From contig KB906738.1 of the NCBI GenBank assembly GCA_000381585.1, positions 124,001-188,000 of the forward strand: a DNA stretch of 64,000 bases. The letters are read 5' to 3'. Shown here in pieces: positions 1-64,000 of this stretch (positions within the stretch are counted from its first letter, which is position 1; each line of letters begins with the position of its first letter). The position numbers and the translations under genes were made by a program. The notes below the pieces were generated by a model. It was not told the origin of the DNA. It was given only the letters and a program-made list of their open reading frames with translations, and searched no databases. This stretch comes from Acidobacteriaceae bacterium KBS 83 (GTDB lineage Bacteria > Acidobacteriota > Terriglobia > Terriglobales > Acidobacteriaceae).

Positions 1-428
1 TTTCAGACATCGAGTTAGACGATGCCGAGAAACCTGCGTCGGCCCATAATGCGCTGACTGTCATCGAGGAGAATGGAAAAGAACTCAAGATTTTGAGAGA
101 TAACATGCCCTTCGGTCGGCCAGGCCACGGCGAATTCGGGACGTACTTCATCGGCTATAGCCGCACTCCGCGCATCACAGAGACGATGCTTCAGAACATG
201 TTCGTCGGTCGGCCTCCCGGCAATTATGACCGGCTGCTCGATTTCAGCCGCGCGGTTACTGGTAGCTTGTTTTTTGTGCCGTCCGCAACGTTTCTCGACA
301 ACTTGGGCGAGGCGGCGCCGGATATCACGGCGATCACTGAGTCGCTTACTTCCGACACGCTTCAAGCATCGTCCGCGCCGGATACATCACTCAGAATAGG
401 ATTACTTAAAGGAGAGAAGGATGAATAA
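1..428 (+). CDS. DyP-type peroxidase, C-terminal part, with encapsulin-targeting tail
   Basis: This is the 3' end of a gene cut by the left edge; the frame is open from base 3. The readable part holds the conserved DyP C-terminal region (IELDD near the edge, then NMPFG, EFGTYFIGY, FVGRPPGNYDRLLDFS and TGSLFFVPS). DyP enzymes are haem peroxidases that oxidise dyes and phenolics with peroxide. After the fold ends there is a low-complexity linker and a final DTSLRIGLLKGE segment, which resembles the cargo-loading peptide (SLxIGSLKG type) that docks DyP inside encapsulin shells. The stop codon lies 8 nt inside the encapsulin gene that follows, so the two are probably translationally coupled. The catalytic haem-ligand region is outside the window. 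Family assignment is firm; packaging is inferred from the tail and the neighbour. Confidence 0.93.
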   Translation, partial: SDIELDDAEKPASAHNALTVIEENGKELKILRDNMPFGRPGHGEFGTYFIGYSRTPRITETMLQNMFVGRPPGNYDRLLDFSRAVTGSLFFVPSATFLDNLGEAAPDITAITESLTSDTLQASSAPDTSLRIGLLKGEKDE

Positions 429-1230
429 CCTCCATCGGGGGCTAGCGCCAATCTCTGATGCTGCATGGTCGCAGATTGAAGAAGAGACAACGAGGACGGT
501 GAAGCGGTATCTGGCCGGACGACGGGTTGTTGACGTTCCTCCGCCGGGAGGAATTGCCTTACCTGGAGTTGCGACTGGGCACGTGCGGTCGATCTCCGCT
601 CCCGGAGAGGGCATCATCGCAGGGCGGCGCGAGGTCAAACCGCTCGTGGAGCTACGGGTGCCCTTTGAACTATCCCGTCAGGCAATCGATGACGTGGAGC
701 GTGGATCAAATGACTCCGATTGGCAGCCCGCAAAGGCGGCCGCGAAGACGCTCGCCTTTGCCGAAGACCGCGCCATCTTCAACGGATACCACGAAGCCGA
801 GATCGAGGGCATTCGTGAAGGGTCCAACAATCAGATCGTCACACTTCCCGCGGATGTGCGCGATTATCCGGACGCGGTGGCACAGGCACTGAGCCAATTA
901 CGCCTTGTAGGTGTAAATGGACCTTATTCGGTTTTGCTTGGAGCCGATGAGTATACGGCACTCGCCGAGATACGCGATCACGGATATCCCGTCCTCGAAC
1001 ACGTCAAGCGCATCGTTGATGGCAACCTCGTCTGGGCACCGGCGATCGAGGGTGCGTTCGTCTTGACTACACGAGGCGGTGATTTCGAGCTCAACATCGG
1101 GCAGGACATTTCGATCGGATATCTGAGCCATACCGATTCGCATGTAAGGCTGTATCTCCAGGAGACATTTGTTTTCCGAGTCCTTACCAGCGAAGCCTCT
1201 GTTGTGTTGTCGCCGTCGCAGAAATCTTGA
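421..1230 (+). CDS. Encapsulin shell protein (family 1, linocin/HK97 fold)
   Basis: A 269-residue protein, the normal length for family 1 encapsulins, which self-assemble into icosahedral protein compartments. It starts with the typical N-terminal helix (HRGLAPISDAAWSQIEEE), which in this family lines the shell interior and binds cargo tails. Later segments match the family: GVNGPYSVLLGADEY near 170, VDGNLVWAPAIEGAFVL near 200 and GGDFELNIGQDISIGY near 220. The ATG at 421 lies inside the last codons of the peroxidase gene and is preceded by a strong AAAGGAGAG ribosome site that itself encodes the peroxidase tail. The pairing with a DyP cargo is the classical arrangement. No transmembrane segment or signal peptide is present, in line with a cytoplasmic compartment. 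Confidence 0.96.
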   Translation: MNNLHRGLAPISDAAWSQIEEETTRTVKRYLAGRRVVDVPPPGGIALPGVATGHVRSISAPGEGIIAGRREVKPLVELRVPFELSRQAIDDVERGSNDSDWQPAKAAAKTLAFAEDRAIFNGYHEAEIEGIREGSNNQIVTLPADVRDYPDAVAQALSQLRLVGVNGPYSVLLGADEYTALAEIRDHGYPVLEHVKRIVDGNLVWAPAIEGAFVLTTRGGDFELNIGQDISIGYLSHTDSHVRLYLQETFVFRVLTSEASVVLSPSQKS

Positions 1231-1547
1231 AAGGTGCGAGTGTTGCAAGAAGGTGTGCCCATCTGACGCGTTACCGCCGCCTGCCCTCGACGCATAGCCA
1301 TACAAGAAGCTGCCATGCATCTGCAGTCTGTCTCATGTTCCATTCTTGACAAACGGGTGAAGCCGCCGTAGCTTCCCATCACATCCGGTTTTGCGGGCAC
1401 AAGATCCGCTGGCCGCTGCTGGGTTTTAGAGTCTTCTTCTCAGGCTCCGTTCCCAATCACTCAGCGATCTATGGAGGTTGTACCTCCTATCGTCGATCTG
1501 GATCGAGCGGGATGATTTTGCCCACCATGATCTAACCGGAGATCCTT
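1231..1547. other. Intergenic region after encapsulin
   Basis: No convincing reading frame or RNA gene is seen. A short inverted repeat, GGAGGT-TGT-ACCTCC at 1473-1487, lies about 60 nt before the next gene. It has no T-run, so it is not a clear terminator and could be an operator or chance. The 317-nt gap argues against a single tight operon with the hydrolase downstream. Confidence 0.4.
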
Positions 1548-2576
1548 ATGGCGCCGCCCTCTGAGAATTCTGGAAACAGCTCTGAGAAGAATTACAGATT
1601 TTCCATTCAAAAAGCCGCGGAAAGCCATGTCGATGAAATTCTGGCACGCCGCGAGCGGGCCCGTGCTACCCGTGCGGCAGCACTTGCGTCGCATACTGAA
1701 CCGATCTCGATCAAGACAGAACTGACGAGAGTTCGGCCGACCGAAGGCGTAACTGACGCGGCTGCGGCGCCCACCGCAGTCAACAGCGCGCAGACGGCGG
1801 GCTATCTGCTTGCCGTTGGCGACTCCTGGTTCGACTATCCCATCCATGATGTGTTGACCAGGCTGGACGACAACTACGGTTACAACATCGAATCCGCCGC
1901 TCACAAAGGTGATCCGATTGAGGCGATGGTTTCGCACTCCGGGCAACTGGACAAATTTGCGCGCTGCATGGACAAACTCGTCGCCATCGGCGCAAGTCCA
2001 AAGGCAGTCCTGATCTCGGGTGGAGGAGACGACATCGCCGGACCCGAATTCGGCATGTTGGTCAACGATATAAACCTGCCCAATGCCGGATGGAACGAGC
2101 AGGTCGTTGCCGGCGTAATCGACGGCCGGGTTGCCGCAGCGTATCGGATGATGCTCGTTTCCATCGACACTCTATGTCAGAAGAGACTCGGCCGCACCTT
2201 TCCGATTCTCGTGCACGGCTACGACTACCCGGTTCCAGACGGTCGCGGCTTCCTCGGTGGGTGGGGACCGTTCCCCGGTCCATGGCTCAAGCCCGGGTTC
2301 GACGAAAAACTGTTCCTCGATCTCGCCACAACCACAAAGATGATGGCGGACCTCATCGACAGATTTAATAGCATGCTGCAGCATCTGGTGCAGGAGCCGG
2401 AGTTCGGGGACGTGCATTACATCGATCTCCGCGGGATTCTGTCAAACTCTTCCGCCAATTACAAGGATTGGTGGGCAAACGAGCTCCATCCAAGCGGCGG
2501 CAATGTGACGGGCGGCAGTGATGGGTTTTCCGCTGTTGCCGCCAAGTTTCAAGCAGTGATCTCAAAATTGCCGTGA
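1548..2576 (+). CDS. SGNH/GDSL-like hydrolase, cytoplasmic
   Basis: A 342-residue protein with an SGNH-hydrolase signature. The nucleophile motif GDSWFDYP is at residues 91-98 (Ser93) and a C-terminal NELHPSGGN (His314) fills the place of the DxxH block. The family contains esterases, lipases and acetylhydrolases. The third block, normally GGND, reads GGGDD at 158-162, so the oxyanion Asn may be absent. There is no signal peptide; instead residues 1-80 form a charged, Ala/Arg-rich helical extension without hydrophobic stretch. The ATG at 1548 has GGAGAT 6 nt upstream. It lies downstream of encapsulin in the same direction, so a link to the nanocompartment is possible but not shown. Substrate is unknown. 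Confidence 0.72.
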   Translation: MAPPSENSGNSSEKNYRFSIQKAAESHVDEILARRERARATRAAALASHTEPISIKTELTRVRPTEGVTDAAAAPTAVNSAQTAGYLLAVGDSWFDYPIHDVLTRLDDNYGYNIESAAHKGDPIEAMVSHSGQLDKFARCMDKLVAIGASPKAVLISGGGDDIAGPEFGMLVNDINLPNAGWNEQVVAGVIDGRVAAAYRMMLVSIDTLCQKRLGRTFPILVHGYDYPVPDGRGFLGGWGPFPGPWLKPGFDEKLFLDLATTTKMMADLIDRFNSMLQHLVQEPEFGDVHYIDLRGILSNSSANYKDWWANELHPSGGNVTGGSDGFSAVAAKFQAVISKLP

Positions 2577-2855
2577 CCTTCACGTACATCCTATTGCAAC
2601 GCCATAACTGAATTGAGGAGTTGCTATATCTGTTATCGAGGTCGGTCTCGTTGACGGCTTACGCCGTACCGGTTTCTTTGGTCACGGGGGTACTGAGGGT
2701 TAGTCTTTGCGGCTGTGATAAAACTTCTGCAGCGCGAGGGGCGCATCCAGTCCGCGGAAAGGGCCGTGCCCACCCATTGATGTATCGATAGAGATAACGA
2801 ATTTTCTTTCTGCCTGACAGGTGCGGACTCCGGGCATGCGTGAAAGGAGATTCGT

Positions 2856-4124
2856 ATGTCTTACGCGATTCCGCTGCCGGCTCGTCCGCGCCTCGATTTC
2901 TACAAGAAACTAGCCAAGGAACTGCTGTACGCCTCTTCCGGTGCGTCTTCGGCAGAAGATGCTGTGCGGACCTGGGCGGCGCGGTGGCTGGAGGCCTCTG
3001 GCGTCTTCCACGGAGAACGCTCATTCATCGACCTACGCGCCGAATGGATAGAGCAGCGCTGGCAAGAAGTGCAGAAGAAAAAGGGTTCAGCCGCGCCGCC
3101 GCTGGCGGCTGCGCAGTTCTTTCTGGCGCGCGAGCATGGATTTTTAAGCTGGCCGAAGTTCGCAGAGCAGGTTCGGGCGCTTGAGAATGCGCTGCCGCCA
3201 GCTGCCGATTTCGAAGCGGCGGCGGATGCGATTGTCGTGGGCGATGAGCTAGAGCTTGTCGCTCTGTTGCGCAAAGATGCGTCGCTTGTGAAGGCGCGCT
3301 CGCTGCGCGAGCATCATTCGACGTTGCTGCATTACTGCTCGGCGAATGGGGTAGAGGACTACAGGCAGAAGACTCCGCCGAACATTGTTGCGATAGCGCG
3401 GATACTCCTGGATGCGGGCGCGGAAGTAAATGCGGAGTCGAAGGCATATGGGGGTGGATCGACCGCGCTGGGGCTGACCGCGACGAGTCTGCATCCGGAG
3501 CGCGCGGGAGTGCAGATTGCGCTGATGGAGCTGCTACTGGACCGGGCAGCGACGATTGAAAAACCGGGCGGCGTGAGCGCGGTATCAGCGTGTTTGCGAA
3601 ATGGGCGTGAAAGGGCAGCGCAATTCCTCGCCGGCAAGGGCGGGCGGCTCGATTTGGAAGGTGCGGCCGGATTGGGAGAGCTGGCAGAGGTGAAGAGGTT
3701 CTTTACCGAAAATGGAGCGCTGCTGCCAACGGCGACGGCACAGCAACGCGCGGATGGTTTCAAGTGGGCGTGCGGGTTCGGTCGCGCGAGCGTGGTGGAG
3801 TTCCTGTTGGAGCATGGGATGGATGCGAATGCGTCGTTGAGCGACGATGGGCAGACGGGGCTGCACTGGACGGCGGTGGGCGGATATCCGGAGATTGCGC
3901 GCATGCTGCTGGCGCGTGGCGCGGACGTGAATGCGCGGGAGACAGGTTACGGTGGGACGCCGGTCGGCTGGGCGTTACACGGGTGGGGTCATCGCGCAGA
4001 TGGGGAGAATGGAGAACGCTACTACGCGGTAGTGGAAGTACTGGTGGCGGCAGGCGCTGCGATTGGCTCGCTCGTCTCCCACGATCGGCGGATGATGGCG
4101 GCTTTGCTGGGGGAGTCATCGTGA
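2856..4124 (+). CDS. Ankyrin-repeat protein
   Basis: A 422-residue soluble protein. From about residue 110 onward it consists of ankyrin-type helical repeats, clear at IARILLDAGAEVNAESKAYG, VVEFLLEHGMDANA, TGLHWTAVGGYPEIARMLLARGADVNARE and VVEVLVAAGAA. Such repeats bind protein partners. The N-terminal 100 residues (LDFYKKLAKELLYASS onward, with a tract of Lys near 75-80) form a helical region lacking recognisable catalytic motifs, similar to the N-termini of other bacterial ankyrin proteins. No signal peptide is seen. The start at 2856 is supported by AAAGGAGAT upstream. The gene appears to stand alone. The partner and role cannot be told from sequence. Confidence 0.85.
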   Translation: MSYAIPLPARPRLDFYKKLAKELLYASSGASSAEDAVRTWAARWLEASGVFHGERSFIDLRAEWIEQRWQEVQKKKGSAAPPLAAAQFFLAREHGFLSWPKFAEQVRALENALPPAADFEAAADAIVVGDELELVALLRKDASLVKARSLREHHSTLLHYCSANGVEDYRQKTPPNIVAIARILLDAGAEVNAESKAYGGGSTALGLTATSLHPERAGVQIALMELLLDRAATIEKPGGVSAVSACLRNGRERAAQFLAGKGGRLDLEGAAGLGELAEVKRFFTENGALLPTATAQQRADGFKWACGFGRASVVEFLLEHGMDANASLSDDGQTGLHWTAVGGYPEIARMLLARGADVNARETGYGGTPVGWALHGWGHRADGENGERYYAVVEVLVAAGAAIGSLVSHDRRMMAALLGESS

Positions 4125-4407
4125 TGACGGCGTGGAGTTCCTGGTCAACGATGCAAGCGCATCAGGGCAGGGATCAGGTGAGGAAACTTTGCGAGGTTTT
4201 CGAGCGCAGACTGCGGATGAGGAGTAAGCTCGGTGCCGGGTTGAGACCGTAAGTTCACGTTACGAACGTGCGCCACAAGCCCACGAAGATACCGACGGCG
4301 ATAAGATCGTGAATCGGAAGCGGCGTGGCGTCAACAGCCAAATCGGCATCTAATTTGTTGGGGCCTTCCGTCTCAATTGCGGTGCCGCTCCATCGGAGCT
4401 ACTAAAT

Positions 4408-5967
4408 TTGGAGCACACATCTACGAGACCTTCGCCTCTACCTCCTGATGAAAGCCGACAATCTATGCTTGATCCTCGCCTTCACCTGGCCGCGATTGTC
4501 GCCTCCTCGGACGATCCAATTATCAGCAAAGACCTGACCGGGACGATCACTAGCTGGAATGAAGCGGCGACTCGCTTATTCGGATATCAGCCAGCGGAAA
4601 TCATTGGCCAGTCGATTTATCACATTGTCCCGCCTGAACTGCATCATGAAGAAATGGAGATTTTGCGCAAGCTGCGAGCCGGGGAACGGATCGATCATTA
4701 CGAAACGATTCGAATGAGAAAGGACGGAGAGCGGATTTCGGTCTCCGTAACCATATCTCCGGTGAGGGACGAGACAGGTCGTGTCGTTGGGGCCTCAAAG
4801 ATTGCGCGGGATATATCGGAACGGCGTAGGAATGATGAGATCCGTTTTCGGCTGGCGGCGATTGTTGATTCTGCAGACGACGCAATTGTCAGCAAAGATC
4901 TGAATGGGATTGTGACGAGTTGGAATGAAGGCGCTCGACGAATGTTCGGTTACACGGCCAAGGATATGATTGGGCAGCCAATCCTGCGGCTTATTCCCGA
5001 GAACTTGCATTACGAGGAAGCTGAGATTTTGCGCAAGGTGCGGGCGGGTGAGCGCGTTGATCACTACGAAACCGTACGCCAAAAAGAGAACGGCGAGCTT
5101 CTGGAAGTCTCCGTAACGATTTCTCCGATCAGAAATGAATTGGGCCAGGTGATTGGGGCATCGAAAATAGCGCGTGATATCTCCGACCGGAAGCGAATCG
5201 AACGTCTGCTGATCCAGTCCGAGAAGCTGGTAGCCACGGGCCGGATGGCTGCCGCGATCGCACATGAGATCAATAATCCTCTGGAATCGTTGATTAACCT
5301 TGTGTATCTCGCTCGGCAGAACAGCTCGGAGGAGGGAAAAGCCTATCAATTTCTGCAAACTGCGGAAGATGAGCTCGAACGAGTTTCGCATCTTGCCCGA
5401 CAAACCCTAGGATTTTATCGGGATACCGGTTCACCCAGCGAAGTCTATCTTCACGACCTTATCGAGAACGTGCTGACTGTGTACAACGCGAGGTTAATTG
5501 CCACTGGAATAGCTGTGGACACCCGATTTAATGATCTGCAAAAGGTGCTCATCAGCAGGGGTGAGATGTTGCAGGTGTTCTCGAATATTGTGGCCAACGC
5601 GATCGATGCTATGCCGCAGGGTGGGAGGCTTCAAATCTCCGTTCGCAAGCTGATGAGTGCCGCAGCAGATGGAATTCAAACGATCATTCAGGACAACGGG
5701 AGCGGCATTAAGCAGGGTCACCTGGAAAAAGTCTTTGAGCCGTTTTTTACGACAAAAGGGAACGTCGGTACAGGAATTGGTCTCTGGGTTGCTAAACAAC
5801 TGCTGGAAAACCGCGGCGGACAGATCTCCATCGCCAGCAACACGGAGAAAGGAAGCAGCGGCACAACCATTACGATTTTCATTCCATTCAAGATTCCAAT
5901 CCATGCTCCCGATTCGCAAACGGGTCTAGCGAGTGAGATGACTTTTGGAGAACGCGGCAATGGTTGA
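4408..5967 (+). CDS. Tandem-PAS sensor histidine kinase
   Basis: A 519-residue cytoplasmic kinase. Two PAS domains occupy about 21-140 and 145-262 and are strikingly alike (both carry AGER-DHYET and GASKIARDIS), pointing to an internal duplication. A HisKA domain follows with the phosphoacceptor His286 in AIAHEINNPL, then an HATPase domain with N397 (NIVANAID), DNGSGI and GTGIGLWVAKQLL. No membrane segment is present, so it senses a cytoplasmic signal. The TTG at 4408 is chosen because GGAG lies 9 nt upstream; an ATG at 4465 before the first PAS has a weak ribosome site. The gene overlaps the following response regulator by 8 nt, so the two form one unit. Confidence 0.93.
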   Translation: MEHTSTRPSPLPPDESRQSMLDPRLHLAAIVASSDDPIISKDLTGTITSWNEAATRLFGYQPAEIIGQSIYHIVPPELHHEEMEILRKLRAGERIDHYETIRMRKDGERISVSVTISPVRDETGRVVGASKIARDISERRRNDEIRFRLAAIVDSADDAIVSKDLNGIVTSWNEGARRMFGYTAKDMIGQPILRLIPENLHYEEAEILRKVRAGERVDHYETVRQKENGELLEVSVTISPIRNELGQVIGASKIARDISDRKRIERLLIQSEKLVATGRMAAAIAHEINNPLESLINLVYLARQNSSEEGKAYQFLQTAEDELERVSHLARQTLGFYRDTGSPSEVYLHDLIENVLTVYNARLIATGIAVDTRFNDLQKVLISRGEMLQVFSNIVANAIDAMPQGGRLQISVRKLMSAAADGIQTIIQDNGSGIKQGHLEKVFEPFFTTKGNVGTGIGLWVAKQLLENRGGQISIASNTEKGSSGTTITIFIPFKIPIHAPDSQTGLASEMTFGERGNG

Positions 5968-6421
5968 GATGCCATCAAGTCTTTTCGACCTTTCGGGCGA
6001 ATCCGGCAAAGGTCCTATCCCATTTCCTGGTCGAAGAGAAAGTTCTGCAGGTCCTCAACACGGCCGGCCGAAAGTACTTGTGGTGGACGACGAAAAAATG
6101 ATCGTGGATACGATTGTCGAGATCTTGACGGGAGCGGGATTTGATGTAATCGGGGCTGCTGACGGCTGGGCGGCCCTAGATACGGCTGCTCGTTTTCATC
6201 CGGATTATCTTCTTTCCGATGTACTGATGCCGAAGATGAATGGGGTTGAACTCGCAGTCGCGATGCGCAAGATGTATCCAACCACTAAGGTTTTTCTGTT
6301 TACAGGACAAGCTGGAATTTCAGAGATATTGCTGAAAGGTCAGAAGCAGGGGTACGAGTTCGAATTGATCGCCAAACCAATTCACCCGCTCAAGCTTATC
6401 GAACGGCTGAAGGAAGAGTAG
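5960..6421 (+). CDS. Receiver-only response regulator
   Basis: A single CheY-like receiver domain follows about 35 disordered residues. Acidic residues D43/D44, phosphoacceptor D87 (LLSDVLMPKMNG), a Thr in LFTGQA and Lys in IAKPIHP are all present. There is no DNA-binding or enzymatic output domain, so it probably acts by protein contact or as a phosphotransfer intermediate. The ATG at 5960 is preferred over the TTG at 5945 because GGAG (5947-5950) sits 9 nt before it. It overlaps the kinase gene, its likely partner. Confidence 0.9.
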   Translation: MVEMPSSLFDLSGESGKGPIPFPGRRESSAGPQHGRPKVLVVDDEKMIVDTIVEILTGAGFDVIGAADGWAALDTAARFHPDYLLSDVLMPKMNGVELAVAMRKMYPTTKVFLFTGQAGISEILLKGQKQGYEFELIAKPIHPLKLIERLKEE

Positions 6422-6498
6422 CCGCTGTCTATTCCTGCAGAAATTCTATCGGCTAGTCGCGATTGGACACCTCGTTGCGGCCCTTGAACGAATGGAGC

Positions 6499-6789
6499 TT
6501 ACCTCGACTGTCCGTCGATCGGGTGTGGAGTTAGTGCGTCTTGGCAGGGTCCGTCGATGTGCTTCCCAGTGTCGGTACGCCTGGCTACGACAAAGAAGGT
6601 TAAAAAAAGGGCAAGCGCTGGGATGGCGAGGATGGGAATGGCCTTACGAAGGCCGGCGCGTATTTGCGGCGCGGCGCCGGCGGTAGTGTCGCGGCACATG
6701 CTGCAACCTTGGGCGTGAGCGGTGAGCGCACAGGTAAACAACAGGATCGCGAGGGAGAGGCGGATCAGGTAAAGGCGGATGCGACGCAT
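6499..6789 (-). CDS. Small exported/membrane protein with CxxC motif, downstream of coxC
   Basis: A 96-residue protein beginning MRRIRLYLIRLSLAILLF, a signal peptide or first membrane segment ending near AHAQ. It is followed by GCSMCRDTTAGAAP and a second hydrophobic segment (about 50-70, IPILAIPALALFLTFFVV), then a hydrophilic tail. It starts 10 nt after the end of coxC, on the same strand, and is therefore the last gene of the oxidase cluster. The CSMC pair just outside the membrane could bind metal or take part in disulfide or copper handling for oxidase assembly; that is inference. Proteins with the same CSMCRD pattern are remembered beside acidobacterial oxidase genes. The start is the ATG at 6789; the longer open frame upstream only overlaps coxC. 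Confidence 0.7.
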   Translation of the reverse strand: MRRIRLYLIRLSLAILLFTCALTAHAQGCSMCRDTTAGAAPQIRAGLRKAIPILAIPALALFLTFFVVARRTDTGKHIDGPCQDALTPHPIDGQSR

Positions 6790-6799
6790 ACGCGTGCGC

Positions 6800-7561
6800 C
6801 TACTGGAAGAAGACGAGTAGGCCAAAGAGGAAGACCCAGAAGATGCCCATGGAGTGCCAATACCATGCCGTGCAGTCGACGAAGATCTGGCGCAGCTCCA
6901 GCCGGTGGAGAAGCGAGAGCGCGGCGAGTGCAGCGACGAGCGCGAGGACGCCGAGAACAAGGTGAGCGCCGTGCGCGCCAGTGATGAGATAGAAGAAATG
7001 GCTGCTCGGATTGGACGCGAAGAAGAAGCCCTGCGAGGCGAGGTCCTTCCACGCCATCCACTGACCGACGAGAAAGGCGACGCCTAGAGCGACAGTGGCG
7101 CCGAGCCAGGGTGCGGCGCGGCGTGCAGCCGGGCGCCCCATACCGAGCCACTCCTCCATAACGTCCACTTCATGGAAGAGCTGGCGACGTGCCATCTCCA
7201 TGGTGACGGAAGAGAGGATGAGGATAGCGGTGTTCAGGTAGAGGATAGGCGGGATGGCGAGTGGGTGCCAGTCGAGCATGTAGGCACCACGACCATCGAA
7301 GTGGCCGGAGGACTGGCGGAAGAAGAAGGCCGTGACAAGGGCCATGAAGAACATGAGGTCGCCGGCAAGCGCGGAAAAGATGCCCATGCGATAACGCGTG
7401 AGCAAAGCACGGGGGCCGCGGCCGTTGCGATGGTGGTCCCAGTTTTCATCGCCGCCGCCGCCGCCGGTTGGACGACGATCTACTGGTGGCCGGCCTCCAA
7501 ATCCCGGGTCTTTCCGTTCGCGCTCGGTATCGACGACGGACCTGGTGAACGTAGCGGGCAT
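6800..7561 (-). CDS. coxC: Cytochrome c oxidase subunit III
   Basis: A 253-residue polytopic protein of the haem-copper oxidase subunit III family. After about 55 hydrophilic residues with a Gly-rich stretch, seven hydrophobic segments follow, with SNPSSHFFYLITGAHGAHLVLG and a final DCTAWYWHSMGIFWVFLFGLLVF, both typical. Subunit III stabilises the catalytic core and helps proton uptake in aa3-type oxidases. It lies 30 nt after coxA in the order coxB-coxA-coxC. The extended N-terminus is longer than in classical enzymes but is common in other phyla. The assignment is firm. Confidence 0.95.
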   Translation of the reverse strand: MPATFTRSVVDTERERKDPGFGGRPPVDRRPTGGGGGDENWDHHRNGRGPRALLTRYRMGIFSALAGDLMFFMALVTAFFFRQSSGHFDGRGAYMLDWHPLAIPPILYLNTAILILSSVTMEMARRQLFHEVDVMEEWLGMGRPAARRAAPWLGATVALGVAFLVGQWMAWKDLASQGFFFASNPSSHFFYLITGAHGAHLVLGVLALVAALAALSLLHRLELRQIFVDCTAWYWHSMGIFWVFLFGLLVFFQ

Positions 7562-7591
7562 GGGAGCACTCCGTTGCGCTAACAGCTTACT

Positions 7592-9292
7592 CTACTCCTG
7601 TTGGGATGCCGCGTCCCACTGTGGAGTGAAGTCTTCTTCGGACGACCCGGAATGGTATTCGTAGGGGCCGCGCCCGACGGTTACGGGGGCGTGGACCGGT
7701 TGCCATTCGAGCGTGGTGGCCTGCCAGGGATTATCGCCGGCGGCTCTGCCGCGGCGGGCGCTCCAGACGAGATTGAAGAGGAACAGAAGCTGTGCCGCGC
7801 CGAGGACGAGAGCTGCCCAGGTAACGCCGCGTTCCATGGGGAGCAGCGAGGCGAGCGACGAGGTGCTGCCTGTAACTTGGGCGTAGTGTCGCGGCCGGCC
7901 GGCCAGACCCTCCAGGTGCATGGGAAAGAAAGTGACGTAGGCGGCGATGAGCGATAGCCAGAAATGCCAGCGACCGAGGCGTTCGCTCATGAGGCGGCCG
8001 GTCATCAGGGGGAACCAGTAGTAGATGCCGGCGAAGATGGAGAACGCCCCAGCCATCGCCATGATGAGGTGAAAGTGCGCGACGACGAAGAAGGTGTTGT
8101 GGAGGTACTGATCGAGCGCGGGCAGGGCAAGGATGGGGCCGGTGACGCCGCCGGCGATGAAGAGCGAGAGAAAGCCGAGGGCGAAGAGCATGGGAGTGGC
8201 GCGGCGAAGGCCGCCGCCCCAGAGGGTGCCGATCCAGCTCAAGACCTCGGCGGTGGAAGGGACGGCGATGGCCATCGTGGTGAGCCCGAAGGCGGTGCCG
8301 GCGTAGGGATTCATGCCGCTGACGAACATGTGATGACCCCAGACGACGAAACCGAGCAGGCCGATGAGCACAGTGGCGGCGGCCATCATGCGGTAGCCGA
8401 CAACGGGGCGGCGGCTGAAATTGGCGATGAGGCTGGAGACGAGTCCCATGCCGGGGAGGATGGCGATGTACACCTCCGGATGGCCGAAGAACCAGAAGAG
8501 GTGCAGCCAGAGGAGCGGTGAGCCGTCGCCGTGGCCAACGACCTGGCCGCTGATCCAGTCGCCTTGGGGAACGAAGAACGCCGTGCCGAGGTGGCGGTCG
8601 CAGAAGAGGAGCACGAGCGCGGCGAAGAGCACCGTGAAGGCGAGCAAAATGAGGATGGCGGAGACGAACCACGACCATACGGTGAGCGGCATGCGTCCGA
8701 GCGTCATCCCACGGGCGCGCTCGGTGAGAACGGTGACGAGGACGTTGACCGCGCTGAACCAGGAGCCGAGACAGAAGAGCCCGATGCTGACGAGCCAGCA
8801 GTCCATGCCGCCGCCCTGACCGGGCCCGGCGGATGCGACGGCGCTGTAGGGCGGATAGCTGGTCCAACCGGCTATGGGGCCGCCGGCCGGAAGCAGGAAT
8901 GCGGAAAGCAGGACCAGGAGGGCGAGCGCGACGATCCAGAAGCCGAGTGCGTTGAGCCAAGGCAGGGCCATGCGGCGCGCGCCGATCTGTTGAGGAAGAA
9001 CAAGGTTGGCGAAGCCACTCTGCGGCGCGGTGGTCAGCACGAAGAAGACCATGAGGGTGCCGTGCATGGTGACTAGCGAGAGGTACTCCTCCGGCAGCAT
9101 AGGGCCGTGCAGCGGCCAGCGAATGCCGGGAGATGCGAGCTGCACGCGCATTGCGAGCGAGAGCAGCGTCCCCACAAAGACGGCGACCAAGGACAAGAGC
9201 AGATAACGGATGCCGAGGGTCCGATCATCCGTGGTAAAGATGCGCTTGAGAAGTGTTGGGCGTGCGGGGCCGCCGGCACGGAGATCGTTCAT
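7592..9292 (-). CDS. coxA: Cytochrome c oxidase subunit I (haem-copper catalytic subunit)
   Basis: The catalytic subunit of an A-type haem-copper oxidase, which reduces oxygen to water and pumps protons across the inner membrane. Conserved landmarks are TMHGTLM (low-spin haem ligand), WFFGHPEVYIAILPG (Cu-B His with cross-linked Tyr), VWGHHMF (two Cu-B His) and VVAHFHLIMAMAG (haem ligands). About twelve membrane segments are present. The ATG at 9292 is chosen because GAGGGTG lies just upstream and because it follows coxB by 7 nt; an ATG at 9322 would overlap coxB and lacks a ribosome site. The C-terminal 40 residues are hydrophilic. Long open frames on the opposite strand are composition shadows. 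Confidence 0.97.
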   Translation of the reverse strand: MNDLRAGGPARPTLLKRIFTTDDRTLGIRYLLLSLVAVFVGTLLSLAMRVQLASPGIRWPLHGPMLPEEYLSLVTMHGTLMVFFVLTTAPQSGFANLVLPQQIGARRMALPWLNALGFWIVALALLVLLSAFLLPAGGPIAGWTSYPPYSAVASAGPGQGGGMDCWLVSIGLFCLGSWFSAVNVLVTVLTERARGMTLGRMPLTVWSWFVSAILILLAFTVLFAALVLLFCDRHLGTAFFVPQGDWISGQVVGHGDGSPLLWLHLFWFFGHPEVYIAILPGMGLVSSLIANFSRRPVVGYRMMAAATVLIGLLGFVVWGHHMFVSGMNPYAGTAFGLTTMAIAVPSTAEVLSWIGTLWGGGLRRATPMLFALGFLSLFIAGGVTGPILALPALDQYLHNTFFVVAHFHLIMAMAGAFSIFAGIYYWFPLMTGRLMSERLGRWHFWLSLIAAYVTFFPMHLEGLAGRPRHYAQVTGSTSSLASLLPMERGVTWAALVLGAAQLLFLFNLVWSARRGRAAGDNPWQATTLEWQPVHAPVTVGRGPYEYHSGSSEEDFTPQWDAASQQE

Positions 9293-9299
9293 TGCACCC

Positions 9300-10058
9300 T
9301 CATTGCCCAACCCGCTTCGCATGTGTGGCGAGCCATGCGTTGTAGACCGTTAGGGAAACGACGCGCGTGTGCGCCTGCATGCGCGCGTGGCCCGAGCCGC
9401 AGACCTGCGAGCAGAGGATGGGGTAAATGCCTTCGCGAATCGGTGTGAAATGAACGTGCAGCGAAGCGCCGGGCACAGCATTCTGCTTCAAACGCATCTC
9501 GGGCACAAAGAGGCCGTGGATGACGTCGAGCGAGCGGAGCTGAAGATCGACCTCCCGGTTGACGGGCAACACGAGTTCGCTCGAGACGATGTCGTCCTTG
9601 CCGTGTCGATCTGCGGGATCGAGGCCGATGGGGTTCCCGAGTGCCGCGCTGATGAGCTGCGGACGGCTCTGGCCGTATGCGGCATCGATGCCGGGATAGT
9701 GGAAGTACCACTGGAACTGCTGCCCGACGACCTCGATGCGCAGGGCGGCGGGTACCGCGCCTTCAAACCGTTCGCGCGCCCAGACGTGCTCAGCAGTTGC
9801 GGCCATCACGATGTAGAGGACGATGAGGAGCCCGAGTGGAATGAACTCGGCGCGCCAGGGTGAGGGTGCGGATGATTTACGACGCGGGCGCAGGAAGAGC
9901 CAAACGAGGAAAAGATTTGCGAGGAGAAAGCATGCCGACATCGCAGCGACGTCCCACCGCATCAAGCGATCGACCGCGACGCCGTGCGCGGCGGCATTGG
10001 GTGGCATCCACCAGTCGCGCAGCGAGATTGCCAAAGGAGCAGCGCCGCGCAGTATCAA
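9300..10058 (-). CDS. coxB: Cytochrome c oxidase subunit II with Cu-A site
   Basis: Two N-terminal membrane segments (about 38-57 and 73-88) anchor a periplasmic cupredoxin domain. The binuclear Cu-A ligands are visible: His181 (SLDVIHG), Cys216 and Cys220 (CSQVC), His224 and Met227 (GHARM), plus the aromatic QFQWYFHYP patch at 114-122 used for electron entry. It takes electrons from cytochrome c and passes them to subunit I. No haem c motif is fused. The listed start is a TTG 3 nt after pdxT; an ATG at 10007 is an alternative and neither has a strong ribosome site. Tight spacing suggests read-through from pdxST. Confidence 0.95.
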   Translation of the reverse strand: MILRGAAPLAISLRDWWMPPNAAAHGVAVDRLMRWDVAAMSACFLLANLFLVWLFLRPRRKSSAPSPWRAEFIPLGLLIVLYIVMAATAEHVWARERFEGAVPAALRIEVVGQQFQWYFHYPGIDAAYGQSRPQLISAALGNPIGLDPADRHGKDDIVSSELVLPVNREVDLQLRSLDVIHGLFVPEMRLKQNAVPGASLHVHFTPIREGIYPILCSQVCGSGHARMQAHTRVVSLTVYNAWLATHAKRVGQ

Positions 10059-10061
10059 GGT

Positions 10062-10784
10062 TTAGCTCTTCCGATGCGGTTTGTGAATCGATTCGGGCGC
10101 CGAGTGGGGAGTCGAGTCACGCGCCTCACCCACCATGTTGACGAAATAGCGGTGGACACGGCGATCGGTGGAGAGCTCCGGATGAAAGGTGGCGGCGAGC
10201 AGGTGGCCCTGGCGGACCAGGACAGGGAAGCCGTCGCGCTCGGCGAGCACGGAAACACCTTTGCCGACTTGCTGGATGCGCGGCGCGCGGATATAGACGG
10301 TTTCGAGCGGACCGGTGTCGAAATCCGGGCCGAGTTTGGTTGCCGTTTCCTCGATGGAGCTGTCGATCTGGCGGCCGTAGGCGTTGCGCTCGACAGTGGC
10401 GTCCAGGATGCCGAGGCTGGGCTGTGGCGGATGAAGCACTTTGGTTGCGAGAAGAATGCAACCGGCACAGGTACCAAAAGTAGGTGCCCCGGCGGCGAAG
10501 GCGCGCAGAGATTCGAGGAAGCCGTCGCGTTCGAGGAACTTGAGGAAAGTCGTGGATTCGCCGCCCGGGATGATGAGTCCGTCGAGTCCTTTGAGCTGCT
10601 CCGGTTTGCGAACAAGCACCGGTTCCGCGCCGACGTCCTGAAGAGCGCTGGCGTGTGCGTCGTAGTCTCCCTGGATGGCAAGGACGCCGATGCGTGGCTT
10701 TGCTGTTTCGGTCTTCTCTTCTGGCAAATTCGCGGTCTTTCCCTCAGCCCTCAAAGCACGCCATGCAGGATTTGTCTTTACCAT
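10062..10784 (-). CDS. pdxT: Pyridoxal 5'-phosphate synthase glutaminase subunit
   Basis: Class I glutamine amidotransferase that releases ammonia from glutamine for PdxS in the DXP-independent vitamin B6 pathway. Motifs are [12 protein letters not shown] near 33, IIPGGEST near 71, the nucleophile Cys106 in GTCAG and the His/Glu pair in FHPEL near 205. The first 30 residues are an extra hydrophilic extension; the core begins at PRIGVLAIQ. The ATG overlaps the last 7 nt of pdxS, the normal partner gene. A C-terminal His/Arg/Ser-rich tail follows the catalytic domain. Confidence 0.96.
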
Positions 10785-11767
10785 CCCCGCGTCTGCAGGA
10801 GCTGGCTTTCATCGAGACCTGCCACGGCGAGGCCTTTCATCGTGCCGGTGACCTGCTCGCTTGCCTCCGCGAGTGTCTTCGGGTCGTTGTAGTGAGTGGT
10901 CGCGATGACGATGGCTTTGGCGCGGGACTCTGCTTCGGCGCGCTCTGCGGGGTTATTCAACTGCCCCGTTGCGTCGCACTCGACATCGAGCGGTGTGGCG
11001 CGCTCCTTCATGAAAATGCCCGAGCCTACGAAAACGGACTCAGCGCCGAGCTGCATCATGAGGGCGGCGTCGGCCGGTGTGGCGATGCCGCCGGCAGAGA
11101 AGTTGGGAACGGGCAGCTTGCCGGTCTTGGCGACCATGCTGACCAGCTCGTAGGGAGCCCGATGCTCCTTTGCGGCAACGTAAAGCTCCTGGTCACTCAG
11201 TACGGTGAGCGATTTCATCTCCTGCACGATCTGACGCATGTGCTTGACGGCGTGTACCACGTCACCGGTGCCGGCTTCGCCCTTGGTGCGGATCATGGCA
11301 GCACCTTCCGCGATGCGGCGGAGAGCTTCACCCAGATCGCGTGCGCCGCAGACGAACGGTGTCTTGAAGGCGTGCTTATCGATGTGATGGGCCTCATCGG
11401 CAGGGGTGAGAACTTCGGACTCGTCGATGAAGTCGACGCCAAGCTCCTGGAGGATCTGCGCTTCGGCGAAGTGACCGATGCGCGCCTTCGCCATGACGGG
11501 AATGGAGACAGCGGCGATGATTTCGCGGATGAGCTTCGGATTGGCCATGCGGGCCACGCCGCCTTCAGCGCGAATCATTGCGGGCACGCGCTCGAGAGCC
11601 ATGACCGCGACTGCGCCGGCCTGCTCGGCAATCTTTGCCTGCTCGACGTTCATCACGTCCATGATGACGCCGCCCTTGAGCATCTCGGCGAGGCCAACCT
11701 TCAGCCGGAGACCGTGTTCGCTGCTCTGTGCCTTGTGGCCGTTGTGGGAGGATCCGTGCTCTTTCAT
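10778..11767 (-). CDS. pdxS: Pyridoxal 5'-phosphate synthase lyase subunit
   Basis: A TIM-barrel enzyme that condenses ribose 5-phosphate, glyceraldehyde 3-phosphate and ammonia into PLP in the cytoplasm. It is recognised by [51 protein letters not shown] (substrate-binding Lys), [28 protein letters not shown] and [20 protein letters not shown]. The length of 329 is slightly above the usual 290 to 300, owing to an N-terminal His/Ser-rich extension and a C-terminal tail. It forms a two-gene unit with pdxT (7-nt overlap), and the oxidase genes follow on the same strand. Confidence 0.97.
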
Positions 11768-11875
11768 CTTCGTAACCCCTTACTGACGGGCAGGTGACCG
11801 CTGCTGCCAGTACTTCAGTTTAGCAGTTGAAGGGACGGGGTTGACGCGCTGGGATGAAGCTACAGACGGCGCAAA

Positions 11876-12340
11876 TTATCGGCTGCCGCGGGCGTTGTAG
11901 CGCTGCAAGGCTTCGGCACTGACCTCAACAAAGATGCCGGTGGCTGAGGCGAGGACGGTTCCGCTGGCGTCCCGAATCTCGGCCGAGCATTGATGCTTTC
12001 GACCACTGGTGCTCCCGGTGTCCTTTTCGGACCAGCCTTCCAGGACGAGATTGGTTTGGAGAGGAACGGGGCGGCGGTAGTCGATGGACATGTGGCGCGT
12101 CATAGCGACGATGTTGCGGAAACGGTTGGCCTTGCTCATGGCTTCGTCGAGCAGGGTAGCGATGATGCCCCCGTGCGCGTGTCCGGGCGGCCCCTGGAAT
12201 TGCGCGGCGAGGCGGAGACGGCAGAGGACACGCTGTTCTTCATCGACAAAGAACTTCAGATGGAGACCTGCAGAATTGTCGTCGCCACAACCGAAGCAGC
12301 CGTTCCGCGTCCCGTGCGCCAGGGGAAGTTCGTTATTCAT
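11876..12340 (-). CDS. Hotdog-fold thioesterase (PaaI-like)
   Basis: A 154-residue single hotdog domain. The pattern GCFGCGDDNSAGLHLKF near the start, PGHAHGGIIATLLDEAM at about 54-70 (the HGG and acidic pair used for thioester hydrolysis) and RHMSIDYRRPVPL are typical of PaaI/YbgC-type acyl-CoA thioesterases. The substrate is not predictable. Its start is 24 nt from the divergent miaB start, so the two share a promoter region. The pdxS gene begins 108 nt downstream on the same strand; whether they are co-transcribed is unclear. Confidence 0.87.
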   Translation of the reverse strand: MNNELPLAHGTRNGCFGCGDDNSAGLHLKFFVDEEQRVLCRLRLAAQFQGPPGHAHGGIIATLLDEAMSKANRFRNIVAMTRHMSIDYRRPVPLQTNLVLEGWSEKDTGSTSGRKHQCSAEIRDASGTVLASATGIFVEVSAEALQRYNARGSR

Positions 12341-12364
12341 GCTGCGCTATACTCGCATCCAGAT

Positions 12365-13684
12365 ATGGCGGTAGAAAAGACGTTCTTCCTCGAGACTTTC
12401 GGCTGCCAGATGAATGTCCATGACTCGGAGAAGGTCATCGGGACATTGCAGCAGCAGGGCTACTCGCAGGTGGATACGGAAGAGGCCGCCGACCTCATTC
12501 TCTACAACACCTGCTCGATTCGCGACAAAGCAGAGCAGAAAGTCTTCAACCGGCTGAACGACACGAAGAAGCTGCTCAAACAGGGCAAGCGGTTCGGGGT
12601 GCTGGGTTGCGTGGCACAGCAGGAAGGCGAAGCAATCTTCGAACGGGCGCCGTATGTCTCGCTCGTTTCTGGCTCGGCATCGTATCGCAGGCTGCCGGAG
12701 ATGCTGGCGCGGCTGGAGGCAGGCGAACGGCGTATTGCAGGCCTCGATGACCGGCAGACGGACGAGACGTTCGAGACGGAGTTTACGGCGCGCACCAACC
12801 CTTACCGCGGCTACATCACGATCATCGAAGGTTGCGACAAGTTCTGCGCCTATTGTGTGGTGCCGTATACGCGCGGCAAGGAGCGGAGCCGGACCTCGAC
12901 ATCGGTGCTGGCGGAGGCGCGGCGGATGGCGGAGAGCGGCTACACAGAGATTCAGCTGCTGGGCCAGAACGTGAACAGCTACCGCGATCCGGAAGGGAAG
13001 CGGAGCTTTGCCGAATTGCTGGCCGCGGTCGGTGAGATTGAAGGCATCCGGCGGGTGCGCTTCACCACCTCGCACCCGCGCGACTTTACACGCGACATCG
13101 TGGATGCGATTGAGGCTGTGCCGACACTTTGCAATCACGTGCACCTTCCGGTGCAAAGCGGATCGACGACGACGCTGAGGCGGATGCAGCGCGAATACAC
13201 GCGCGAGCAATACCTGGAGCGCATCGGCTGGGTTAAGGAATCGCGGCGCCCGATCAGCGTGACGACCGACATTATTGTCGGGTTTCCGGGAGAGACAGTG
13301 GCGGAGTTTGAGGAGACGCTGGGGCTGCTCGAGACGGTGCAGTACGACGCAGTGTTTGCATTCAAGTATTCGCCTCGACCAAATACGCCGGCCCTCGTGA
13401 TGATCGATGCAATTTCGGACGAAGAGAAGGGAAAGCGACTGCAGGTGCTGCTGGACCGGCAACGAGAGTGGCAAAGATCTAATTACAGCAAGCGAATTGG
13501 GCAGATTGTAGAAGTAGCGGTTGAAGGACACAATACGCAACGCGGGCAAGTGAACGGCCGCACTTCGGAGAACATCACGTTGAATTTTGTCCCGCGCGGG
13601 CCGATTCTGCCTGCGCCTGGGAGTTACGAGCAGGTCGAGGTCACGCAGAGCTTTCCCAACAGCCTGGTTGGACGCGCCGTCTAA
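12365..13684 (+). CDS. miaB: tRNA-2-methylthio-N6-isopentenyladenosine synthase
   Basis: A radical SAM methylthiotransferase that adds a methylthio group at C2 of i6A37 in tRNAs reading U-starting codons. All parts are present: the UPF0004 domain with auxiliary-cluster cysteines Cys14, Cys50 and Cys82, the radical SAM motif Cys157/Cys161/Cys164 (GCDKFCAYC), VHLPVQSGS and a C-terminal TRAM domain (GQIVEVAVEG onward). The 439 residues from ATG 12365 match the family length. The open frame extends 125 codons further upstream, but that part only mirrors the thioesterase gene. An antisense frame of 447 codons is a shadow. Confidence 0.96.
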   Translation: MAVEKTFFLETFGCQMNVHDSEKVIGTLQQQGYSQVDTEEAADLILYNTCSIRDKAEQKVFNRLNDTKKLLKQGKRFGVLGCVAQQEGEAIFERAPYVSLVSGSASYRRLPEMLARLEAGERRIAGLDDRQTDETFETEFTARTNPYRGYITIIEGCDKFCAYCVVPYTRGKERSRTSTSVLAEARRMAESGYTEIQLLGQNVNSYRDPEGKRSFAELLAAVGEIEGIRRVRFTTSHPRDFTRDIVDAIEAVPTLCNHVHLPVQSGSTTTLRRMQREYTREQYLERIGWVKESRRPISVTTDIIVGFPGETVAEFEETLGLLETVQYDAVFAFKYSPRPNTPALVMIDAISDEEKGKRLQVLLDRQREWQRSNYSKRIGQIVEVAVEGHNTQRGQVNGRTSENITLNFVPRGPILPAPGSYEQVEVTQSFPNSLVGRAV

Positions 13685-13707
13685 TATCAAAACAGGGAGG
13701 AAGAGCG

Positions 13708-14190
13708 ATGGACATCGAAATGAAGATCCGCGGGCTGGTCATGGATCCGAGTACGCATGCGCCCATCGTCATCCTGAAAGACCTGGAGAGCGACACGGTG
13801 TTGCCGATCTGGGTAGGGCTGTATGAGGCGAACGCGATTGCGCTGGAGATTGAGAAGGCGACTGCGCCGCGTCCCCAGACGCATGACCTGCTTCGCAACA
13901 TGGTGAACGGATTGAACGCCCGGGTGGAACGCGTGGTGGTGACGGAGCTCCGCAACGACACCTTCTATGCGGTGGTCTGGATGCGGCAGGATGGAGAGAG
14001 CGTGACGGTCGACGCGCGACCGTCGGATGCAATTGCGCTCGCCCTGCGCTGCGACTGCCCGATCTATGTGAGTGAAGAGGTGCTGCGCATTGCAAAGCTA
14101 GCGCCGGGGGCGAGCGATACGTCCCCTGAGGAACTGCGGCGCTGGCTGGAAGGGCTCAACGACGAGGACCTCGGCCGGTACAAGATGTAG
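13708..14190 (+). CDS. Bifunctional nuclease family protein (DUF151)
   Basis: A 160-residue protein of the DUF151/BFN family, with APIVILKD near 20, LPIWVGLYEANAIALEIE near 32-49, PRPQTHDL and VDARPSDAIALALR near 101-114. Members have been reported to have DNase and RNase activity, and one group is linked to defence in plants; the bacterial role is poorly defined. A GGGAGGAAGAGCG ribosome site precedes the ATG. The gene starts 23 nt after miaB on the same strand, so the two are probably co-transcribed. Confidence 0.9.
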   Translation: MDIEMKIRGLVMDPSTHAPIVILKDLESDTVLPIWVGLYEANAIALEIEKATAPRPQTHDLLRNMVNGLNARVERVVVTELRNDTFYAVVWMRQDGESVTVDARPSDAIALALRCDCPIYVSEEVLRIAKLAPGASDTSPEELRRWLEGLNDEDLGRYKM

Positions 14191-14285
14191 GAACCGCCCA
14201 CAATGTGGCCTCGCGTGACGCGAACAGTGTTCCCAACTAGAGATGCGGTGATCGCCGCGCGAGTGGTTTAGGCTACAGGAACGCC

Positions 14286-15812
14286 ATGAGCCGCCTCGGC
14301 CGCATCTCCAAGCTGTTTGCCGCGCAGAATGCGTCGCAGGTGATTTCACTGCTGACGCAACTGCTCCTGCCACCCATCTTTCTGCATAACTACGGCGTGA
14401 CTCTGTATGGCGAGTGGCTTGCGCTGAGCGCCGCCATTGGCTACCTGGCGACGGTGAACTACGGCATCCAGACCTACACCAACATGCAGATGACCATTCA
14501 CTACAACCGTGGTGAGGTGGACGAGTGCGTGCATTTGCAGTCTGGTGGATTATTCATCCTCCTGATCGTTTTTCTCTCGCTGACCGTTTTGCTGTGCGGC
14601 ATCTTTTTCATTCCGCTTGATACGTGGCTGCATCTGCAACTGCCGCTTCGGGAGGCGCAGATCATTCTGTACCTGCTGAGCCTGCAGATTGGGGTGGGGA
14701 TGGTCTTCGGGTTCTTCAGCGGCAACTATATGGTGATCGGCAGCGCACATCGCGGCGCGAATTTCAACAATCTCAATCTACTGGTTTCGACGCTGGTGAT
14801 GGCGTTGCTGGCTGCGATGCGCATGAAGCTGATCTGGCTGGCCGCCGCGCAGCTTGCGGTTACGGTGCTGATGACCTGCTATTTGTTTGTGGACTTTTCC
14901 CGTCTGGCACCGGCGCTGCGACCGACGTTGCGCCATTGGCGGAAGACCTCCCTGCGCAACATCCTGAAGCCGAGCGGTCACTATGCGCTGCTGTACTCCT
15001 CGAACATTCTCGGATATCAGCTGCCCGTGATCGTGATCCAGCGTGTTCTGGGACCAGCGGCGGTGGTGATCTTTTCGGTGACACGCACGATTTATTCGAT
15101 GGGCCGCCGGCTGCCGTACCTGGTGACGAATTCGATCGGCCCGGAGGTGACGATTACTTATGGAGAACGCAACTGGAAGAAGCTCCGCCAACTCTATGAG
15201 CTGTCCGAACGAGTTGTGCTGTTGCTGATTCCGCCCCTCTCCTTCGGTGTCATGCTGTTCACGCCGCTGTTGCTGGCGCTTTGGCTGAGGAGGGGATCGC
15301 TGTATGACCCGTTCGTTTGCCTACTGTTCGGAATCACGATCGCGATACAAAGCGTGAAGGAGCATAAGTATCAGTTTCAGTTTTCAACAAATCAGGTTCG
15401 TGAGCTCTCGTACATGACTCCGATTGCATATGGGACGATGCTGCTGTTGTCCATTCCGGCGATGTACTGGTTAGGGTTGCCGGGCATGCTGATCGTGTGG
15501 GCGCTGGCCGAGGCTGCGCAGCTGCTCTATCTTCTCGAGCTCAATCGACGGCTGTTTGGACGCGAAGCCATGTTGAGTTTTCGGCTGGTTGGCGTTCTCA
15601 TGGTGTTTCTGGTTGTCGAAGCGGTAGCGTGCATCTGGCCGGTCTTCCATATTGCCGCGATGAGCCTGCCGAGGCAGGCGCTGATCGCTACCGTGGTGAC
15701 GGTGATATCGTTCGCGTTCTCGTACTGGATCTTTGGTGTCGATGAGATACGCACGCTGTTGTGGCAGCGAATCCGCCCATCGAGGGTTGCCATCGGGAAT
15801 GCGCCCCAATGA
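14286..15812 (+). CDS. Polysaccharide/lipid flippase (MVF/Wzx-like)
   Basis: A 508-residue protein with about twelve to fourteen membrane segments and little loop sequence. The N-terminal KLFAAQNASQVISLLTQLLLPPIFLHNYGVTLYGEWLA pattern, split across residues 9-47, resembles oligosaccharide-flippase-family exporters, which move lipid-linked glycans across the inner membrane. The central loop (about 205-260) and VTRTIYSMGRRLPYLV near 265 also fit. It overlaps the next membrane gene by 4 nt (ATGA). A glycosyltransferase gene lies beyond on the opposite strand, supporting a cell-surface polysaccharide role. The transported lipid is unknown. Confidence 0.85.
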   Translation: MSRLGRISKLFAAQNASQVISLLTQLLLPPIFLHNYGVTLYGEWLALSAAIGYLATVNYGIQTYTNMQMTIHYNRGEVDECVHLQSGGLFILLIVFLSLTVLLCGIFFIPLDTWLHLQLPLREAQIILYLLSLQIGVGMVFGFFSGNYMVIGSAHRGANFNNLNLLVSTLVMALLAAMRMKLIWLAAAQLAVTVLMTCYLFVDFSRLAPALRPTLRHWRKTSLRNILKPSGHYALLYSSNILGYQLPVIVIQRVLGPAAVVIFSVTRTIYSMGRRLPYLVTNSIGPEVTITYGERNWKKLRQLYELSERVVLLLIPPLSFGVMLFTPLLLALWLRRGSLYDPFVCLLFGITIAIQSVKEHKYQFQFSTNQVRELSYMTPIAYGTMLLLSIPAMYWLGLPGMLIVWALAEAAQLLYLLELNRRLFGREAMLSFRLVGVLMVFLVVEAVACIWPVFHIAAMSLPRQALIATVVTVISFAFSYWIFGVDEIRTLLWQRIRPSRVAIGNAPQ

Positions 15813-16861
15813 GTGAAGCGCCCGGGCAGTGTGGACGGAACAGACTTTCGCGGCGGCAGGGGCTCACCTTCCTTGCTGCACTGCTTCTGGTGACGAGTCA
15901 TTTTTCGCTCGCATATATCTCAGACACCGCCCCTTTCCTGTCGCTGCGAGCCTTCGCTGCTGGTCTGGAGTCGCAGCCATTTCAGGAACGCGCATTGACA
16001 GGATGGCTACTGCGCGCTACCGGTCGATTGGACAGTCCGGAATTGGAAGTAGAACTGCACCGTCTGCTGCCGGCTATGGGCAGCGCATTCAATGAGACCA
16101 CGCTCGTGCTGCTCGTAGTTGCGTGGCTATCGATGGCGGCGTCGGTCGTCATCACGCGCGAGACCCTGATGAATCTGACGGGGGACGCGCTGTTCAGCTC
16201 CTGGGCGGCGTTTCTTGTGCCATACATGGCGTACTTCACCTACATTTTGAATTTCGGCCCGCACTTTCTGCTGCCATACGATCTGCCCTCGCTCTTCTTC
16301 TTTTGCGCGGGTTTGTATTTGCTGGTGATCCGCCGTCCTCTGCAACTGATTCCACTGATTGCGATTGCGACGCTGAATCGCGAGACAAGCCTGTTTCTGA
16401 TCGTCTTCTATGTAGTGTTCGAGTTGTCCCGTCCGGGCGAACGCAATAAACGCGGAGCAGTTTTCGCCCATGCGGCGGGAATGCTCGCAGCGTGGGTTGC
16501 GATGCGGCTCGTTGTATTGCATCTGTATGGCCACAATCCGGTAGCGGGCGCAAGCGGCATCGCGGATCTGAAGCTGCGGCAGAATCTGGGATTCCTGGTG
16601 AAACCGCAGCACTGGCCGGCATTCGCCAGCATCTTCGGTTTTTCTCTCCCGGTCGTTCTTGTTTGCCAGCGCTGGCTGCAACCCAACTACCTGCGTCGAG
16701 GGATGATGGTGGTCGCGATGTGGTTTGTGTTGATGTTGTTCGTCGGAGTGCTTATCGAGATACGGATCTTTGGTGAGCTGATCAGCTATATGAGCGTAGC
16801 GCTGGGCGTGATCTTGTATCGTCGATTGTCACTCAGAGATGATGCTGCGATCGCTGCCTGA
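15809..16861 (+). CDS. Polytopic membrane protein, possible glycan-related
   Basis: A 350-residue integral membrane protein with about eight to nine hydrophobic segments. The first follows RRQGLTFLAALLLVTSHF. A conserved-looking IATLNRETSLFLIVFYVVFE stretch resembles the middle of membrane proteins annotated as glycosyltransferase-like or EpsG-like, where NRET lies near the membrane face. No catalytic domain can be named. The ATG at 15809 is chosen because it forms an ATGA overlap with the flippase stop; the open frame begins 48 nt earlier inside that gene. Coupling to the flippase suggests a shared role in exopolysaccharide or lipid-linked sugar handling. Confidence 0.75.
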   Translation: MSEAPGQCGRNRLSRRQGLTFLAALLLVTSHFSLAYISDTAPFLSLRAFAAGLESQPFQERALTGWLLRATGRLDSPELEVELHRLLPAMGSAFNETTLVLLVVAWLSMAASVVITRETLMNLTGDALFSSWAAFLVPYMAYFTYILNFGPHFLLPYDLPSLFFFCAGLYLLVIRRPLQLIPLIAIATLNRETSLFLIVFYVVFELSRPGERNKRGAVFAHAAGMLAAWVAMRLVVLHLYGHNPVAGASGIADLKLRQNLGFLVKPQHWPAFASIFGFSLPVVLVCQRWLQPNYLRRGMMVVAMWFVLMLFVGVLIEIRIFGELISYMSVALGVILYRRLSLRDDAAIAA

Positions 16862-16864
16862 CGT

Positions 16865-18052
16865 TCACGTCTCGGTGGAGCGGGCGGCAGTGGCGACGGA
16901 TGGCACAGAGGAGAGGGAATCGAGTAGGGCACCGATGGCGGCGTCATATAGAGGTGAGCTGTCGTTACCGCCAAGAGCGGCTGCCCTTGCGCGGCCGGCG
17001 GAAGCAAGTGTGCGGCGCAGCTCTTCCTGCTGATGGAGCGAGAGTAGCGCTTCCGCGAGCAGGTCCGCACTGCGCGGAGGGATGACGATGCCGTCGCGGC
17101 CCGGCGTCAGTAGCTCCGAGGACCCGCAATGCGTCGTAGCGATGCAGGCGACTTCATTGGCCATCGCTTCGAAGAGCGCCATGCCGAAGCCATCATCGAC
17201 CGAGGGCAGGACGAATACGTCGCAACGCTGATAGAAGTCGTTGATGTCCGGCACGTAGCGCACGATTTCGACATTGGAGATGCGCCTCAGCCGCTGCGCG
17301 AGCGCCGGATAATGTGCAAGGTCGGCATCGGAGCGGATCAGCAACCGCGCATTGGGAAGGGCGAGGCGCTCCCAGGCTTCGAGGAGATAAAGATAGCCTT
17401 TGCGCCCCGGATCGCCGCCAACTACGCCGACGGTGAACTCGGCGTGCCTCGCCGGATGAGTCTGCGAGGGAAAAGTGCATCGGCCGAAGAGCGGGGCTTT
17501 TACGATCTTGCGCTGCAACGCTTCGGGAAATGTGACGCGTGTGTAGTCGGAGGGGGTAAGGATGTGATCAGCCTCTGCGTACTCGGCGAGTTGACGGTCG
17601 CGGAACCACTCCGGCTGGGGGCTGAAGGGAACGCCGAGCTTTGCCGATTCCTCCTCCGCGAGCTGCTGCTGGAAATCGACATGAGGACAGGCGCGATCGA
17701 GAACGAAGCGCGCTCCGCGCCGCTTTGCAGCGTGTGCCGTGGTTAGACAGGCGGTGGCCCATCCGATGAAGAGATCGTCAGGAGAAAGGCCGGGGCGGAT
17801 GACGGTAGCGACGGAGTGATCGTAGAGCCAGGAGTCTGCATGAAGCAGATTCGGCGAGACGGGGATAGGCGCGAAATGCATGGCGGTCTGAAGGAACGAC
17901 GGAACCAGGGTGACGTGAACGGATGGATCGAGGCGGCGGAAGTAGCGGCGTGTCGCAGAACTGTAAATGCGAACACGCGAGCCGTGCTTCACGAGCGCGT
18001 TCGCGAGCAGCGCCGAGTGGAAAGGCCGCGTTACAGAAACCGCCACCTGCAT
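16865..18052 (-). CDS. GT4-type glycosyltransferase (GT-B fold)
   Basis: A 395-residue cytoplasmic or peripheral glycosyltransferase. The N-terminal half starts MQVAVSVTRPFHSALLANAL, a typical GT-B acceptor-domain start. The C-terminal half carries VGGDPGRKGYLYLLEAW, NVEIVRYVPDINDFYQRCDVFVLPS and the donor-binding EX7E region DDGFGMALFEAMANEVACIA. The donor is probably a nucleotide sugar; the acceptor is unknown. The ATG at 18052 is preferred to a TTG at 18130 because the extra residues do not resemble the fold. The gene converges on the membrane protein gene with 3 nt between the stops. Confidence 0.88.
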   Translation of the reverse strand: MQVAVSVTRPFHSALLANALVKHGSRVRIYSSATRRYFRRLDPSVHVTLVPSFLQTAMHFAPIPVSPNLLHADSWLYDHSVATVIRPGLSPDDLFIGWATACLTTAHAAKRRGARFVLDRACPHVDFQQQLAEEESAKLGVPFSPQPEWFRDRQLAEYAEADHILTPSDYTRVTFPEALQRKIVKAPLFGRCTFPSQTHPARHAEFTVGVVGGDPGRKGYLYLLEAWERLALPNARLLIRSDADLAHYPALAQRLRRISNVEIVRYVPDINDFYQRCDVFVLPSVDDGFGMALFEAMANEVACIATTHCGSSELLTPGRDGIVIPPRSADLLAEALLSLHQQEELRRTLASAGRARAAALGGNDSSPLYDAAIGALLDSLSSVPSVATAARSTET

Positions 18053-18149
18053 ACTCGGCAGGTTAGCATGGCAGCAACGCCATTCTCCTCGCCATGCGAG
18101 CGTAGGATGGGCAGCGGAATCCGAATGCAATCAGAGGGGAGCAGGAAGA

Positions 18150-20300
18150 GTGCGGAGAGCGAGCTGGGGCAGTAGGGTAAACGGTTTCATTGCGCAGGTC
18201 AGCATAAGAAGGACGGAACTCGTTTCACTGTTTGCTGCGTGTTTCGTCGTGGGACTGACGCCGCTCAGTCTGGTGGCGGAACAGCGTCCGCCGGCCGTTC
18301 CGCTCGTGGCGCACGATCCCTACTTCAGTATCTGGTCGATGAACGACAAGCTGACCGACGGACCCACCCGGCACTGGACGGGGAAGGCGCAGCCGCTGAC
18401 GGGACTGGTTCGCATCGACGGAAAGAGCTTCCGGTACATGGGCGCCTTTCCGGAAGAAACGCCGGCGCTCACACAGACGAGCGTGAACGTCGCGGCCACG
18501 CACACTGTTTATAAGTTTACCGGCGCTGGTATCGCGCTGACGTTGATATTCTTCACGCCAGCTTTCCCGCAGGATATGGATTTGCTGTCGCGCCCGGTGA
18601 CGTATCTGAGCTGGAGGATGACCAGCGAGGACGGCAAGCCGCATGATGTGTCGCTACTGCTGGACGCGAGCCCTCTTTTGGCGGTGAATGAAGACAATGA
18701 GGCGGCAACGTGGGGACGGCTGCACACAGCGTCGCTCGATGAGTTGCATCTTGGCTCGCGTGACCAGCGTGTACTGAATCGTTCGGGCGATGATCTGCGG
18801 ATTGACTGGGGATACTTCCGGCTGTGCGTGCCGCGCGAGGCCAGCGTGGAGACGGCGCTGGTGCCGAATGCGATCGGGAACTTCCTGGCGAAGGGCTCGC
18901 TGCCCGTGAACGACGACGCGGCGATGCCGCAGACGCCGCGCGATCACGCGGCGCATGCGGCGGTGATGTTTCCGCTGGGCAATGTCGGCACGACGACCGT
19001 GGAGCGGCATGTGCTGCTTAGCTATACGGAGGGGTATGCGATCGAACTGATGGAGCGCAAGCTGCGGCCTTACTGGCAGCGCAACAACACGCCGGTGGCA
19101 GAGATGCTGGATTCGGCGGAGCACGAATATGCAGAGTTGGAGCGGCGCGGCACGCAATATGACGAGGAGCTTCGCCGCGACCTGCTAAGCGCCGGCGGCG
19201 AGGATTATGCAAATCTGGCGATCCTGGCGTACAGGCAGACCCTGGCGGCGCACAAGCTGGTGGCGGACTGGGACGGAATGCCGTATCTGTTTGCGAAGGA
19301 AAACTTCTCAAACGGCGATATTGCCACCGTTGATGTGCTCTATCCCTCGGCGCCGTTTTTCCTTTTCTTCAATCCGCGGCTACTCGAGGCGCAGATGACG
19401 CCGGTGATGAACTATGCCGCATCGTCGCGATGGCATTTTCCGTTTGCGCCGCATGATCTGGGACGGTATCCACTGGCTAATGGGCAAGAGTACGGCGGGG
19501 GCGAGCGCACGGAAGAGGACCAGATGCCGGTGGAGGAGAGCGGCAACTTACTGATCCTGGCGGCAGCGCTGGATCGCGCTGAGTCGGAAGCGAGTGGGGA
19601 TCACCATTACGCCGAGAAGTATTGGCCGCAACTGACAACATGGGCGAAGTATGTGCGCGAGAAGGGTCTGGACCCGGAACGGCAGTTGAGCACCGACGAC
19701 TTTGCCGGCCACCTGGCGCACAATGCGAACCTGTCGATCAAGGCCATCGATGCGCTGGGGGCCTATGCGAGCCTGGCGGACGCGTTGGGAAAACACGATG
19801 CGGCGCAAGACTATCAACAGGCAGCGCGCCAGATGGCCGCGAAATGGCAAACGATGGCGCAGGACGGCGACCATTACAAGTTAGCCTTCGACGTTGCTGG
19901 GTCATGGAGCCAGAAGTACAACCTGGTGTGGGACAAGCTGCTGAAGCTCAATCTGTTTCCCGCAAGCGTGCGCGATACCGAGGTTGCCTTTTACCTGAAG
20001 CATCTGAACCGCTATGGGCTGCCGCTGGACAACCGCAAGGACTACACCAAGCTCGACTGGGAGCTGTGGACCGCGACGCTGGCCGACAAGCCGGAGCAGT
20101 TTCGGCAGTTCATGACGCCGCTTGCGCTGTGGGTCAACGAGACGCCGAGCAGGGTTCCACTGACGGACTGGTACGACACGAAGACAGGAGCGCAGGAAAG
20201 CTTCCAGGCGCGCTCGGTTGTGGGCGGGCTCTACGTGAAGGCTTATGCAGATGCGGCGCTCACGAAAAAATGGCGGGCTATGGTCAAACCGTCCAGATGA
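18150..20300 (+). CDS. Secreted glutaminase-A-like protein (DUF4964/DUF5127/DUF4965)
   Basis: A 716-residue exported protein. A hydrophobic signal segment (LVSLFAACFVVGLTPLSLVA) ends near residue 46. The rest matches the GtaA-type family: RPPAVPLVAHDPYFSIWS, LTDGPTRHWTG, RYMGAFPEE, then an alpha-toroid-like catalytic half with HDLGRYPLANGQEYGGGER, MPVEESGNLLIL and DGDHYKLAFDVAGSWSQKYNLVWDKLL. Characterised fungal relatives are called glutaminase A, but many bacterial members are of unknown substrate, including possible glycosidases. The GTG at 18150 is chosen for the GGGGAG site upstream; the frame runs further back into the antisense glycosyltransferase gene. A terminator candidate follows at 20447. 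Confidence 0.82.
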   Translation: MRRASWGSRVNGFIAQVSIRRTELVSLFAACFVVGLTPLSLVAEQRPPAVPLVAHDPYFSIWSMNDKLTDGPTRHWTGKAQPLTGLVRIDGKSFRYMGAFPEETPALTQTSVNVAATHTVYKFTGAGIALTLIFFTPAFPQDMDLLSRPVTYLSWRMTSEDGKPHDVSLLLDASPLLAVNEDNEAATWGRLHTASLDELHLGSRDQRVLNRSGDDLRIDWGYFRLCVPREASVETALVPNAIGNFLAKGSLPVNDDAAMPQTPRDHAAHAAVMFPLGNVGTTTVERHVLLSYTEGYAIELMERKLRPYWQRNNTPVAEMLDSAEHEYAELERRGTQYDEELRRDLLSAGGEDYANLAILAYRQTLAAHKLVADWDGMPYLFAKENFSNGDIATVDVLYPSAPFFLFFNPRLLEAQMTPVMNYAASSRWHFPFAPHDLGRYPLANGQEYGGGERTEEDQMPVEESGNLLILAAALDRAESEASGDHHYAEKYWPQLTTWAKYVREKGLDPERQLSTDDFAGHLAHNANLSIKAIDALGAYASLADALGKHDAAQDYQQAARQMAAKWQTMAQDGDHYKLAFDVAGSWSQKYNLVWDKLLKLNLFPASVRDTEVAFYLKHLNRYGLPLDNRKDYTKLDWELWTATLADKPEQFRQFMTPLALWVNETPSRVPLTDWYDTKTGAQESFQARSVVGGLYVKAYADAALTKKWRAMVKPSR

Positions 20301-20446
20301 AAGCTTCGCAAAGAAAACTGATCTAGTCGTGAAACGTTCATGGCCCCGTCTCCACTATGGAGATAGGGAAAATGATGACAGCGTCTGGCTGGTCGACATG
20401 GGCTGGCGCTGTGAGCGGTCCAGACGCGTCCCGACTCTTTGAACGG

Positions 20447-20484
20447 CGCGGCTTTGGGGGAGATCCCTGGAGCCGCGATTTTTT
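20447..20484 (+). terminator. Rho-independent terminator candidate
   Basis: CGCGGCT (20447-20453) pairs with AGCCGCG (20471-20477). The loop can form a further GGG/CCC helix, and a run ATTTTTT follows. It lies 147 nt after the glutaminase-like gene and would end its transcript. Confidence 0.65.
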
Positions 20485-20859
20485 GTTTCTGGGGGGAGAT
20501 GCCGCCTTGCGCGAGGGCACAGTTAAGGGAATTTCCGAAAAGATCGCCCTTTCATTCTGCAGACAGAATATCTGTTATCGGACATAACCCATCTGCGGAC
20601 TCCGGCTACAAGGGCAACTGTTGGAAACCGAAGTGCCTGCGAATAACCACCACTCATTGCGAAAAATACCCTGCGCCTCAAAACTTCCAGATTGCCGATC
20701 ATCCGTTCGGAACTCCTGAATCTCTCGCGTCCAGCTATTGCGGATATACAGCCGGTTCCCCAAACAATGTTTCGAGGTGCAATGTCCGTTTCTGCTTCGA
20801 GAATGTGAACCGCCACTTCCCAATCCGCGTTGCCTCAGAGAATTTGGCAGCGCAGGCGC
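20485..20859. other. Intergenic region, nothing assigned
   Basis: Several short frames exist on both strands but none has a ribosome site, a recognisable domain or family-like sequence. No RNA gene or repeat was seen. The base composition is less GC-rich than the flanking genes to the eye, as often seen in non-coding DNA here. Confidence 0.4.
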
Positions 20860-21432
20860 TCAGAAGAGATAAGGCACTAGGGCTGCGGTCTGATGGGCAT
20901 AGGTGGCGTATGTTTCCCAAAACTCGGAGCGCATCCATTGCTCCTCCCTGCGAAGCTTGAGCCAGAGCGCGATGAAGATAAGGACGAAAGCAACAAATCC
21001 GCGCACCTGCGAGAGCGCGATCGCGGTGCCGAGGAACCCGGCCAGAATACCGGTGTAGATGGGGTGACGGACCACTGCATAGGGCCCTGTGGTGATCAGC
21101 TCGTGGCCCCGCTTAATCGTGACGGAGCGGCTCCAGTTGCTGCCCAGGTGCTCTCGCGCCCAGACAGCGAAGAGAAGGCCGGCGACCATGACGGTAGCTC
21201 CCAGCCAGAAGGACCAAAGCCCAGCCGGCCAGAGCTGAAGATAGAGCCAGGGCAGCGGGATGCGAGTTGTGGCGAAGAGGATGATCGCGATCAGGAAGAT
21301 GAGGGTGCGCAGAATTCGCTGGGCGAGGGGCTCGAGACGCCGGGTGGTTTTCGTATCGACGGCTTTGATCTGCCAGTAGACGAGAAAGGCGATCCAGACA
21401 ACGGTAAAGAAAGATTTGTAGAACCAGAGCAT
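20860..21432 (-). CDS. Isoprenylcysteine carboxylmethyltransferase-like membrane protein
   Basis: A 190-residue membrane protein with about five hydrophobic segments and the ICMT/PEMT signature near the C-terminus: ELITTGPYAVVRHPIYTG at about 110-127, then a final helix and the REEQWMRSEFWETYATYAHQ region that forms the SAM and substrate pocket in this family. Bacterial members methylate small molecules, phospholipids or proteins; the substrate is unknown. The ATG at 21432 is chosen because GGAGG lies 6 nt upstream; the open frame continues 24 codons further without a ribosome site. Confidence 0.85.
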   Translation of the reverse strand: MLWFYKSFFTVVWIAFLVYWQIKAVDTKTTRRLEPLAQRILRTLIFLIAIILFATTRIPLPWLYLQLWPAGLWSFWLGATVMVAGLLFAVWAREHLGSNWSRSVTIKRGHELITTGPYAVVRHPIYTGILAGFLGTAIALSQVRGFVAFVLIFIALWLKLRREEQWMRSEFWETYATYAHQTAALVPYLF

Positions 21433-21602
21433 GCAGGACCTCCAGGCTCTGAGGATCTTACGCTGCCGCGCCAGGGGGAGTTCCAGTGCGGCGAGCTTCG
21501 CCACGAACCGAGGCTACACCGCGTTCTGCCTGCTCCGACGCTGAGTACTTGCTTGTTCGTTGGCCGCCCTGATTGGCTAAACTCACACCAACCACCAGCT
21601 AT

Positions 21603-21823
21603 CTATTGGAAGTTCTTGACCAAGACGATATTGGCTTCCGTAAGCTTTTCTGTGAAAAAAGGAGAGATTTGTGATCGGGAGAAATCGCCAACCCGCCAGT
21701 CGTGTCACGGTCCAGAGTTAGAACGGAATGCTTTTGACGACTGGCGAAGTCGAAAAACTGCGATCCCCAGTACGAGCATGAAAGCGGGACATCAGCGGGC
21801 GATTCAGCGTTCCTGTCGAGCAA
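21603..21823 (-). pseudogene. Relic of a WD40-like (PD40) beta-propeller protein, 3' end
   Basis: Read on the minus strand, the frame gives QFFDFASRQKHSVLTLDRDT, then TGGLAISPDHKSLLFSQ, the last propeller blade of the TolB/PD40-type proteins that are abundant in Acidobacteriota. These usually sit at the C-terminus of winged-helix regulators or protein kinases and end in a pattern like NIVLVKNF. Here the frame is broken just after LLFSQ. The expected ending TEANIVLVKNFQ followed by TAG (21603-21605) appears in another frame, so a small insertion or deletion in the CAGAAAAGC stretch has shifted it. The 5' part is missing: the sequence upstream is the terminator of the next gene. The relic is read directly; the parent family is recalled. 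Confidence 0.68.
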
Positions 21824-21864
21824 AAAGCATATCCGTCCGGAGGTTCACCAGACGGATATGCTTT
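21822..21864 (-). terminator. Rho-independent terminator of the small secreted protein gene
   Basis: A perfect 14-bp inverted repeat, AAAGCATATCCGTC (21824-21837) and its complement (21851-21864), has a 13-nt loop. On the minus strand the stem is followed by a T-run (GCTTTTTG). It starts 8 nt after the stop of the 21872-22315 gene. Confidence 0.85.
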
Positions 21865-21871
21865 CTTGACC

Positions 21872-22315
21872 TCACCGCGGTTGCTCATTGAGTGCCACTT
21901 CGGCGCCTGGTTGGGCAGCCTTGCTCTGGGCAATTTGAGTCTCGCGCTCGAGTTTGCTCTTTATGCACTTCTCGCCGGTATCGCTTCCTGACGCCCAAAC
22001 TTCGCGCAGAAAGTACTGGTCGCCGTAGCGCTGAAAGACCAGCTTGCCCTTTTCCCCGGGCTTGCCGATTTCAGGGTTGGTATTGACGTACCCGCTCTTG
22101 GAACTGCCTTGCAGCAGAATCAAATGGGTAGACTCAATCGTGACCCTATACACACCGGCTGGCAGGCGCTGTGAACCGTTGTGAAATGCGAAGGGCACGT
22201 TGACGCGCATTGCGTTGCTCTGTGCAAATGCCTGTGATGCCGACACCATTGCGACAGCCCCGAGAGTGCAGGCCAGCAAATGGGTGCGAAGCTTCGAAGT
22301 CGATTTCGCGTTCAT
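21872..22315 (-). CDS. Small secreted protein with VNVPFAF motif (acidobacterial family)
   Basis: A 147-residue exported protein. A signal peptide (LLACTLGAVAMVSASQAFAQ) ends near residue 31, then MRVNVPFAFHNGSQRLPAGVYRVTIES, a short beta-rich domain, and a charged Glu/Lys/Gln-rich tail. The same VNVPFAF...LPAG..Y pattern recurs in the gene at 25992-26402, so the two are paralogues. Such proteins are common in Acidobacteriota and of unknown function. The ECF sigma factor gene lies upstream on the same strand and could drive it. A strong terminator follows. Confidence 0.82.
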   Translation of the reverse strand: MNAKSTSKLRTHLLACTLGAVAMVSASQAFAQSNAMRVNVPFAFHNGSQRLPAGVYRVTIESTHLILLQGSSKSGYVNTNPEIGKPGEKGKLVFQRYGDQYFLREVWASGSDTGEKCIKSKLERETQIAQSKAAQPGAEVALNEQPR

Positions 22316-22427
22316 GGCTTTTCTCCTCGTGGAAGGCTGCCTCTCAGAGCGCCTTCATCTTGTTAAGCGGAGTTGTGCCATGAAAAGTGCAACCTTGTTA
22401 GAAATAAAAATCGGATGTTGGGCTTAT

Positions 22428-22997
22428 CTAGCTTTGATTGGAGCGAAGCGCCTCGAATAGCCAGATTCGGGCCAGGGACCAGTCGCGCTTCACGGACCGC
22501 TCGGAGATACCAAGCAGAGCGGCGATTTGCTCCATGGAGAGTCCACCGAAATAATGCAGTTCCACAACGCGAGCCTGCCTGCCGTTGATCCTCGCCAGCC
22601 GCTCGAGCGCTTCATCGAGCATAAGCAATTCATCAGAACGCGCGGAAGAGAGTGCGAGACCTTCCTCTAACTCGACCTGCTTTAACCCGCCTCCGCGCAT
22701 ATCGGCGTTATGGGCACGTGCGTGATCTACCAAAACGCGCCGCATCACCTGAGCAGCCACCCCGATGAAATGTTCCCTGTTCTTCCAGTCCACTTCTCCC
22801 CCGGCAAGCCTGAGATAGGCTTCATTGATAAGTGCAGTTGCCTGGAGGGTGTGGTCGGGCCGCTCCCGCCGCATGTAGGATCGCGCCAACCGATGGAGTT
22901 CGTGATACACCAGCGGGAGGAGCCTTTGCTCAGCCGTGGCATCGCCGGCACCCATGGCCTTTAGCAATAGAGTCACCGCTTCCTGTTCGCTCGTCAT
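22428..22997 (-). CDS. ECF-type RNA polymerase sigma factor (TIGR02999-like)
   Basis: A 189-residue sigma factor with the region 2 pattern LVYHELHRLARSYMRRERPDHTLQATALINEAYLRL (split across 30-64) and region 4 helix-turn-helix LSMEQIAALLGISERSVKRDW near 153-173. This subfamily is expanded in Acidobacteriota and Planctomycetota and is often encoded next to a serine/threonine protein kinase. No kinase or anti-sigma gene is adjacent here. It directs transcription of an unknown regulon; the small secreted protein 112 nt downstream is a candidate. An upstream 663-nt non-coding region carries the 48-nt repeats. Confidence 0.92.
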   Translation of the reverse strand: MTSEQEAVTLLLKAMGAGDATAEQRLLPLVYHELHRLARSYMRRERPDHTLQATALINEAYLRLAGGEVDWKNREHFIGVAAQVMRRVLVDHARAHNADMRGGGLKQVELEEGLALSSARSDELLMLDEALERLARINGRQARVVELHYFGGLSMEQIAALLGISERSVKRDWSLARIWLFEALRSNQS

Positions 22998-23660
22998 GCG
23001 TGCGCCTCCTTGAGGCCACTCACCAGTCCGCGTATCTCAGTTCGGCGATGACGTGCTGGAACCGGATGTAGTTCTACTGCCTGCGCTTCCAGCGCGGCAC
23101 TCTTGTCTGTTCAGCTACGCATTAGAAGGTAGATAGACGCCGTGCGCCGATTACTTAGAGATAGCTTCTCCTCAACGCGGTCGTATTATAGTGCTTAAAA
23201 AGAGATTTGCGCCTCTCTAGAGGCGTTCAGTTTACAAGTCTCCCAAAAGGGCATTCGCGCCTCCTCTCCAGGCGTCTCGTTCACAAGTCCAACAGAAGGC
23301 ATTTGCGCCTCTCTCTTGGCGCTCCCTTCACAAGTCCAAGCAGTTTCGGCCTAGGTTTCGTGACCTGCCCTTCCCCTCGTCTGGCCTGCTCTCTTGCTTT
23401 GCAGTTTGCGGGCGGGACAGTTCGCCTCATCGGAGCCCGGGCAAGGCATGCATTTCTCGCTCCAAGAAGCCGCAAAGGCGGCCGATTTAATAACGAGGAC
23501 AGTTCCAGTCGACGTGCAGGCAAATCTCACTGAAGATCCGCTTTGCAAGCAGCTGGGGCTGCGGCGGGATTCTTCGGACCTCACCCTGACGAAGGTGCCG
23601 GACATTTGCTAGCGCCTAGTTTTAAGAGGCCTGGACCTTTACGTGCGTGCTCGCGTGCCG
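22998..23660. other. Long intergenic region upstream of the sigma factor
   Basis: A 663-nt stretch between the sigma factor start and the end of the LytTR regulator gene. Short frames are present on both strands but none looks like a protein family or has a ribosome site. Its notable content is a three-copy tandem repeat at 23205-23348, listed separately. The part nearest the sigma gene should carry that gene's promoter; no clear -35/-10 pair could be picked. Confidence 0.5.
23205..23348. repeat. Three-copy 48-nt imperfect tandem repeat with hairpin cores
   Basis: Units begin at 23205, 23253 and 23301, exactly 48 nt apart, and share ATTTGCGCCTCTCT near the start and TTCACAAGTCC in the second half. 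Each contains a small inverted repeat: CGCCTCT-CT-AGAGGCG is perfect in unit 1, and shorter CGCC/GGCG versions are kept in units 2 and 3. There are small compensating indels inside the period. It sits in the non-coding region upstream of the sigma factor gene. Since 48 is a multiple of 3, a coding origin is possible, but the Arg/Leu-rich translation matches nothing known. Confidence 0.8.
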
Positions 23661-24434
23661 TCAGCTCTTCAGCAACGCCTGGATCTGTTCCCGGTACTGG
23701 CGCCCGGTTGAGATCCGTGTGCCGCCACTAAGCTCGATCTCATAGGTACCGCTGAACAATGGGTGCACGGCCGTGATGCGCGACAGATTGACAATACGGC
23801 CACGATGAATGCGCACAAACTTATGCGGGTTAAGTCGCTCCGCGAGGCTGGTCAGCGTCTCACCCAGCAGGAAGTGCTTTGTGCCACAGTGCAGCTGAAC
23901 GTAATTGTTGGCTGACTCAATCCAGTCGATCGTGCTTACCGGAACGAGATCGAAGTGCTCCCCTGTTCGCACGACCAAGCGGTCAGGCCATCGCTCCGCC
24001 TTCGACTCCAGCAACGACCGCAGCTGAGTCGAAAGATCTCCGGCGCGTGCGGACATGATCTGCTTCTTCGCACGGTCAATGCTCCGGTTCAGCCTCTCAT
24101 CGTCGAAGGGTTTCAGCAGGTAGTCCACAGCGCTCAACTCAAACGCCTTTACCGCATATTCGTCATACGCGGTGACGAAGACAACTGCGGGCATGTGCTC
24201 CGGGCCCACTCGCTCCACTACATCTAATCCTGTGCCGTCGTGCATCTGGACATCGAGCAACACAAGATCCGGCAGGAGATCGCGAATCGCAGCGATTGCC
24301 TGCGCGCCCGATTCGCATTCGCCCGCGATTTCAATATCGTCCCGCCTCGCAAGACCTCGGCACAGACTCTGGCGGATCAGCGCTTCATCGTCGACGACGA
24401 GCACTCGGAGACGGCTCTCCGTCGCGCTATCCAT
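23661..24434 (-). CDS. LytTR-family response regulator
   Basis: A 257-residue regulator. The receiver domain (10-125) has acidic residues in VVDDE, phosphoacceptor Asp61 in LVLLDVQMHDG, and LKPFDDERL. A LytTR DNA-binding domain spans about 150-255, with DWIESANNYVQLH, FVRIHRGRIVNLSRI and ELSGGTRISTGRQYR, binding DNA through beta-strands. Such regulators typically control extracellular or surface functions. The start overlaps the end of the upstream kinase gene by 8 nt, so they form a two-component pair. Target genes are not evident. Confidence 0.94.
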   Translation of the reverse strand: MDSATESRLRVLVVDDEALIRQSLCRGLARRDDIEIAGECESGAQAIAAIRDLLPDLVLLDVQMHDGTGLDVVERVGPEHMPAVVFVTAYDEYAVKAFELSAVDYLLKPFDDERLNRSIDRAKKQIMSARAGDLSTQLRSLLESKAERWPDRLVVRTGEHFDLVPVSTIDWIESANNYVQLHCGTKHFLLGETLTSLAERLNPHKFVRIHRGRIVNLSRITAVHPLFSGTYEIELSGGTRISTGRQYREQIQALLKS

Positions 24435-25668
24435 GGGGTACTGGCGCGCGGTCTGCTACCTGCTCCGGGACCGCCTTTGCCGCATCCGCAGTGCAGGTGG
24501 AATAGTGCGTGGGCAGCACGATACGGACTTCTGTTCCGCCCTCCGGCAATGGTCGAAGCTCGAGCGAGTGGCGGTCATACATGCGGTTCAATCGTTCTTT
24601 GGTGGCGCCGAGCCCCACCCCAAGCCGCAGCTGGGCCGCGTCGGCGACCGGCAGGCCGGCACCGTTATCACGGATGGTCAGAACAACGTCGTCACCGTGA
24701 TGATTTGCTTCGCGCGCTCCCCGCACCCAGATCACTCCTGCCCTATCGCGGCCCCCGATGCCATGCTTGATCGCGTTCTCTACAAGTGGTTGCAAAAGCA
24801 GGTTTGGCACCAGCGCCCCCTTTGCCTCCGGCGTGATATCGAAGAGGACGGAGAGCCGATTGCCATAGCGAACCTGCTCGATAGCGACATAACCCCGGGT
24901 GAGCGCCACCTCTTCACTGAGGGTGATTTCGTCCTTGTAGTCGCTGCGCAGAGCTACCCGCAGCAGATCTCCGAGGCGGGCGAGCATCTGGCTCGCGGCT
25001 TTCGCATCCTGTCCGGCTAGCGCCGAGATGTTCTGCAAGCAATTGAATAGAAAATGCGGGTTCAGACGCATGCGCAGCGTCTCCAGTTCTGCCAAGCGAA
25101 GCGCCGCTTCCAGATTCGATTTCTCCAACGCCAGCCGCGCCTTCTGCCGTTCCGTCTGCTGTACGTCGATGAGATGGCGGATGAAGGCGCTCGCCCCCAC
25201 AGTGACTGCATAAATGGAGAACTGCAGGTAGATCTCGCTCGCCGGCATCCGCCAGGAGAAGATCTCCGTGCCAGCGCGATGCCAGAACAAAAGATGGGTT
25301 GTGCGGGCGATGACGAATGCGAGCAGGAACGCGATGTAGCAAAATGGCACCGCAAGCAGAGTTAGGATCGCGGCATTCTTCGTGGAGAACGGCCAGCCTC
25401 GGCGTAGGCTTTGGGGACAAAGGCAGATGCGAAACCTTTGCTCCAGGCGGAAGACGACGGGCGTTAGTGGTAGCCAGGCGTAGTAACAGGCAAGCCAGCC
25501 AAACAACCCAAACAGCAGATTTTCGGGTGGAGTGCCAGGCAGCAGCCGATAGTGGGCGTAGGACAAGGTTCCCAGCAGTGTCCAGGCGACGAAGAGTATC
25601 CCGTAGCCGGGATAACGAATCATCTTGCCATCGTGGCCCAAAGGTAGCGCGGTACCATTCGTTCGCAC
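24427..25668 (-). CDS. LytS/YehU-type membrane histidine kinase
   Basis: A membrane sensor kinase of about 413 residues. The N-terminal half has four or so hydrophobic segments and no extracellular domain. A short coiled coil (QTERQKARLALEKSNLEAAL) leads to the His_kinase box LRMRLNPHFLFNCLQNISAL, followed by an HATPase domain with PNLLLQPLVENAIKHG and DNGAGLP. It should phosphorylate the LytTR regulator encoded next to it. The GTG at 25668 is chosen because GGAGGTCC lies directly upstream; an ATG at 25623 is possible, and the open frame reaches 25743. Confidence 0.9.
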   Translation of the reverse strand: MRTNGTALPLGHDGKMIRYPGYGILFVAWTLLGTLSYAHYRLLPGTPPENLLFGLFGWLACYYAWLPLTPVVFRLEQRFRICLCPQSLRRGWPFSTKNAAILTLLAVPFCYIAFLLAFVIARTTHLLFWHRAGTEIFSWRMPASEIYLQFSIYAVTVGASAFIRHLIDVQQTERQKARLALEKSNLEAALRLAELETLRMRLNPHFLFNCLQNISALAGQDAKAASQMLARLGDLLRVALRSDYKDEITLSEEVALTRGYVAIEQVRYGNRLSVLFDITPEAKGALVPNLLLQPLVENAIKHGIGGRDRAGVIWVRGAREANHHGDDVVLTIRDNGAGLPVADAAQLRLGVGLGATKERLNRMYDRHSLELRPLPEGGTEVRIVLPTHYSTCTADAAKAVPEQVADRAPVPHG

Positions 25669-25743
25669 TTGGACCTCCGTCTGCACCCTCACATCATGCT
25701 CGCAGCAGCGGCGAAAAGCCAATGCGGCAGGGTGAACCCACAT

Positions 25744-25962
25744 CTACAGAGGGCGAATGTACCGTCCCAGCTGGTGAACGTTCGGGCAGTTGAGGACGCC
25801 TAGTACCTGTTCCCTTATTTCGCCGGGCAAGTGAGCGAAAAGATCCTCGTGTTGGGCAAGGCATCTGTCGCACCGTTCGCCAGCGATGCCACCCGCACCC
25901 GCCAGACGCATGGTGCCGTTCGCCAAAAGTCGGTGGTGACGTGTCAAGATTCGTCGCAGCAT
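25744..25962 (-). CDS. Doubtful small ORF with CxxC, upstream of the kinase gene
   Basis: A 72-codon frame reading towards the kinase gene, with a C-terminal half GERCDRCLAQHEDLFAHLPG and then a helical GEIREQVLGVLNCP. The CDRC pair and a later Cys recall small zinc-binding proteins, but no family is recognised. No good ribosome site precedes the ATG at 25962 or the later ATG at 25911. It lies in the region that must also hold the promoter of the divergent small secreted protein. It may be chance. Confidence 0.25.
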   Translation of the reverse strand: MLRRILTRHHRLLANGTMRLAGAGGIAGERCDRCLAQHEDLFAHLPGEIREQVLGVLNCPNVHQLGRYIRPL

Positions 25963-25991
25963 GCCTTCATGCAAGACCAAGGAGGAAGGTC

Positions 25992-26402
25992 ATGAAGCTC
26001 ATGCACATGCTAGCTGTTATTGCACTGCTCGCATCGTCTCACCTGGTATATGGTCAGGACGAAACGCGGGTGATGTCCGTCAACGTTCCTTTTGCCTTCA
26101 CAGCGGCGGGCGTTTCGCTCCCCGCAGGCCATTATGTGATCTCGCGCGTCCAGGAGGGCCAGCTTTGGAAGCTCAGCACCTTTGGTCATATGGATGTCTA
26201 TGTGAAGGTCACTCCAAGGGGAGTTCAGCAGGCGCCGTCCACCTCGCTTCTCCTCTTCGATCATGATGCGACAGGGTACGCTCTCCGGCAGATCCATGAG
26301 AAAGCGCAGGTCGATGTCGCGCAGATTGTCGAACCGGGCCGCGGGAAGGCGCACAAATCGCCTGTGCAGGAAGTCGCATCTGTGAGAGCGCTGGCCCGAT
26401 AA
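25992..26402 (+). CDS. Small secreted protein with VNVPFAF motif, paralogue
   Basis: A 136-residue exported protein. A signal peptide (MKLMHMLAVIALLASSHLVYGQ) is followed by VMSVNVPFAFTAAGVSLPAGHYVISRV, matching the core of the gene at 21872-22315, then a beta-rich body and a basic tail. The function of the family is unknown. The start at 25992 is fixed by an AGGAGGAAGG ribosome site; the frame is open 17 codons further upstream. It is divergent from the LytS/LytTR genes and may be controlled by them. The stop codon lies in the loop of a 10-bp hairpin. Confidence 0.82.
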   Translation: MKLMHMLAVIALLASSHLVYGQDETRVMSVNVPFAFTAAGVSLPAGHYVISRVQEGQLWKLSTFGHMDVYVKVTPRGVQQAPSTSLLLFDHDATGYALRQIHEKAQVDVAQIVEPGRGKAHKSPVQEVASVRALAR

Positions 26403-26412
26403 GCCAGCGCTC
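26386..26412 (+). terminator. Perfect hairpin spanning the stop codon
   Basis: GAGCGCTGGC (26386-26395) pairs fully with GCCAGCGCTC (26403-26412). The 7-nt loop contains the TAA stop of the small secreted protein gene. No T-run follows closely, so it may be a weak terminator or a 3'-end stabiliser of the mRNA. Confidence 0.55.
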
Positions 26413-26495
26413 CAGGTATTGGTTGTGTCAAAAATTGCTCACACATGAACGATGCCGGCTCGGCCGCGACACAAAAGCGATCCCTGTCGGCAAAC

Positions 26496-27797
26496 TCACC
26501 CGGCGAACTCCACTTTCCGCAATTTGGGGGCCAGCAGAATCAGCAAGGCGAGCGCCAGAAGATAGACGCTGGATGCCAGCATAAAAAGGCTGGTATAGCT
26601 GTGCGTTCGCTGCAATAGATGTCCCGCGTAGAAAGCGATGAGGAAGCCACCTACCGAACCGGCCATGCTGCCGATACCTGTGACCGAACCTACGGCGGTG
26701 CGCGGAAACATATCCGAGACAGTGGTGAAGAGGTTGGCCGACCAACCCTGGTGCGCACCGGCGGCGATGCCCAACAAACCGATAGCCTCCCATTCGGAAT
26801 GCAAGCGCCCAATGGTGAAGACGGGCACAACCAAACATGCGCAGAAAAACATGGCGGCGAGGCGCGCGCCCGCTGCCGAGAATCCGAGCTTGCGAAAAGG
26901 TGCGGGCAGCCAGCCTCCGCCGATGCTGCCGACAGCGGACATGTTATAGATGAGGATGAGCGGCAAGCTGAGGTGAGAAAGATCCAGATGAAACCGCGTG
27001 CTGAAGTAAGACGGCAGCCAGAAAAGATAAAACCACCAGATGGGATCAGTGAGGAATTTTGCGACTGAGAACGCCCAGGTCTGGCGATAGCCAAGCAGCC
27101 GGACCCATGGCGTCGAAGGACCCATCTGGGTCGCTGCTTCCTTGTAGATGTGACGCAGCTCTGCGCCAGTGAGAGTGGGATGATCGGTGGGCTTGCGGTA
27201 ATTCTTCCACCACCACAGAATCCAGAGCGCGCTGAAGATGCCGGTGGTGAGAAAGGCAGCTCGCCATCCGAAGTGGATGGTTACCCAGGGCACGAGCAGC
27301 GGCGCGAGAATGGCGCCGACGTTTGCGCCCGAGTTGAAAATGCCAGTAGCGAGCGAGCGCTCACTCTGTGGAAACCATTCAGCGATTGTCTTGATGGCAG
27401 CCGGAAAGTTGCCGGATTCTCCGATACCAAGGAAGAAGCGCGCAAAACCGAACTCGAGGGCGGTATTCGCCAGCGCGTGCCCCATCGCAGAGAGACTCCA
27501 CACACCCATAATGAAAATGTAGCCGATGCGAGTGCCGATCTTGTCAACCAGACGCCCGGCGACGAGCAGACCGATTGCGTATGCGGCTTGGAATGCGTCG
27601 ACAATGTAACCGTAGTTGAGTTCGGTAAGGCCGATGGTGTGCTGGAGCGTGGGCTTGAGCAACGCGATGACCTGACGGTCCATATAATTGATGGAGGTCG
27701 CAAAGAACAACATGGCGCAGATAGTCCAGCGCACATGTCCAAGTCGTGTGCTGCCGCCGTCTTGCTGCATGGTTTCGGCCGGGATGGGATTATTCAT
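26496..27797 (-). CDS. MFS transporter, hexuronate (ExuT)-type
   Basis: A 433-residue twelve-helix transporter of the anion:cation symporter (ACS) family. It has the family's SINYMDRQVIALLKP in helix 1, GRLVDKIGTRIGY in the loop after helix 2, and RFFLGIGESGNFPAAIKTIAEWFPQ in helix 4, much as in ExuT, the galacturonate/glucuronate:proton symporter. IWWFYLFWLPSYF in helix 7 also fits. AAGGA precedes the ATG. The divergent neighbour carries a domain normally attached to unsaturated rhamnogalacturonyl hydrolases, which supports uptake of pectin-derived acids. Confidence 0.9.
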   Translation of the reverse strand: MNNPIPAETMQQDGGSTRLGHVRWTICAMLFFATSINYMDRQVIALLKPTLQHTIGLTELNYGYIVDAFQAAYAIGLLVAGRLVDKIGTRIGYIFIMGVWSLSAMGHALANTALEFGFARFFLGIGESGNFPAAIKTIAEWFPQSERSLATGIFNSGANVGAILAPLLVPWVTIHFGWRAAFLTTGIFSALWILWWWKNYRKPTDHPTLTGAELRHIYKEAATQMGPSTPWVRLLGYRQTWAFSVAKFLTDPIWWFYLFWLPSYFSTRFHLDLSHLSLPLILIYNMSAVGSIGGGWLPAPFRKLGFSAAGARLAAMFFCACLVVPVFTIGRLHSEWEAIGLLGIAAGAHQGWSANLFTTVSDMFPRTAVGSVTGIGSMAGSVGGFLIAFYAGHLLQRTHSYTSLFMLASSVYLLALALLILLAPKLRKVEFAG

Positions 27798-28010
27798 GCG
27801 TGTCCTTTTGAGCGATCGAAGGGGCTATACGCACCGGCAAATATTCACAGATGGGTGAAGGCCCTAAGCTCCATCCATACTAATGCGTCTTTAACGCAAT
27901 AAATCGACCCGACATAGCGGGCGGCTGCAGACACAGCGCTCGACTTCTGATACACAGAAATCGCGGAGCTGCACCGTTCTTCACCGGACCGTTCTGCCAC
28001 CCCAGCGAAA

Positions 28011-28925
28011 ATGACCTTTCAAATCCATTCCCGGGCATTGCAAGTTGCGAAAGCTTTGAGACAGGGAATATTGCAGACATTCCCTGTTGCCTTCAGCCTC
28101 TCCCTCTGCTCCACGGCGACGCCACAGCAGCTTTCGTCGTCGGTGAAGTCGTCGGCAATGCAATCCGCACCTGCGCCAGCTGCCACCACAGTTCGCGTTG
28201 AAAGGGTAATCGTTGATGCGTGGTTCAATAGCCAGCAGAGGCTGAACGCGGCAGGACGCAACGAATACTTCCATTACAAGTGGAACGACCAAAGCGACAG
28301 CGGCTTCTCTATCTTTGGGCAGATGTTCTTAGGCGACGGCGCAAACTTGGACACGTTGTATCAGGCGCCCACAACAGACCGGCTGGACACCGCGCAAATT
28401 TATATCATTGTCTCGCCCGACAATCCGGCGAAAAATCCGCATCCTCATTACGTGCAGCCGAACGATGCCGATCAGATCGTTGCATGGGTAAAGCAAGGTG
28501 GTGTTCTCGTGCTCATGGAGAATGACCCCGCAAATGCAGACATCAACCATCTCAACCTGATAAGCGATCGTTTCGGCATCCACTTCGATGAGGTGCTCAA
28601 GCACAACGTTATCGGCAATCAACTTGCGCCCGGATACATTCCCGTAAGCTCCGGCGGGCTGCTCTTTCAGCATTCACATACGCTGTATATGAAAGACACC
28701 TGCGGCATGTCCGTTAAATATCCCGCCAGCCCCCTACTCGAAGACAAAGCGGGGATCGTAATGGCGACAGCGAAGTATGGGAAAGGAACAGTGTTTGCCG
28801 TAGTGGATCCATGGCTGTACAACGAATACACTGACCCTCGCAAAAATCTGCCCCAGCAGGACAACTATGAGGCAGGAAAAGAATTCGTGCACTGGTTGTT
28901 GAAGCAAGTTCCGAGCAACGAATAA
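28011..28925 (+). CDS. Secreted GATase-like protein related to the C-terminal domain of GH88/GH105 hydrolases (DUF4350-like)
   Basis: A 304-residue protein with a probable N-terminal export signal (LQTFPVAFSLSLCSTATP) and one alpha/beta domain: VIVDAWFNSQ, FHYKWNDQSDSGFSIFGQMF, AQIYIIVSPDNPAKNPHPHY, WVKQGGVLVLMENDP, AKYGKGTVFAVVDPWLYNEY and FVHWLLKQ. This pattern is recalled as the extra C-terminal domain of many GH105/GH88 unsaturated rhamnogalacturonyl hydrolases; here it stands alone without the catalytic (alpha/alpha)6 barrel. It may assist binding or be a remnant of a split enzyme. Its divergent neighbour is the ExuT-like carrier. Exact function is unknown. Confidence 0.7.
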   Translation: MTFQIHSRALQVAKALRQGILQTFPVAFSLSLCSTATPQQLSSSVKSSAMQSAPAPAATTVRVERVIVDAWFNSQQRLNAAGRNEYFHYKWNDQSDSGFSIFGQMFLGDGANLDTLYQAPTTDRLDTAQIYIIVSPDNPAKNPHPHYVQPNDADQIVAWVKQGGVLVLMENDPANADINHLNLISDRFGIHFDEVLKHNVIGNQLAPGYIPVSSGGLLFQHSHTLYMKDTCGMSVKYPASPLLEDKAGIVMATAKYGKGTVFAVVDPWLYNEYTDPRKNLPQQDNYEAGKEFVHWLLKQVPSNE

Positions 28926-28977
28926 GCCTGCCCTTGCAGCGAGCGATCCAAATTGCGATAGCCAAACGATCCAGGAA

Positions 28978-29892
28978 TTATGGCTTCTCCGCGTCTAGAG
29001 TTTGAGACTTGGAACGCTTCCCGAGCGGCCGCTCGGAAGTGTCTCGCGTTTCGGTGACAGCTGTGTCCAGTCGCGCTGCGAGTGCGGAAAAGGAGGGCAA
29101 GGGCCCTTTCCATCGCAACTGTTCCACATCGTCGAAAAGTGGGATGTCTGTGCGAAGCGTGGCCAGCGTTCGGAAAAGCATGGCACTATCGCGCTCACGT
29201 GAGAGTGTGGAAGCAAGGGTCATTGCGCTGGACACATTCACACCCCACTCACGATAGTCCGCCGGAATGGATTCGAGATGTCCGAAGCGTGCGAGGACGG
29301 CAGCGGATGATTTCGCGCCCCAGCCGCGAAGGCCGGGATAGCCGTCGGCGGCGTCGCCCACCAGCGCCAAGTAGTCAGGGATGGACGCCGGTGTGACGCC
29401 GAACTTCTGAATGACACCGGCTTCGTCGCAAGTGACACGTGTCCGGCGATTCAGCTGAACAACGCGGGTGCCGCGAACACACTGGGCAAGATCCTTGTCC
29501 GGCGTGCAGAGGATGACCTGTTCCACGCGTGTATCATCGGCGGCTGCCAGCGCCGCGGCGGCCAACGCGTCATCTGCCTCGAATTCCACCATCGGCCATA
29601 CAACAATTCCCGCTGCCGCGAGAACCTCCTCGAGCAGCGGGAATTGAGCCAATAACTCGGGCTCGACCCCGGCGCTTGTTTTATAGTCCGGCCAAAGCCC
29701 ATTGCGAAATGATTCGATAACATGATCGGTCGCCACTGCGATATGGGTGACGCCGGTGTTCATCATACCCAGCACTGACGCGAGCACGCCGCGTACCGCA
29801 GCGACGTTTCTGCCGTCTTCATCACGCGCCGAGGGGAGTGCGTAGTAATGGCGAAATAGCTCGTATGTACCGTCGACCAGGTAGATTTGCAA
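28978..29892 (-). CDS. 5'-3' exonuclease (FEN/PolA N-terminal type)
   Basis: A 304-residue standalone flap/5'-exonuclease, related to the N-terminal domain of DNA polymerase I. Visible are IYLVDGTYELFRHYYA with the first metal Asp, VATDHVIESFRNGLWPDYK, EFEADDALAAAA (metal-binding acidic cluster), LCTPDKDLAQCV and the helix-hairpin-helix DYLALVGDAADGYPGLRGWGAKSSAAVL. It should cleave RNA primers or flaps during replication or repair. The TTG at 29892 is chosen because GAGG lies about 6 nt upstream and gives the usual start next to QIYLVDG; a GTG at 29931 is the upstream limit. No polymerase domain follows. Confidence 0.88.
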   Translation of the reverse strand: MQIYLVDGTYELFRHYYALPSARDEDGRNVAAVRGVLASVLGMMNTGVTHIAVATDHVIESFRNGLWPDYKTSAGVEPELLAQFPLLEEVLAAAGIVVWPMVEFEADDALAAAALAAADDTRVEQVILCTPDKDLAQCVRGTRVVQLNRRTRVTCDEAGVIQKFGVTPASIPDYLALVGDAADGYPGLRGWGAKSSAAVLARFGHLESIPADYREWGVNVSSAMTLASTLSRERDSAMLFRTLATLRTDIPLFDDVEQLRWKGPLPSFSALAARLDTAVTETRDTSERPLGKRSKSQTLDAEKP

Positions 29893-30106
29893 GGCGTGCC
29901 TCAGTGCAACCCTATATGTGCGGGGTATCACAATTTAACGTTTCACAAGCCTCCCCCGAACGCAATCCAGTGGAGAGCAATAGAGATTGAACTCATACGC
30001 GCGATTGAGCAATAGGTGCGTCTCTCGTGTTCGTTGGCCGACCAAGCACCAGCGATCCGGAGACTTATTCCGAAATGTGACCTGGCACGCGAGATGCTGG
30101 CACCTC

Positions 30107-31507
30107 TCACGCCAGCTTTCTCAACTCCGGATAACGGGCGTAGATGCGATGTTGATCTTCGGCGCTTAACTTACCAAGCCGCACGGGCTCGTCCTGCGGC
30201 CGCGTGCCTTTCTGATTCACGACGTTAACCAGACTCCATTCCCGCTGCAATGATACTGGCTCCTTTGCATGCAGATCGTATCGCGTGAAGTCGATCACCA
30301 TGTATGGCGTACTAGCCTTCCAATTCCTCAGGAGCGCGAGCCGGAACTCCTGGTTCATGAACCATTCGATTTCCAGATCTTTCTCCGAACCTGGCGCTCC
30401 TGTTCCGCGTTGATCGAAGCGATAGTTCAAGCGCGTGTTGTTCGGTGTGTGCTCCCGCCATTTCAATCCGAACTCGCCTTCTGACAAAACCTGTGTGTCT
30501 GGCCACCTGGCCTTTGTGGCCTGGAGCCAATTGGTGAGATCGGCATCGTGACCGATTGACGTCTCCCAGATCGCTGTGACCCACCCAAATCCGTTCAGTG
30601 TGTAGCCTCGATCAAAATGCACCGCGGTGGTATCCATCATTTCGCGGCGTCCCGCACCCGTTCCCAGGTTCCCCACCGACTCGATTGGTCCCACTCCGAG
30701 CCGGCTGTTGAAGCCACCTGTGAAGCCTTCTCTTCGCGCCGTCAGGAAATCACAGGTCCACCCATCCAGGCAGACGCAATCGATGAAGTCTGCCTTCCCC
30801 TGTGCGGGCTTCAGATAGTGCTCACGGCTGGGATAGTAGGGATAGCATATGCCGCCGTCACCGTCGCCATGGTCGATGCCGTGCTGACTCCAAATCTGGC
30901 CCTGACAAACGTGAATGCCCTCTTCCGTTGCGAGATAGTGCTGGCTCGCGGCATCCATAAATCCTGCAACTAACGACTGTGGACGATACCCATCGCCGAC
31001 CATCTGAGTGATTAAGCCCAACGCCTTATGGATCGTCTGCTGATTGTGTTCTCGCGTGTCATACATCGGCGCAAAATAACCGCCCGGAATGAACGTGATC
31101 TCATCCCCGTAACGATCGTGATAGGACGCGAGTAGCCGACGTGCATCTTTGTATTGCTGTCGATCGTCCTTGAGCGCGAGCCAGCTGATTGCCCAGGTCA
31201 TCTTGCCGTCGGGGCATCCTCGCTCGAAGGCCTCCCGCCTGGAACGGATATGGTCCGGGCTATTGTCCGCGGCTTCATCGTCACCGATGGAACGGGTGGG
31301 CGTGACCTCGATCTGGTTCACACGAACGACAGAAACGTGGGTGAGATATCTCCCACGCAGTGGCGACGGGGCATCAGCATAGCCCAACGCGCTCGGTACG
31401 CCTCCGGCCAGCGCAAATGACGCCGCGGAGCCCATCGTATTACGAAGAAACCGCCGTCTCGTCCAGGCAATTTCGGGTTGTCTTTGAATATTCCGCGGCT
31501 CCGTCAC
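30107..31507 (-). CDS. Tat-exported DUF3863-like protein
   Basis: A 466-residue protein with a twin-arginine signal (TRRRFLRNTMGSAASFALAGG). The body has RYLTHVSVVRVNQIEV, ITFIPGGYFAPMYDTREHN, GIHVCQGQIWSQHGIDHGDG, DFIDCVCLDGWTCDFL and NQKGTRPQDEPVRLG, which agree with what is remembered of the DUF3863 family, whose structures are barrel-like and whose function is unknown. The many conserved His, Asp and Trp residues suggest a carbohydrate-active or metal enzyme. It is divergent from the 96-residue/radical SAM pair. The first residue is an ATG at 31507, and the signal fits that start. Confidence 0.75.
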   Translation of the reverse strand: MTEPRNIQRQPEIAWTRRRFLRNTMGSAASFALAGGVPSALGYADAPSPLRGRYLTHVSVVRVNQIEVTPTRSIGDDEAADNSPDHIRSRREAFERGCPDGKMTWAISWLALKDDRQQYKDARRLLASYHDRYGDEITFIPGGYFAPMYDTREHNQQTIHKALGLITQMVGDGYRPQSLVAGFMDAASQHYLATEEGIHVCQGQIWSQHGIDHGDGDGGICYPYYPSREHYLKPAQGKADFIDCVCLDGWTCDFLTARREGFTGGFNSRLGVGPIESVGNLGTGAGRREMMDTTAVHFDRGYTLNGFGWVTAIWETSIGHDADLTNWLQATKARWPDTQVLSEGEFGLKWREHTPNNTRLNYRFDQRGTGAPGSEKDLEIEWFMNQEFRLALLRNWKASTPYMVIDFTRYDLHAKEPVSLQREWSLVNVVNQKGTRPQDEPVRLGKLSAEDQHRIYARYPELRKLA

Positions 31508-31530
31508 GTTTTGTCAGTCACTCCATACAT

Positions 31531-31543
31531 AAAGTAATACTTT
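31531..31543. promoter_or_regulatory. Palindrome AAAGTA-A-TACTTT in a divergent intergenic region
   Basis: A perfect 13-nt palindrome 24 nt before the DUF3863-like start and about 240 nt before the 96-residue protein gene. It sits in an AT-rich patch and could be a regulator site for one or both directions. Chance occurrence cannot be excluded. Confidence 0.35.
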
Positions 31544-31780
31544 AGGTTATTCTTCGGGCCCGGATTCTTCGTGTTGAGCGGCCACTTCCGCCTGACGCGA
31601 GCTCTCTGTCCAATCTATTCATCTGCGAGCCGTTGTGTCCCGAAGTCTACATCGTCGAGGACGAGATCCGACTCCGTTGGCGGGTGTTTCAACCCAGCCC
31701 ACGAAACGCCAGAGGCTCTGGAAACACCATTTCCCAGGTATGCAGGTCCTGCAGCACGCCTCCGAGGAAGGAGTTTCACC

Positions 31781-32071
31781 ATGGAAAAACAGAACATCGA
31801 TGAGGTGGTCGAGCGTTTGCTCGCGACGCGACTGAACGTCTCAAAGGCAGAGTTGCGCAGCGTGGTTGAACTAGTGCACGCTGCCGGAGGACAAATCGTC
31901 AGTGCGTATGACGAAGACGGACCCTTATGCGGCACGAAAGTTCCTGGCCGACCGCCCAAGTTGGGTGGTTTGATCGATAACCTTGTAGCGAAGGGGTTCA
32001 CGGTCAAGCTATTTCCCTATGGCATTCCAGTCATCGATGAGGCATTCGTCCAGATTGGAAGGGGCGAGTAA
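31781..32071 (+). CDS. Unassigned 96-residue protein preceding a radical SAM gene
   Basis: A small soluble protein with no signal peptide or membrane segment. Residues 1-50 are predicted helical and charged (MEKQNIDEVVERLLATRLNV onward, ending near VSAYDEDG). The second half contains GPLCGTKVPGRPPKLGG with a single Cys, then a hydrophobic and aromatic stretch FTVKLFPYGIPVIDEAFVQI. No family is recognised. GGAAGGAG lies 7 nt before the ATG, one of the best ribosome sites in this region. The gene ends 12 nt before the radical SAM gene, so the two are almost surely co-transcribed. It could be a modified peptide precursor, a partner subunit or a recognition protein for the enzyme; sequence alone does not decide. 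Confidence 0.8.
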   Translation: MEKQNIDEVVERLLATRLNVSKAELRSVVELVHAAGGQIVSAYDEDGPLCGTKVPGRPPKLGGLIDNLVAKGFTVKLFPYGIPVIDEAFVQIGRGE

Positions 32072-32083
32072 GCCATCTTCACC

Positions 32084-33124
32084 ATGAGGATGCCAAACGT
32101 CACGCCTCCAGTCCTGCAGCTACATCCCAGCCGGGCCTGCAATTTGCGTTGTCTGCACTGCTACTCAAGTTCCGCACCCGGGGAGTGGCAGGAACAGGAC
32201 GTATTGCTGCTTTCCCGGGCAATCGCGGATGCCGCTAACCTCGGCTATCAAGTAGTCAGCATTTCTGGAGGAGAGCCCCTTCTTTACTCCGGCCTGCCGA
32301 GTCTTTTGCAGGAGACTCGGCGGTACGGGATGCGTACCACGATTACGACCAACGGCCTGCTGCTCGACCAGCGGCGCATCGAACTTCTCACAGACAGGGT
32401 CGATCTTCTTGCAATCAGCTTAGACGGCACGCCAGATCGTCACAACTCCATGCGCAACGCTTCTCGTGCATTTGAAACAATGCACAGCCGACTCAGTTCG
32501 CTGCGCAGCAGCGGCATCCCGTTCGGATTTTTGTTCACTCTCACGCACGAGAACATCGATGATTTGGCATGGGTGGCAGAGTTCGCCGCCGCGGAACAGG
32601 CGCAGCTATTGCAGATCCATCCTCTGGAAGAAGCCGGCCGTGCGCGGTCAACACTTCAGGGACAGACGCCCACGGACGTGGACGCAGCGATCACATGGCT
32701 TCTTGTGCAGCGGCTGAGCGATGAATATAGCAGCCGTCTCAGGATCCACCTCGACTTTCTGAATCGAGATGCGTTGCGTGATTTCTGTCAGAGCGGCTGG
32801 ACCTCGGGTTCCGTCGATTGCTCGAAATCCAATAGGCTTGCGGACTTTATTTCCCCTCTGGTAGTCGAAGCCGATGGCACCGTCGTGCCACTTCAATACG
32901 GCTTTCCTCGCGCCTACGCGCTTGGCAATCTAAACGACGTGCCGATCATGGAGATGGCCCGGAGATGGTTCAGTCAAGCACGATTGGATTGGGAAGGGCT
33001 GTGGGATCGGACGTCGAATTTACTATGCCAGACCGCGGAACTTCCGTTTGTGAATTTGTATGAATCCGTATTCGCTGCCGCTAGCGAATCACACTCGACG
33101 CCATTCCCCATTTTGAACTCGTAG
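32084..33124 (+). CDS. Radical SAM protein with degenerate SPASM/Twitch-like C-terminus
   Basis: A 346-residue radical SAM enzyme. The 4Fe-4S motif is Cys19/Cys23/Cys26 (CNLRCLHCYS), followed by VVSISGGEPLLYSGL (SAM contact), TTNGLLLDQRRIELL and LAISLDGTPDRHNSMR. This order matches the MoaA/PqqE/SPASM group that modifies peptides. In the C-terminal part, CQSGW, VDC and LLC supply three cysteines near 238, 247 and 320. The segment PLVVEADGTVVPLQYGFPRAYALGNL has the SPASM layout but Leu where a Cys is usual, so at most one auxiliary cluster seems possible. It follows the 96-residue gene by 12 nt and converges with the MATE gene. Substrate is unknown. Confidence 0.88.
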   Translation: MRMPNVTPPVLQLHPSRACNLRCLHCYSSSAPGEWQEQDVLLLSRAIADAANLGYQVVSISGGEPLLYSGLPSLLQETRRYGMRTTITTNGLLLDQRRIELLTDRVDLLAISLDGTPDRHNSMRNASRAFETMHSRLSSLRSSGIPFGFLFTLTHENIDDLAWVAEFAAAEQAQLLQIHPLEEAGRARSTLQGQTPTDVDAAITWLLVQRLSDEYSSRLRIHLDFLNRDALRDFCQSGWTSGSVDCSKSNRLADFISPLVVEADGTVVPLQYGFPRAYALGNLNDVPIMEMARRWFSQARLDWEGLWDRTSNLLCQTAELPFVNLYESVFAAASESHSTPFPILNS

Positions 33125-33127
33125 CGG

Positions 33128-34516
33128 TCAGGGCCGCGAAGCGACTTCCAGTTCATGCGGCATGTGCGAAACCAGACGTCCGCCAACTCGCGCCCACTGC
33201 CAGAGGAGATAGAGCGCGATAACAATAAGCGAGATGGTCAATCCGATCCAGATGCCGAAAACGCCGCGCAGCGCATGGAAGCACAAGGCGTAGCCGAGAG
33301 GCAGTCCGAAGAACCAGTATCCGCCGAGGTTGACAAACATAGGCTGGCGGGTCTCGCCGGCGCCACGCAGCGCTCCCGTCGCGACGGTCTGAATACCGTC
33401 GAAGACCTGGAAGGCGGCGGCAAGCATGAGCAAACGTGTCCCGAGCACCACGACTGTTTCATCTTGCGTGTAAATGTGCAGCAGCGACCGCGGCAGCAGC
33501 AGAAAAACGCACGCGGCTAGCGCCATGAAGGTCGCACCGGACCCAAGAGCCAACCATCCCGCTCTGTACGCGCGAGGCATATCCTGTGCGCCAATGGCAT
33601 GCCCCACAGTGACCGCTGCTGCCGCGGACATCCCGAGCGGCACCATAAATGTGGTGCTGGCGCAGTTAAGCACGATCTGATGCGCGGCGAGCGCTTCCGC
33701 AGTCAGTCGCCCAGCCATCAACGTGGCAACGCCGAATGCGCCGACTTCCAGGACAATCTGTGCTGCTGCCGGTGCCCCCAGAGTGATAAGCGCCCGCAAT
33801 TGCTGCCAGTGGGGCCCAGGCCAATGCGCGAAGAGCGGATGGCCGCGGCGGCGCTCATGCTGCCATGCGAAGAAGACCAGCACAGCAGCCATGTAGATGC
33901 GCGCTAGGCAAGTGGAGATCGCGGAACCCTTCAATCCCAGGGCCGGAAGTCCGAGGTGTCCGTAGATCAGCGCCCAGTTCCCTGCCCAGTTAATCAGGTT
34001 CGCGGAGACCAGTGTGAAGGTGATCGGACGCACGCAGCCGACGCCCTGCAGATAACGGCGGAATGCAGCGTAGATGAGCAGCGGCAAAGTCCCGAGGTTG
34101 AGGATGCGCAGGTATACGGCAGCCGAGCCAGAGACAGCGGGATTGATGCCGAAGTGGTCAAAGAGCAGTGGCACCGCCGCGATCCCGAACATCGCGAACG
34201 GCGTGTAGCTGACGGCAAGGTATACGCCCTGGGCAAGCCACTGATGGCAAACATCGAAATCGCGCCGTCCCCACGCTTGCGAGACGACCGTGTCGAGACC
34301 AAGCAGGATGCCGATGCCGAACAGGGCGGGGGCGTAGTAGGAGGCGCTCGAGATACCGACAGCACCGATGGCCTCCGGGCCGAGCCGGCCGACCATTATG
34401 GTATCCACGATACCCATCGCCACCCAGCCCAGCTCCGAAAGGATGACAGGAATGGCCAGAGCAAGCAGAGAGCGCAGCTCCTTCCGCAGTATCGAGATGT
34501 TGCCCTGCTTCCGCAT
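33128..34516 (-). CDS. MATE-family efflux transporter (NorM-like)
   Basis: A 462-residue twelve-helix transporter. The family features LAIPVILSELGWVAMGIVDTIMVGRLGPEAIGA (first helices, about 19-51), LGLDTVVSQAWG, and in the second half AAQIVLEVGAFGVATLMAGRL and GALRGAGETRQPM are present. MATE proteins expel cationic drugs, dyes or metabolites in exchange for sodium or protons. The stop is 3 nt from the end of the convergent radical SAM gene, with no terminator space between them. The substrate cannot be predicted. Confidence 0.92.
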   Translation of the reverse strand: MRKQGNISILRKELRSLLALAIPVILSELGWVAMGIVDTIMVGRLGPEAIGAVGISSASYYAPALFGIGILLGLDTVVSQAWGRRDFDVCHQWLAQGVYLAVSYTPFAMFGIAAVPLLFDHFGINPAVSGSAAVYLRILNLGTLPLLIYAAFRRYLQGVGCVRPITFTLVSANLINWAGNWALIYGHLGLPALGLKGSAISTCLARIYMAAVLVFFAWQHERRRGHPLFAHWPGPHWQQLRALITLGAPAAAQIVLEVGAFGVATLMAGRLTAEALAAHQIVLNCASTTFMVPLGMSAAAAVTVGHAIGAQDMPRAYRAGWLALGSGATFMALAACVFLLLPRSLLHIYTQDETVVVLGTRLLMLAAAFQVFDGIQTVATGALRGAGETRQPMFVNLGGYWFFGLPLGYALCFHALRGVFGIWIGLTISLIVIALYLLWQWARVGGRLVSHMPHELEVASRP

Positions 34517-34789
34517 AGTTGAAGGGTATCGCTGCCCGACGGAAGTATGGCAACGTTCTTTTCATCAGTCGTGGCGAAAATACGTTATGCGGGTGCGATG
34601 TGTGCTTTTCATCGCGAGTGTTTGATGGCGGACAGGGCGGGATTCTTTTTGGGCCCATCTCTCAACGTTTTAGATTCAACGCAAAACGCGTTTCAGCCGC
34701 TCCTGACGAACGATCGGGAGAGAGCGATCGGTAGAAGCGAAATCGCGGTACACGATGAGCGTTTTAGACCACCGCTCACAGATAAATTT

Positions 34790-36247
34790 TTAGTCTGCGC
34801 TCGATATTTCCTCACCCGCAATCTGCCGACGGGCGAGGAATCTCGTCCGGATCCCGTAAAACCCCAGCGCAACACAATTGCTCACCAGCACCGTGCCGAC
34901 GATCTTGATGGCGTAGGCGTGCGCGTCCACTACGTTGACAAACGGATATGCCGAGATGATCAGGCTGAACAGAGTGGAAATCCCGCCTGCAATCGAAGTG
35001 AGTTTGAGCCACAATGGCAGCTGCCTGCGCAACGCCGCGCGTCCCACCAGAGGCACAGCGAACATGGCCAGATAGGCGACCTCGTAGTGCGTGATACTGG
35101 CGTTGGACAGCAGTTGATACGCCTCCTGCGCATGCACGCCGACATTAGCCAGAACCAGCAGCACGAAGACGAGCAAGGCCATGCACGCGATGGAGTTCAC
35201 CGGCGTGCGCCATCGCGGATGAAGGCGCGCGAACCAGCGTGGCACCAGCTCATCCCAACCAGCGGTCATCGGCAGGCGCGTTGCACCGGTGAAGATCATG
35301 CTGGCGGCACCCAGCAGGCGCACCTCGATAAGCAAGATCGCCGTCATCGCGATCAGGTTGCCCACGCCGGTCTGGCCAAGTGCGGCACGCATGGTTTGCG
35401 GAATCGGCGCGATGAAGTCGATCGAGCTCTGCGGCACGAAAGACACCACCGTGCTAGTGCCCAGGATGAACATCGCGCAGATAATGGGAGAAGCTATCCA
35501 CACCGATTGGCCGATGGTTCGCGCCGGCTGCCTGCTTTCCCCGGCGAGAATGGCGACATACTCCAGGCCGCATAGTCCGCCGAACATGATCTGGCCGAAG
35601 AGCGCCATGGTGCGCAGGTCCCGCGGCGGAGCGGCAAACGATAGGGGCGACCAAAGGATCGGTTGATGACGCGCCAGGCCCCACAGCGGCAACAGAATGA
35701 GCGTCGCGAAAACGGCCAGGATGGCAATGCCGCCGATGTTCTGCACCCATTTGCCCACGTCCAGCCCAAGTATTGCCGCCAGCGTCACGCCGGCAACCGT
35801 CGCCGTCACGATCGCGAGCGAAACCAGGCGATTCTCTGGCAACCACGCCGCCGATGGCCCAATGAAATACGCGATCTCGGTTGGCACAGCGTAGAGTATC
35901 GCCGCTGTCACCGCGATGGCGTAGATCAGGACGTTCCACGCGGTAAGAAAGCCTCCAAGGTCGCCGAATGCGCGATGCGCCCACACGTAGAGTCCGCCTT
36001 CGAGCGGCATCTGACGATTGAGGCCAATGACCGAGGCTGCCATGGGTAGATAAAATGCAAGCATGGCGCCGAGCCAGAAGAGCATCTGCGCACGGCCCAG
36101 CCCCGCGGCCACTCCCACCCACGAACTGCCTACCACGCACAAGACCTGCGCCAGCACAAGGTCGCCGAGACCGAGCTGGCGCCGCAAACCGTGCTGCGCC
36201 TGGGGTTGAATCTCCATTTCGGACATCGTGTAAGGATGGTCGCACAC
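34790..36247 (-). CDS. APC-superfamily amino acid/amine permease
   Basis: A 485-residue protein with about twelve membrane helices. LGDLVLAQVLCVVGSSWVG at the first helix, PLEGGLYVWAHRAFGDLGGFLTAWN (helix 3 region, residues about 75-100) and FGGLCGLEYVAILAGESRQPARTIGQSV (helix 6) fit the APC superfamily of proton-coupled amino acid transporters. The substrate is not predictable. The listed GTG start at 36247 has in-frame ATG alternatives at 36226 and 36217; none has a clear ribosome site. It lies 72 nt after the MFS gene on the same strand and may belong to its transcript. Confidence 0.87.
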   Translation of the reverse strand: MCDHPYTMSEMEIQPQAQHGLRRQLGLGDLVLAQVLCVVGSSWVGVAAGLGRAQMLFWLGAMLAFYLPMAASVIGLNRQMPLEGGLYVWAHRAFGDLGGFLTAWNVLIYAIAVTAAILYAVPTEIAYFIGPSAAWLPENRLVSLAIVTATVAGVTLAAILGLDVGKWVQNIGGIAILAVFATLILLPLWGLARHQPILWSPLSFAAPPRDLRTMALFGQIMFGGLCGLEYVAILAGESRQPARTIGQSVWIASPIICAMFILGTSTVVSFVPQSSIDFIAPIPQTMRAALGQTGVGNLIAMTAILLIEVRLLGAASMIFTGATRLPMTAGWDELVPRWFARLHPRWRTPVNSIACMALLVFVLLVLANVGVHAQEAYQLLSNASITHYEVAYLAMFAVPLVGRAALRRQLPLWLKLTSIAGGISTLFSLIISAYPFVNVVDAHAYAIKIVGTVLVSNCVALGFYGIRTRFLARRQIAGEEISSAD

Positions 36248-36319
36248 CGTGCGAAGGAAGGCTCTTGCGAGGGAAGCCTTGCTTTAGGCCGAAATCGAAT
36301 ACGACATAAAATACGTTCT

Positions 36320-37633
36320 TTAAATATTTCTTGTCGTCTTGTGTACCGTTGGAACGAGAAGCATCAGCACGGCTGCAACAAGAAGCGATCCGGACATAAA
36401 AAGAAAACCCGCGGCAGACCGGCCCGTGCGCGCCTGGAGCACTCCCACAATCCACGTGCCGACAAAACCGCCGAGAGCCCCGCTGCTGTTTACGAGCGCC
36501 AGCACCTCGTCCAGCACAGTCTTCGGGATGATCTCCGAGATAAATGCGAAAAAAGCTCCGTATGGTGCATACATAGCCCCTCCAGCAAGGATGAGCGTGG
36601 AATAGGCTATCCAGAAGCTGTGCCCCTCTACGAGAAACGATGCGAAGAGCGCCACTCCCGCGACACCCTGGCAGGGCCACACCATGGTTCGGCGGAACAT
36701 CGTTCGATCGGAAATGTGGCTGGTAAGAGACATCAGGATCGCTGCAAGCAGATATGGAACGGCTGCCAGTAAACCAGCCCTCTCGATGCCAATGGAAACG
36801 CCCTTGCGAATGATGGTCGGCAGCCACAAAACAAAGCCATAGACACCCAGGCTCCAACTGAAGTAAACGGCACAGAGCGCTAACACATCTCGCCGGCCAA
36901 ATGCTTCACGCAGGCTGCCGATGCGCGGCAGCGCAAGTTGTTCCTGCAGGAGTTGCTGTTCGAGCGCTGTGCTGCTCTCGGCAGCCATCCAAGGGGCATC
37001 GCGTGGCTGATCTCGCATCACCAGCAGCCATACGAATGCCCAGAGCACCGAGGGCAATCCTTCAATAATGAAGGTCTTTTGCCAGCCAAATGCGGCAATC
37101 AGATATCCAGTGATGACCGACATCCAGAGAACCGTAATCGGATTCCCGAGCATCAGCAAAGTGTTCGCCCGCGCGCGTTCGCGGCGCAGGAACCAGCGCG
37201 CGATCAGCACCAGCATCGCAGGAAAGATAATGCTCTCCGCGACTCCGAGGAGGAAGCGATCAACAGCAAGCAGCCAGAACTGGCGGATCACCCCAGTGAG
37301 TGCCGCCAGGGTTCCCCACAGGACGAGCGCCGCAAAGATGATGCGGGTACTGCTGTGGCGCCGCGCATAATTCATTCCCGGCACTTGAAAGGCAAAATAG
37401 CCAAGGAAGAAAAGCGCACCGAGAAGCGCTGATTGGGAATCGGTTATGTGCAGTGTTTCGGCGAGACCGGCGGCAGCCCCCAGACCGTAATTTGCGCGGT
37501 CTAGGTAGGCCAGGCTGAACGTGATGAAGACTGCAGGTAGGACATAGAACCAGCGCTTGCGGCTCTCCCGACGATCGATCGTGCCATGGATTGCGGCGCT
37601 TGCCGCATGGAGATCGTCATTGCGTCGTGCCAT
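36320..37633 (-). CDS. MFS transporter, ACS family (sugar acid-type)
   Basis: A 437-residue twelve-helix transporter. VFITFSLAYLDRANYGLGAAAGL in helix 1, ARRHSSTRIIFAALVLWG and DRFLLGVAESIIFPAMLVLIARWF in helix 4 mark the anion:cation symporter family, which includes carriers for galactonate, rhamnonate, tartrate and phthalate. The substrate is probably an organic or sugar acid, in line with altronate dehydratase and other sugar-acid genes 3 to 6 kb away. It differs in sequence from the ExuT-like carrier at 26.5 kb. The start is an ATG at 37633. Confidence 0.87.
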   Translation of the reverse strand: MARRNDDLHAASAAIHGTIDRRESRKRWFYVLPAVFITFSLAYLDRANYGLGAAAGLAETLHITDSQSALLGALFFLGYFAFQVPGMNYARRHSSTRIIFAALVLWGTLAALTGVIRQFWLLAVDRFLLGVAESIIFPAMLVLIARWFLRRERARANTLLMLGNPITVLWMSVITGYLIAAFGWQKTFIIEGLPSVLWAFVWLLVMRDQPRDAPWMAAESSTALEQQLLQEQLALPRIGSLREAFGRRDVLALCAVYFSWSLGVYGFVLWLPTIIRKGVSIGIERAGLLAAVPYLLAAILMSLTSHISDRTMFRRTMVWPCQGVAGVALFASFLVEGHSFWIAYSTLILAGGAMYAPYGAFFAFISEIIPKTVLDEVLALVNSSGALGGFVGTWIVGVLQARTGRSAAGFLFMSGSLLVAAVLMLLVPTVHKTTRNI

Positions 37634-37687
37634 CGATCCAGCCTACACGTGTGGACGCTCGATCTATCTTTTGAGCAACCTGGATGA

Positions 37688-38695
37688 TTACAGGCCCGCG
37701 TACCAGTCATAGCCGAGCTTGGTCCAATAGTCATCCGGCTTCAGGTCTGTATACACAATCAGGCCGATGCGTTTGATCTGCTTGTATCCATACTTGGTCG
37801 GCGCGTGCAGACGTAGCGGCGCGCCGTGCCGCTGGGTCAGCGGCTTTCCTGCCATCCCGGTAACGAGCAGGGTCTGCGGATGTCGGCAGACCCTCATATC
37901 GTAGCCAACGTAGTAGTCCCCGTTCGGTGTTTCCATGTAGACATAGCGTGGAAGGCTGCCGTTAGGTTTCCGCGCGGGCGGATAGGCTTCGATGAAGTCG
38001 GCCATGCGAACGCCGCTCCAATGGGTGATTTGACTCCACCCCTCGACACACTTGAATTCCGTGACAAGCTCGTTCGCCGGCAGTCTGGTAATGTCTGCCA
38101 TCGCGAGCAGCAGCCCGGGTGTGCCGGCGGATACGGTGGAATAGCTTGGCCCAGCTTCTTCGAGTCCGCGGGACCGCTTTCCGGCACGCTCTTGAATGGG
38201 ATCGCCGCGATTCACGACAGGTTCCGGCGGCACAAAGGTGAAGTGGTCCCCTTCGGTGCTCTCAGTCCCGCGCGAATATTCGTAGGTCCATGTCGTGACA
38301 TCGGGTACATACTGCGCGAAATTTTTCTCGTTTGCCGCACCTACTAGTTGCAGGCGCCAGCTTTCGGGCAGGATGGCTTCCTTGATCCCGATCAGTCCAT
38401 TGATGCGCAGATTTTCGGCTCGACTTGCGGGATACGTGGGGGCAAGAGCGCGTTCGTCGAAGACTTTCCGCGATAGTGCGGCATTAGCTTGGAATGCGCG
38501 ACGCAGCCGGACCGGCTGCATGCCATCATCTCGGCTGTAGTCCACCCACCGGTACAAACCAAAACCTGCTGCCGCCCCGATTGCAGCTACCGCGAAGCTG
38601 CGTCGAGTCAGCTTCCGTGAGGCTGCCAGAACTTCCGCATCTGTTGTATGGTGGGCGGGGTCTTCGCGCTTCACCTTGCGTTCGCTCATCGCCAA
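37688..38695 (-). CDS. Tat-exported molybdopterin-dependent oxidoreductase (sulfite oxidase/MsrP family)
   Basis: A 335-residue periplasmic enzyme. A twin-arginine signal LTRRSFAVAAIGAAAGF precedes the oxidoreductase molybdopterin-binding domain. The Mo-coordinating Cys216 lies in EFKCVEGWSQI, with YVGYDMRVCRHPQTLLVTGMAGKPLTQRHGAPLRLHAPTKYGYKQIK (around 265-310) completing the cofactor pocket. The family includes MsrP (YedY), which repairs oxidised methionines in the periplasm. Residues about 125-195 form an insert not typical of MsrP. It overlaps by 10 nt the downstream end of the cytochrome b gene, its likely electron donor. Confidence 0.88.
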   Translation of the reverse strand: MAMSERKVKREDPAHHTTDAEVLAASRKLTRRSFAVAAIGAAAGFGLYRWVDYSRDDGMQPVRLRRAFQANAALSRKVFDERALAPTYPASRAENLRINGLIGIKEAILPESWRLQLVGAANEKNFAQYVPDVTTWTYEYSRGTESTEGDHFTFVPPEPVVNRGDPIQERAGKRSRGLEEAGPSYSTVSAGTPGLLLAMADITRLPANELVTEFKCVEGWSQITHWSGVRMADFIEAYPPARKPNGSLPRYVYMETPNGDYYVGYDMRVCRHPQTLLVTGMAGKPLTQRHGAPLRLHAPTKYGYKQIKRIGLIVYTDLKPDDYWTKLGYDWYAGL

Positions 38696-39450
38696 CTCCG
38701 TCTTTCCCGTTCGAGCGAGGGCTCATTGGTCGGCTTGATTTCAAAGCCGCTGACCATGCTGCGGAAATTGTTCCAGCCGGCAAATGCGACCTGTGCCACA
38801 TGCACAAGAAAGAATAGGCAGAAACCTATGGTAAGCCAGAAGTGTTCCCACCGCGCCCATTCGTAGCCGCCAAGCATCGTTGTCAAATAATGCAATTGCG
38901 TGGGCTTGTAAATCGCGAGCCCCGTGATAAGACTGCCGGCTCCCATGGCGATGACAGCGGAATAGGCTATCCTTTGCGCGCCGTTATATTTTTTCTTCAG
39001 CGGCTGGCCTCCGCGCAGGTGGAGCGAGGCGAGCATTACCTGGAACGCCTCTCGCAGGTTCCCGCGCCGCGGCATGAGGAAGCGCCATTCGCCGGAAATG
39101 ACCGAATACACCACGTATGCGATACCGTTGAGCGCAAAGAGCCACATAAAGAAGAAGTGGTCGCCCATTCCCTGCGTTACATGCCACGGAATATGCAGCG
39201 CGTTCCAGACTGACTCCGGGAAAATCCGAACGAGCGTGAACGAACCGAACCCAATCCGATAGACAGCGTGTGGATGCAGATGCGCATTATCGGAATCGTT
39301 CCAGTAGATCCGTATGCCGCTAAGAATCATGATGAAGAGAAGCGGAAAATTGATCCAGTGCATCCAGCGAATCGCAAGCAAGTGCTTGCGTTCCAGCCGA
39401 AGTGTCACAGGTGGAGCCGCCGGCGTCTCTTCTCGGTTCCCGATGTCCAA
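38686..39450 (-). CDS. Membrane cytochrome b (b561/hydrogenase cytochrome b-like)
   Basis: A 254-residue four- to five-helix membrane protein. Potential haem-ligand histidines occur in AIRWMHWINFPLLF (helix 1), LHIPWHVTQGMGDHFFFMW, and HFWLTIGFCLFFLVHVAQV (last helix). The pattern agrees with di-haem cytochrome b subunits that pass quinol electrons to periplasmic partners. It is translated first and overlaps the molybdopterin enzyme by 10 nt, so the two likely make a membrane electron-transfer complex, functionally like MsrQ with MsrP, although the sequence is not MsrQ-like. Confidence 0.85.
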   Translation of the reverse strand: MDIGNREETPAAPPVTLRLERKHLLAIRWMHWINFPLLFIMILSGIRIYWNDSDNAHLHPHAVYRIGFGSFTLVRIFPESVWNALHIPWHVTQGMGDHFFFMWLFALNGIAYVVYSVISGEWRFLMPRRGNLREAFQVMLASLHLRGGQPLKKKYNGAQRIAYSAVIAMGAGSLITGLAIYKPTQLHYLTTMLGGYEWARWEHFWLTIGFCLFFLVHVAQVAFAGWNNFRSMVSGFEIKPTNEPSLERERRSWR

Positions 39451-39503
39451 GCCTTACCTCACTTCATAGCAATTTCGCTGAACGATACGAGTCGTCGATC
39501 CGG

Positions 39504-40634
39504 TCACTGCGTGTGCGAACCCTCTCCCGCAACTTTTACCCGAATACTGTAGAGAGAAGAACTCGCCGCAATGTAAAGCGTCTTGTGGTCGGCACCGCCG
39601 AACGCCAGATTTGCGACGGGAACGGGGAAATGAATTGTGCCAAGATGCCTGCCCCGAGGAGAAAAGATCCACACTCCGCCCGGTCCCGCACTATAGATAT
39701 TCCCCTGCTGGTCGACCTTCATGCCGTCAGGTGCGCCGTGATGCGCATACGGTCCTGCGTCGCAGAACAGCTTCGGATCGGTGAGCGATCCGTTCGGCCT
39801 GACCGTGTATCGCATCCAAAACATCTCCGGCTCTGAATTGTCGACGTATAGATACTTTTCATCCGGAGAGAAAGCGATGCCATTCGGCCGAGGCAGGGAT
39901 TTTATCAGCAGCTGCAGTTTGGCGCGGTCCGGGGGGGCGCCGGGCTTCTGATCGAGAGCCGCGGGTATGCGGTAGACACCATTCATTCGTAGCTTCTTTG
40001 CTGGATCGGTGTCGGACTGCGTTCGAAGTCCATACGGGGGATCGGTAAAGTAGAGTGAACCGTCGGATCTATAGACCAGGTCGTTGGGGCTGTTCAAGCG
40101 CTTGCCCTGATAGGTATCGGCGAGAATCGTTACTGTTGCATGTGGATCGAGTTGCTCCAGTCTCCACACATCGCGTTGTGCATGGCCAGCTACCGTGAGC
40201 CGGCCGTTGGCATCGAGTGTCATGCCGTTGGATCCGGGTTCCGGGCCGCCATATGGAGCCGATCCTTTGTAGCCACTGGGACTCAGGAACGTGCTGACAC
40301 CCGTATCAGGGCTCCAAATCCGGATGGTGTTACTGGGAATGTCCGCAAAGATCAACCTCCCAGCCGGCAGCCAAAGTGGCCCTTCCGTCCACTTGAAGCC
40401 CTGGGCGATCTCGAATGCTTCGGGCCGCCGCGCAATCAAAGAGTCGAGCGATGGATCGAGACGCTCGATCTGCGGTGTGAACGCCGGGCTCTTCGATGCA
40501 GCATGCACTTCGATAAAGACTCGCGACCGAGACCAGGCGGCGACAAGCTGCCAGCAACCTGCCACTGCGAAGCCAGACAGCAGCAGGAGGCTGAGGAGTC
40601 GTGTTTTACTAATTGAAATTTTCCCTGTCTCCAT
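39504..40634 (-). CDS. SMP-30/gluconolactonase-like lipoprotein
   Basis: A 376-residue six-bladed beta-propeller. FKWTEGPLWLPAGRLIFADI, GSNGMTLDANGRLTVAGHAQRDV, RLNSPNDLVYRSDGSLYFTDPPYG, LPRPNGIAFSPDEKYLYVDNS and HHGAPDGMKVDQQGNIYSAGPGGVWIF are the calcium-binding propeller signatures of SMP-30/LRE lactonases, which hydrolyse sugar lactones. The N-terminus LLSLLLLSGFAVAGCW has a lipobox (VAGC), so the protein is likely a lipid-anchored exported enzyme. The ATG at 40634 is chosen since it falls 17 nt after uxaA; an upstream ATG at 40676 would overlap it. Confidence 0.88.
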   Translation of the reverse strand: METGKISISKTRLLSLLLLSGFAVAGCWQLVAAWSRSRVFIEVHAASKSPAFTPQIERLDPSLDSLIARRPEAFEIAQGFKWTEGPLWLPAGRLIFADIPSNTIRIWSPDTGVSTFLSPSGYKGSAPYGGPEPGSNGMTLDANGRLTVAGHAQRDVWRLEQLDPHATVTILADTYQGKRLNSPNDLVYRSDGSLYFTDPPYGLRTQSDTDPAKKLRMNGVYRIPAALDQKPGAPPDRAKLQLLIKSLPRPNGIAFSPDEKYLYVDNSEPEMFWMRYTVRPNGSLTDPKLFCDAGPYAHHGAPDGMKVDQQGNIYSAGPGGVWIFSPRGRHLGTIHFPVPVANLAFGGADHKTLYIAASSSLYSIRVKVAGEGSHTQ

Positions 40635-40651
40635 TTGCCACCGTGGTTGTT

Positions 40652-42292
40652 CTAAAGAGAGATGCCGCGCTTCCACGGAATAAAGTCATTCTGCCCCAGC
40701 AGCTCCGCCTTGCTGAGCCTCTTCCCGCTGGCAATGTCCAACATCGTGTCCAGCATGGAGCTGCCGGCGTCCTCGATCGTCACGTCGCCACGAATGATGG
40801 CACCGGTATCGATGTCGATGATGTCGGACATGTGCTCGGCAAGTCGCGTGTTCGTCGCAACTTTCACAACCGGAGTGATGGGATTTCCGGTGGGCGTGCC
40901 GAGACCGGTCGTAAACAAGACCATATTCGCGCCCGCCCCCACCTGCGCGGTAACGCACTCCACGTCGCTCCCCGGCGTGCACAGCAGGTTCAGTCCCTTG
41001 TCCGTGACGTATTCCGGATAGTCGACCACGCCGCGCACCGGCGAGGTTCCACTTTTCCTTGCCGCTCCCGCGGACTTCATCGCGTCGGTGATCAGTCCGT
41101 CCCGGATGTTGCCCGGCGATGGGTTCATTTCAAATCCGGAATGAACGGCCCGCGCGCGAGAGTTGTAATCGCGCATGAGTTGCATGAAGCGGTCAGCATC
41201 CTCTGGCTCTGCGCAGCGGTCTATGAGGTTCTGTTCTACCCCGCAAAGCTCTGGAAACTCCGAGAGGATGGAACTTGCTCCCAGCGCGGCGAGCATATCC
41301 GAAACCTGCCCCAGTGTTGGATTTGCCGACAATCCAGAGAACCCGTCCGACCCTCCACACTTCAGGCCGACCGTCAGGTTTGCCAAAGGCGTCGGCTTTC
41401 GACGGACTTCATTGGCCGCCACCAGGCCTTCGAAGGTCGCCTCGATCGCCTTGTTCAGCATGCTTGCCTCCAGCCCCGATTGCTGCTGGTCGAAAAGCAG
41501 AACCGGCTTCGTCATAGACGGATCTCTCTGCCGTAACTCGTCCATGAGAAGGGCCGCCTGTGCATTCTGGCAGCCCAGACTCAACACGGTGGCTCCAGCC
41601 ACGTTGGGATGATGAATGTATCCGGCCAGCAATCCGCAAAGAGTTTGCGAATCCTGACGTGTACCGCCGCAACCACCCTCGTGCATCAGAAAGCGGATAC
41701 CATCCACGTTCGGGAATACCCGATCGCGGCGGCTCACCCTTTCTGGCTGATCGGCATGGAGGGTAGAGGAGATTCTCGCATGCCGCTCCACCATGGATCG
41801 CACCAGCAGACGGTATTTCTTCGGGCGGCCATATCCCAGCTCTTCTTCGAAAGCGTCGCGCAGCGCCTCGACGTTGCGGTTCTCACAGAAGACCAGTGGA
41901 ATCACCAGCCAGTAATTTCGCGTGCCGACCTGCCCATCCTGACGGTGGTAACCGTCGAAGGTACGACCGCGCCAGCGCGCTACATCCGGAGGCGTCCAAT
42001 GAAACTGGGCGTCTCTCCGAGCGAACCCTGTTGCATCGTGCTGCACATTCCGCGTGTTGAGAAGTCCGCCGCGAGAGATCGGCTCACATACACGGCCGAC
42101 AAGGCCGCCATACATAACGATGTGCGATCCAACCGGGAGGTCCTGCATGGCGAGCTTGTGCTTGGCCGGGATGGCCGTTGGCGGAACATAGCTCTGGCCT
42201 GCAAACAGGACAGGCTGGCCGGCGCTCAGCGGCTCGAGCGCAACCAGGACGTTGTCGCGTACGTCGATTTGCAATAATTTCGCGGAGGCCAT
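40652..42292 (-). CDS. uxaA: Altronate dehydratase (UxaA family)
   Basis: A 546-residue enzyme of the galacturonate branch (Ashwell route): D-altronate to 2-keto-3-deoxygluconate plus water, iron-dependent. It has an N-terminal SAF domain (1-95) and the dehydratase domain with HRQDGQVGTRNYWLVIP, MHEGGCGGTRQDS, NVAGATVLSLGCQNAQA, LKCGGSDGFSGLSANP and TGLGTPTGNPITPVVKVATN. The length equals the usual single-chain form. It is the first gene of a unit with the lactonase and diverges from the class II aldolase. It could also act on galactarate, since these families are close. Confidence 0.92.
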   Translation of the reverse strand: MASAKLLQIDVRDNVLVALEPLSAGQPVLFAGQSYVPPTAIPAKHKLAMQDLPVGSHIVMYGGLVGRVCEPISRGGLLNTRNVQHDATGFARRDAQFHWTPPDVARWRGRTFDGYHRQDGQVGTRNYWLVIPLVFCENRNVEALRDAFEEELGYGRPKKYRLLVRSMVERHARISSTLHADQPERVSRRDRVFPNVDGIRFLMHEGGCGGTRQDSQTLCGLLAGYIHHPNVAGATVLSLGCQNAQAALLMDELRQRDPSMTKPVLLFDQQQSGLEASMLNKAIEATFEGLVAANEVRRKPTPLANLTVGLKCGGSDGFSGLSANPTLGQVSDMLAALGASSILSEFPELCGVEQNLIDRCAEPEDADRFMQLMRDYNSRARAVHSGFEMNPSPGNIRDGLITDAMKSAGAARKSGTSPVRGVVDYPEYVTDKGLNLLCTPGSDVECVTAQVGAGANMVLFTTGLGTPTGNPITPVVKVATNTRLAEHMSDIIDIDTGAIIRGDVTIEDAGSSMLDTMLDIASGKRLSKAELLGQNDFIPWKRGISL

Positions 42293-42434
42293 ACGTAGCT
42301 CGATCCCTTCACTTATTCTTGCATCCTCCTCGCCATTTGCAGCCTGAAATCTCCCGCGGATTCGATTGGGATTTCGCCACTGCCTGCACTGCAGGCGTCT
42401 AAAATGGCATCACTATTTGAGAGCGAGGCCTCCG

Positions 42435-43223
42435 ATGGCATCCACAACCGTTCCGGACGACGTAAGGATCGCGAAGACACCGAACCCGCCTACATTTGGG
42501 ACCATCTCAGAAGAACGTCTGCACCGCAAGCAGCGGCTGGCATCCGCCTTCCGACTTTTCGCAAAATTCGGCTTCAGCGAAGGAGTGGCAGGGCACATCA
42601 CAGCGCGTGACCCGGAGTTGCACGACCATTTCTGGGTCAATCCCTTTGGCATGCACTTTGCGCATATCCGTGTCTCAGACCTCATCCTAGTCAATGAACA
42701 GGGGGTCGTGGTGGAGGGCGACAAGCCAGTGAACGAAGCTGCATTCGCCATTCACTCGCGACTGCACATGGCACGGCCCGATGTCATCGCAGCCGCCCAT
42801 GCGCACTCGCTCTATGGAAAGACGTGGTCCACGCTTGGACGTCTTCTCGATCCGATAACCCAGGATGCTTGCGCCTTTTACGAAGATCACAGCATTTTTG
42901 ATGATTACACCGGCGTCGTCTACGACATGTCGGAAGGCGATCGCATTGCCGAGTCATTGGGACATCGGAAGGCCGTCATCCTGCAAAATCACGGAATTCT
43001 GACAGTAGGACGCACCGTCGACGAAGCAGCATGGTTCTTCATCACGATGGATCGCAGCTGCCAGGCACAATTGATGGCGGAAGCAGCCGGAAAACCTCGG
43101 CCTATCTCTCATCAGAGCGCCGTCGTAGCTCAAAAGCAAGTTGGAAATCCCCGCGTCGGCTGGTTCCAATATCAACCCCTTTGGGACCTGATTGTCCGCG
43201 AGCAGCCGGATCTTTTGGATTAG
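42435..43223 (+). CDS. Class II aldolase/adducin family protein
   Basis: A 262-residue cytoplasmic protein. ITARDPELHDHFWVNPFG, the zinc-binding AAAHAHSLYGKTW and QNHGILTVGRTVDEA (third His) mark the class II aldolase/epimerase fold that includes fuculose-phosphate aldolase, ribulose-phosphate epimerase and decarboxylases. The metal ligands look intact. The substrate may be a phosphorylated sugar or sugar acid in the pathway of its divergent neighbour uxaA. The ATG at 42435 is preferred because GAGG lies 6 nt upstream; the frame is open a further 23 codons. Confidence 0.87.
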   Translation: MASTTVPDDVRIAKTPNPPTFGTISEERLHRKQRLASAFRLFAKFGFSEGVAGHITARDPELHDHFWVNPFGMHFAHIRVSDLILVNEQGVVVEGDKPVNEAAFAIHSRLHMARPDVIAAAHAHSLYGKTWSTLGRLLDPITQDACAFYEDHSIFDDYTGVVYDMSEGDRIAESLGHRKAVILQNHGILTVGRTVDEAAWFFITMDRSCQAQLMAEAAGKPRPISHQSAVVAQKQVGNPRVGWFQYQPLWDLIVREQPDLLD

Positions 43224-43251
43224 TCCAGCCTGCGGCGATTGGGGCACTCCA

Positions 43252-44301
43252 TCATCCCAGCCATTGAGGATTGTTGATGGTGCCGTCGTAGATATGTGAC
43301 GACTTGTACGCTTCAAACCGTCCCGCGTCCGAAACCGGCGCTGTCTTTTGCAGCACTGCGAGCTTCTGCTGTTCGCTCATTGGCTTGAAATTTCGAGCTA
43401 CACCTAACGCCTGCTCCAGGTTGGCCATGGATTCGCAGCCGGTAATCGTCATCGTCACTGGAACGCTCATGGCGTAGTGCAATGCTTCCACCGCACTGAT
43501 GGTGTTGGTCTTGACGATCGCACCATTGCTCAGCAGCTTCATACCCAGAATCGCCATGCCACGCTTGTGCGCAACCGGAATCACCTTCTGGCCGAAGCTG
43601 TCGTAGTGCTCATCAAGCGCATTGACCGGCATTTGCACGGTGTCGAAAGTAAATCCATTCTTGTACGCCGTTTCGATCATATGCAGGTGCATGTCAGGGC
43701 TTTTATGGCCGGTAAATCCGATGAAACGGACCTTCCCATCTTTCCTGGCCTGTTGCAGCACATCGACAACGTTGCCCGGTCGAAAGGCCTGCTCGGGATC
43801 TGTCATGCGAATCACTTCGTGAATCTGCACCAGGTCGATGTGATCGGTCTTCAGCCGAAGCATGGACTGTTCCAGCTGTTGTCGGGCTGCCGCGCCGGTG
43901 CGGCCGTCAATCTTCGTCATCAGGAAAGCTTTCTTGCGGTAGCCATCCTGCAACGCCTTTCCCATGCGCTCCTCACTCACGCCGGCGTTGTAGTCCCAGC
44001 AGTTGTCGAGAAAATTGATGCCCTGATCCAATCCCGCCCGAACAATGCGAATGGCATCCTGCTCGGTAACATTCTGCAATCCCAGATGGTAGCCGCCGAT
44101 GCCGATGATCGAGACCTCGGCATTCTCTCTTCCCAGTTTCCGTCGTCCGATTCCATGCACCGTCGTAACGATCGGCACAGGTGTACGGGCAGCCGCACCG
44201 GTCAAACTCGCACTGAGACGGGCACTCTGGCCCGTGGCATGTTGCAACCCGGCCAATGCAGTGGCCGCCGCGGCCTGCTTCAAAAAATTGCGTCGTTCCA
44301 T
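43252..44301 (-). CDS. Exported aldo/keto reductase
   Basis: A 349-residue AKR-superfamily protein with a twin-arginine-like leader (MERRNFLKQAAAATALAG). The TIM-barrel motifs are there: NFLDNCWDYNAGVSEERMGKAL (Asp/Tyr), FLMTKIDG (Lys) and IDLVQIHEV (His), i.e. the catalytic tetrad region, then VRFIGFTGH and a cofactor-binding TITGCESMANLEQAL. A Tat route would export the folded NADPH-binding enzyme; related proteins with such leaders are frequent in this phylum. The substrate is unknown. The ATG at 44301 places the RR next to the start; an in-frame ATG at 44313 is also possible. Confidence 0.86.
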   Translation of the reverse strand: MERRNFLKQAAAATALAGLQHATGQSARLSASLTGAAARTPVPIVTTVHGIGRRKLGRENAEVSIIGIGGYHLGLQNVTEQDAIRIVRAGLDQGINFLDNCWDYNAGVSEERMGKALQDGYRKKAFLMTKIDGRTGAAARQQLEQSMLRLKTDHIDLVQIHEVIRMTDPEQAFRPGNVVDVLQQARKDGKVRFIGFTGHKSPDMHLHMIETAYKNGFTFDTVQMPVNALDEHYDSFGQKVIPVAHKRGMAILGMKLLSNGAIVKTNTISAVEALHYAMSVPVTMTITGCESMANLEQALGVARNFKPMSEQQKLAVLQKTAPVSDAGRFEAYKSSHIYDGTINNPQWLG

Positions 44302-44642
44302 CCCGACCCCCATCTTGATAACTTGCCCGGTGAAAGAGCTCTCAACTTCCCGTCTCTATCATTTGCGTAGACGTTTGCGAGTCGAACTCTGGTTTCGCAT
44401 CTAGAGGATTCTCGATTCGAAGACAGCACATCGACGATTCATTGGATCATATAGAGAGTGATAAGACACCGTTGCGGGATAATGCCACTATGGCAACGCG
44501 ACGACGATAAAGGTCGACGCTGACATTGAATTCCTGCTGCGGGCGGTATCTTCCCGCTTGCCTAACTCGTTGGATGCTTGGTATCGGCCTTCAGGATTTC
44601 ACGTCGTCGGACGCGCAATGCCATGATTTGTTGGCCATCTAG
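44302..44642. other. Intergenic region, nothing assigned
   Basis: No protein-like frame, RNA gene or repeat was recognised on either strand. It must hold the promoter of the aldo/keto reductase and the 3' end of the GH3 transcript. A 6-bp inverted repeat CGTTGC/GCAACG near 44472-44500 has no T-run and is not a clear terminator. Confidence 0.4.
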
Positions 44643-47312
44643 CTATTCAGGCAATCCGATCTGACCCTCGATACTGAAGTGTCCACTGGCAGCCGCCGCT
44701 CCAGTATCTGGCTGTCCGCTACCGATGCTGACCGTGTATTCCCCGCCGGCGATGATAGGGTGGCCATCCATGGTCACCATGCCCAGGTCGCGATTCTTTA
44801 ACGCGAAATGCACCTTCTGACTTGCGCCGGGATCGAGATGAATGCGCTGAAACCCGCGTAGTGCAACCTGCGGCGCTCCCGGGAGCGGAGGGAATTTCAG
44901 ATATAACTGAACTACTTCGTCGCCCGCCCGCTTCCCGGTGTTCGTCACTGTCACATCAGCATCGACCGGATCGCCCGCATTTATTGCGGTCTGCGGAAGG
45001 GTCAGGTTGCTGTAGCTGAACGTCGTATAACTCAGACCGTAGCCGAAGGGATAGAGCGGCTTCTCACGGAAATAGCGATAGGTTCGATCTTCCATGGAAT
45101 AGTTCTCAAAGTTGGGTAATTGGCTGACGTCTTTGTAAAACGTGACCGGTAGACGACCGGCGGGGTTGTTACTGCCACTCAGAGTATCTGCAATGGCCGT
45201 GCCGCCTTCTTCGCCCGAATACCACGCTTCGACAATCGCATTGGCGTGCTCGCTGATCCAGTTGACCGCCAGCGCACTGCCATTCATGAGCACTACAATC
45301 AGAGGCTTGCCGGTCGCTGCAACAGCTTCAACCAGAGCCTCCTCCGGTTCAGGAAGATCAATGCTCGTGCGGTCTCCGCCCAAAAATCCAGGCTCGCTCA
45401 CCGGCATTTCTTCGCCTTCCAGTTCGCTGGTGATGCCAACTGCGGCGATTACGATATCGGCACTTCTGGCCGCTGCAACAGCTTCGGGCGCAGGAGCATT
45501 GTCCACACGTGCCCAAATCAATTGCACATGCGGCTGATCTTCGCCCGCTTCACCGTAACTGACGTTCAGAGCGACTTTCTGTCCCTTCCCGAGGTGCACG
45601 CGTCCCAGCTTGGCTTCCACTCCATGGGTTCTGAACTCCTGCGCCACGGGCTTGCCATCAATCGCCAGCCTGGCAAAACCAGAGGCCCGTATGCCAATGA
45701 GATACTCGCCTGAATCCAGCGATGTCAGAAGTCCTGACCATTGCACGCCGACCGACTTCCTCCCATCGGTTTCTGACGGAAGATTGCTTTTTCTGAGATC
45801 AATATTAGGTTCTACTCGGGTGGCGAACGGTGTCGGCTTCGCGCCGGGCCCCAAGTCGAGTCCCTGCCAATCGCTGTACTCCGCTTTGAGACCAGGCCTC
45901 CCATCAGGGGTCGTCAGCAGATCGTTCGGTACCGGATTCCCTTCATTTCGCAAGTATTGGGTCCCGGGTACGAATGTGATCTTTGCGCTAGGGAACTTGG
46001 CTTTGAGCCCATCCAGCATGGAGACAACATGCGTTGGCGAGCCATTGTAGTTCCCGAGTAGGACCCGAGTCTGATCCGCGAGGGGGCCTACTACTAGGAT
46101 TTTCTTTACATCTGGTTTAAGTGGAAGGGTCCCGTCGTTTTTCAGCAATACCATCGATTCATCTGCGATTTTGGACGCCAAGGAGCGGTGTTCGGAACTG
46201 TCGAGTTCTTTCGCGTCGATCTTTGCATATGGGACCGTGTCTGACGGGTCGAACATGCCAAGCCGGATGCGAGCCGTAAAGAGACGGACAAGCGCCGTAT
46301 CGATCGCACTCTCATCGAGGTAGCCTTGTTGCACTGCATCGATGTAGGGCCTGTAGTCGTGATCGTCTTTTACCTTCGTTAAAAAGTCGGCGCATTCGTT
46401 ATCCATGCCGCGCTCGACCGAAATTGCTGAAGACTGTGCCTGCGTCGTCCGGTAATGGTGGCCCGTGAAAATGTCCAGGACTGCGCCACAATCGGAAACA
46501 ACATAGCCTTGGAAGCCCCATTTTGTCCGCAACTGATCCTGTAGAAGGAACTGATTTGCACAGGCGGGCTGACCATTGATGGCGTTGTAAGCGCACATGA
46601 CCGATCCAGCTCTGCCTTCAGTGACTGCGGCGCGGAAAGCCGGCTCGTAGGTGTCGAGTTGGTCATGTTTGCTCACATCCACATCCGCAAAGTGCCTTGT
46701 CGGCTCTGGGCCGCTATGTACGGCATAATGCTTTGGTGTCGCGATCACGCGATAGTACTTGGGATCATCTCCTTGCATGCCGGTAACAAAGGCGACCCCC
46801 ATGCGGCCCGTGAGAAATGGATCTTCTCCATAGGTCTCTTGTCCGCGTCCCCACCGCGGATCGCGGAATATGTTCAAATTCGGCGCCCAGAAGTCGAGAC
46901 CGTGAAATATTACAGATCCACCGTCGCGTGTCGCGTTGTTATAAACGATGCGACCCTCGATTCCAATATCGGTGGCCATCGTGTGAATCGCCGGCACATC
47001 GAAGGTGGCAGCCAGCCCGATTGGTTCCGGAAACTCCGTCGTGCCGTCAACCGCCACCCCATGCAGCGCCTCACTCCACCAGTCGTAAGCCGGAACATTG
47101 AGCCGTGGAATTGCGCGCGCCTGATTCACGAGCTGCGACGCCTTCTCTTCGAGTGTCATGCGGTGCACCAGATCGATCGCCCGCGCTTCCGGAGCCAGTC
47201 GTGGATTCAAATAGGCCGGATTCGCGTTGTCCTGTGCGAATGCGCCCTGCATCAGCGCGGCACAAAGAAGCGCTCCTTCACAGAACCGCAAAACATAATC
47301 GATTTGATTCAC
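44643..47312 (-). CDS. Glycoside hydrolase family 3 with PA14 insert (beta-glucosidase/beta-xylosidase type)
   Basis: An 889-residue exported enzyme; signal peptide ends near GAFAQ (27). The (beta/alpha)8 domain has WWSEALHGVA, NIFRDPRWGRGQETYGEDP and the nucleophile Asp274 in GYVVSDCGAV. The second sandwich domain begins near 370 (SMVLLKNDGTLPL) and is interrupted by a PA14 carbohydrate-binding insert at about 465-605 (GLKAEYSDWQ to AIDGKPVAQ), then EGEEMPVSEPGFLGGDR, and the C-terminal fibronectin III-like domain from about 765. Fungal and bacterial relatives are beta-xylosidases or beta-glucosidases. The GTG start has GAGGAG 8 nt upstream. It is divergent from the TonB receptor. Confidence 0.93.
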   Translation of the reverse strand: MNQIDYVLRFCEGALLCAALMQGAFAQDNANPAYLNPRLAPEARAIDLVHRMTLEEKASQLVNQARAIPRLNVPAYDWWSEALHGVAVDGTTEFPEPIGLAATFDVPAIHTMATDIGIEGRIVYNNATRDGGSVIFHGLDFWAPNLNIFRDPRWGRGQETYGEDPFLTGRMGVAFVTGMQGDDPKYYRVIATPKHYAVHSGPEPTRHFADVDVSKHDQLDTYEPAFRAAVTEGRAGSVMCAYNAINGQPACANQFLLQDQLRTKWGFQGYVVSDCGAVLDIFTGHHYRTTQAQSSAISVERGMDNECADFLTKVKDDHDYRPYIDAVQQGYLDESAIDTALVRLFTARIRLGMFDPSDTVPYAKIDAKELDSSEHRSLASKIADESMVLLKNDGTLPLKPDVKKILVVGPLADQTRVLLGNYNGSPTHVVSMLDGLKAKFPSAKITFVPGTQYLRNEGNPVPNDLLTTPDGRPGLKAEYSDWQGLDLGPGAKPTPFATRVEPNIDLRKSNLPSETDGRKSVGVQWSGLLTSLDSGEYLIGIRASGFARLAIDGKPVAQEFRTHGVEAKLGRVHLGKGQKVALNVSYGEAGEDQPHVQLIWARVDNAPAPEAVAAARSADIVIAAVGITSELEGEEMPVSEPGFLGGDRTSIDLPEPEEALVEAVAATGKPLIVVLMNGSALAVNWISEHANAIVEAWYSGEEGGTAIADTLSGSNNPAGRLPVTFYKDVSQLPNFENYSMEDRTYRYFREKPLYPFGYGLSYTTFSYSNLTLPQTAINAGDPVDADVTVTNTGKRAGDEVVQLYLKFPPLPGAPQVALRGFQRIHLDPGASQKVHFALKNRDLGMVTMDGHPIIAGGEYTVSIGSGQPDTGAAAASGHFSIEGQIGLPE

Positions 47313-47890
47313 CTGGTCGTCTCCTCACTTACAAGTTGTCATTGCACTGACGCGCAGCGGTGTGAGACTGGCTCGCAATCAACCAACACTCAAGCAACTC
47401 GCCCAAATTGTGGGCGTCTGAACAATTTGGCTGTGACTTCATTACCCAGCAAACGTGCTATTACGGCGTCAAAACGGAGCAGTATGGGCTGTAACGGATG
47501 GCCTGTCAGACGAAAAGTCTCCTGTACTCGCCTGGGATGATCGCCATCAACAGGTTCGAATTATTTTCTTCTCAGAACGATACATCGAAACCCTGCGTCA
47601 TCCCGAAGTCACCCTATCAAACATGCTTTCTGCTGTTACAACTGTGCACGCCGCAGCACCAAAGGGGGCGGCTATTGCCTAGGGGGCATACAACAGACGC
47701 CGATAACAGATCGCTCGTGGCACGAACCCTTCCAGTCGATCAGAACGTCCATTGACGGCGTGTCGGCGAGCATTGCGAAGCGCCGAAATGCTTGCGCATC
47801 TTCGTGTGCTTCGCACGGCTTCTGCGTCGCGACCCTGTTGACCGGAAGAATCGCAAGCTTCACTTCCTGAAACAGCCTTTCTCGTTTGTC

Positions 47891-47919
47891 TTGACAGCCT
47901 CAATGGGGAGGTCTATCTT
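47891..47919 (+). promoter_or_regulatory. Sigma-70-type promoter for the TonB receptor
   Basis: TTGACA at 47891-47896 and TATCTT at 47914-47919 are separated by exactly 17 nt. Both fit the bacterial housekeeping consensus well. The resulting leader would be about 160 nt, ending at the receptor ATG. Confidence 0.6.
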
Positions 47920-48002
47920 TCGTCGTCGGGAAACCTTTTCTTGCCCGGAAGGACGTTGTTCCGGGATGGAGCAGTGGTCGGGGGTTAGTGAAATCCGGGC
48001 AA

Positions 48003-48014
48003 GAAAACGTTTAC
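48003..48014 (+). promoter_or_regulatory. Possible LacI-type operator
   Basis: GAAAACGTTTAC contains the perfect palindrome AAACGTTT, the core of many LacI/GalR-family operators. It lies about 85 nt downstream of the predicted promoter, where a bound repressor could block transcription of the sugar-related receptor gene. No LacI-family gene is in the window. Confidence 0.35.
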
Positions 48015-48088
48015 CCATAGGTGAGCGCGGCAAGTTGCAGCAGCTGCATCGACAAAGCAGAGTGTGAAGCAAGACTTTTGGAGGCAAT

Positions 48089-51000
48089 ATGCACCGCAGG
48101 CTTCTATTGCTGATCGTGCTTGGTCTGGCGATGGTTCTTGCCCCGTCAGCCCGGTCTCAAGAAAACGCAACCATCACGGGAACGGTCGTTGATCCTAGCG
48201 GCGCAGCAGTCCCCAATGTCGCAATCAGCCTTACCAACCAGGCAACGGGCCAGGTAAGAGAGACCGTCTCGAATAGCGATGGTATTTACTCTTTCGTAAA
48301 CGTAGGCGTCGGACACTTTTCGCTCAGTGCTTCTGCTGCAGGATTTCAAAAATTCACCAGTACTGACATTGTCGTGAATACCGCGCAGACACTGAAGGTG
48401 GACGTCCGGCTTACGGTAGGCAGCGAAGGACAGACAGTCACCGTTCAGGCGAACGCCCTCCAGGTGCAATCGGAAACCAGCGAGCTCAGCACTCTGATTA
48501 GCGGCGCCCAGGTGACGCAATTGGCGACAAACGGCCGCAACGTGACCGCGCTCGCCGCTCTCGGTCTGGGAGTTTCCAACACTCTGCCGGCGTTCAGCGG
48601 GGTTAACGCCCTTACCTCAGCGAATGGCATCAGCTTCAACGGGACGCGCTCTACGCACAATATCTACATGCTGGATGGAGGTGAACTGAACGATCGCGGC
48701 TGTGGAGGTTGTTTCAGTTCCCTGCCTTCGATCGATGCTCTTTCAGAATTCCAGACGCTCGACAGCAACTACGGGCCGGACTACGGTATTGGCTCAGGCG
48801 GGACCATTCTCATGGTCATCAAGTCGGGCACTCGCGACTTTCATGGAAGCGCCTGGTACTTCAACCGAAACGAAGCGTACGACGCGAACAACTACTTTAC
48901 GAATCTTGCAGGCCAGGAGCGGCCGACGTTTCGGCTCAACGAACCCGGATTCAATATCGGCGGCCCTCTCTTCATTCCGCATATCTACAACACAGACCGC
49001 AAAAGAACATTCTTTTTCGTGAATGAAGAGTGGCGCAGGCTAGTTCAGGGGAGTTCGCCATCGACTGTGAACACGATTATGGCGGAGAACTTCCCCGTGG
49101 CCGGCCAACCGTTGGTGTACAACATACCGGCTGGCGGGGACGTCCCGATCGTTCCCATCACCTCCGACCCGGCCAAGCTGGCGCTCTATCGACTGGACGG
49201 ACTAACGGCTGGACAGCCCTTCCCGAATAACACGATTCCTGCCAATCTTATGGATCCCAACGCTGTGCTTGAGGTGAACGCAGGAACTTTTCCGAAACCG
49301 AACCTGGGCACGAATCAATTCGTTTCTTCCATTCCCCAACCGACCAATGTCCGTGAGGATGTGGTGCGCATTGATCACAGCATCAACAGCAAATTGCAGT
49401 TGATGGGTCATTATCTCCACGATGCGGTCGATACGGCCTTCTACCCGCCTTTATGGCAGGGCGCAACCTATCCGACTGTGGGCACGACAATGGGCAATCC
49501 TTCCTATTCGTCGGTGATCAAACTAACCCAGACGATTTCGCCTACATTGCTCAATGAAACTGCATTTCTTTACAGCGGCAACAAAATCACTCTCACCCCT
49601 GTCGCCGGCCCCGGCGGTTCATTTGTGCAGCCTAGCGGATGGACGGGAAAGAGCTTCTTCCCGCCATCCCTGAATGATTTAAGCCGGATGCCACAGATTA
49701 ATTTGCAGGGTACGCCGCTCAATGTGCAGTGGAGCTCAAGTTACTTTCCATGGAAAAACGGCTATGAAGGTTTTGAGCCACGCGATGATCTCTCGTGGAC
49801 GAAGGGCCTGCATCAGTTCAAAGTTGGGTTCAGTTGGCTGCATGATTACAAGAACCAGCAATTGCAGGCTAATACCCAGGGAACCGCGACCTTCAACTCA
49901 AGTAATTTCTCCGGAGACTCGTACATCAACTTGCTGCTTGGCGACGCCACCAGTTTCCAGCAATTACAATATCTAGCCGGCAAGCACTGGGTAAATAACA
50001 ATTATGGCTTCTACTTCAACGATAACTGGCATCTCATTCCCCGACTTACTCTAAACCTGGGAATTCGCTACGATGGAATGCCGCATGCCTTTGAACGCTA
50101 CGATGAGTTCGCCAATTTTGTCCCCGGTCTCTACGACACATCTCTGCCTTATCCAGTCAATCCCGACGGGACGCTGAACCCTGCTTCCCTTTCCAACTCC
50201 AACGGTCAGCCATTCTATTTAAATGGCATCCGCGAAGCAGGAGTCAACGGCTTCCCCCGCGGAGCAGTCAAGAACTACTACTTTACCTGGCAACCAAGAG
50301 TCGGCTTTGCCTACGACATCAGCGGAGATGGAAAGACTGTATTACGGGGCGGTTTTGGTATGTTCTTTGAGCGCGTTCAAGGAAACGACGTATATAACGC
50401 TGCTTTAAATCCGCCGTTTGCGTATCAGCCGCAGGCTACTAACGTTTATTTCTCCAACCCCAACACAAGCGCTTTAACGGGGCAAACCACAGCTCAAACC
50501 TTCCCCTCGACATTAACCAACATTCAATACAATTTCCGGCCCCCCGGGACCGCAATGTTCAGCCTCGGGGTCCAGCGGCAACTCGCTCCGTCAGTTGTCG
50601 GCGTCGTGCAATATGTCGGATCTGTTGGCTGGGACCAGGATGACAATCGATCAATCAACACCCTGCCTCTCAACGATGTCGTTCACCGGGAGGGCGTGGC
50701 CAATGGCACGCTCAATGCGAATCTGTATCGTATCTACCCCGGCTTCAGCACCGTTACCCAGGAGGAGAACCAGACAAATTTCAGCTATCACTCTCTTCAG
50801 GCAGGCTTGCGCGTCGAGAATCGGCACGGCCTGACTCTGCAACTCGCCTACACCTATTCTCATGAGATCGATCTGGTAAGCAACGATCTTAATGCCCTTT
50901 CCAACCCATTTAACCCGTCCTATGACCGCGGTTCGGGAGCGTTCGATCGGCGTCATATTTTCAACGCAAATTACATTTACAGCCTTCCGTTCTTTACGAC

Positions 51001-51493
51001 CAACGGAAGCACTTTGGAGCGTGTAGTTCTCGGCGGGTGGTCGATATCGGGGATAACCGTAGCTCAAACCGGAACACCGCAACCTATCACCTACAGCGGC
51101 GCGGACACGCTCGGGCTGGGCGGCGGCACTACAAACCGTCCGAATCTCGTGGCACCCCTCTCGTACCCGAAACACAGGCTCGCATGGTTCACTACTAGTT
51201 CGTTTGCAAATCCCGTCGCTCCCTGGAGCGGCGGCGGAAACAATGGTTATGGCAATGCGGGCAAGGATGCTGTCGTGTTGCCCGGATTGTTCAACACCAA
51301 TTTGTCGGTATTCAAGACCTTCCCCCTCGGTCGTGAAGACACAAACTTAGAGCTAAGGTTCGAGTCCTTCAACACTTTCAACCACACTGAGTTCAACGCT
51401 ATCGATGCGAATACGGCTGATGGAAACTTCGGCCAGATAACCGGAGCCTATGATGCGCGAACTCTTCAATTGGGAGCGAAGATAAAATTCTGA
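48089..51493 (+). CDS. TonB-dependent receptor, Oar-like, with carboxypeptidase-regulatory domain
   Basis: A 1134-residue outer-membrane protein. A signal peptide (LLLLIVLGLAMVLAPSARSQ) is followed by a CarboxypepD_reg-like domain (ATITGTVVDPSGAAVPNVAI onward to about 115), a plug region (120-250, with NGRNVTALAAL and MLDGGELNDRG), and a long beta-barrel ending in the aromatic LGAKIKF. Such receptors are hugely expanded in Acidobacteriota and are thought to import oligosaccharides or other polymers, though ligands are rarely known. The start is fixed by GGAGG. A promoter and a possible operator lie upstream, and a GH3 gene is divergent, suggesting a glycan ligand. Confidence 0.92.
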   Translation: MHRRLLLLIVLGLAMVLAPSARSQENATITGTVVDPSGAAVPNVAISLTNQATGQVRETVSNSDGIYSFVNVGVGHFSLSASAAGFQKFTSTDIVVNTAQTLKVDVRLTVGSEGQTVTVQANALQVQSETSELSTLISGAQVTQLATNGRNVTALAALGLGVSNTLPAFSGVNALTSANGISFNGTRSTHNIYMLDGGELNDRGCGGCFSSLPSIDALSEFQTLDSNYGPDYGIGSGGTILMVIKSGTRDFHGSAWYFNRNEAYDANNYFTNLAGQERPTFRLNEPGFNIGGPLFIPHIYNTDRKRTFFFVNEEWRRLVQGSSPSTVNTIMAENFPVAGQPLVYNIPAGGDVPIVPITSDPAKLALYRLDGLTAGQPFPNNTIPANLMDPNAVLEVNAGTFPKPNLGTNQFVSSIPQPTNVREDVVRIDHSINSKLQLMGHYLHDAVDTAFYPPLWQGATYPTVGTTMGNPSYSSVIKLTQTISPTLLNETAFLYSGNKITLTPVAGPGGSFVQPSGWTGKSFFPPSLNDLSRMPQINLQGTPLNVQWSSSYFPWKNGYEGFEPRDDLSWTKGLHQFKVGFSWLHDYKNQQLQANTQGTATFNSSNFSGDSYINLLLGDATSFQQLQYLAGKHWVNNNYGFYFNDNWHLIPRLTLNLGIRYDGMPHAFERYDEFANFVPGLYDTSLPYPVNPDGTLNPASLSNSNGQPFYLNGIREAGVNGFPRGAVKNYYFTWQPRVGFAYDISGDGKTVLRGGFGMFFERVQGNDVYNAALNPPFAYQPQATNVYFSNPNTSALTGQTTAQTFPSTLTNIQYNFRPPGTAMFSLGVQRQLAPSVVGVVQYVGSVGWDQDDNRSINTLPLNDVVHREGVANGTLNANLYRIYPGFSTVTQEENQTNFSYHSLQAGLRVENRHGLTLQLAYTYSHEIDLVSNDLNALSNPFNPSYDRGSGAFDRRHIFNANYIYSLPFFTTNGSTLERVVLGGWSISGITVAQTGTPQPITYSGADTLGLGGGTTNRPNLVAPLSYPKHRLAWFTTSSFANPVAPWSGGGNNGYGNAGKDAVVLPGLFNTNLSVFKTFPLGREDTNLELRFESFNTFNHTEFNAIDANTADGNFGQITGAYDARTLQLGAKIKF

Positions 51494-51535
51494 TATCTGA
51501 CTGATACCGCAAGGATAAAGGGCGCCTAGGCGGAG

Positions 51536-51551
51536 GAGGCCAAGGGGCCTC
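51536..51551. terminator. Hairpin between convergent genes
   Basis: GAGGCC (51536-51541) pairs with GGCCTC (51546-51551) across the loop AAGG, in the 62-nt gap between the receptor and CRTAC1 genes. Only a short TT follows, so termination is uncertain. Confidence 0.35.
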
Positions 51552-51555
51552 TTGA

Positions 51556-53355
51556 TCAGCGTGGATTCTGCCGCTCGGAATTTGCTTTCGTTTTCATACC
51601 CGGTAGCGGAGTTGCGACCATTCCGCGGCCCTCCCTGATGGTTATCAGCTGATTTGCCGCGATGCCCGTGAAGCGCTCGACAAGTCCGTTGGTCCAATGT
51701 ATTTCAAGATTCGCGTGAGTATTCGTTCCCAGTCCGAAATGCAGACGGCGATCATTCACAGAATAGAATCCAGACTGGCCCAGAACGGCCTGGGCCTGCA
51801 CCTTGCTGCCATACTTAACCAGAACGCGCGAACCGATGGCGCTGGCATTCGATTTTGTGCCTACCAGAAGCACCTTAAGCCAATTTCGATCGCCCGTAAG
51901 ATCATTCCTGAGCAGAGATGGCGGCTCGTTCAGATTGACGATTACGATATCCACGTCGCCGTCGTTATCGAAGTCTCCAAAGGCGCAGCCACGGCTGCAA
52001 TGCGCAGCGGAAATGCCCTGCCCTGCTCCCTCCATCAGCTCTTCAAATTTGCCGTTGCCGAGGTTCCGAAAGATGAAGCGCGGTGTTTTTAGCGGAAAGT
52101 CCGGGAATTTTGCTTCTATCTCCGGATAGACAGAACCGGTAACAACTGCAAGATCAGGCCAGCCATCATTGTCGAAGTCAGCGAATCCTGTTCCCCAACA
52201 CGTATATCGGGTTTCTACACCGAATCCGGAGGCAATCGTGACATCGGTGAAGTTCGCGGTGCCGTCATTGTGAAAGAGTGCATTGGTATCGCTTGAAAAA
52301 TGTGTCTTGAAGATATCCAGGTTCCCATCCAGATCATAATCACCGACGGCAACCCCCATCCCAGCCTGTTCCATGCCGTCTTCGCTCAGCGCAACGCCTC
52401 GTTCCAACCCTTCTTCTGAAAAGCTGTTGTTGCGGCGATTGAGAAACAAGAGACTAGGAGTTGAGTCCGAAGCTACATAAAGATCGGTCCATCCATCGCT
52501 GTTAAAATCCGCGGCAACGGCCGTCATTGCATAGGTCTTTTCAGCTTTTGCAATTCCGCTTTGCGCTGTTACTTCGCGAAATGTTCCATCGCCCTGATTC
52601 TGATAAAGGTAGTTGTGCGGCATAGCAAGCCCGCGCGGACCGCAGTTGACCGGAACGCCATTGTAGTTGCAATAGGGATTTTCGCCCGGCTTTGGAATTA
52701 CGCCCTTGCCCAAGTCCACGTAATTGGCAATAAAGAGATCGAGGTAGCCGTCGCGATTGTAGTCAACAAAGGTGCATCCTGAACCCCATCGGATGCTGCC
52801 CTCATACAACAGCCCGGCTTGTCTGGTTACATCGGTGAATGTGCCGTTTCCGTTGTTGCGGTACAGAACATTTTGGCCGTAGTACGTAATAAAGACATCT
52901 TCGAAGCCGTCATTATTGTAGTCACCAACCGTCACGCTGGAGGCCCAGCCCGTGCGCACAAGTCCCGCCTCGACGGTCACATCCGTGAATGTCCCATCGC
53001 GGTTGTTCTTATAGAGCCGGTTGGTAGCGTTTGGATTATGTTCGTCTAAGCGCATCCCGCTCAAGACGAAAATATCCAGCCACCCGTCATTGTCGTAATC
53101 GAAGAAAGCAACGCCGCATCCGACCGTTTCGTAGATATAGTTCTTATGCTGAACCCCGCCGTAGATCACAGGATTTGTCAACCCAGCCTCTGCTGCGACA
53201 TCGGTGAAGCGGGCAAGGAAAGGAATGCCAGAGGGTTTGCCACGTGGCAGCGGCTTGACTTTTCGCTGACTTATGCCTTGAGCAAAGGCTGCACTGGAAG
53301 CTGCCGCCATCCACAGAAAATCGCGACGCGTGATGAAGGAAGCGGGAAGTCTCAT
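51556..53355 (-). CDS. CRTAC1-family protein: FG-GAP/VCBS propeller with ASPIC/UnbV domain
   Basis: A 599-residue exported protein. A Tat-like leader (TRRDFLWMAAASSAAFAQG) precedes repeated FG-GAP/VCBS blades, each with a calcium-binding DYDNDGxxD-like loop (FFDYDNDGWLDIFVLSG, VGDYNNDGFEDVFITYYG, FVDYNRDGYLDLFIANY, AADFNSDGWTDLYVASD, VGDYDLDGNLDIFKTHF, FADFDNDGWPDLAVVTG). The C-terminal ASPIC/UnbV domain starts near 485 (GDRNWLKVLLVGTKSNASAIGSRV). Function is unknown; such proteins accompany TPR proteins and Oar-like receptors in this phylum and may bind or process polymers at the cell surface. It is the second gene after the TPR gene. Confidence 0.92.
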   Translation of the reverse strand: MRLPASFITRRDFLWMAAASSAAFAQGISQRKVKPLPRGKPSGIPFLARFTDVAAEAGLTNPVIYGGVQHKNYIYETVGCGVAFFDYDNDGWLDIFVLSGMRLDEHNPNATNRLYKNNRDGTFTDVTVEAGLVRTGWASSVTVGDYNNDGFEDVFITYYGQNVLYRNNGNGTFTDVTRQAGLLYEGSIRWGSGCTFVDYNRDGYLDLFIANYVDLGKGVIPKPGENPYCNYNGVPVNCGPRGLAMPHNYLYQNQGDGTFREVTAQSGIAKAEKTYAMTAVAADFNSDGWTDLYVASDSTPSLLFLNRRNNSFSEEGLERGVALSEDGMEQAGMGVAVGDYDLDGNLDIFKTHFSSDTNALFHNDGTANFTDVTIASGFGVETRYTCWGTGFADFDNDGWPDLAVVTGSVYPEIEAKFPDFPLKTPRFIFRNLGNGKFEELMEGAGQGISAAHCSRGCAFGDFDNDGDVDIVIVNLNEPPSLLRNDLTGDRNWLKVLLVGTKSNASAIGSRVLVKYGSKVQAQAVLGQSGFYSVNDRRLHFGLGTNTHANLEIHWTNGLVERFTGIAANQLITIREGRGMVATPLPGMKTKANSERQNPR

Positions 53356-53380
53356 GAGCGGGATTCGAGTTCAGGCGAGA

Positions 53381-54589
53381 TCACTCGGTCGGCTTTGACT
53401 CGGCCTGGCCGCCTCCGGAAACCTTCTGAATCAGCGACTCCTCCACCTTGGCGTGGAGAGCCTTTGTCTTGGCGAATTCTTCGTTCGCCTTTTGCTTCTG
53501 GCCGAGGGCCATATACAGGCGCGCAAGCCGGTAGTGCGCATCCGGTTCAGTAGGGTCAAGATGTTCGGCCCGGAGGAAGGCCGCTAAGGCTTCCTGGTTG
53601 CGTTTCTGATCGGCATATACGCAACCAAGATCAAAATGGGCCAGCCGCACATCATCTTGAAAACTCAGCGCCTTAGTGAGAAAGGACTCCGCGCTTGCGT
53701 CGTCATTGTTATGAAGCGCAATGTCACCCAGATAAGTATAAGCGAGGGCATATTTGGGATTGTTCTTAATTTCGAGCTGGAACTCCTGCGCCGCCTTCTC
53801 GTAGTCGTGCTGGGTGTAGTAAAGATAACCGAGTTCAAAATGCAGCATGGGTTCATCTGGCGAAGTGCGCTCGGCGATTTCGAGCTCGTTAATCGCGTCT
53901 GCTTTCCGGTTCATTGCGTCGAGCGCCTCAGCCAGCATCATGTGAGCCTGCACCGCGTCCGGGTTCACACTTACGATTTCCTTGAACTCCGCGAGCGCAC
54001 AGTCGTATTTCTTGCTCCACAAGCAGCTTTTGGCGAGGACGCCGTGGATTTCGAGGTTCGCAGGATCGCTTTTGCTAGCCTTTTCAAGGTAAGGAATAGC
54101 ATCCCCATACTGATGCAAGCCAAAGTAGGACATCCCCACTAAAACGGGCATCCGAGGATCGTTTGCGCTGGCCTTATTAGCAGATTTGAACGGCGGAATG
54201 GCTTTGGCAAAATGGCCCTGCTTGAACTCCGCCAAACCCAGATCAAAGGAAATCGCCGGCTGGTTCGGTTGTATGGCCAGAGACTTACGATATTCGACAG
54301 CAGCCGATGGCAGCTGTCCCTGACGCGCCAATGCCAGACCCAGGTTCGCGTGAGCGGACGCGTTTCGCGGTTTGCTCTCCGTAAGCTTGCGCCAGAGCCC
54401 TTCAGCTTCGTGAAAGCGCCCTTCTTCCATCAATGTTCCAGCTTGTTGTGCGATGTCGCTCTGCGAATAGCCAAGTCCAGTTGCGAGACAGAGAACGATC
54501 AGAAAAAGCGCCTCAGCCCGATGCCAGCGGAAATGCCCCAAAACGCGGGCCTTCCATCGCGGCTGAGAAGGACTGGTTTTGCGCATCAC
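53381..54589 (-). CDS. Tetratricopeptide-repeat protein, exported
   Basis: A 402-residue protein with an N-terminal signal/anchor (AEALFLIVLCLATGLGYSQ, ending near 43) and about nine TPR units from residue 47 onward, e.g. NASAHANLGLALARQGQ, PAISFDLGLAEFKQGHF, PMLHFELGYLYYTQHDYEKA and PDAHYRLARLYMALGQKQKA. TPR arrays form scaffolds for other proteins. It lies 25 nt before the CRTAC1 gene in the same direction, a pairing often seen in Acidobacteriota, so it is likely the partner. The start overlaps a relic reading frame described separately. Confidence 0.92.
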   Translation of the reverse strand: MMRKTSPSQPRWKARVLGHFRWHRAEALFLIVLCLATGLGYSQSDIAQQAGTLMEEGRFHEAEGLWRKLTESKPRNASAHANLGLALARQGQLPSAAVEYRKSLAIQPNQPAISFDLGLAEFKQGHFAKAIPPFKSANKASANDPRMPVLVGMSYFGLHQYGDAIPYLEKASKSDPANLEIHGVLAKSCLWSKKYDCALAEFKEIVSVNPDAVQAHMMLAEALDAMNRKADAINELEIAERTSPDEPMLHFELGYLYYTQHDYEKAAQEFQLEIKNNPKYALAYTYLGDIALHNNDDASAESFLTKALSFQDDVRLAHFDLGCVYADQKRNQEALAAFLRAEHLDPTEPDAHYRLARLYMALGQKQKANEEFAKTKALHAKVEESLIQKVSGGGQAESKPTE

Positions 54590-54932
54590 CGAAAAGCCTA
54601 ATTAGCAGTTCGCGCAAAGGCAAGTCAGCATAGTAACGGAACTGCTCGCCGGGTGTGGGCGCGTCACATGACTGACCGTCGAGCGCACGCATCGTGCCGG
54701 CGCGCTCACGTGGCTTCTGCTTTCGGCGCTGCTCAATGAGCGGCTCTGCGTCCTTGCTGATTGGTTTTGTAGACACGCTTCCTGTCTGCTCCGGCAGCGG
54801 AGGAAGTTGGTTTCCCTCGGGATGATGCTCTGGTTTGCCATCGACGACGGCTTGCAGAGGCTTCTGCTTGCCGTTCGATGCGAGAACTGGATTGAGGAAT
54901 GGACGCGAGCCGTCAGGCGACGAACTCGGATT
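54513..54932 (-). pseudogene. Relic of a tyrosine-recombinase (phage integrase) N-terminus next to tRNA-Ser
   Basis: The minus-strand frame after a TAA at 54933-54935 reads DGSRPFLNPVLASNGKQKPL, then QAVVDGKPEHHPEGN. This resembles the N-terminus of a group of site-specific integrases (recalled pattern: RPFLKPVLASNGKLKPLYALVDG, then HHPEG followed by YYLRY). After HPEGN the similarity fades (PLPEQTGSVSTKPISKDAEP, then IEQRRKQ) and the catalytic part is absent; the frame ends inside the TPR gene. No ATG begins it. It lies directly downstream of the 3' end of tRNA-Ser, where integrases of tRNA-targeting elements sit. Family identity is from memory of homologues, so moderate. Confidence 0.55.
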
Positions 54933-55052
54933 TTAAAGCGAACTACTGGTGACTCCACGCGGCATCTCCTGACTAGCGCTCAGGAGCCGCGTTACCGCGA
55001 TTTCTGTAACCGCGACTGTAACCACCCGGCTAAACTGTTGATTTTAAAAGCG

Positions 55053-55142
55053 TGGCGGAGAGAGTGGGATTCGAACCCACGTTACCCGTTAGAGTAAACA
55101 CGCTTTCCAAGCGTGCGCCTTCAGCCACTCGGCCATCTCTCC
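55053..55142 (-). tRNA. tRNA-Ser (anticodon GGA)
   Basis: Read on the minus strand, a 90-nt cloverleaf starts GGAGAGATGGCCGAGTGGC and ends CTCTCTCCGCCA with the CCA encoded. The acceptor stem pairs GGAGAGA with TCTCTCC. The anticodon arm CACGC-TTGGAAA-GCGTG gives anticodon GGA (reads UCC/UCU). A long variable arm (TACTCTAACGGGTA) and the T-arm GTGGG-TTCGAAT-CCCAC are typical of tRNA-Ser. Confidence 0.97.
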
Positions 55143-55272
55143 AGCGCGCCATCAGAATAGCATCTGCCGGGTCGGCCGATGAAGTGCCGCGCACACGAGC
55201 GTGATGGCTCTTGAGACCGGTTTCGCGTACTTTGTTTCTGGTCGGCGGGAAATCCATATCCGGAGAGAAATC

Positions 55273-58200
55273 GTGCGTCTTGTTCGTCCTGCTGTGCTTT
55301 GCGGTGCGTTGATATCAGTTCTTCATGCGTTTGCATCGCCTGTGCATCTGGAGACGGAGCACAGAACGAATCCGCTTGGCGTGGATGCGGCGGCGCCACG
55401 TTTTGCATGGCAGAGCGACTCACGCGGTCCCAACTGGATGCAACAAGGTTATGAGATCCATATCGGAACCGACGAGCAGGCGGTGCGCAACGGTAAAGGA
55501 GATGTTTGGGACTCGGGCCGCATTCCGTCAGCAGATTCTATCGATGTCGCCTATCGCGGCCCAGCACTCCATTCACGCACGCGCTATTTCTGGACCGTAC
55601 GTGTGTGGGACAAAACCGGAAAAAATGAGTTGTCGGCACCGGCGTGGTTTGAGACCGGCCTGCGGTCCCCTTCCGACTGGTCCGCACAGTGGATTCGGCG
55701 CGATGATCCTACCGCCGCGCAGGAGTTGGCGGCCGTGCGTTGGCTCTGGCTGCCGGGGGGGGATGCGAAGCATGTGGCCGCCGGGACGGTTGCAGAGTTT
55801 CGTTATTTTCTGCACCTCGACGCGCCTCCGCTGCGCGCCAGCATGCACGTTGTGTCACGCGGCGGATTTGTAGCGTCGGTGAATGGCAAGGAGACGGGCA
55901 GACATACGGAATGGAGTGCCTTCGACTGGGAAGAGATCACACCCGAGCTTCACGCCGGCGCTGGGGTGGCAGGAGATAACGAGATACTGGTACGCGTGGT
56001 GTCTCCGAAGGTGCACGAGCCGGCGACGACCGCGCCTGCCGCATTCGCCGCGTCGATTCGAGTCACCGATCAGAAGGGCACAGAACAGCGCATAGCGAGC
56101 GATCACGCATGGAGCGCTCGTTCTGGAGACAGCGCCTCGTGGGCGCCAGCACAGGAGGTTGGTACGCTCGCTGCAGCCTTCAGCGTGGGTACCGATCGCG
56201 AAAAGGCGATCGCCGGGCCCGATCGGATCGCGACAGAGGCTTCCCTGCTCCGCAAGGACTTCCAGACGGGTGGTGGCATCCGATCCGCACGCCTCACCGT
56301 AACGGCGCTTGGGGCGTATCGCGCATGGCTGAACGGAAAAGCTGTCGCTCCGCAGACACTGCTTCAGCCGGGCTTCACCGACTTTCACAAACGTGTCCTC
56401 TATCAGACTTACGATGTGACGGCGATGCTATCGCCGGGCAAAAACACGCTTGGCTTCATGCTCGGCGGTGGATGGCACGGCTCACCGCTGACGTGGAGCG
56501 GCACTCGCTTCTTTGCCGGCCCGGACCTGTTGCGCGCTCAACTCGACATCACGCTCGAAAACGGCCAGCAGCTGACGATCGGCACCGACGGCACATGGCA
56601 GACCGCGGCGGCGCCGGTGCTCTCGTCTGAGATTTATGGCGGAGAGGCATACGATGCGCGGGCAGCGATGCCTGGTTGGGATGCGCCCGGTTTTTCTGCG
56701 ACCGGCTGGTCGCGCGCCGTAACAGCCACGGTTCCGGAAGGCGTGATGATCACAGCCTCGCCGGATGCGTCGATCACGAACATCATTACGCTGCATCCTG
56801 TGTCAGTCGACCCAGCAAGTCAAACCCACCCCACGATCTTCGATATGGGCCAGAACATGGTGGGCAATGTTCAGCTGCACGGGCAGGGGCCGCGTGGCAC
56901 GGTGGTGCGCCTGCGCTACGCGGAGCGCCTCAATCCGGATGGCAGCATCTATACCGAGAATCTGCGCAATGCGGCAGCTACGGACTATTACACGCTGTCC
57001 GGCGGTAGCGATGAGAGCTATACGCCCAGCTTTACTTTCCACGGCTTCCGATATGTGGAGGTCTCCGGTTATCCCGGCACCCCCACGAAGGAGACCATCG
57101 ATGGCCTAGTCTACAACAGCATCCCTGAGGAGCCCTCCATGCGCTTTCACAGTTCGAGCGATCTGCTGAATCGCATGAGCGAGCTTGGCTTGTGGGGACA
57201 GCGCGGTAACTTCGTCTCTATTCCTACCGATTGTCCGCAGCGGGACGAGCGGCTGGGATGGATGGGCGATGGCGGGGTCTTCTGGCGGACCGGTACCTAC
57301 AACTTCGACATCGCAAGCTTCACCCAGAAGTTCATGAACGACATCTTGGACGCACAGGAGGCGAATGGCTCATTCACTGACGTCTCGCCAGATCTGCTGA
57401 AGCCCGAAGCAGGCGCTCCGGGGTGGGCTGACGCCGGCATCCTGGTGCCATATGCTGCGTGGCTGCAGTACGGAGATACTGCGTTGCTGGAGCGTGCATG
57501 GCCAGAGATGCAACACTATATGGACTTCATCGAGCACGGAAATCCGGAGTATCTGCGCCGCAACGAACTGGGAGCAAACTACGCAGACTGGCTTGCGCCT
57601 GATCCTCATACACCGCGTGACCTCATCGCGACGGCCTATTGGGCGATCGTTGCGCGCGACATGAAGGAGATGGCGCTAGCGCTTGGTCATAAGGCCGACG
57701 CGGAGAAATACGAGACGCTGTATCAGAATATCGCCACCGCTTATCGGACAGCGTTCATCCACCCAGACGGTTCCGTTTCCGGTGATACGCAGACAGCCTA
57801 CGTCGCCTCCCTCTACAGCGGGATCGCGCCGGAGAGTACGCGGCCCGCTATGACAGAACGGCTGGTGAAGGACATCGAAGCGCATCAAAATCACCTAACC
57901 ACAGGATTCCTTGGTACGCCATTTCTGATGTTCGTGCTGGATGAGAATGGCCGCTCCGATGTGGCTTACAGGCTGCTGCTGCAGGACACATATCCATCAT
58001 GGGGCTACATGGTGCGGAAGGGTGCTACGACATGGTGGGAACGCTGGAATGGCGATACCGGCGACCCGGCGATGAACTCCTACAACCACTATGCATTCGG
58101 GTCGGTGATGGCGTGGGTGTTTCGCCGCGTTGCCGGCATCGATACAGATCCTTCCGGCGCGGGCTTTCATCATCTGACCATCAGCCCGCATTTTGATCCC

Positions 58201-58380
58201 AGTCTGCCGCAGGTCCATGCCGAATACGACTCCGCCTACGGAACAGTCACGACAGACTGGGACAGTGCAGCGCACAGCTTTACGGTGATGACGCCCCCAA
58301 ATACCACGGCGACAATCGTTCTGCCGCATGGCAAATCAGAGCAGATCGGCAGCGGCAGGCACGCGTACCACGTGCAGTGA
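55273..58380 (+). CDS. Alpha-L-rhamnosidase, glycoside hydrolase family 78
   Basis: A 1035-residue exported enzyme. A signal peptide (VRPAVLCGALISVLHAFAS) is followed by N-terminal beta-sandwich domains (TNPLGVDAAAPRFAWQSDS, FWTVRVWDKTG; then a Bac_rhamnosid_N domain with LTVTALGAYRAWLNGKAV and LGFMLGGGWHG), a concanavalin-like domain with FDMGQNMVGNVQL, and the (alpha/alpha)6 catalytic barrel beginning NFVSIPTDCPQRDERLGWMGDGG, which holds catalytic acids. MVRKGATTWWERWNGDTG near the end is also conserved. It removes alpha-L-rhamnose from rhamnogalacturonan or flavonoid glycosides. The GTG at 55273 has GGAGAG upstream; the open frame reaches 55201. Confidence 0.94.
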   Translation: MRLVRPAVLCGALISVLHAFASPVHLETEHRTNPLGVDAAAPRFAWQSDSRGPNWMQQGYEIHIGTDEQAVRNGKGDVWDSGRIPSADSIDVAYRGPALHSRTRYFWTVRVWDKTGKNELSAPAWFETGLRSPSDWSAQWIRRDDPTAAQELAAVRWLWLPGGDAKHVAAGTVAEFRYFLHLDAPPLRASMHVVSRGGFVASVNGKETGRHTEWSAFDWEEITPELHAGAGVAGDNEILVRVVSPKVHEPATTAPAAFAASIRVTDQKGTEQRIASDHAWSARSGDSASWAPAQEVGTLAAAFSVGTDREKAIAGPDRIATEASLLRKDFQTGGGIRSARLTVTALGAYRAWLNGKAVAPQTLLQPGFTDFHKRVLYQTYDVTAMLSPGKNTLGFMLGGGWHGSPLTWSGTRFFAGPDLLRAQLDITLENGQQLTIGTDGTWQTAAAPVLSSEIYGGEAYDARAAMPGWDAPGFSATGWSRAVTATVPEGVMITASPDASITNIITLHPVSVDPASQTHPTIFDMGQNMVGNVQLHGQGPRGTVVRLRYAERLNPDGSIYTENLRNAAATDYYTLSGGSDESYTPSFTFHGFRYVEVSGYPGTPTKETIDGLVYNSIPEEPSMRFHSSSDLLNRMSELGLWGQRGNFVSIPTDCPQRDERLGWMGDGGVFWRTGTYNFDIASFTQKFMNDILDAQEANGSFTDVSPDLLKPEAGAPGWADAGILVPYAAWLQYGDTALLERAWPEMQHYMDFIEHGNPEYLRRNELGANYADWLAPDPHTPRDLIATAYWAIVARDMKEMALALGHKADAEKYETLYQNIATAYRTAFIHPDGSVSGDTQTAYVASLYSGIAPESTRPAMTERLVKDIEAHQNHLTTGFLGTPFLMFVLDENGRSDVAYRLLLQDTYPSWGYMVRKGATTWWERWNGDTGDPAMNSYNHYAFGSVMAWVFRRVAGIDTDPSGAGFHHLTISPHFDPSLPQVHAEYDSAYGTVTTDWDSAAHSFTVMTPPNTTATIVLPHGKSEQIGSGRHAYHVQ

Positions 58381-58451
58381 TGTTTCAGTACTCGCGAAGA
58401 GCTGAACTACGGGAAGCGCATATGATCTTTACTCGCTTCCCTTCCTTCCAA

Positions 58452-58919
58452 CTAATCTGCGATTCCCGGTTGTGGCGGATCAGTGCCAAGTGCAGTAGCG
58501 AGCGAGACGAGATGGTCCTGCTCATCGATAAGAATGGTCCGGATGGTCTCACTAAGGGCGTATTCGTTCAGTTCCTCAGCCTGCTTCAAGCGACGACGAT
58601 ATTGGCGGATGGTCTCCTTCTCGTTGTCGAGATCGAAACGGAGCATTTCTTCCGCTTTCTCCGAGGTCTTGACCGGCTTTGGCTTCACTGTCGGCATACC
58701 GCCTAGGTAGTCGATGGCATTGGAGATCTTAAGGGCATGCGTGAGCTCTTCCGTGGCATGAATTGCCAGTTCGTTCGCAATGTTCATATAAGCCGCACCC
58801 TTCAGCACCTGCGAATAGTTCACATATGCGATGATCGCCTGATATTCGCGGGCCAGATCTTCGTTCAGGTTTTCGATCAGCTGGTCGCGGGTGAGCGGGG
58901 TCTTGTCAGCGTTCGGCAT
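58452..58919 (-). CDS. Ferritin-like di-iron protein
   Basis: A 155-residue four-helix ferritin-like protein. Metal-ligand residues fit a di-iron site: Glu25 (REYQAI), Glu58xxHis61 (ATEELTHA) and a second Glu-x-x-His in IDEQDHLVSL near the C-terminus, with another Glu in NEKETIRQYRRR. Such proteins store iron or consume peroxide. The length is close to bacterioferritin, but the haem Met cannot be assigned. The ATG at 58919 is fixed by AAGGAG 6 nt upstream; the frame runs 13 codons further. It stands alone and has no encapsulin-type tail. Confidence 0.88.
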   Translation of the reverse strand: MPNADKTPLTRDQLIENLNEDLAREYQAIIAYVNYSQVLKGAAYMNIANELAIHATEELTHALKISNAIDYLGGMPTVKPKPVKTSEKAEEMLRFDLDNEKETIRQYRRRLKQAEELNEYALSETIRTILIDEQDHLVSLATALGTDPPQPGIAD

Positions 58920-59074
58920 TGTTTCTCCTTGAGAGAATGAGAGCACAGTTGGAGGCATTCCTTGGAGAGACTCTCCCGCTGTGGCTCGCGCTGAATGGGA
59001 TGATGGTTTAGGCTGCTGCTGTTGTCACAACGAGAGTGAATCGAGGGTCAACTCGTCGTTTGCAGCGGCTCCCG

Positions 59075-64000: not shown

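Follow-up and report, generated by a model that had tools for sequence, protein, structure and literature searches.

A conserved gene pair encoding a small GxP-motif protein and a radical SAM enzyme, a probable substrate and its modifying enzyme

Introduction

In the SkfB and SuiB systems a small gene adjoins the gene for the radical SAM (rSAM) enzyme. These two enzymes are the closest solved folds (SkfB 6efn, Z 26.2, rmsd 3.5, 278 residues; SuiB 5v1t_A, Z 24.0) to the model of an rSAM enzyme encoded in the 64,000-nucleotide stretch of Acidobacteriaceae bacterium KBS 83 DNA analysed here (the window), which shares their CxxxCxxC motif. Unlike SkfB and SuiB, however, the window enzyme belongs to a family without conserved auxiliary-cluster cysteines and shows no N-terminal recognition domain in its model, and the candidate substrate encoded beside it is predicted to fold as a domain that bears a GxP motif at a turn and lacks any conserved pattern of Cys. 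The proteusin epimerases PoyD and OspD are described in a passage of PMC8326336 as carrying the SAM cluster alone, with no auxiliary clusters, as appears to be the case here, and as possessing a recognition domain at the C-terminus along with a Cys that is strictly conserved; in the present family, in contrast, a C-terminal Cys is missing in 8 of 53 aligned members, and family-model searches matched no nitrile-hydratase-like leader. The epipeptide epimerase EpeE also matches the window enzyme in fold (8ai4_B, Z 20.2) and has a small ribosomal substrate, as is proposed here, but is given two clusters in the same passage (PMC8326336), where auxiliary clusters are proposed as electron sinks in crosslinking rSAM enzymes.

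Resemblance to other systems is more partial. The haem-biosynthesis rSAM proteins NirJ, AhbC and AhbD account for the best NCBIfam scores of the window enzyme, over the barrel (TIGR04546, 92.7 bits), but the curated cut-off of 650 bits is far above this score and the match is limited to residues 9-213; all NCBIfam matches of the enzyme lie far under their cut-offs. Some relatives of the small protein have the LTPEEL...GG leader and C39 exporter of cyanobacterial double-glycine bacteriocin-type peptides, with weak matches to these (best E 0.006), whereas the window protein has neither leader nor exporter and the GIP core motif is absent from those models. We found no description of the pair in the open-licence full-text literature, where the motif strings gave 0 matches; subscription papers lay mostly outside the scope of this search, so one may exist.

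Results

The window gene pair, carried by a genome of 6.25 Mb in 21 contigs, consists of a small gene followed after 12 nt by an rSAM open reading frame (Table 1). This spacing, and the strong ribosome site of the small gene, stand as given in the preliminary description, with seven bases between GAGGAAGGAG and the ATG. An alternative in-frame GTG at 31571 would give a product of 166 aa; the start at 31781 is favoured because of the Shine-Dalgarno sequence and the length of relatives. Divergent from the pair is a gene for a DUF3863/DUF3864 protein (30107-31507, minus strand), a family label without a function, and the same strand encodes a stand-alone 5'-3' exonuclease of 317 aa (28978-29931) that resembles the N-terminal part of DNA polymerase I.

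Table 1. Features of the gene pair, in window coordinates.
Feature	Coordinates	Strand	Basis
Shine-Dalgarno GAGGAAGGAG of the small gene	31764..31773	+	sequence
Small gene, 96 aa, ATG start; proposed substrate protein	31781..32071	+	sequence; relatives upstream of orthologous rSAM genes
First-hairpin turn, residues 43-49, YDEDGPL; degenerate	31907..31927	+	alignment A4, model
Motif FPYGIPVIDE, residues 78-87, second-hairpin turn; proposed modification site	32012..32041	+	alignment A4, model, motif count
rSAM gene, 346 aa	32084..33124	+	PF04055; AF2 model
CNLRCLHC, CxxxCxxC of the SAM cluster, residues 19-26	32138..32161	+	sequence; three Cys invariant in 53/53
DGTVVPLQYGF, residues 264-274, SPASM-like segment without Cys	32873..32905	+	alignment

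The window enzyme is a member of the radical SAM superfamily, as evidenced by the barrel in its AF2 model (pLDDT 91.3), a match to PF04055 (E 2.7e-23; 83.4 bits against a cut-off of 29.5) and the CxxxCxxC cysteines, which are intact, as previously claimed. In the model a barrel strand begins at residue 10 and the final helices span residues 325-336; neither a fused winged-helix RRE nor another N-terminal recognition domain is seen in the 346 modelled residues, and a Pfam search gave no match for a separate RRE. SPASM proteins usually have a Cys right after a DGTVVP-type segment. In the window enzyme Leu270 occupies this position, consistent with the degenerate SPASM-like segment described earlier, and fewer than three of the 53 aligned family members (window included; the partial sequences L024, L048, L053 and L062 are excluded) have Cys in this column. 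Only one column beyond residue 200 contains more than five cysteines among the 53 sequences: Cys is present there in 45 and lacking in 8, among them the window enzyme, which has Trp307 and carries other cysteines at 235, 246 and 315. With E values up to 1 allowed, the window enzyme gave no Pfam SPASM match, and the C-terminal Cys set for auxiliary Fe-S clusters that marks SPASM/Twitch proteins is not conserved in this family. Since only one mostly-Cys column follows residue 200, and three members (L014, L040 and L058) have zero Cys past residue 100, an auxiliary cluster appears unlikely from the alignment. At a separate locus in a Nitrospira MAG (L053:5173-6531) the enzyme lacks its first ~40 residues, including the SAM-cluster motif, and is fused in frame to another ORF, which is a broken gene or an assembly join.

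The rSAM gene is rare and patchy, yet widespread across six named phyla (Acidobacteriota, Cyanobacteriota, Nitrospirota, Actinomycetota, Pseudomonadota and Armatimonadota). A scan of 84,980 species genomes, using a two-sequence alignment and two peptide patterns, met 500 stretches; among the best 80 of 363 relatives kept, at least 56 orthologous loci were recognised at 40-59% identity, the cut being placed at the drop in identity from 40% (L058) to 33% (L063). With three further loci from a profile search that covered 396 genomes from the phylum, this gives at least 59 outside the window; L003, L006 and L014 are one locus, and L055 and L056, whose enzymes are identical, come from two contigs of the same assembly. 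Of 299 genomes of the class, three contain the enzyme at E <= 1e-30, namely its own, G107 (47%) and G187 (28%), and the small ORF immediately 5' of the G107 enzyme gene ends in the same motif as that of the window.

This motif, a recurring string of FPxGIPxPD type, was read in ORFs upstream of rSAM orthologs. Because the curated small ORFs had been chosen partly by the motif, one upstream ORF per locus was picked blind, from ribosome site, start codon and distance with the motif ignored, and scored with the expression [FWILVYH]xxG[IVQTKLM][PV]; L053 was left out because its enzyme N-terminus is fused to another ORF. The motif was present in 45 of 48 picks at non-Saccharothrix loci (window included), against 95 of 1117 control picks, which resample the same loci and so are not independent; the three failures were L013 (TIGIV in place of the motif), L029 and L058. 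The two genes are accordingly a real, conserved unit, as the preliminary description had supposed in calling them a two-gene system, and the pair is present in many genomes rather than confined to this one. The same 45 picks provide what is asked of a RiPP locus, a small precursor gene conserved beside a modifying enzyme. In Saccharothrix, the blind-picked ORF contained the motif at 2 of 11 loci; the 11 loci (L045-L047, L049, L050, L052, L054-L057 and L060), on one side of a branch with support 93, have the enzyme without an adjacent small ORF. A search of seven genomes with profile A4, from the alignment described below, found no small protein in three Saccharothrix genomes or in the L029 and L058 genomes. 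Upstream of the L050 enzyme lie a divergent histidine kinase and a response regulator.

In the curated set the expression matched 45 of 46 small proteins, against 81 of 1424 other ORFs and a shuffled mean of 7.5 of 46, and two or more matches were present in 29 of the 46; the loci found after the motif had been spotted (L088-L090) all contain it (3/3). A stricter tally, whose pattern itself prescribes the G and P, gave 72 instances in 44 of the 46 proteins. Position -3 is F in 38, L in 20, H in 7, W in 4 and I in 3 of these; position -2 is P in 43 and I in 16; the residue after the Gly is I (49), T (8), Q (5), L (3), V (3), K (2) or M (2); and an acid stands 2-4 residues past the Pro in 55. 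Clustering of neighbours at 56 loci, the window not among them, yielded just the rSAM enzyme and the small ORF, plus exporter genes at a subset of loci, as families common to at least three groups. No MATE gene is among these families, and the adjacent MATE carrier mentioned in the preliminary description gains no support as an exporter from them.

The window small protein is modelled (AF2, pLDDT 84.6) as one compact helix-helix-hairpin-helix-hairpin domain up to residue 94, with helices 6-16 and 22-34, hairpin 38-42/50-55, helix 60-70 and hairpin 73-80/87-94. A helical leader at residues 1-50 preceding a Cys/Pro/Tyr-rich core had been envisaged; the model instead predicts a single domain, with one short turn motif as its conserved site, and a Cys-rich core is rejected by residue count, since residues 49-96 contain one Cys, five Pro and one Tyr. 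Neither a double-glycine site nor an exporter of its own was seen for the window protein, and it lacks the GSxxL-like N-terminal string of 24 of the 46 curated proteins. As already surmised, it falls in no curated family: Pfam and NCBIfam gave no match, a PqqD model and (in NCBIfam) a twin-arginine signal included, and no model of either database covers the small proteins as a whole among the 26 domain-form and 15 leader-form members searched. Matches among these members were a TAT signal (L014), weak double-glycine leader matches and scattered ones at E 0.02-0.1. The first of these concerns the relative at L014:5546-5977 (TIGR01409, 18.8 bits against a cut-off of 16.7), where a twin-arginine signal would export a folded protein. 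Among solved structures no significant fold relative was found (best Foldseek E 0.054), the best structural Z of 7.2, to a type II secretion GspL-type domain, being in the range that the tool calls common. The small-protein profile matched only the window protein itself in its own genome; of the 61 nearest genomes, the 60 others gave no match to that protein at E <= 1e-3, and viral contigs gave none. It is 33-35% identical to the L048 and L022 proteins.

Small proteins of the family occur in two forms, a domain protein of ~100 residues and a short peptide with a double-glycine leader. In the domain form (26 aligned proteins, alignment A4) the motif usually occurs twice, with one copy at the turn of each hairpin; all 26 share the second Gly (window G81), and the columns of the first G and P exceed 90%. 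The window protein keeps the second motif only, the first, present in most relatives of this form, being lost there and in L022. The leader form (16 loci: 15 in alignment A5, and L042), found in cyanobacteria and some proteobacteria, has LTPEEL-like text and Gly-Gly followed by the motif. A C39-peptidase ABC exporter lies near 5 of the 16 leader-form loci (L013, L021, L031, L034 and L061); Pfam identified C39 peptidase and ABC domains in 5/5 exporters tested, and HlyD-type partners were confirmed at L021 and L061, while the exporter cluster from the neighbour clustering contained no domain-form locus. Profile comparison aligned the two forms over just 18 N-terminal columns, so that it is the motif and the enzyme that speak for a common origin of the two. 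On the enzyme tree, a quick search in which 22 of 56 branches are open and the window sits on a long branch, one rSAM family accompanies both forms; the leader form is clustered, since it needs 3 changes against 13.5 in shuffles, with support that is partly weak.

Codon ratios for the small ORF were 0.02-0.04 in Nitrospira pairs, 0.11 in L020/L023 and 0.09-0.19 in Bradyrhizobium; the Nitrospira and Bradyrhizobium values indicate that it is a real protein under purifying selection. Three Nostoc pairs gave ratios of 0.56-0.74 and the Streptomycetaceae 0.61-0.82; a fourth Nostoc pair (L007/L042) gave 0.14, on three changes only. To judge from these ratios, the small protein behaves as a conserved cell protein in some hosts and as a fast-changing one in others, a split that does not match the two forms exactly because Streptomycetaceae carry the domain form.

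Discussion

We consider it likely that the pair comprises a substrate and its modifying enzyme, with a change at or near the GxP turn that is probably redox-neutral. In the mechanism we propose, the compact domain of the small protein would present the FPxGIPxPD sequence in a hairpin turn, and the rSAM enzyme, with its SAM cluster and no sign of auxiliary clusters, would take up that turn and abstract a hydrogen atom within or beside Gly-Ile-Pro, leading to a modification that requires no electron sink. The simplest candidate would be a changed configuration at the alpha carbon of the residue following the Gly, and the variability of this residue suits alpha-carbon chemistry. Redox-neutral chemistry, with epimerisation foremost, is suggested by the unlikelihood of an auxiliary cluster taken together with the statements on clusters in the cited passage of PMC8326336. 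Epimerisation is kept as the leading candidate chemistry only; the Cys that could have supplied its hydrogen is missing in 8/53, window included, which speaks against one fixed thiol donor. The leader form would probably be cut and exported, given its double-glycine leader and the C39-peptidase ABC exporter at some loci, whereas the window product would probably be the whole modified protein kept inside the cell, neither exporter nor cleavage site being seen there.

The repetition of the motif, and its occurrence on double-glycine-leader peptides beside C39 exporters, are signs of a substrate. The preliminary proposal of substrate and modifying enzyme fits, most clearly in these relatives, whilst its leader-core layout with a Cys-rich core does not hold for the window protein. 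Counting against a substrate are the 11 Saccharothrix loci with the enzyme and no adjacent small ORF, the 18-column limit of the alignment between the forms, and the high codon ratios of Nostoc and Streptomycetaceae. The Saccharothrix loci would suit a small protein that is instead a partner of the enzyme, a subunit for recognition or chaperoning in the way that PqqD assists PqqE, with a substrate encoded elsewhere or a small molecule; so would the modelled compact fold, the start of the enzyme barrel at residue 10 without a preceding recognition domain, and the slow evolution in Nitrospira. The repeated motif and its presence on exporter-associated leader peptides speak for a substrate instead, and no PqqD model matched; we regard the partner explanation as distinctly unlikely. 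The pair could also make a classical peptide natural product from a leader-core precursor whose core is released and exported; for the window this would require a protease and a carrier encoded elsewhere in the genome. The five exporter-associated loci of the leader form and the fast evolution in Nostoc and Streptomycetaceae agree with this, but the window protein is predicted to be one folded domain to residue 94 with no double-glycine site, the exporter cluster is devoid of domain-form loci and the whole Nitrospira protein is strongly conserved, so that a natural product seems unlikely.

Peptide spliceases follow an XYG rule, with Tyr-Gly at the splice site, and the PYG within the window motif might point to such an enzyme, excising a tyramine unit. 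Tyr precedes the Gly in just 9 of the 72 motif instances, however, and the splicease, which we hold to be very improbable, is rejected on this count. A glycyl-radical protein was considered for the invariant motif Gly and set aside, since many hosts of the pair presumably live in air.

If, as we favour, the enzyme acts on the GIP turn of a substrate, it would represent a family of rSAM modifications not yet described, marked by a simple signature in sequence and spread over six phyla; substrates of two forms make its recognition testable, and a peptide rSAM enzyme without auxiliary clusters narrows the possible chemistry. More tentatively, an rSAM enzyme without auxiliary clusters might mature a small folded protein by altering the GIP hairpin turn of its ~100-residue domain, for use as a whole protein in the cell and not as a peptide product. 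Conservation of the Nitrospira small protein is as tight as that of a housekeeping protein, and the same enzyme family stands beside double-glycine peptides in other phyla; if true, this would be a new kind of protein maturation, common to cell proteins and secreted peptides. Most such systems are regarded as making peptide products, and the slow-evolving form in these nitrite oxidisers hints at a function within the cell.

Another rSAM family, with about 28% identity to the window enzyme, is likewise preceded immediately by a gene for a small protein, as at L004 (2530-2865 with 1438-2469, both minus strand) and L005 (7551-7907 with 7938-9077, both plus strand). Its hosts are one genome from the window's own family and one Mycolicibacterium plasmid, and the latter half of its small proteins is rich in Gly, Pro and His.
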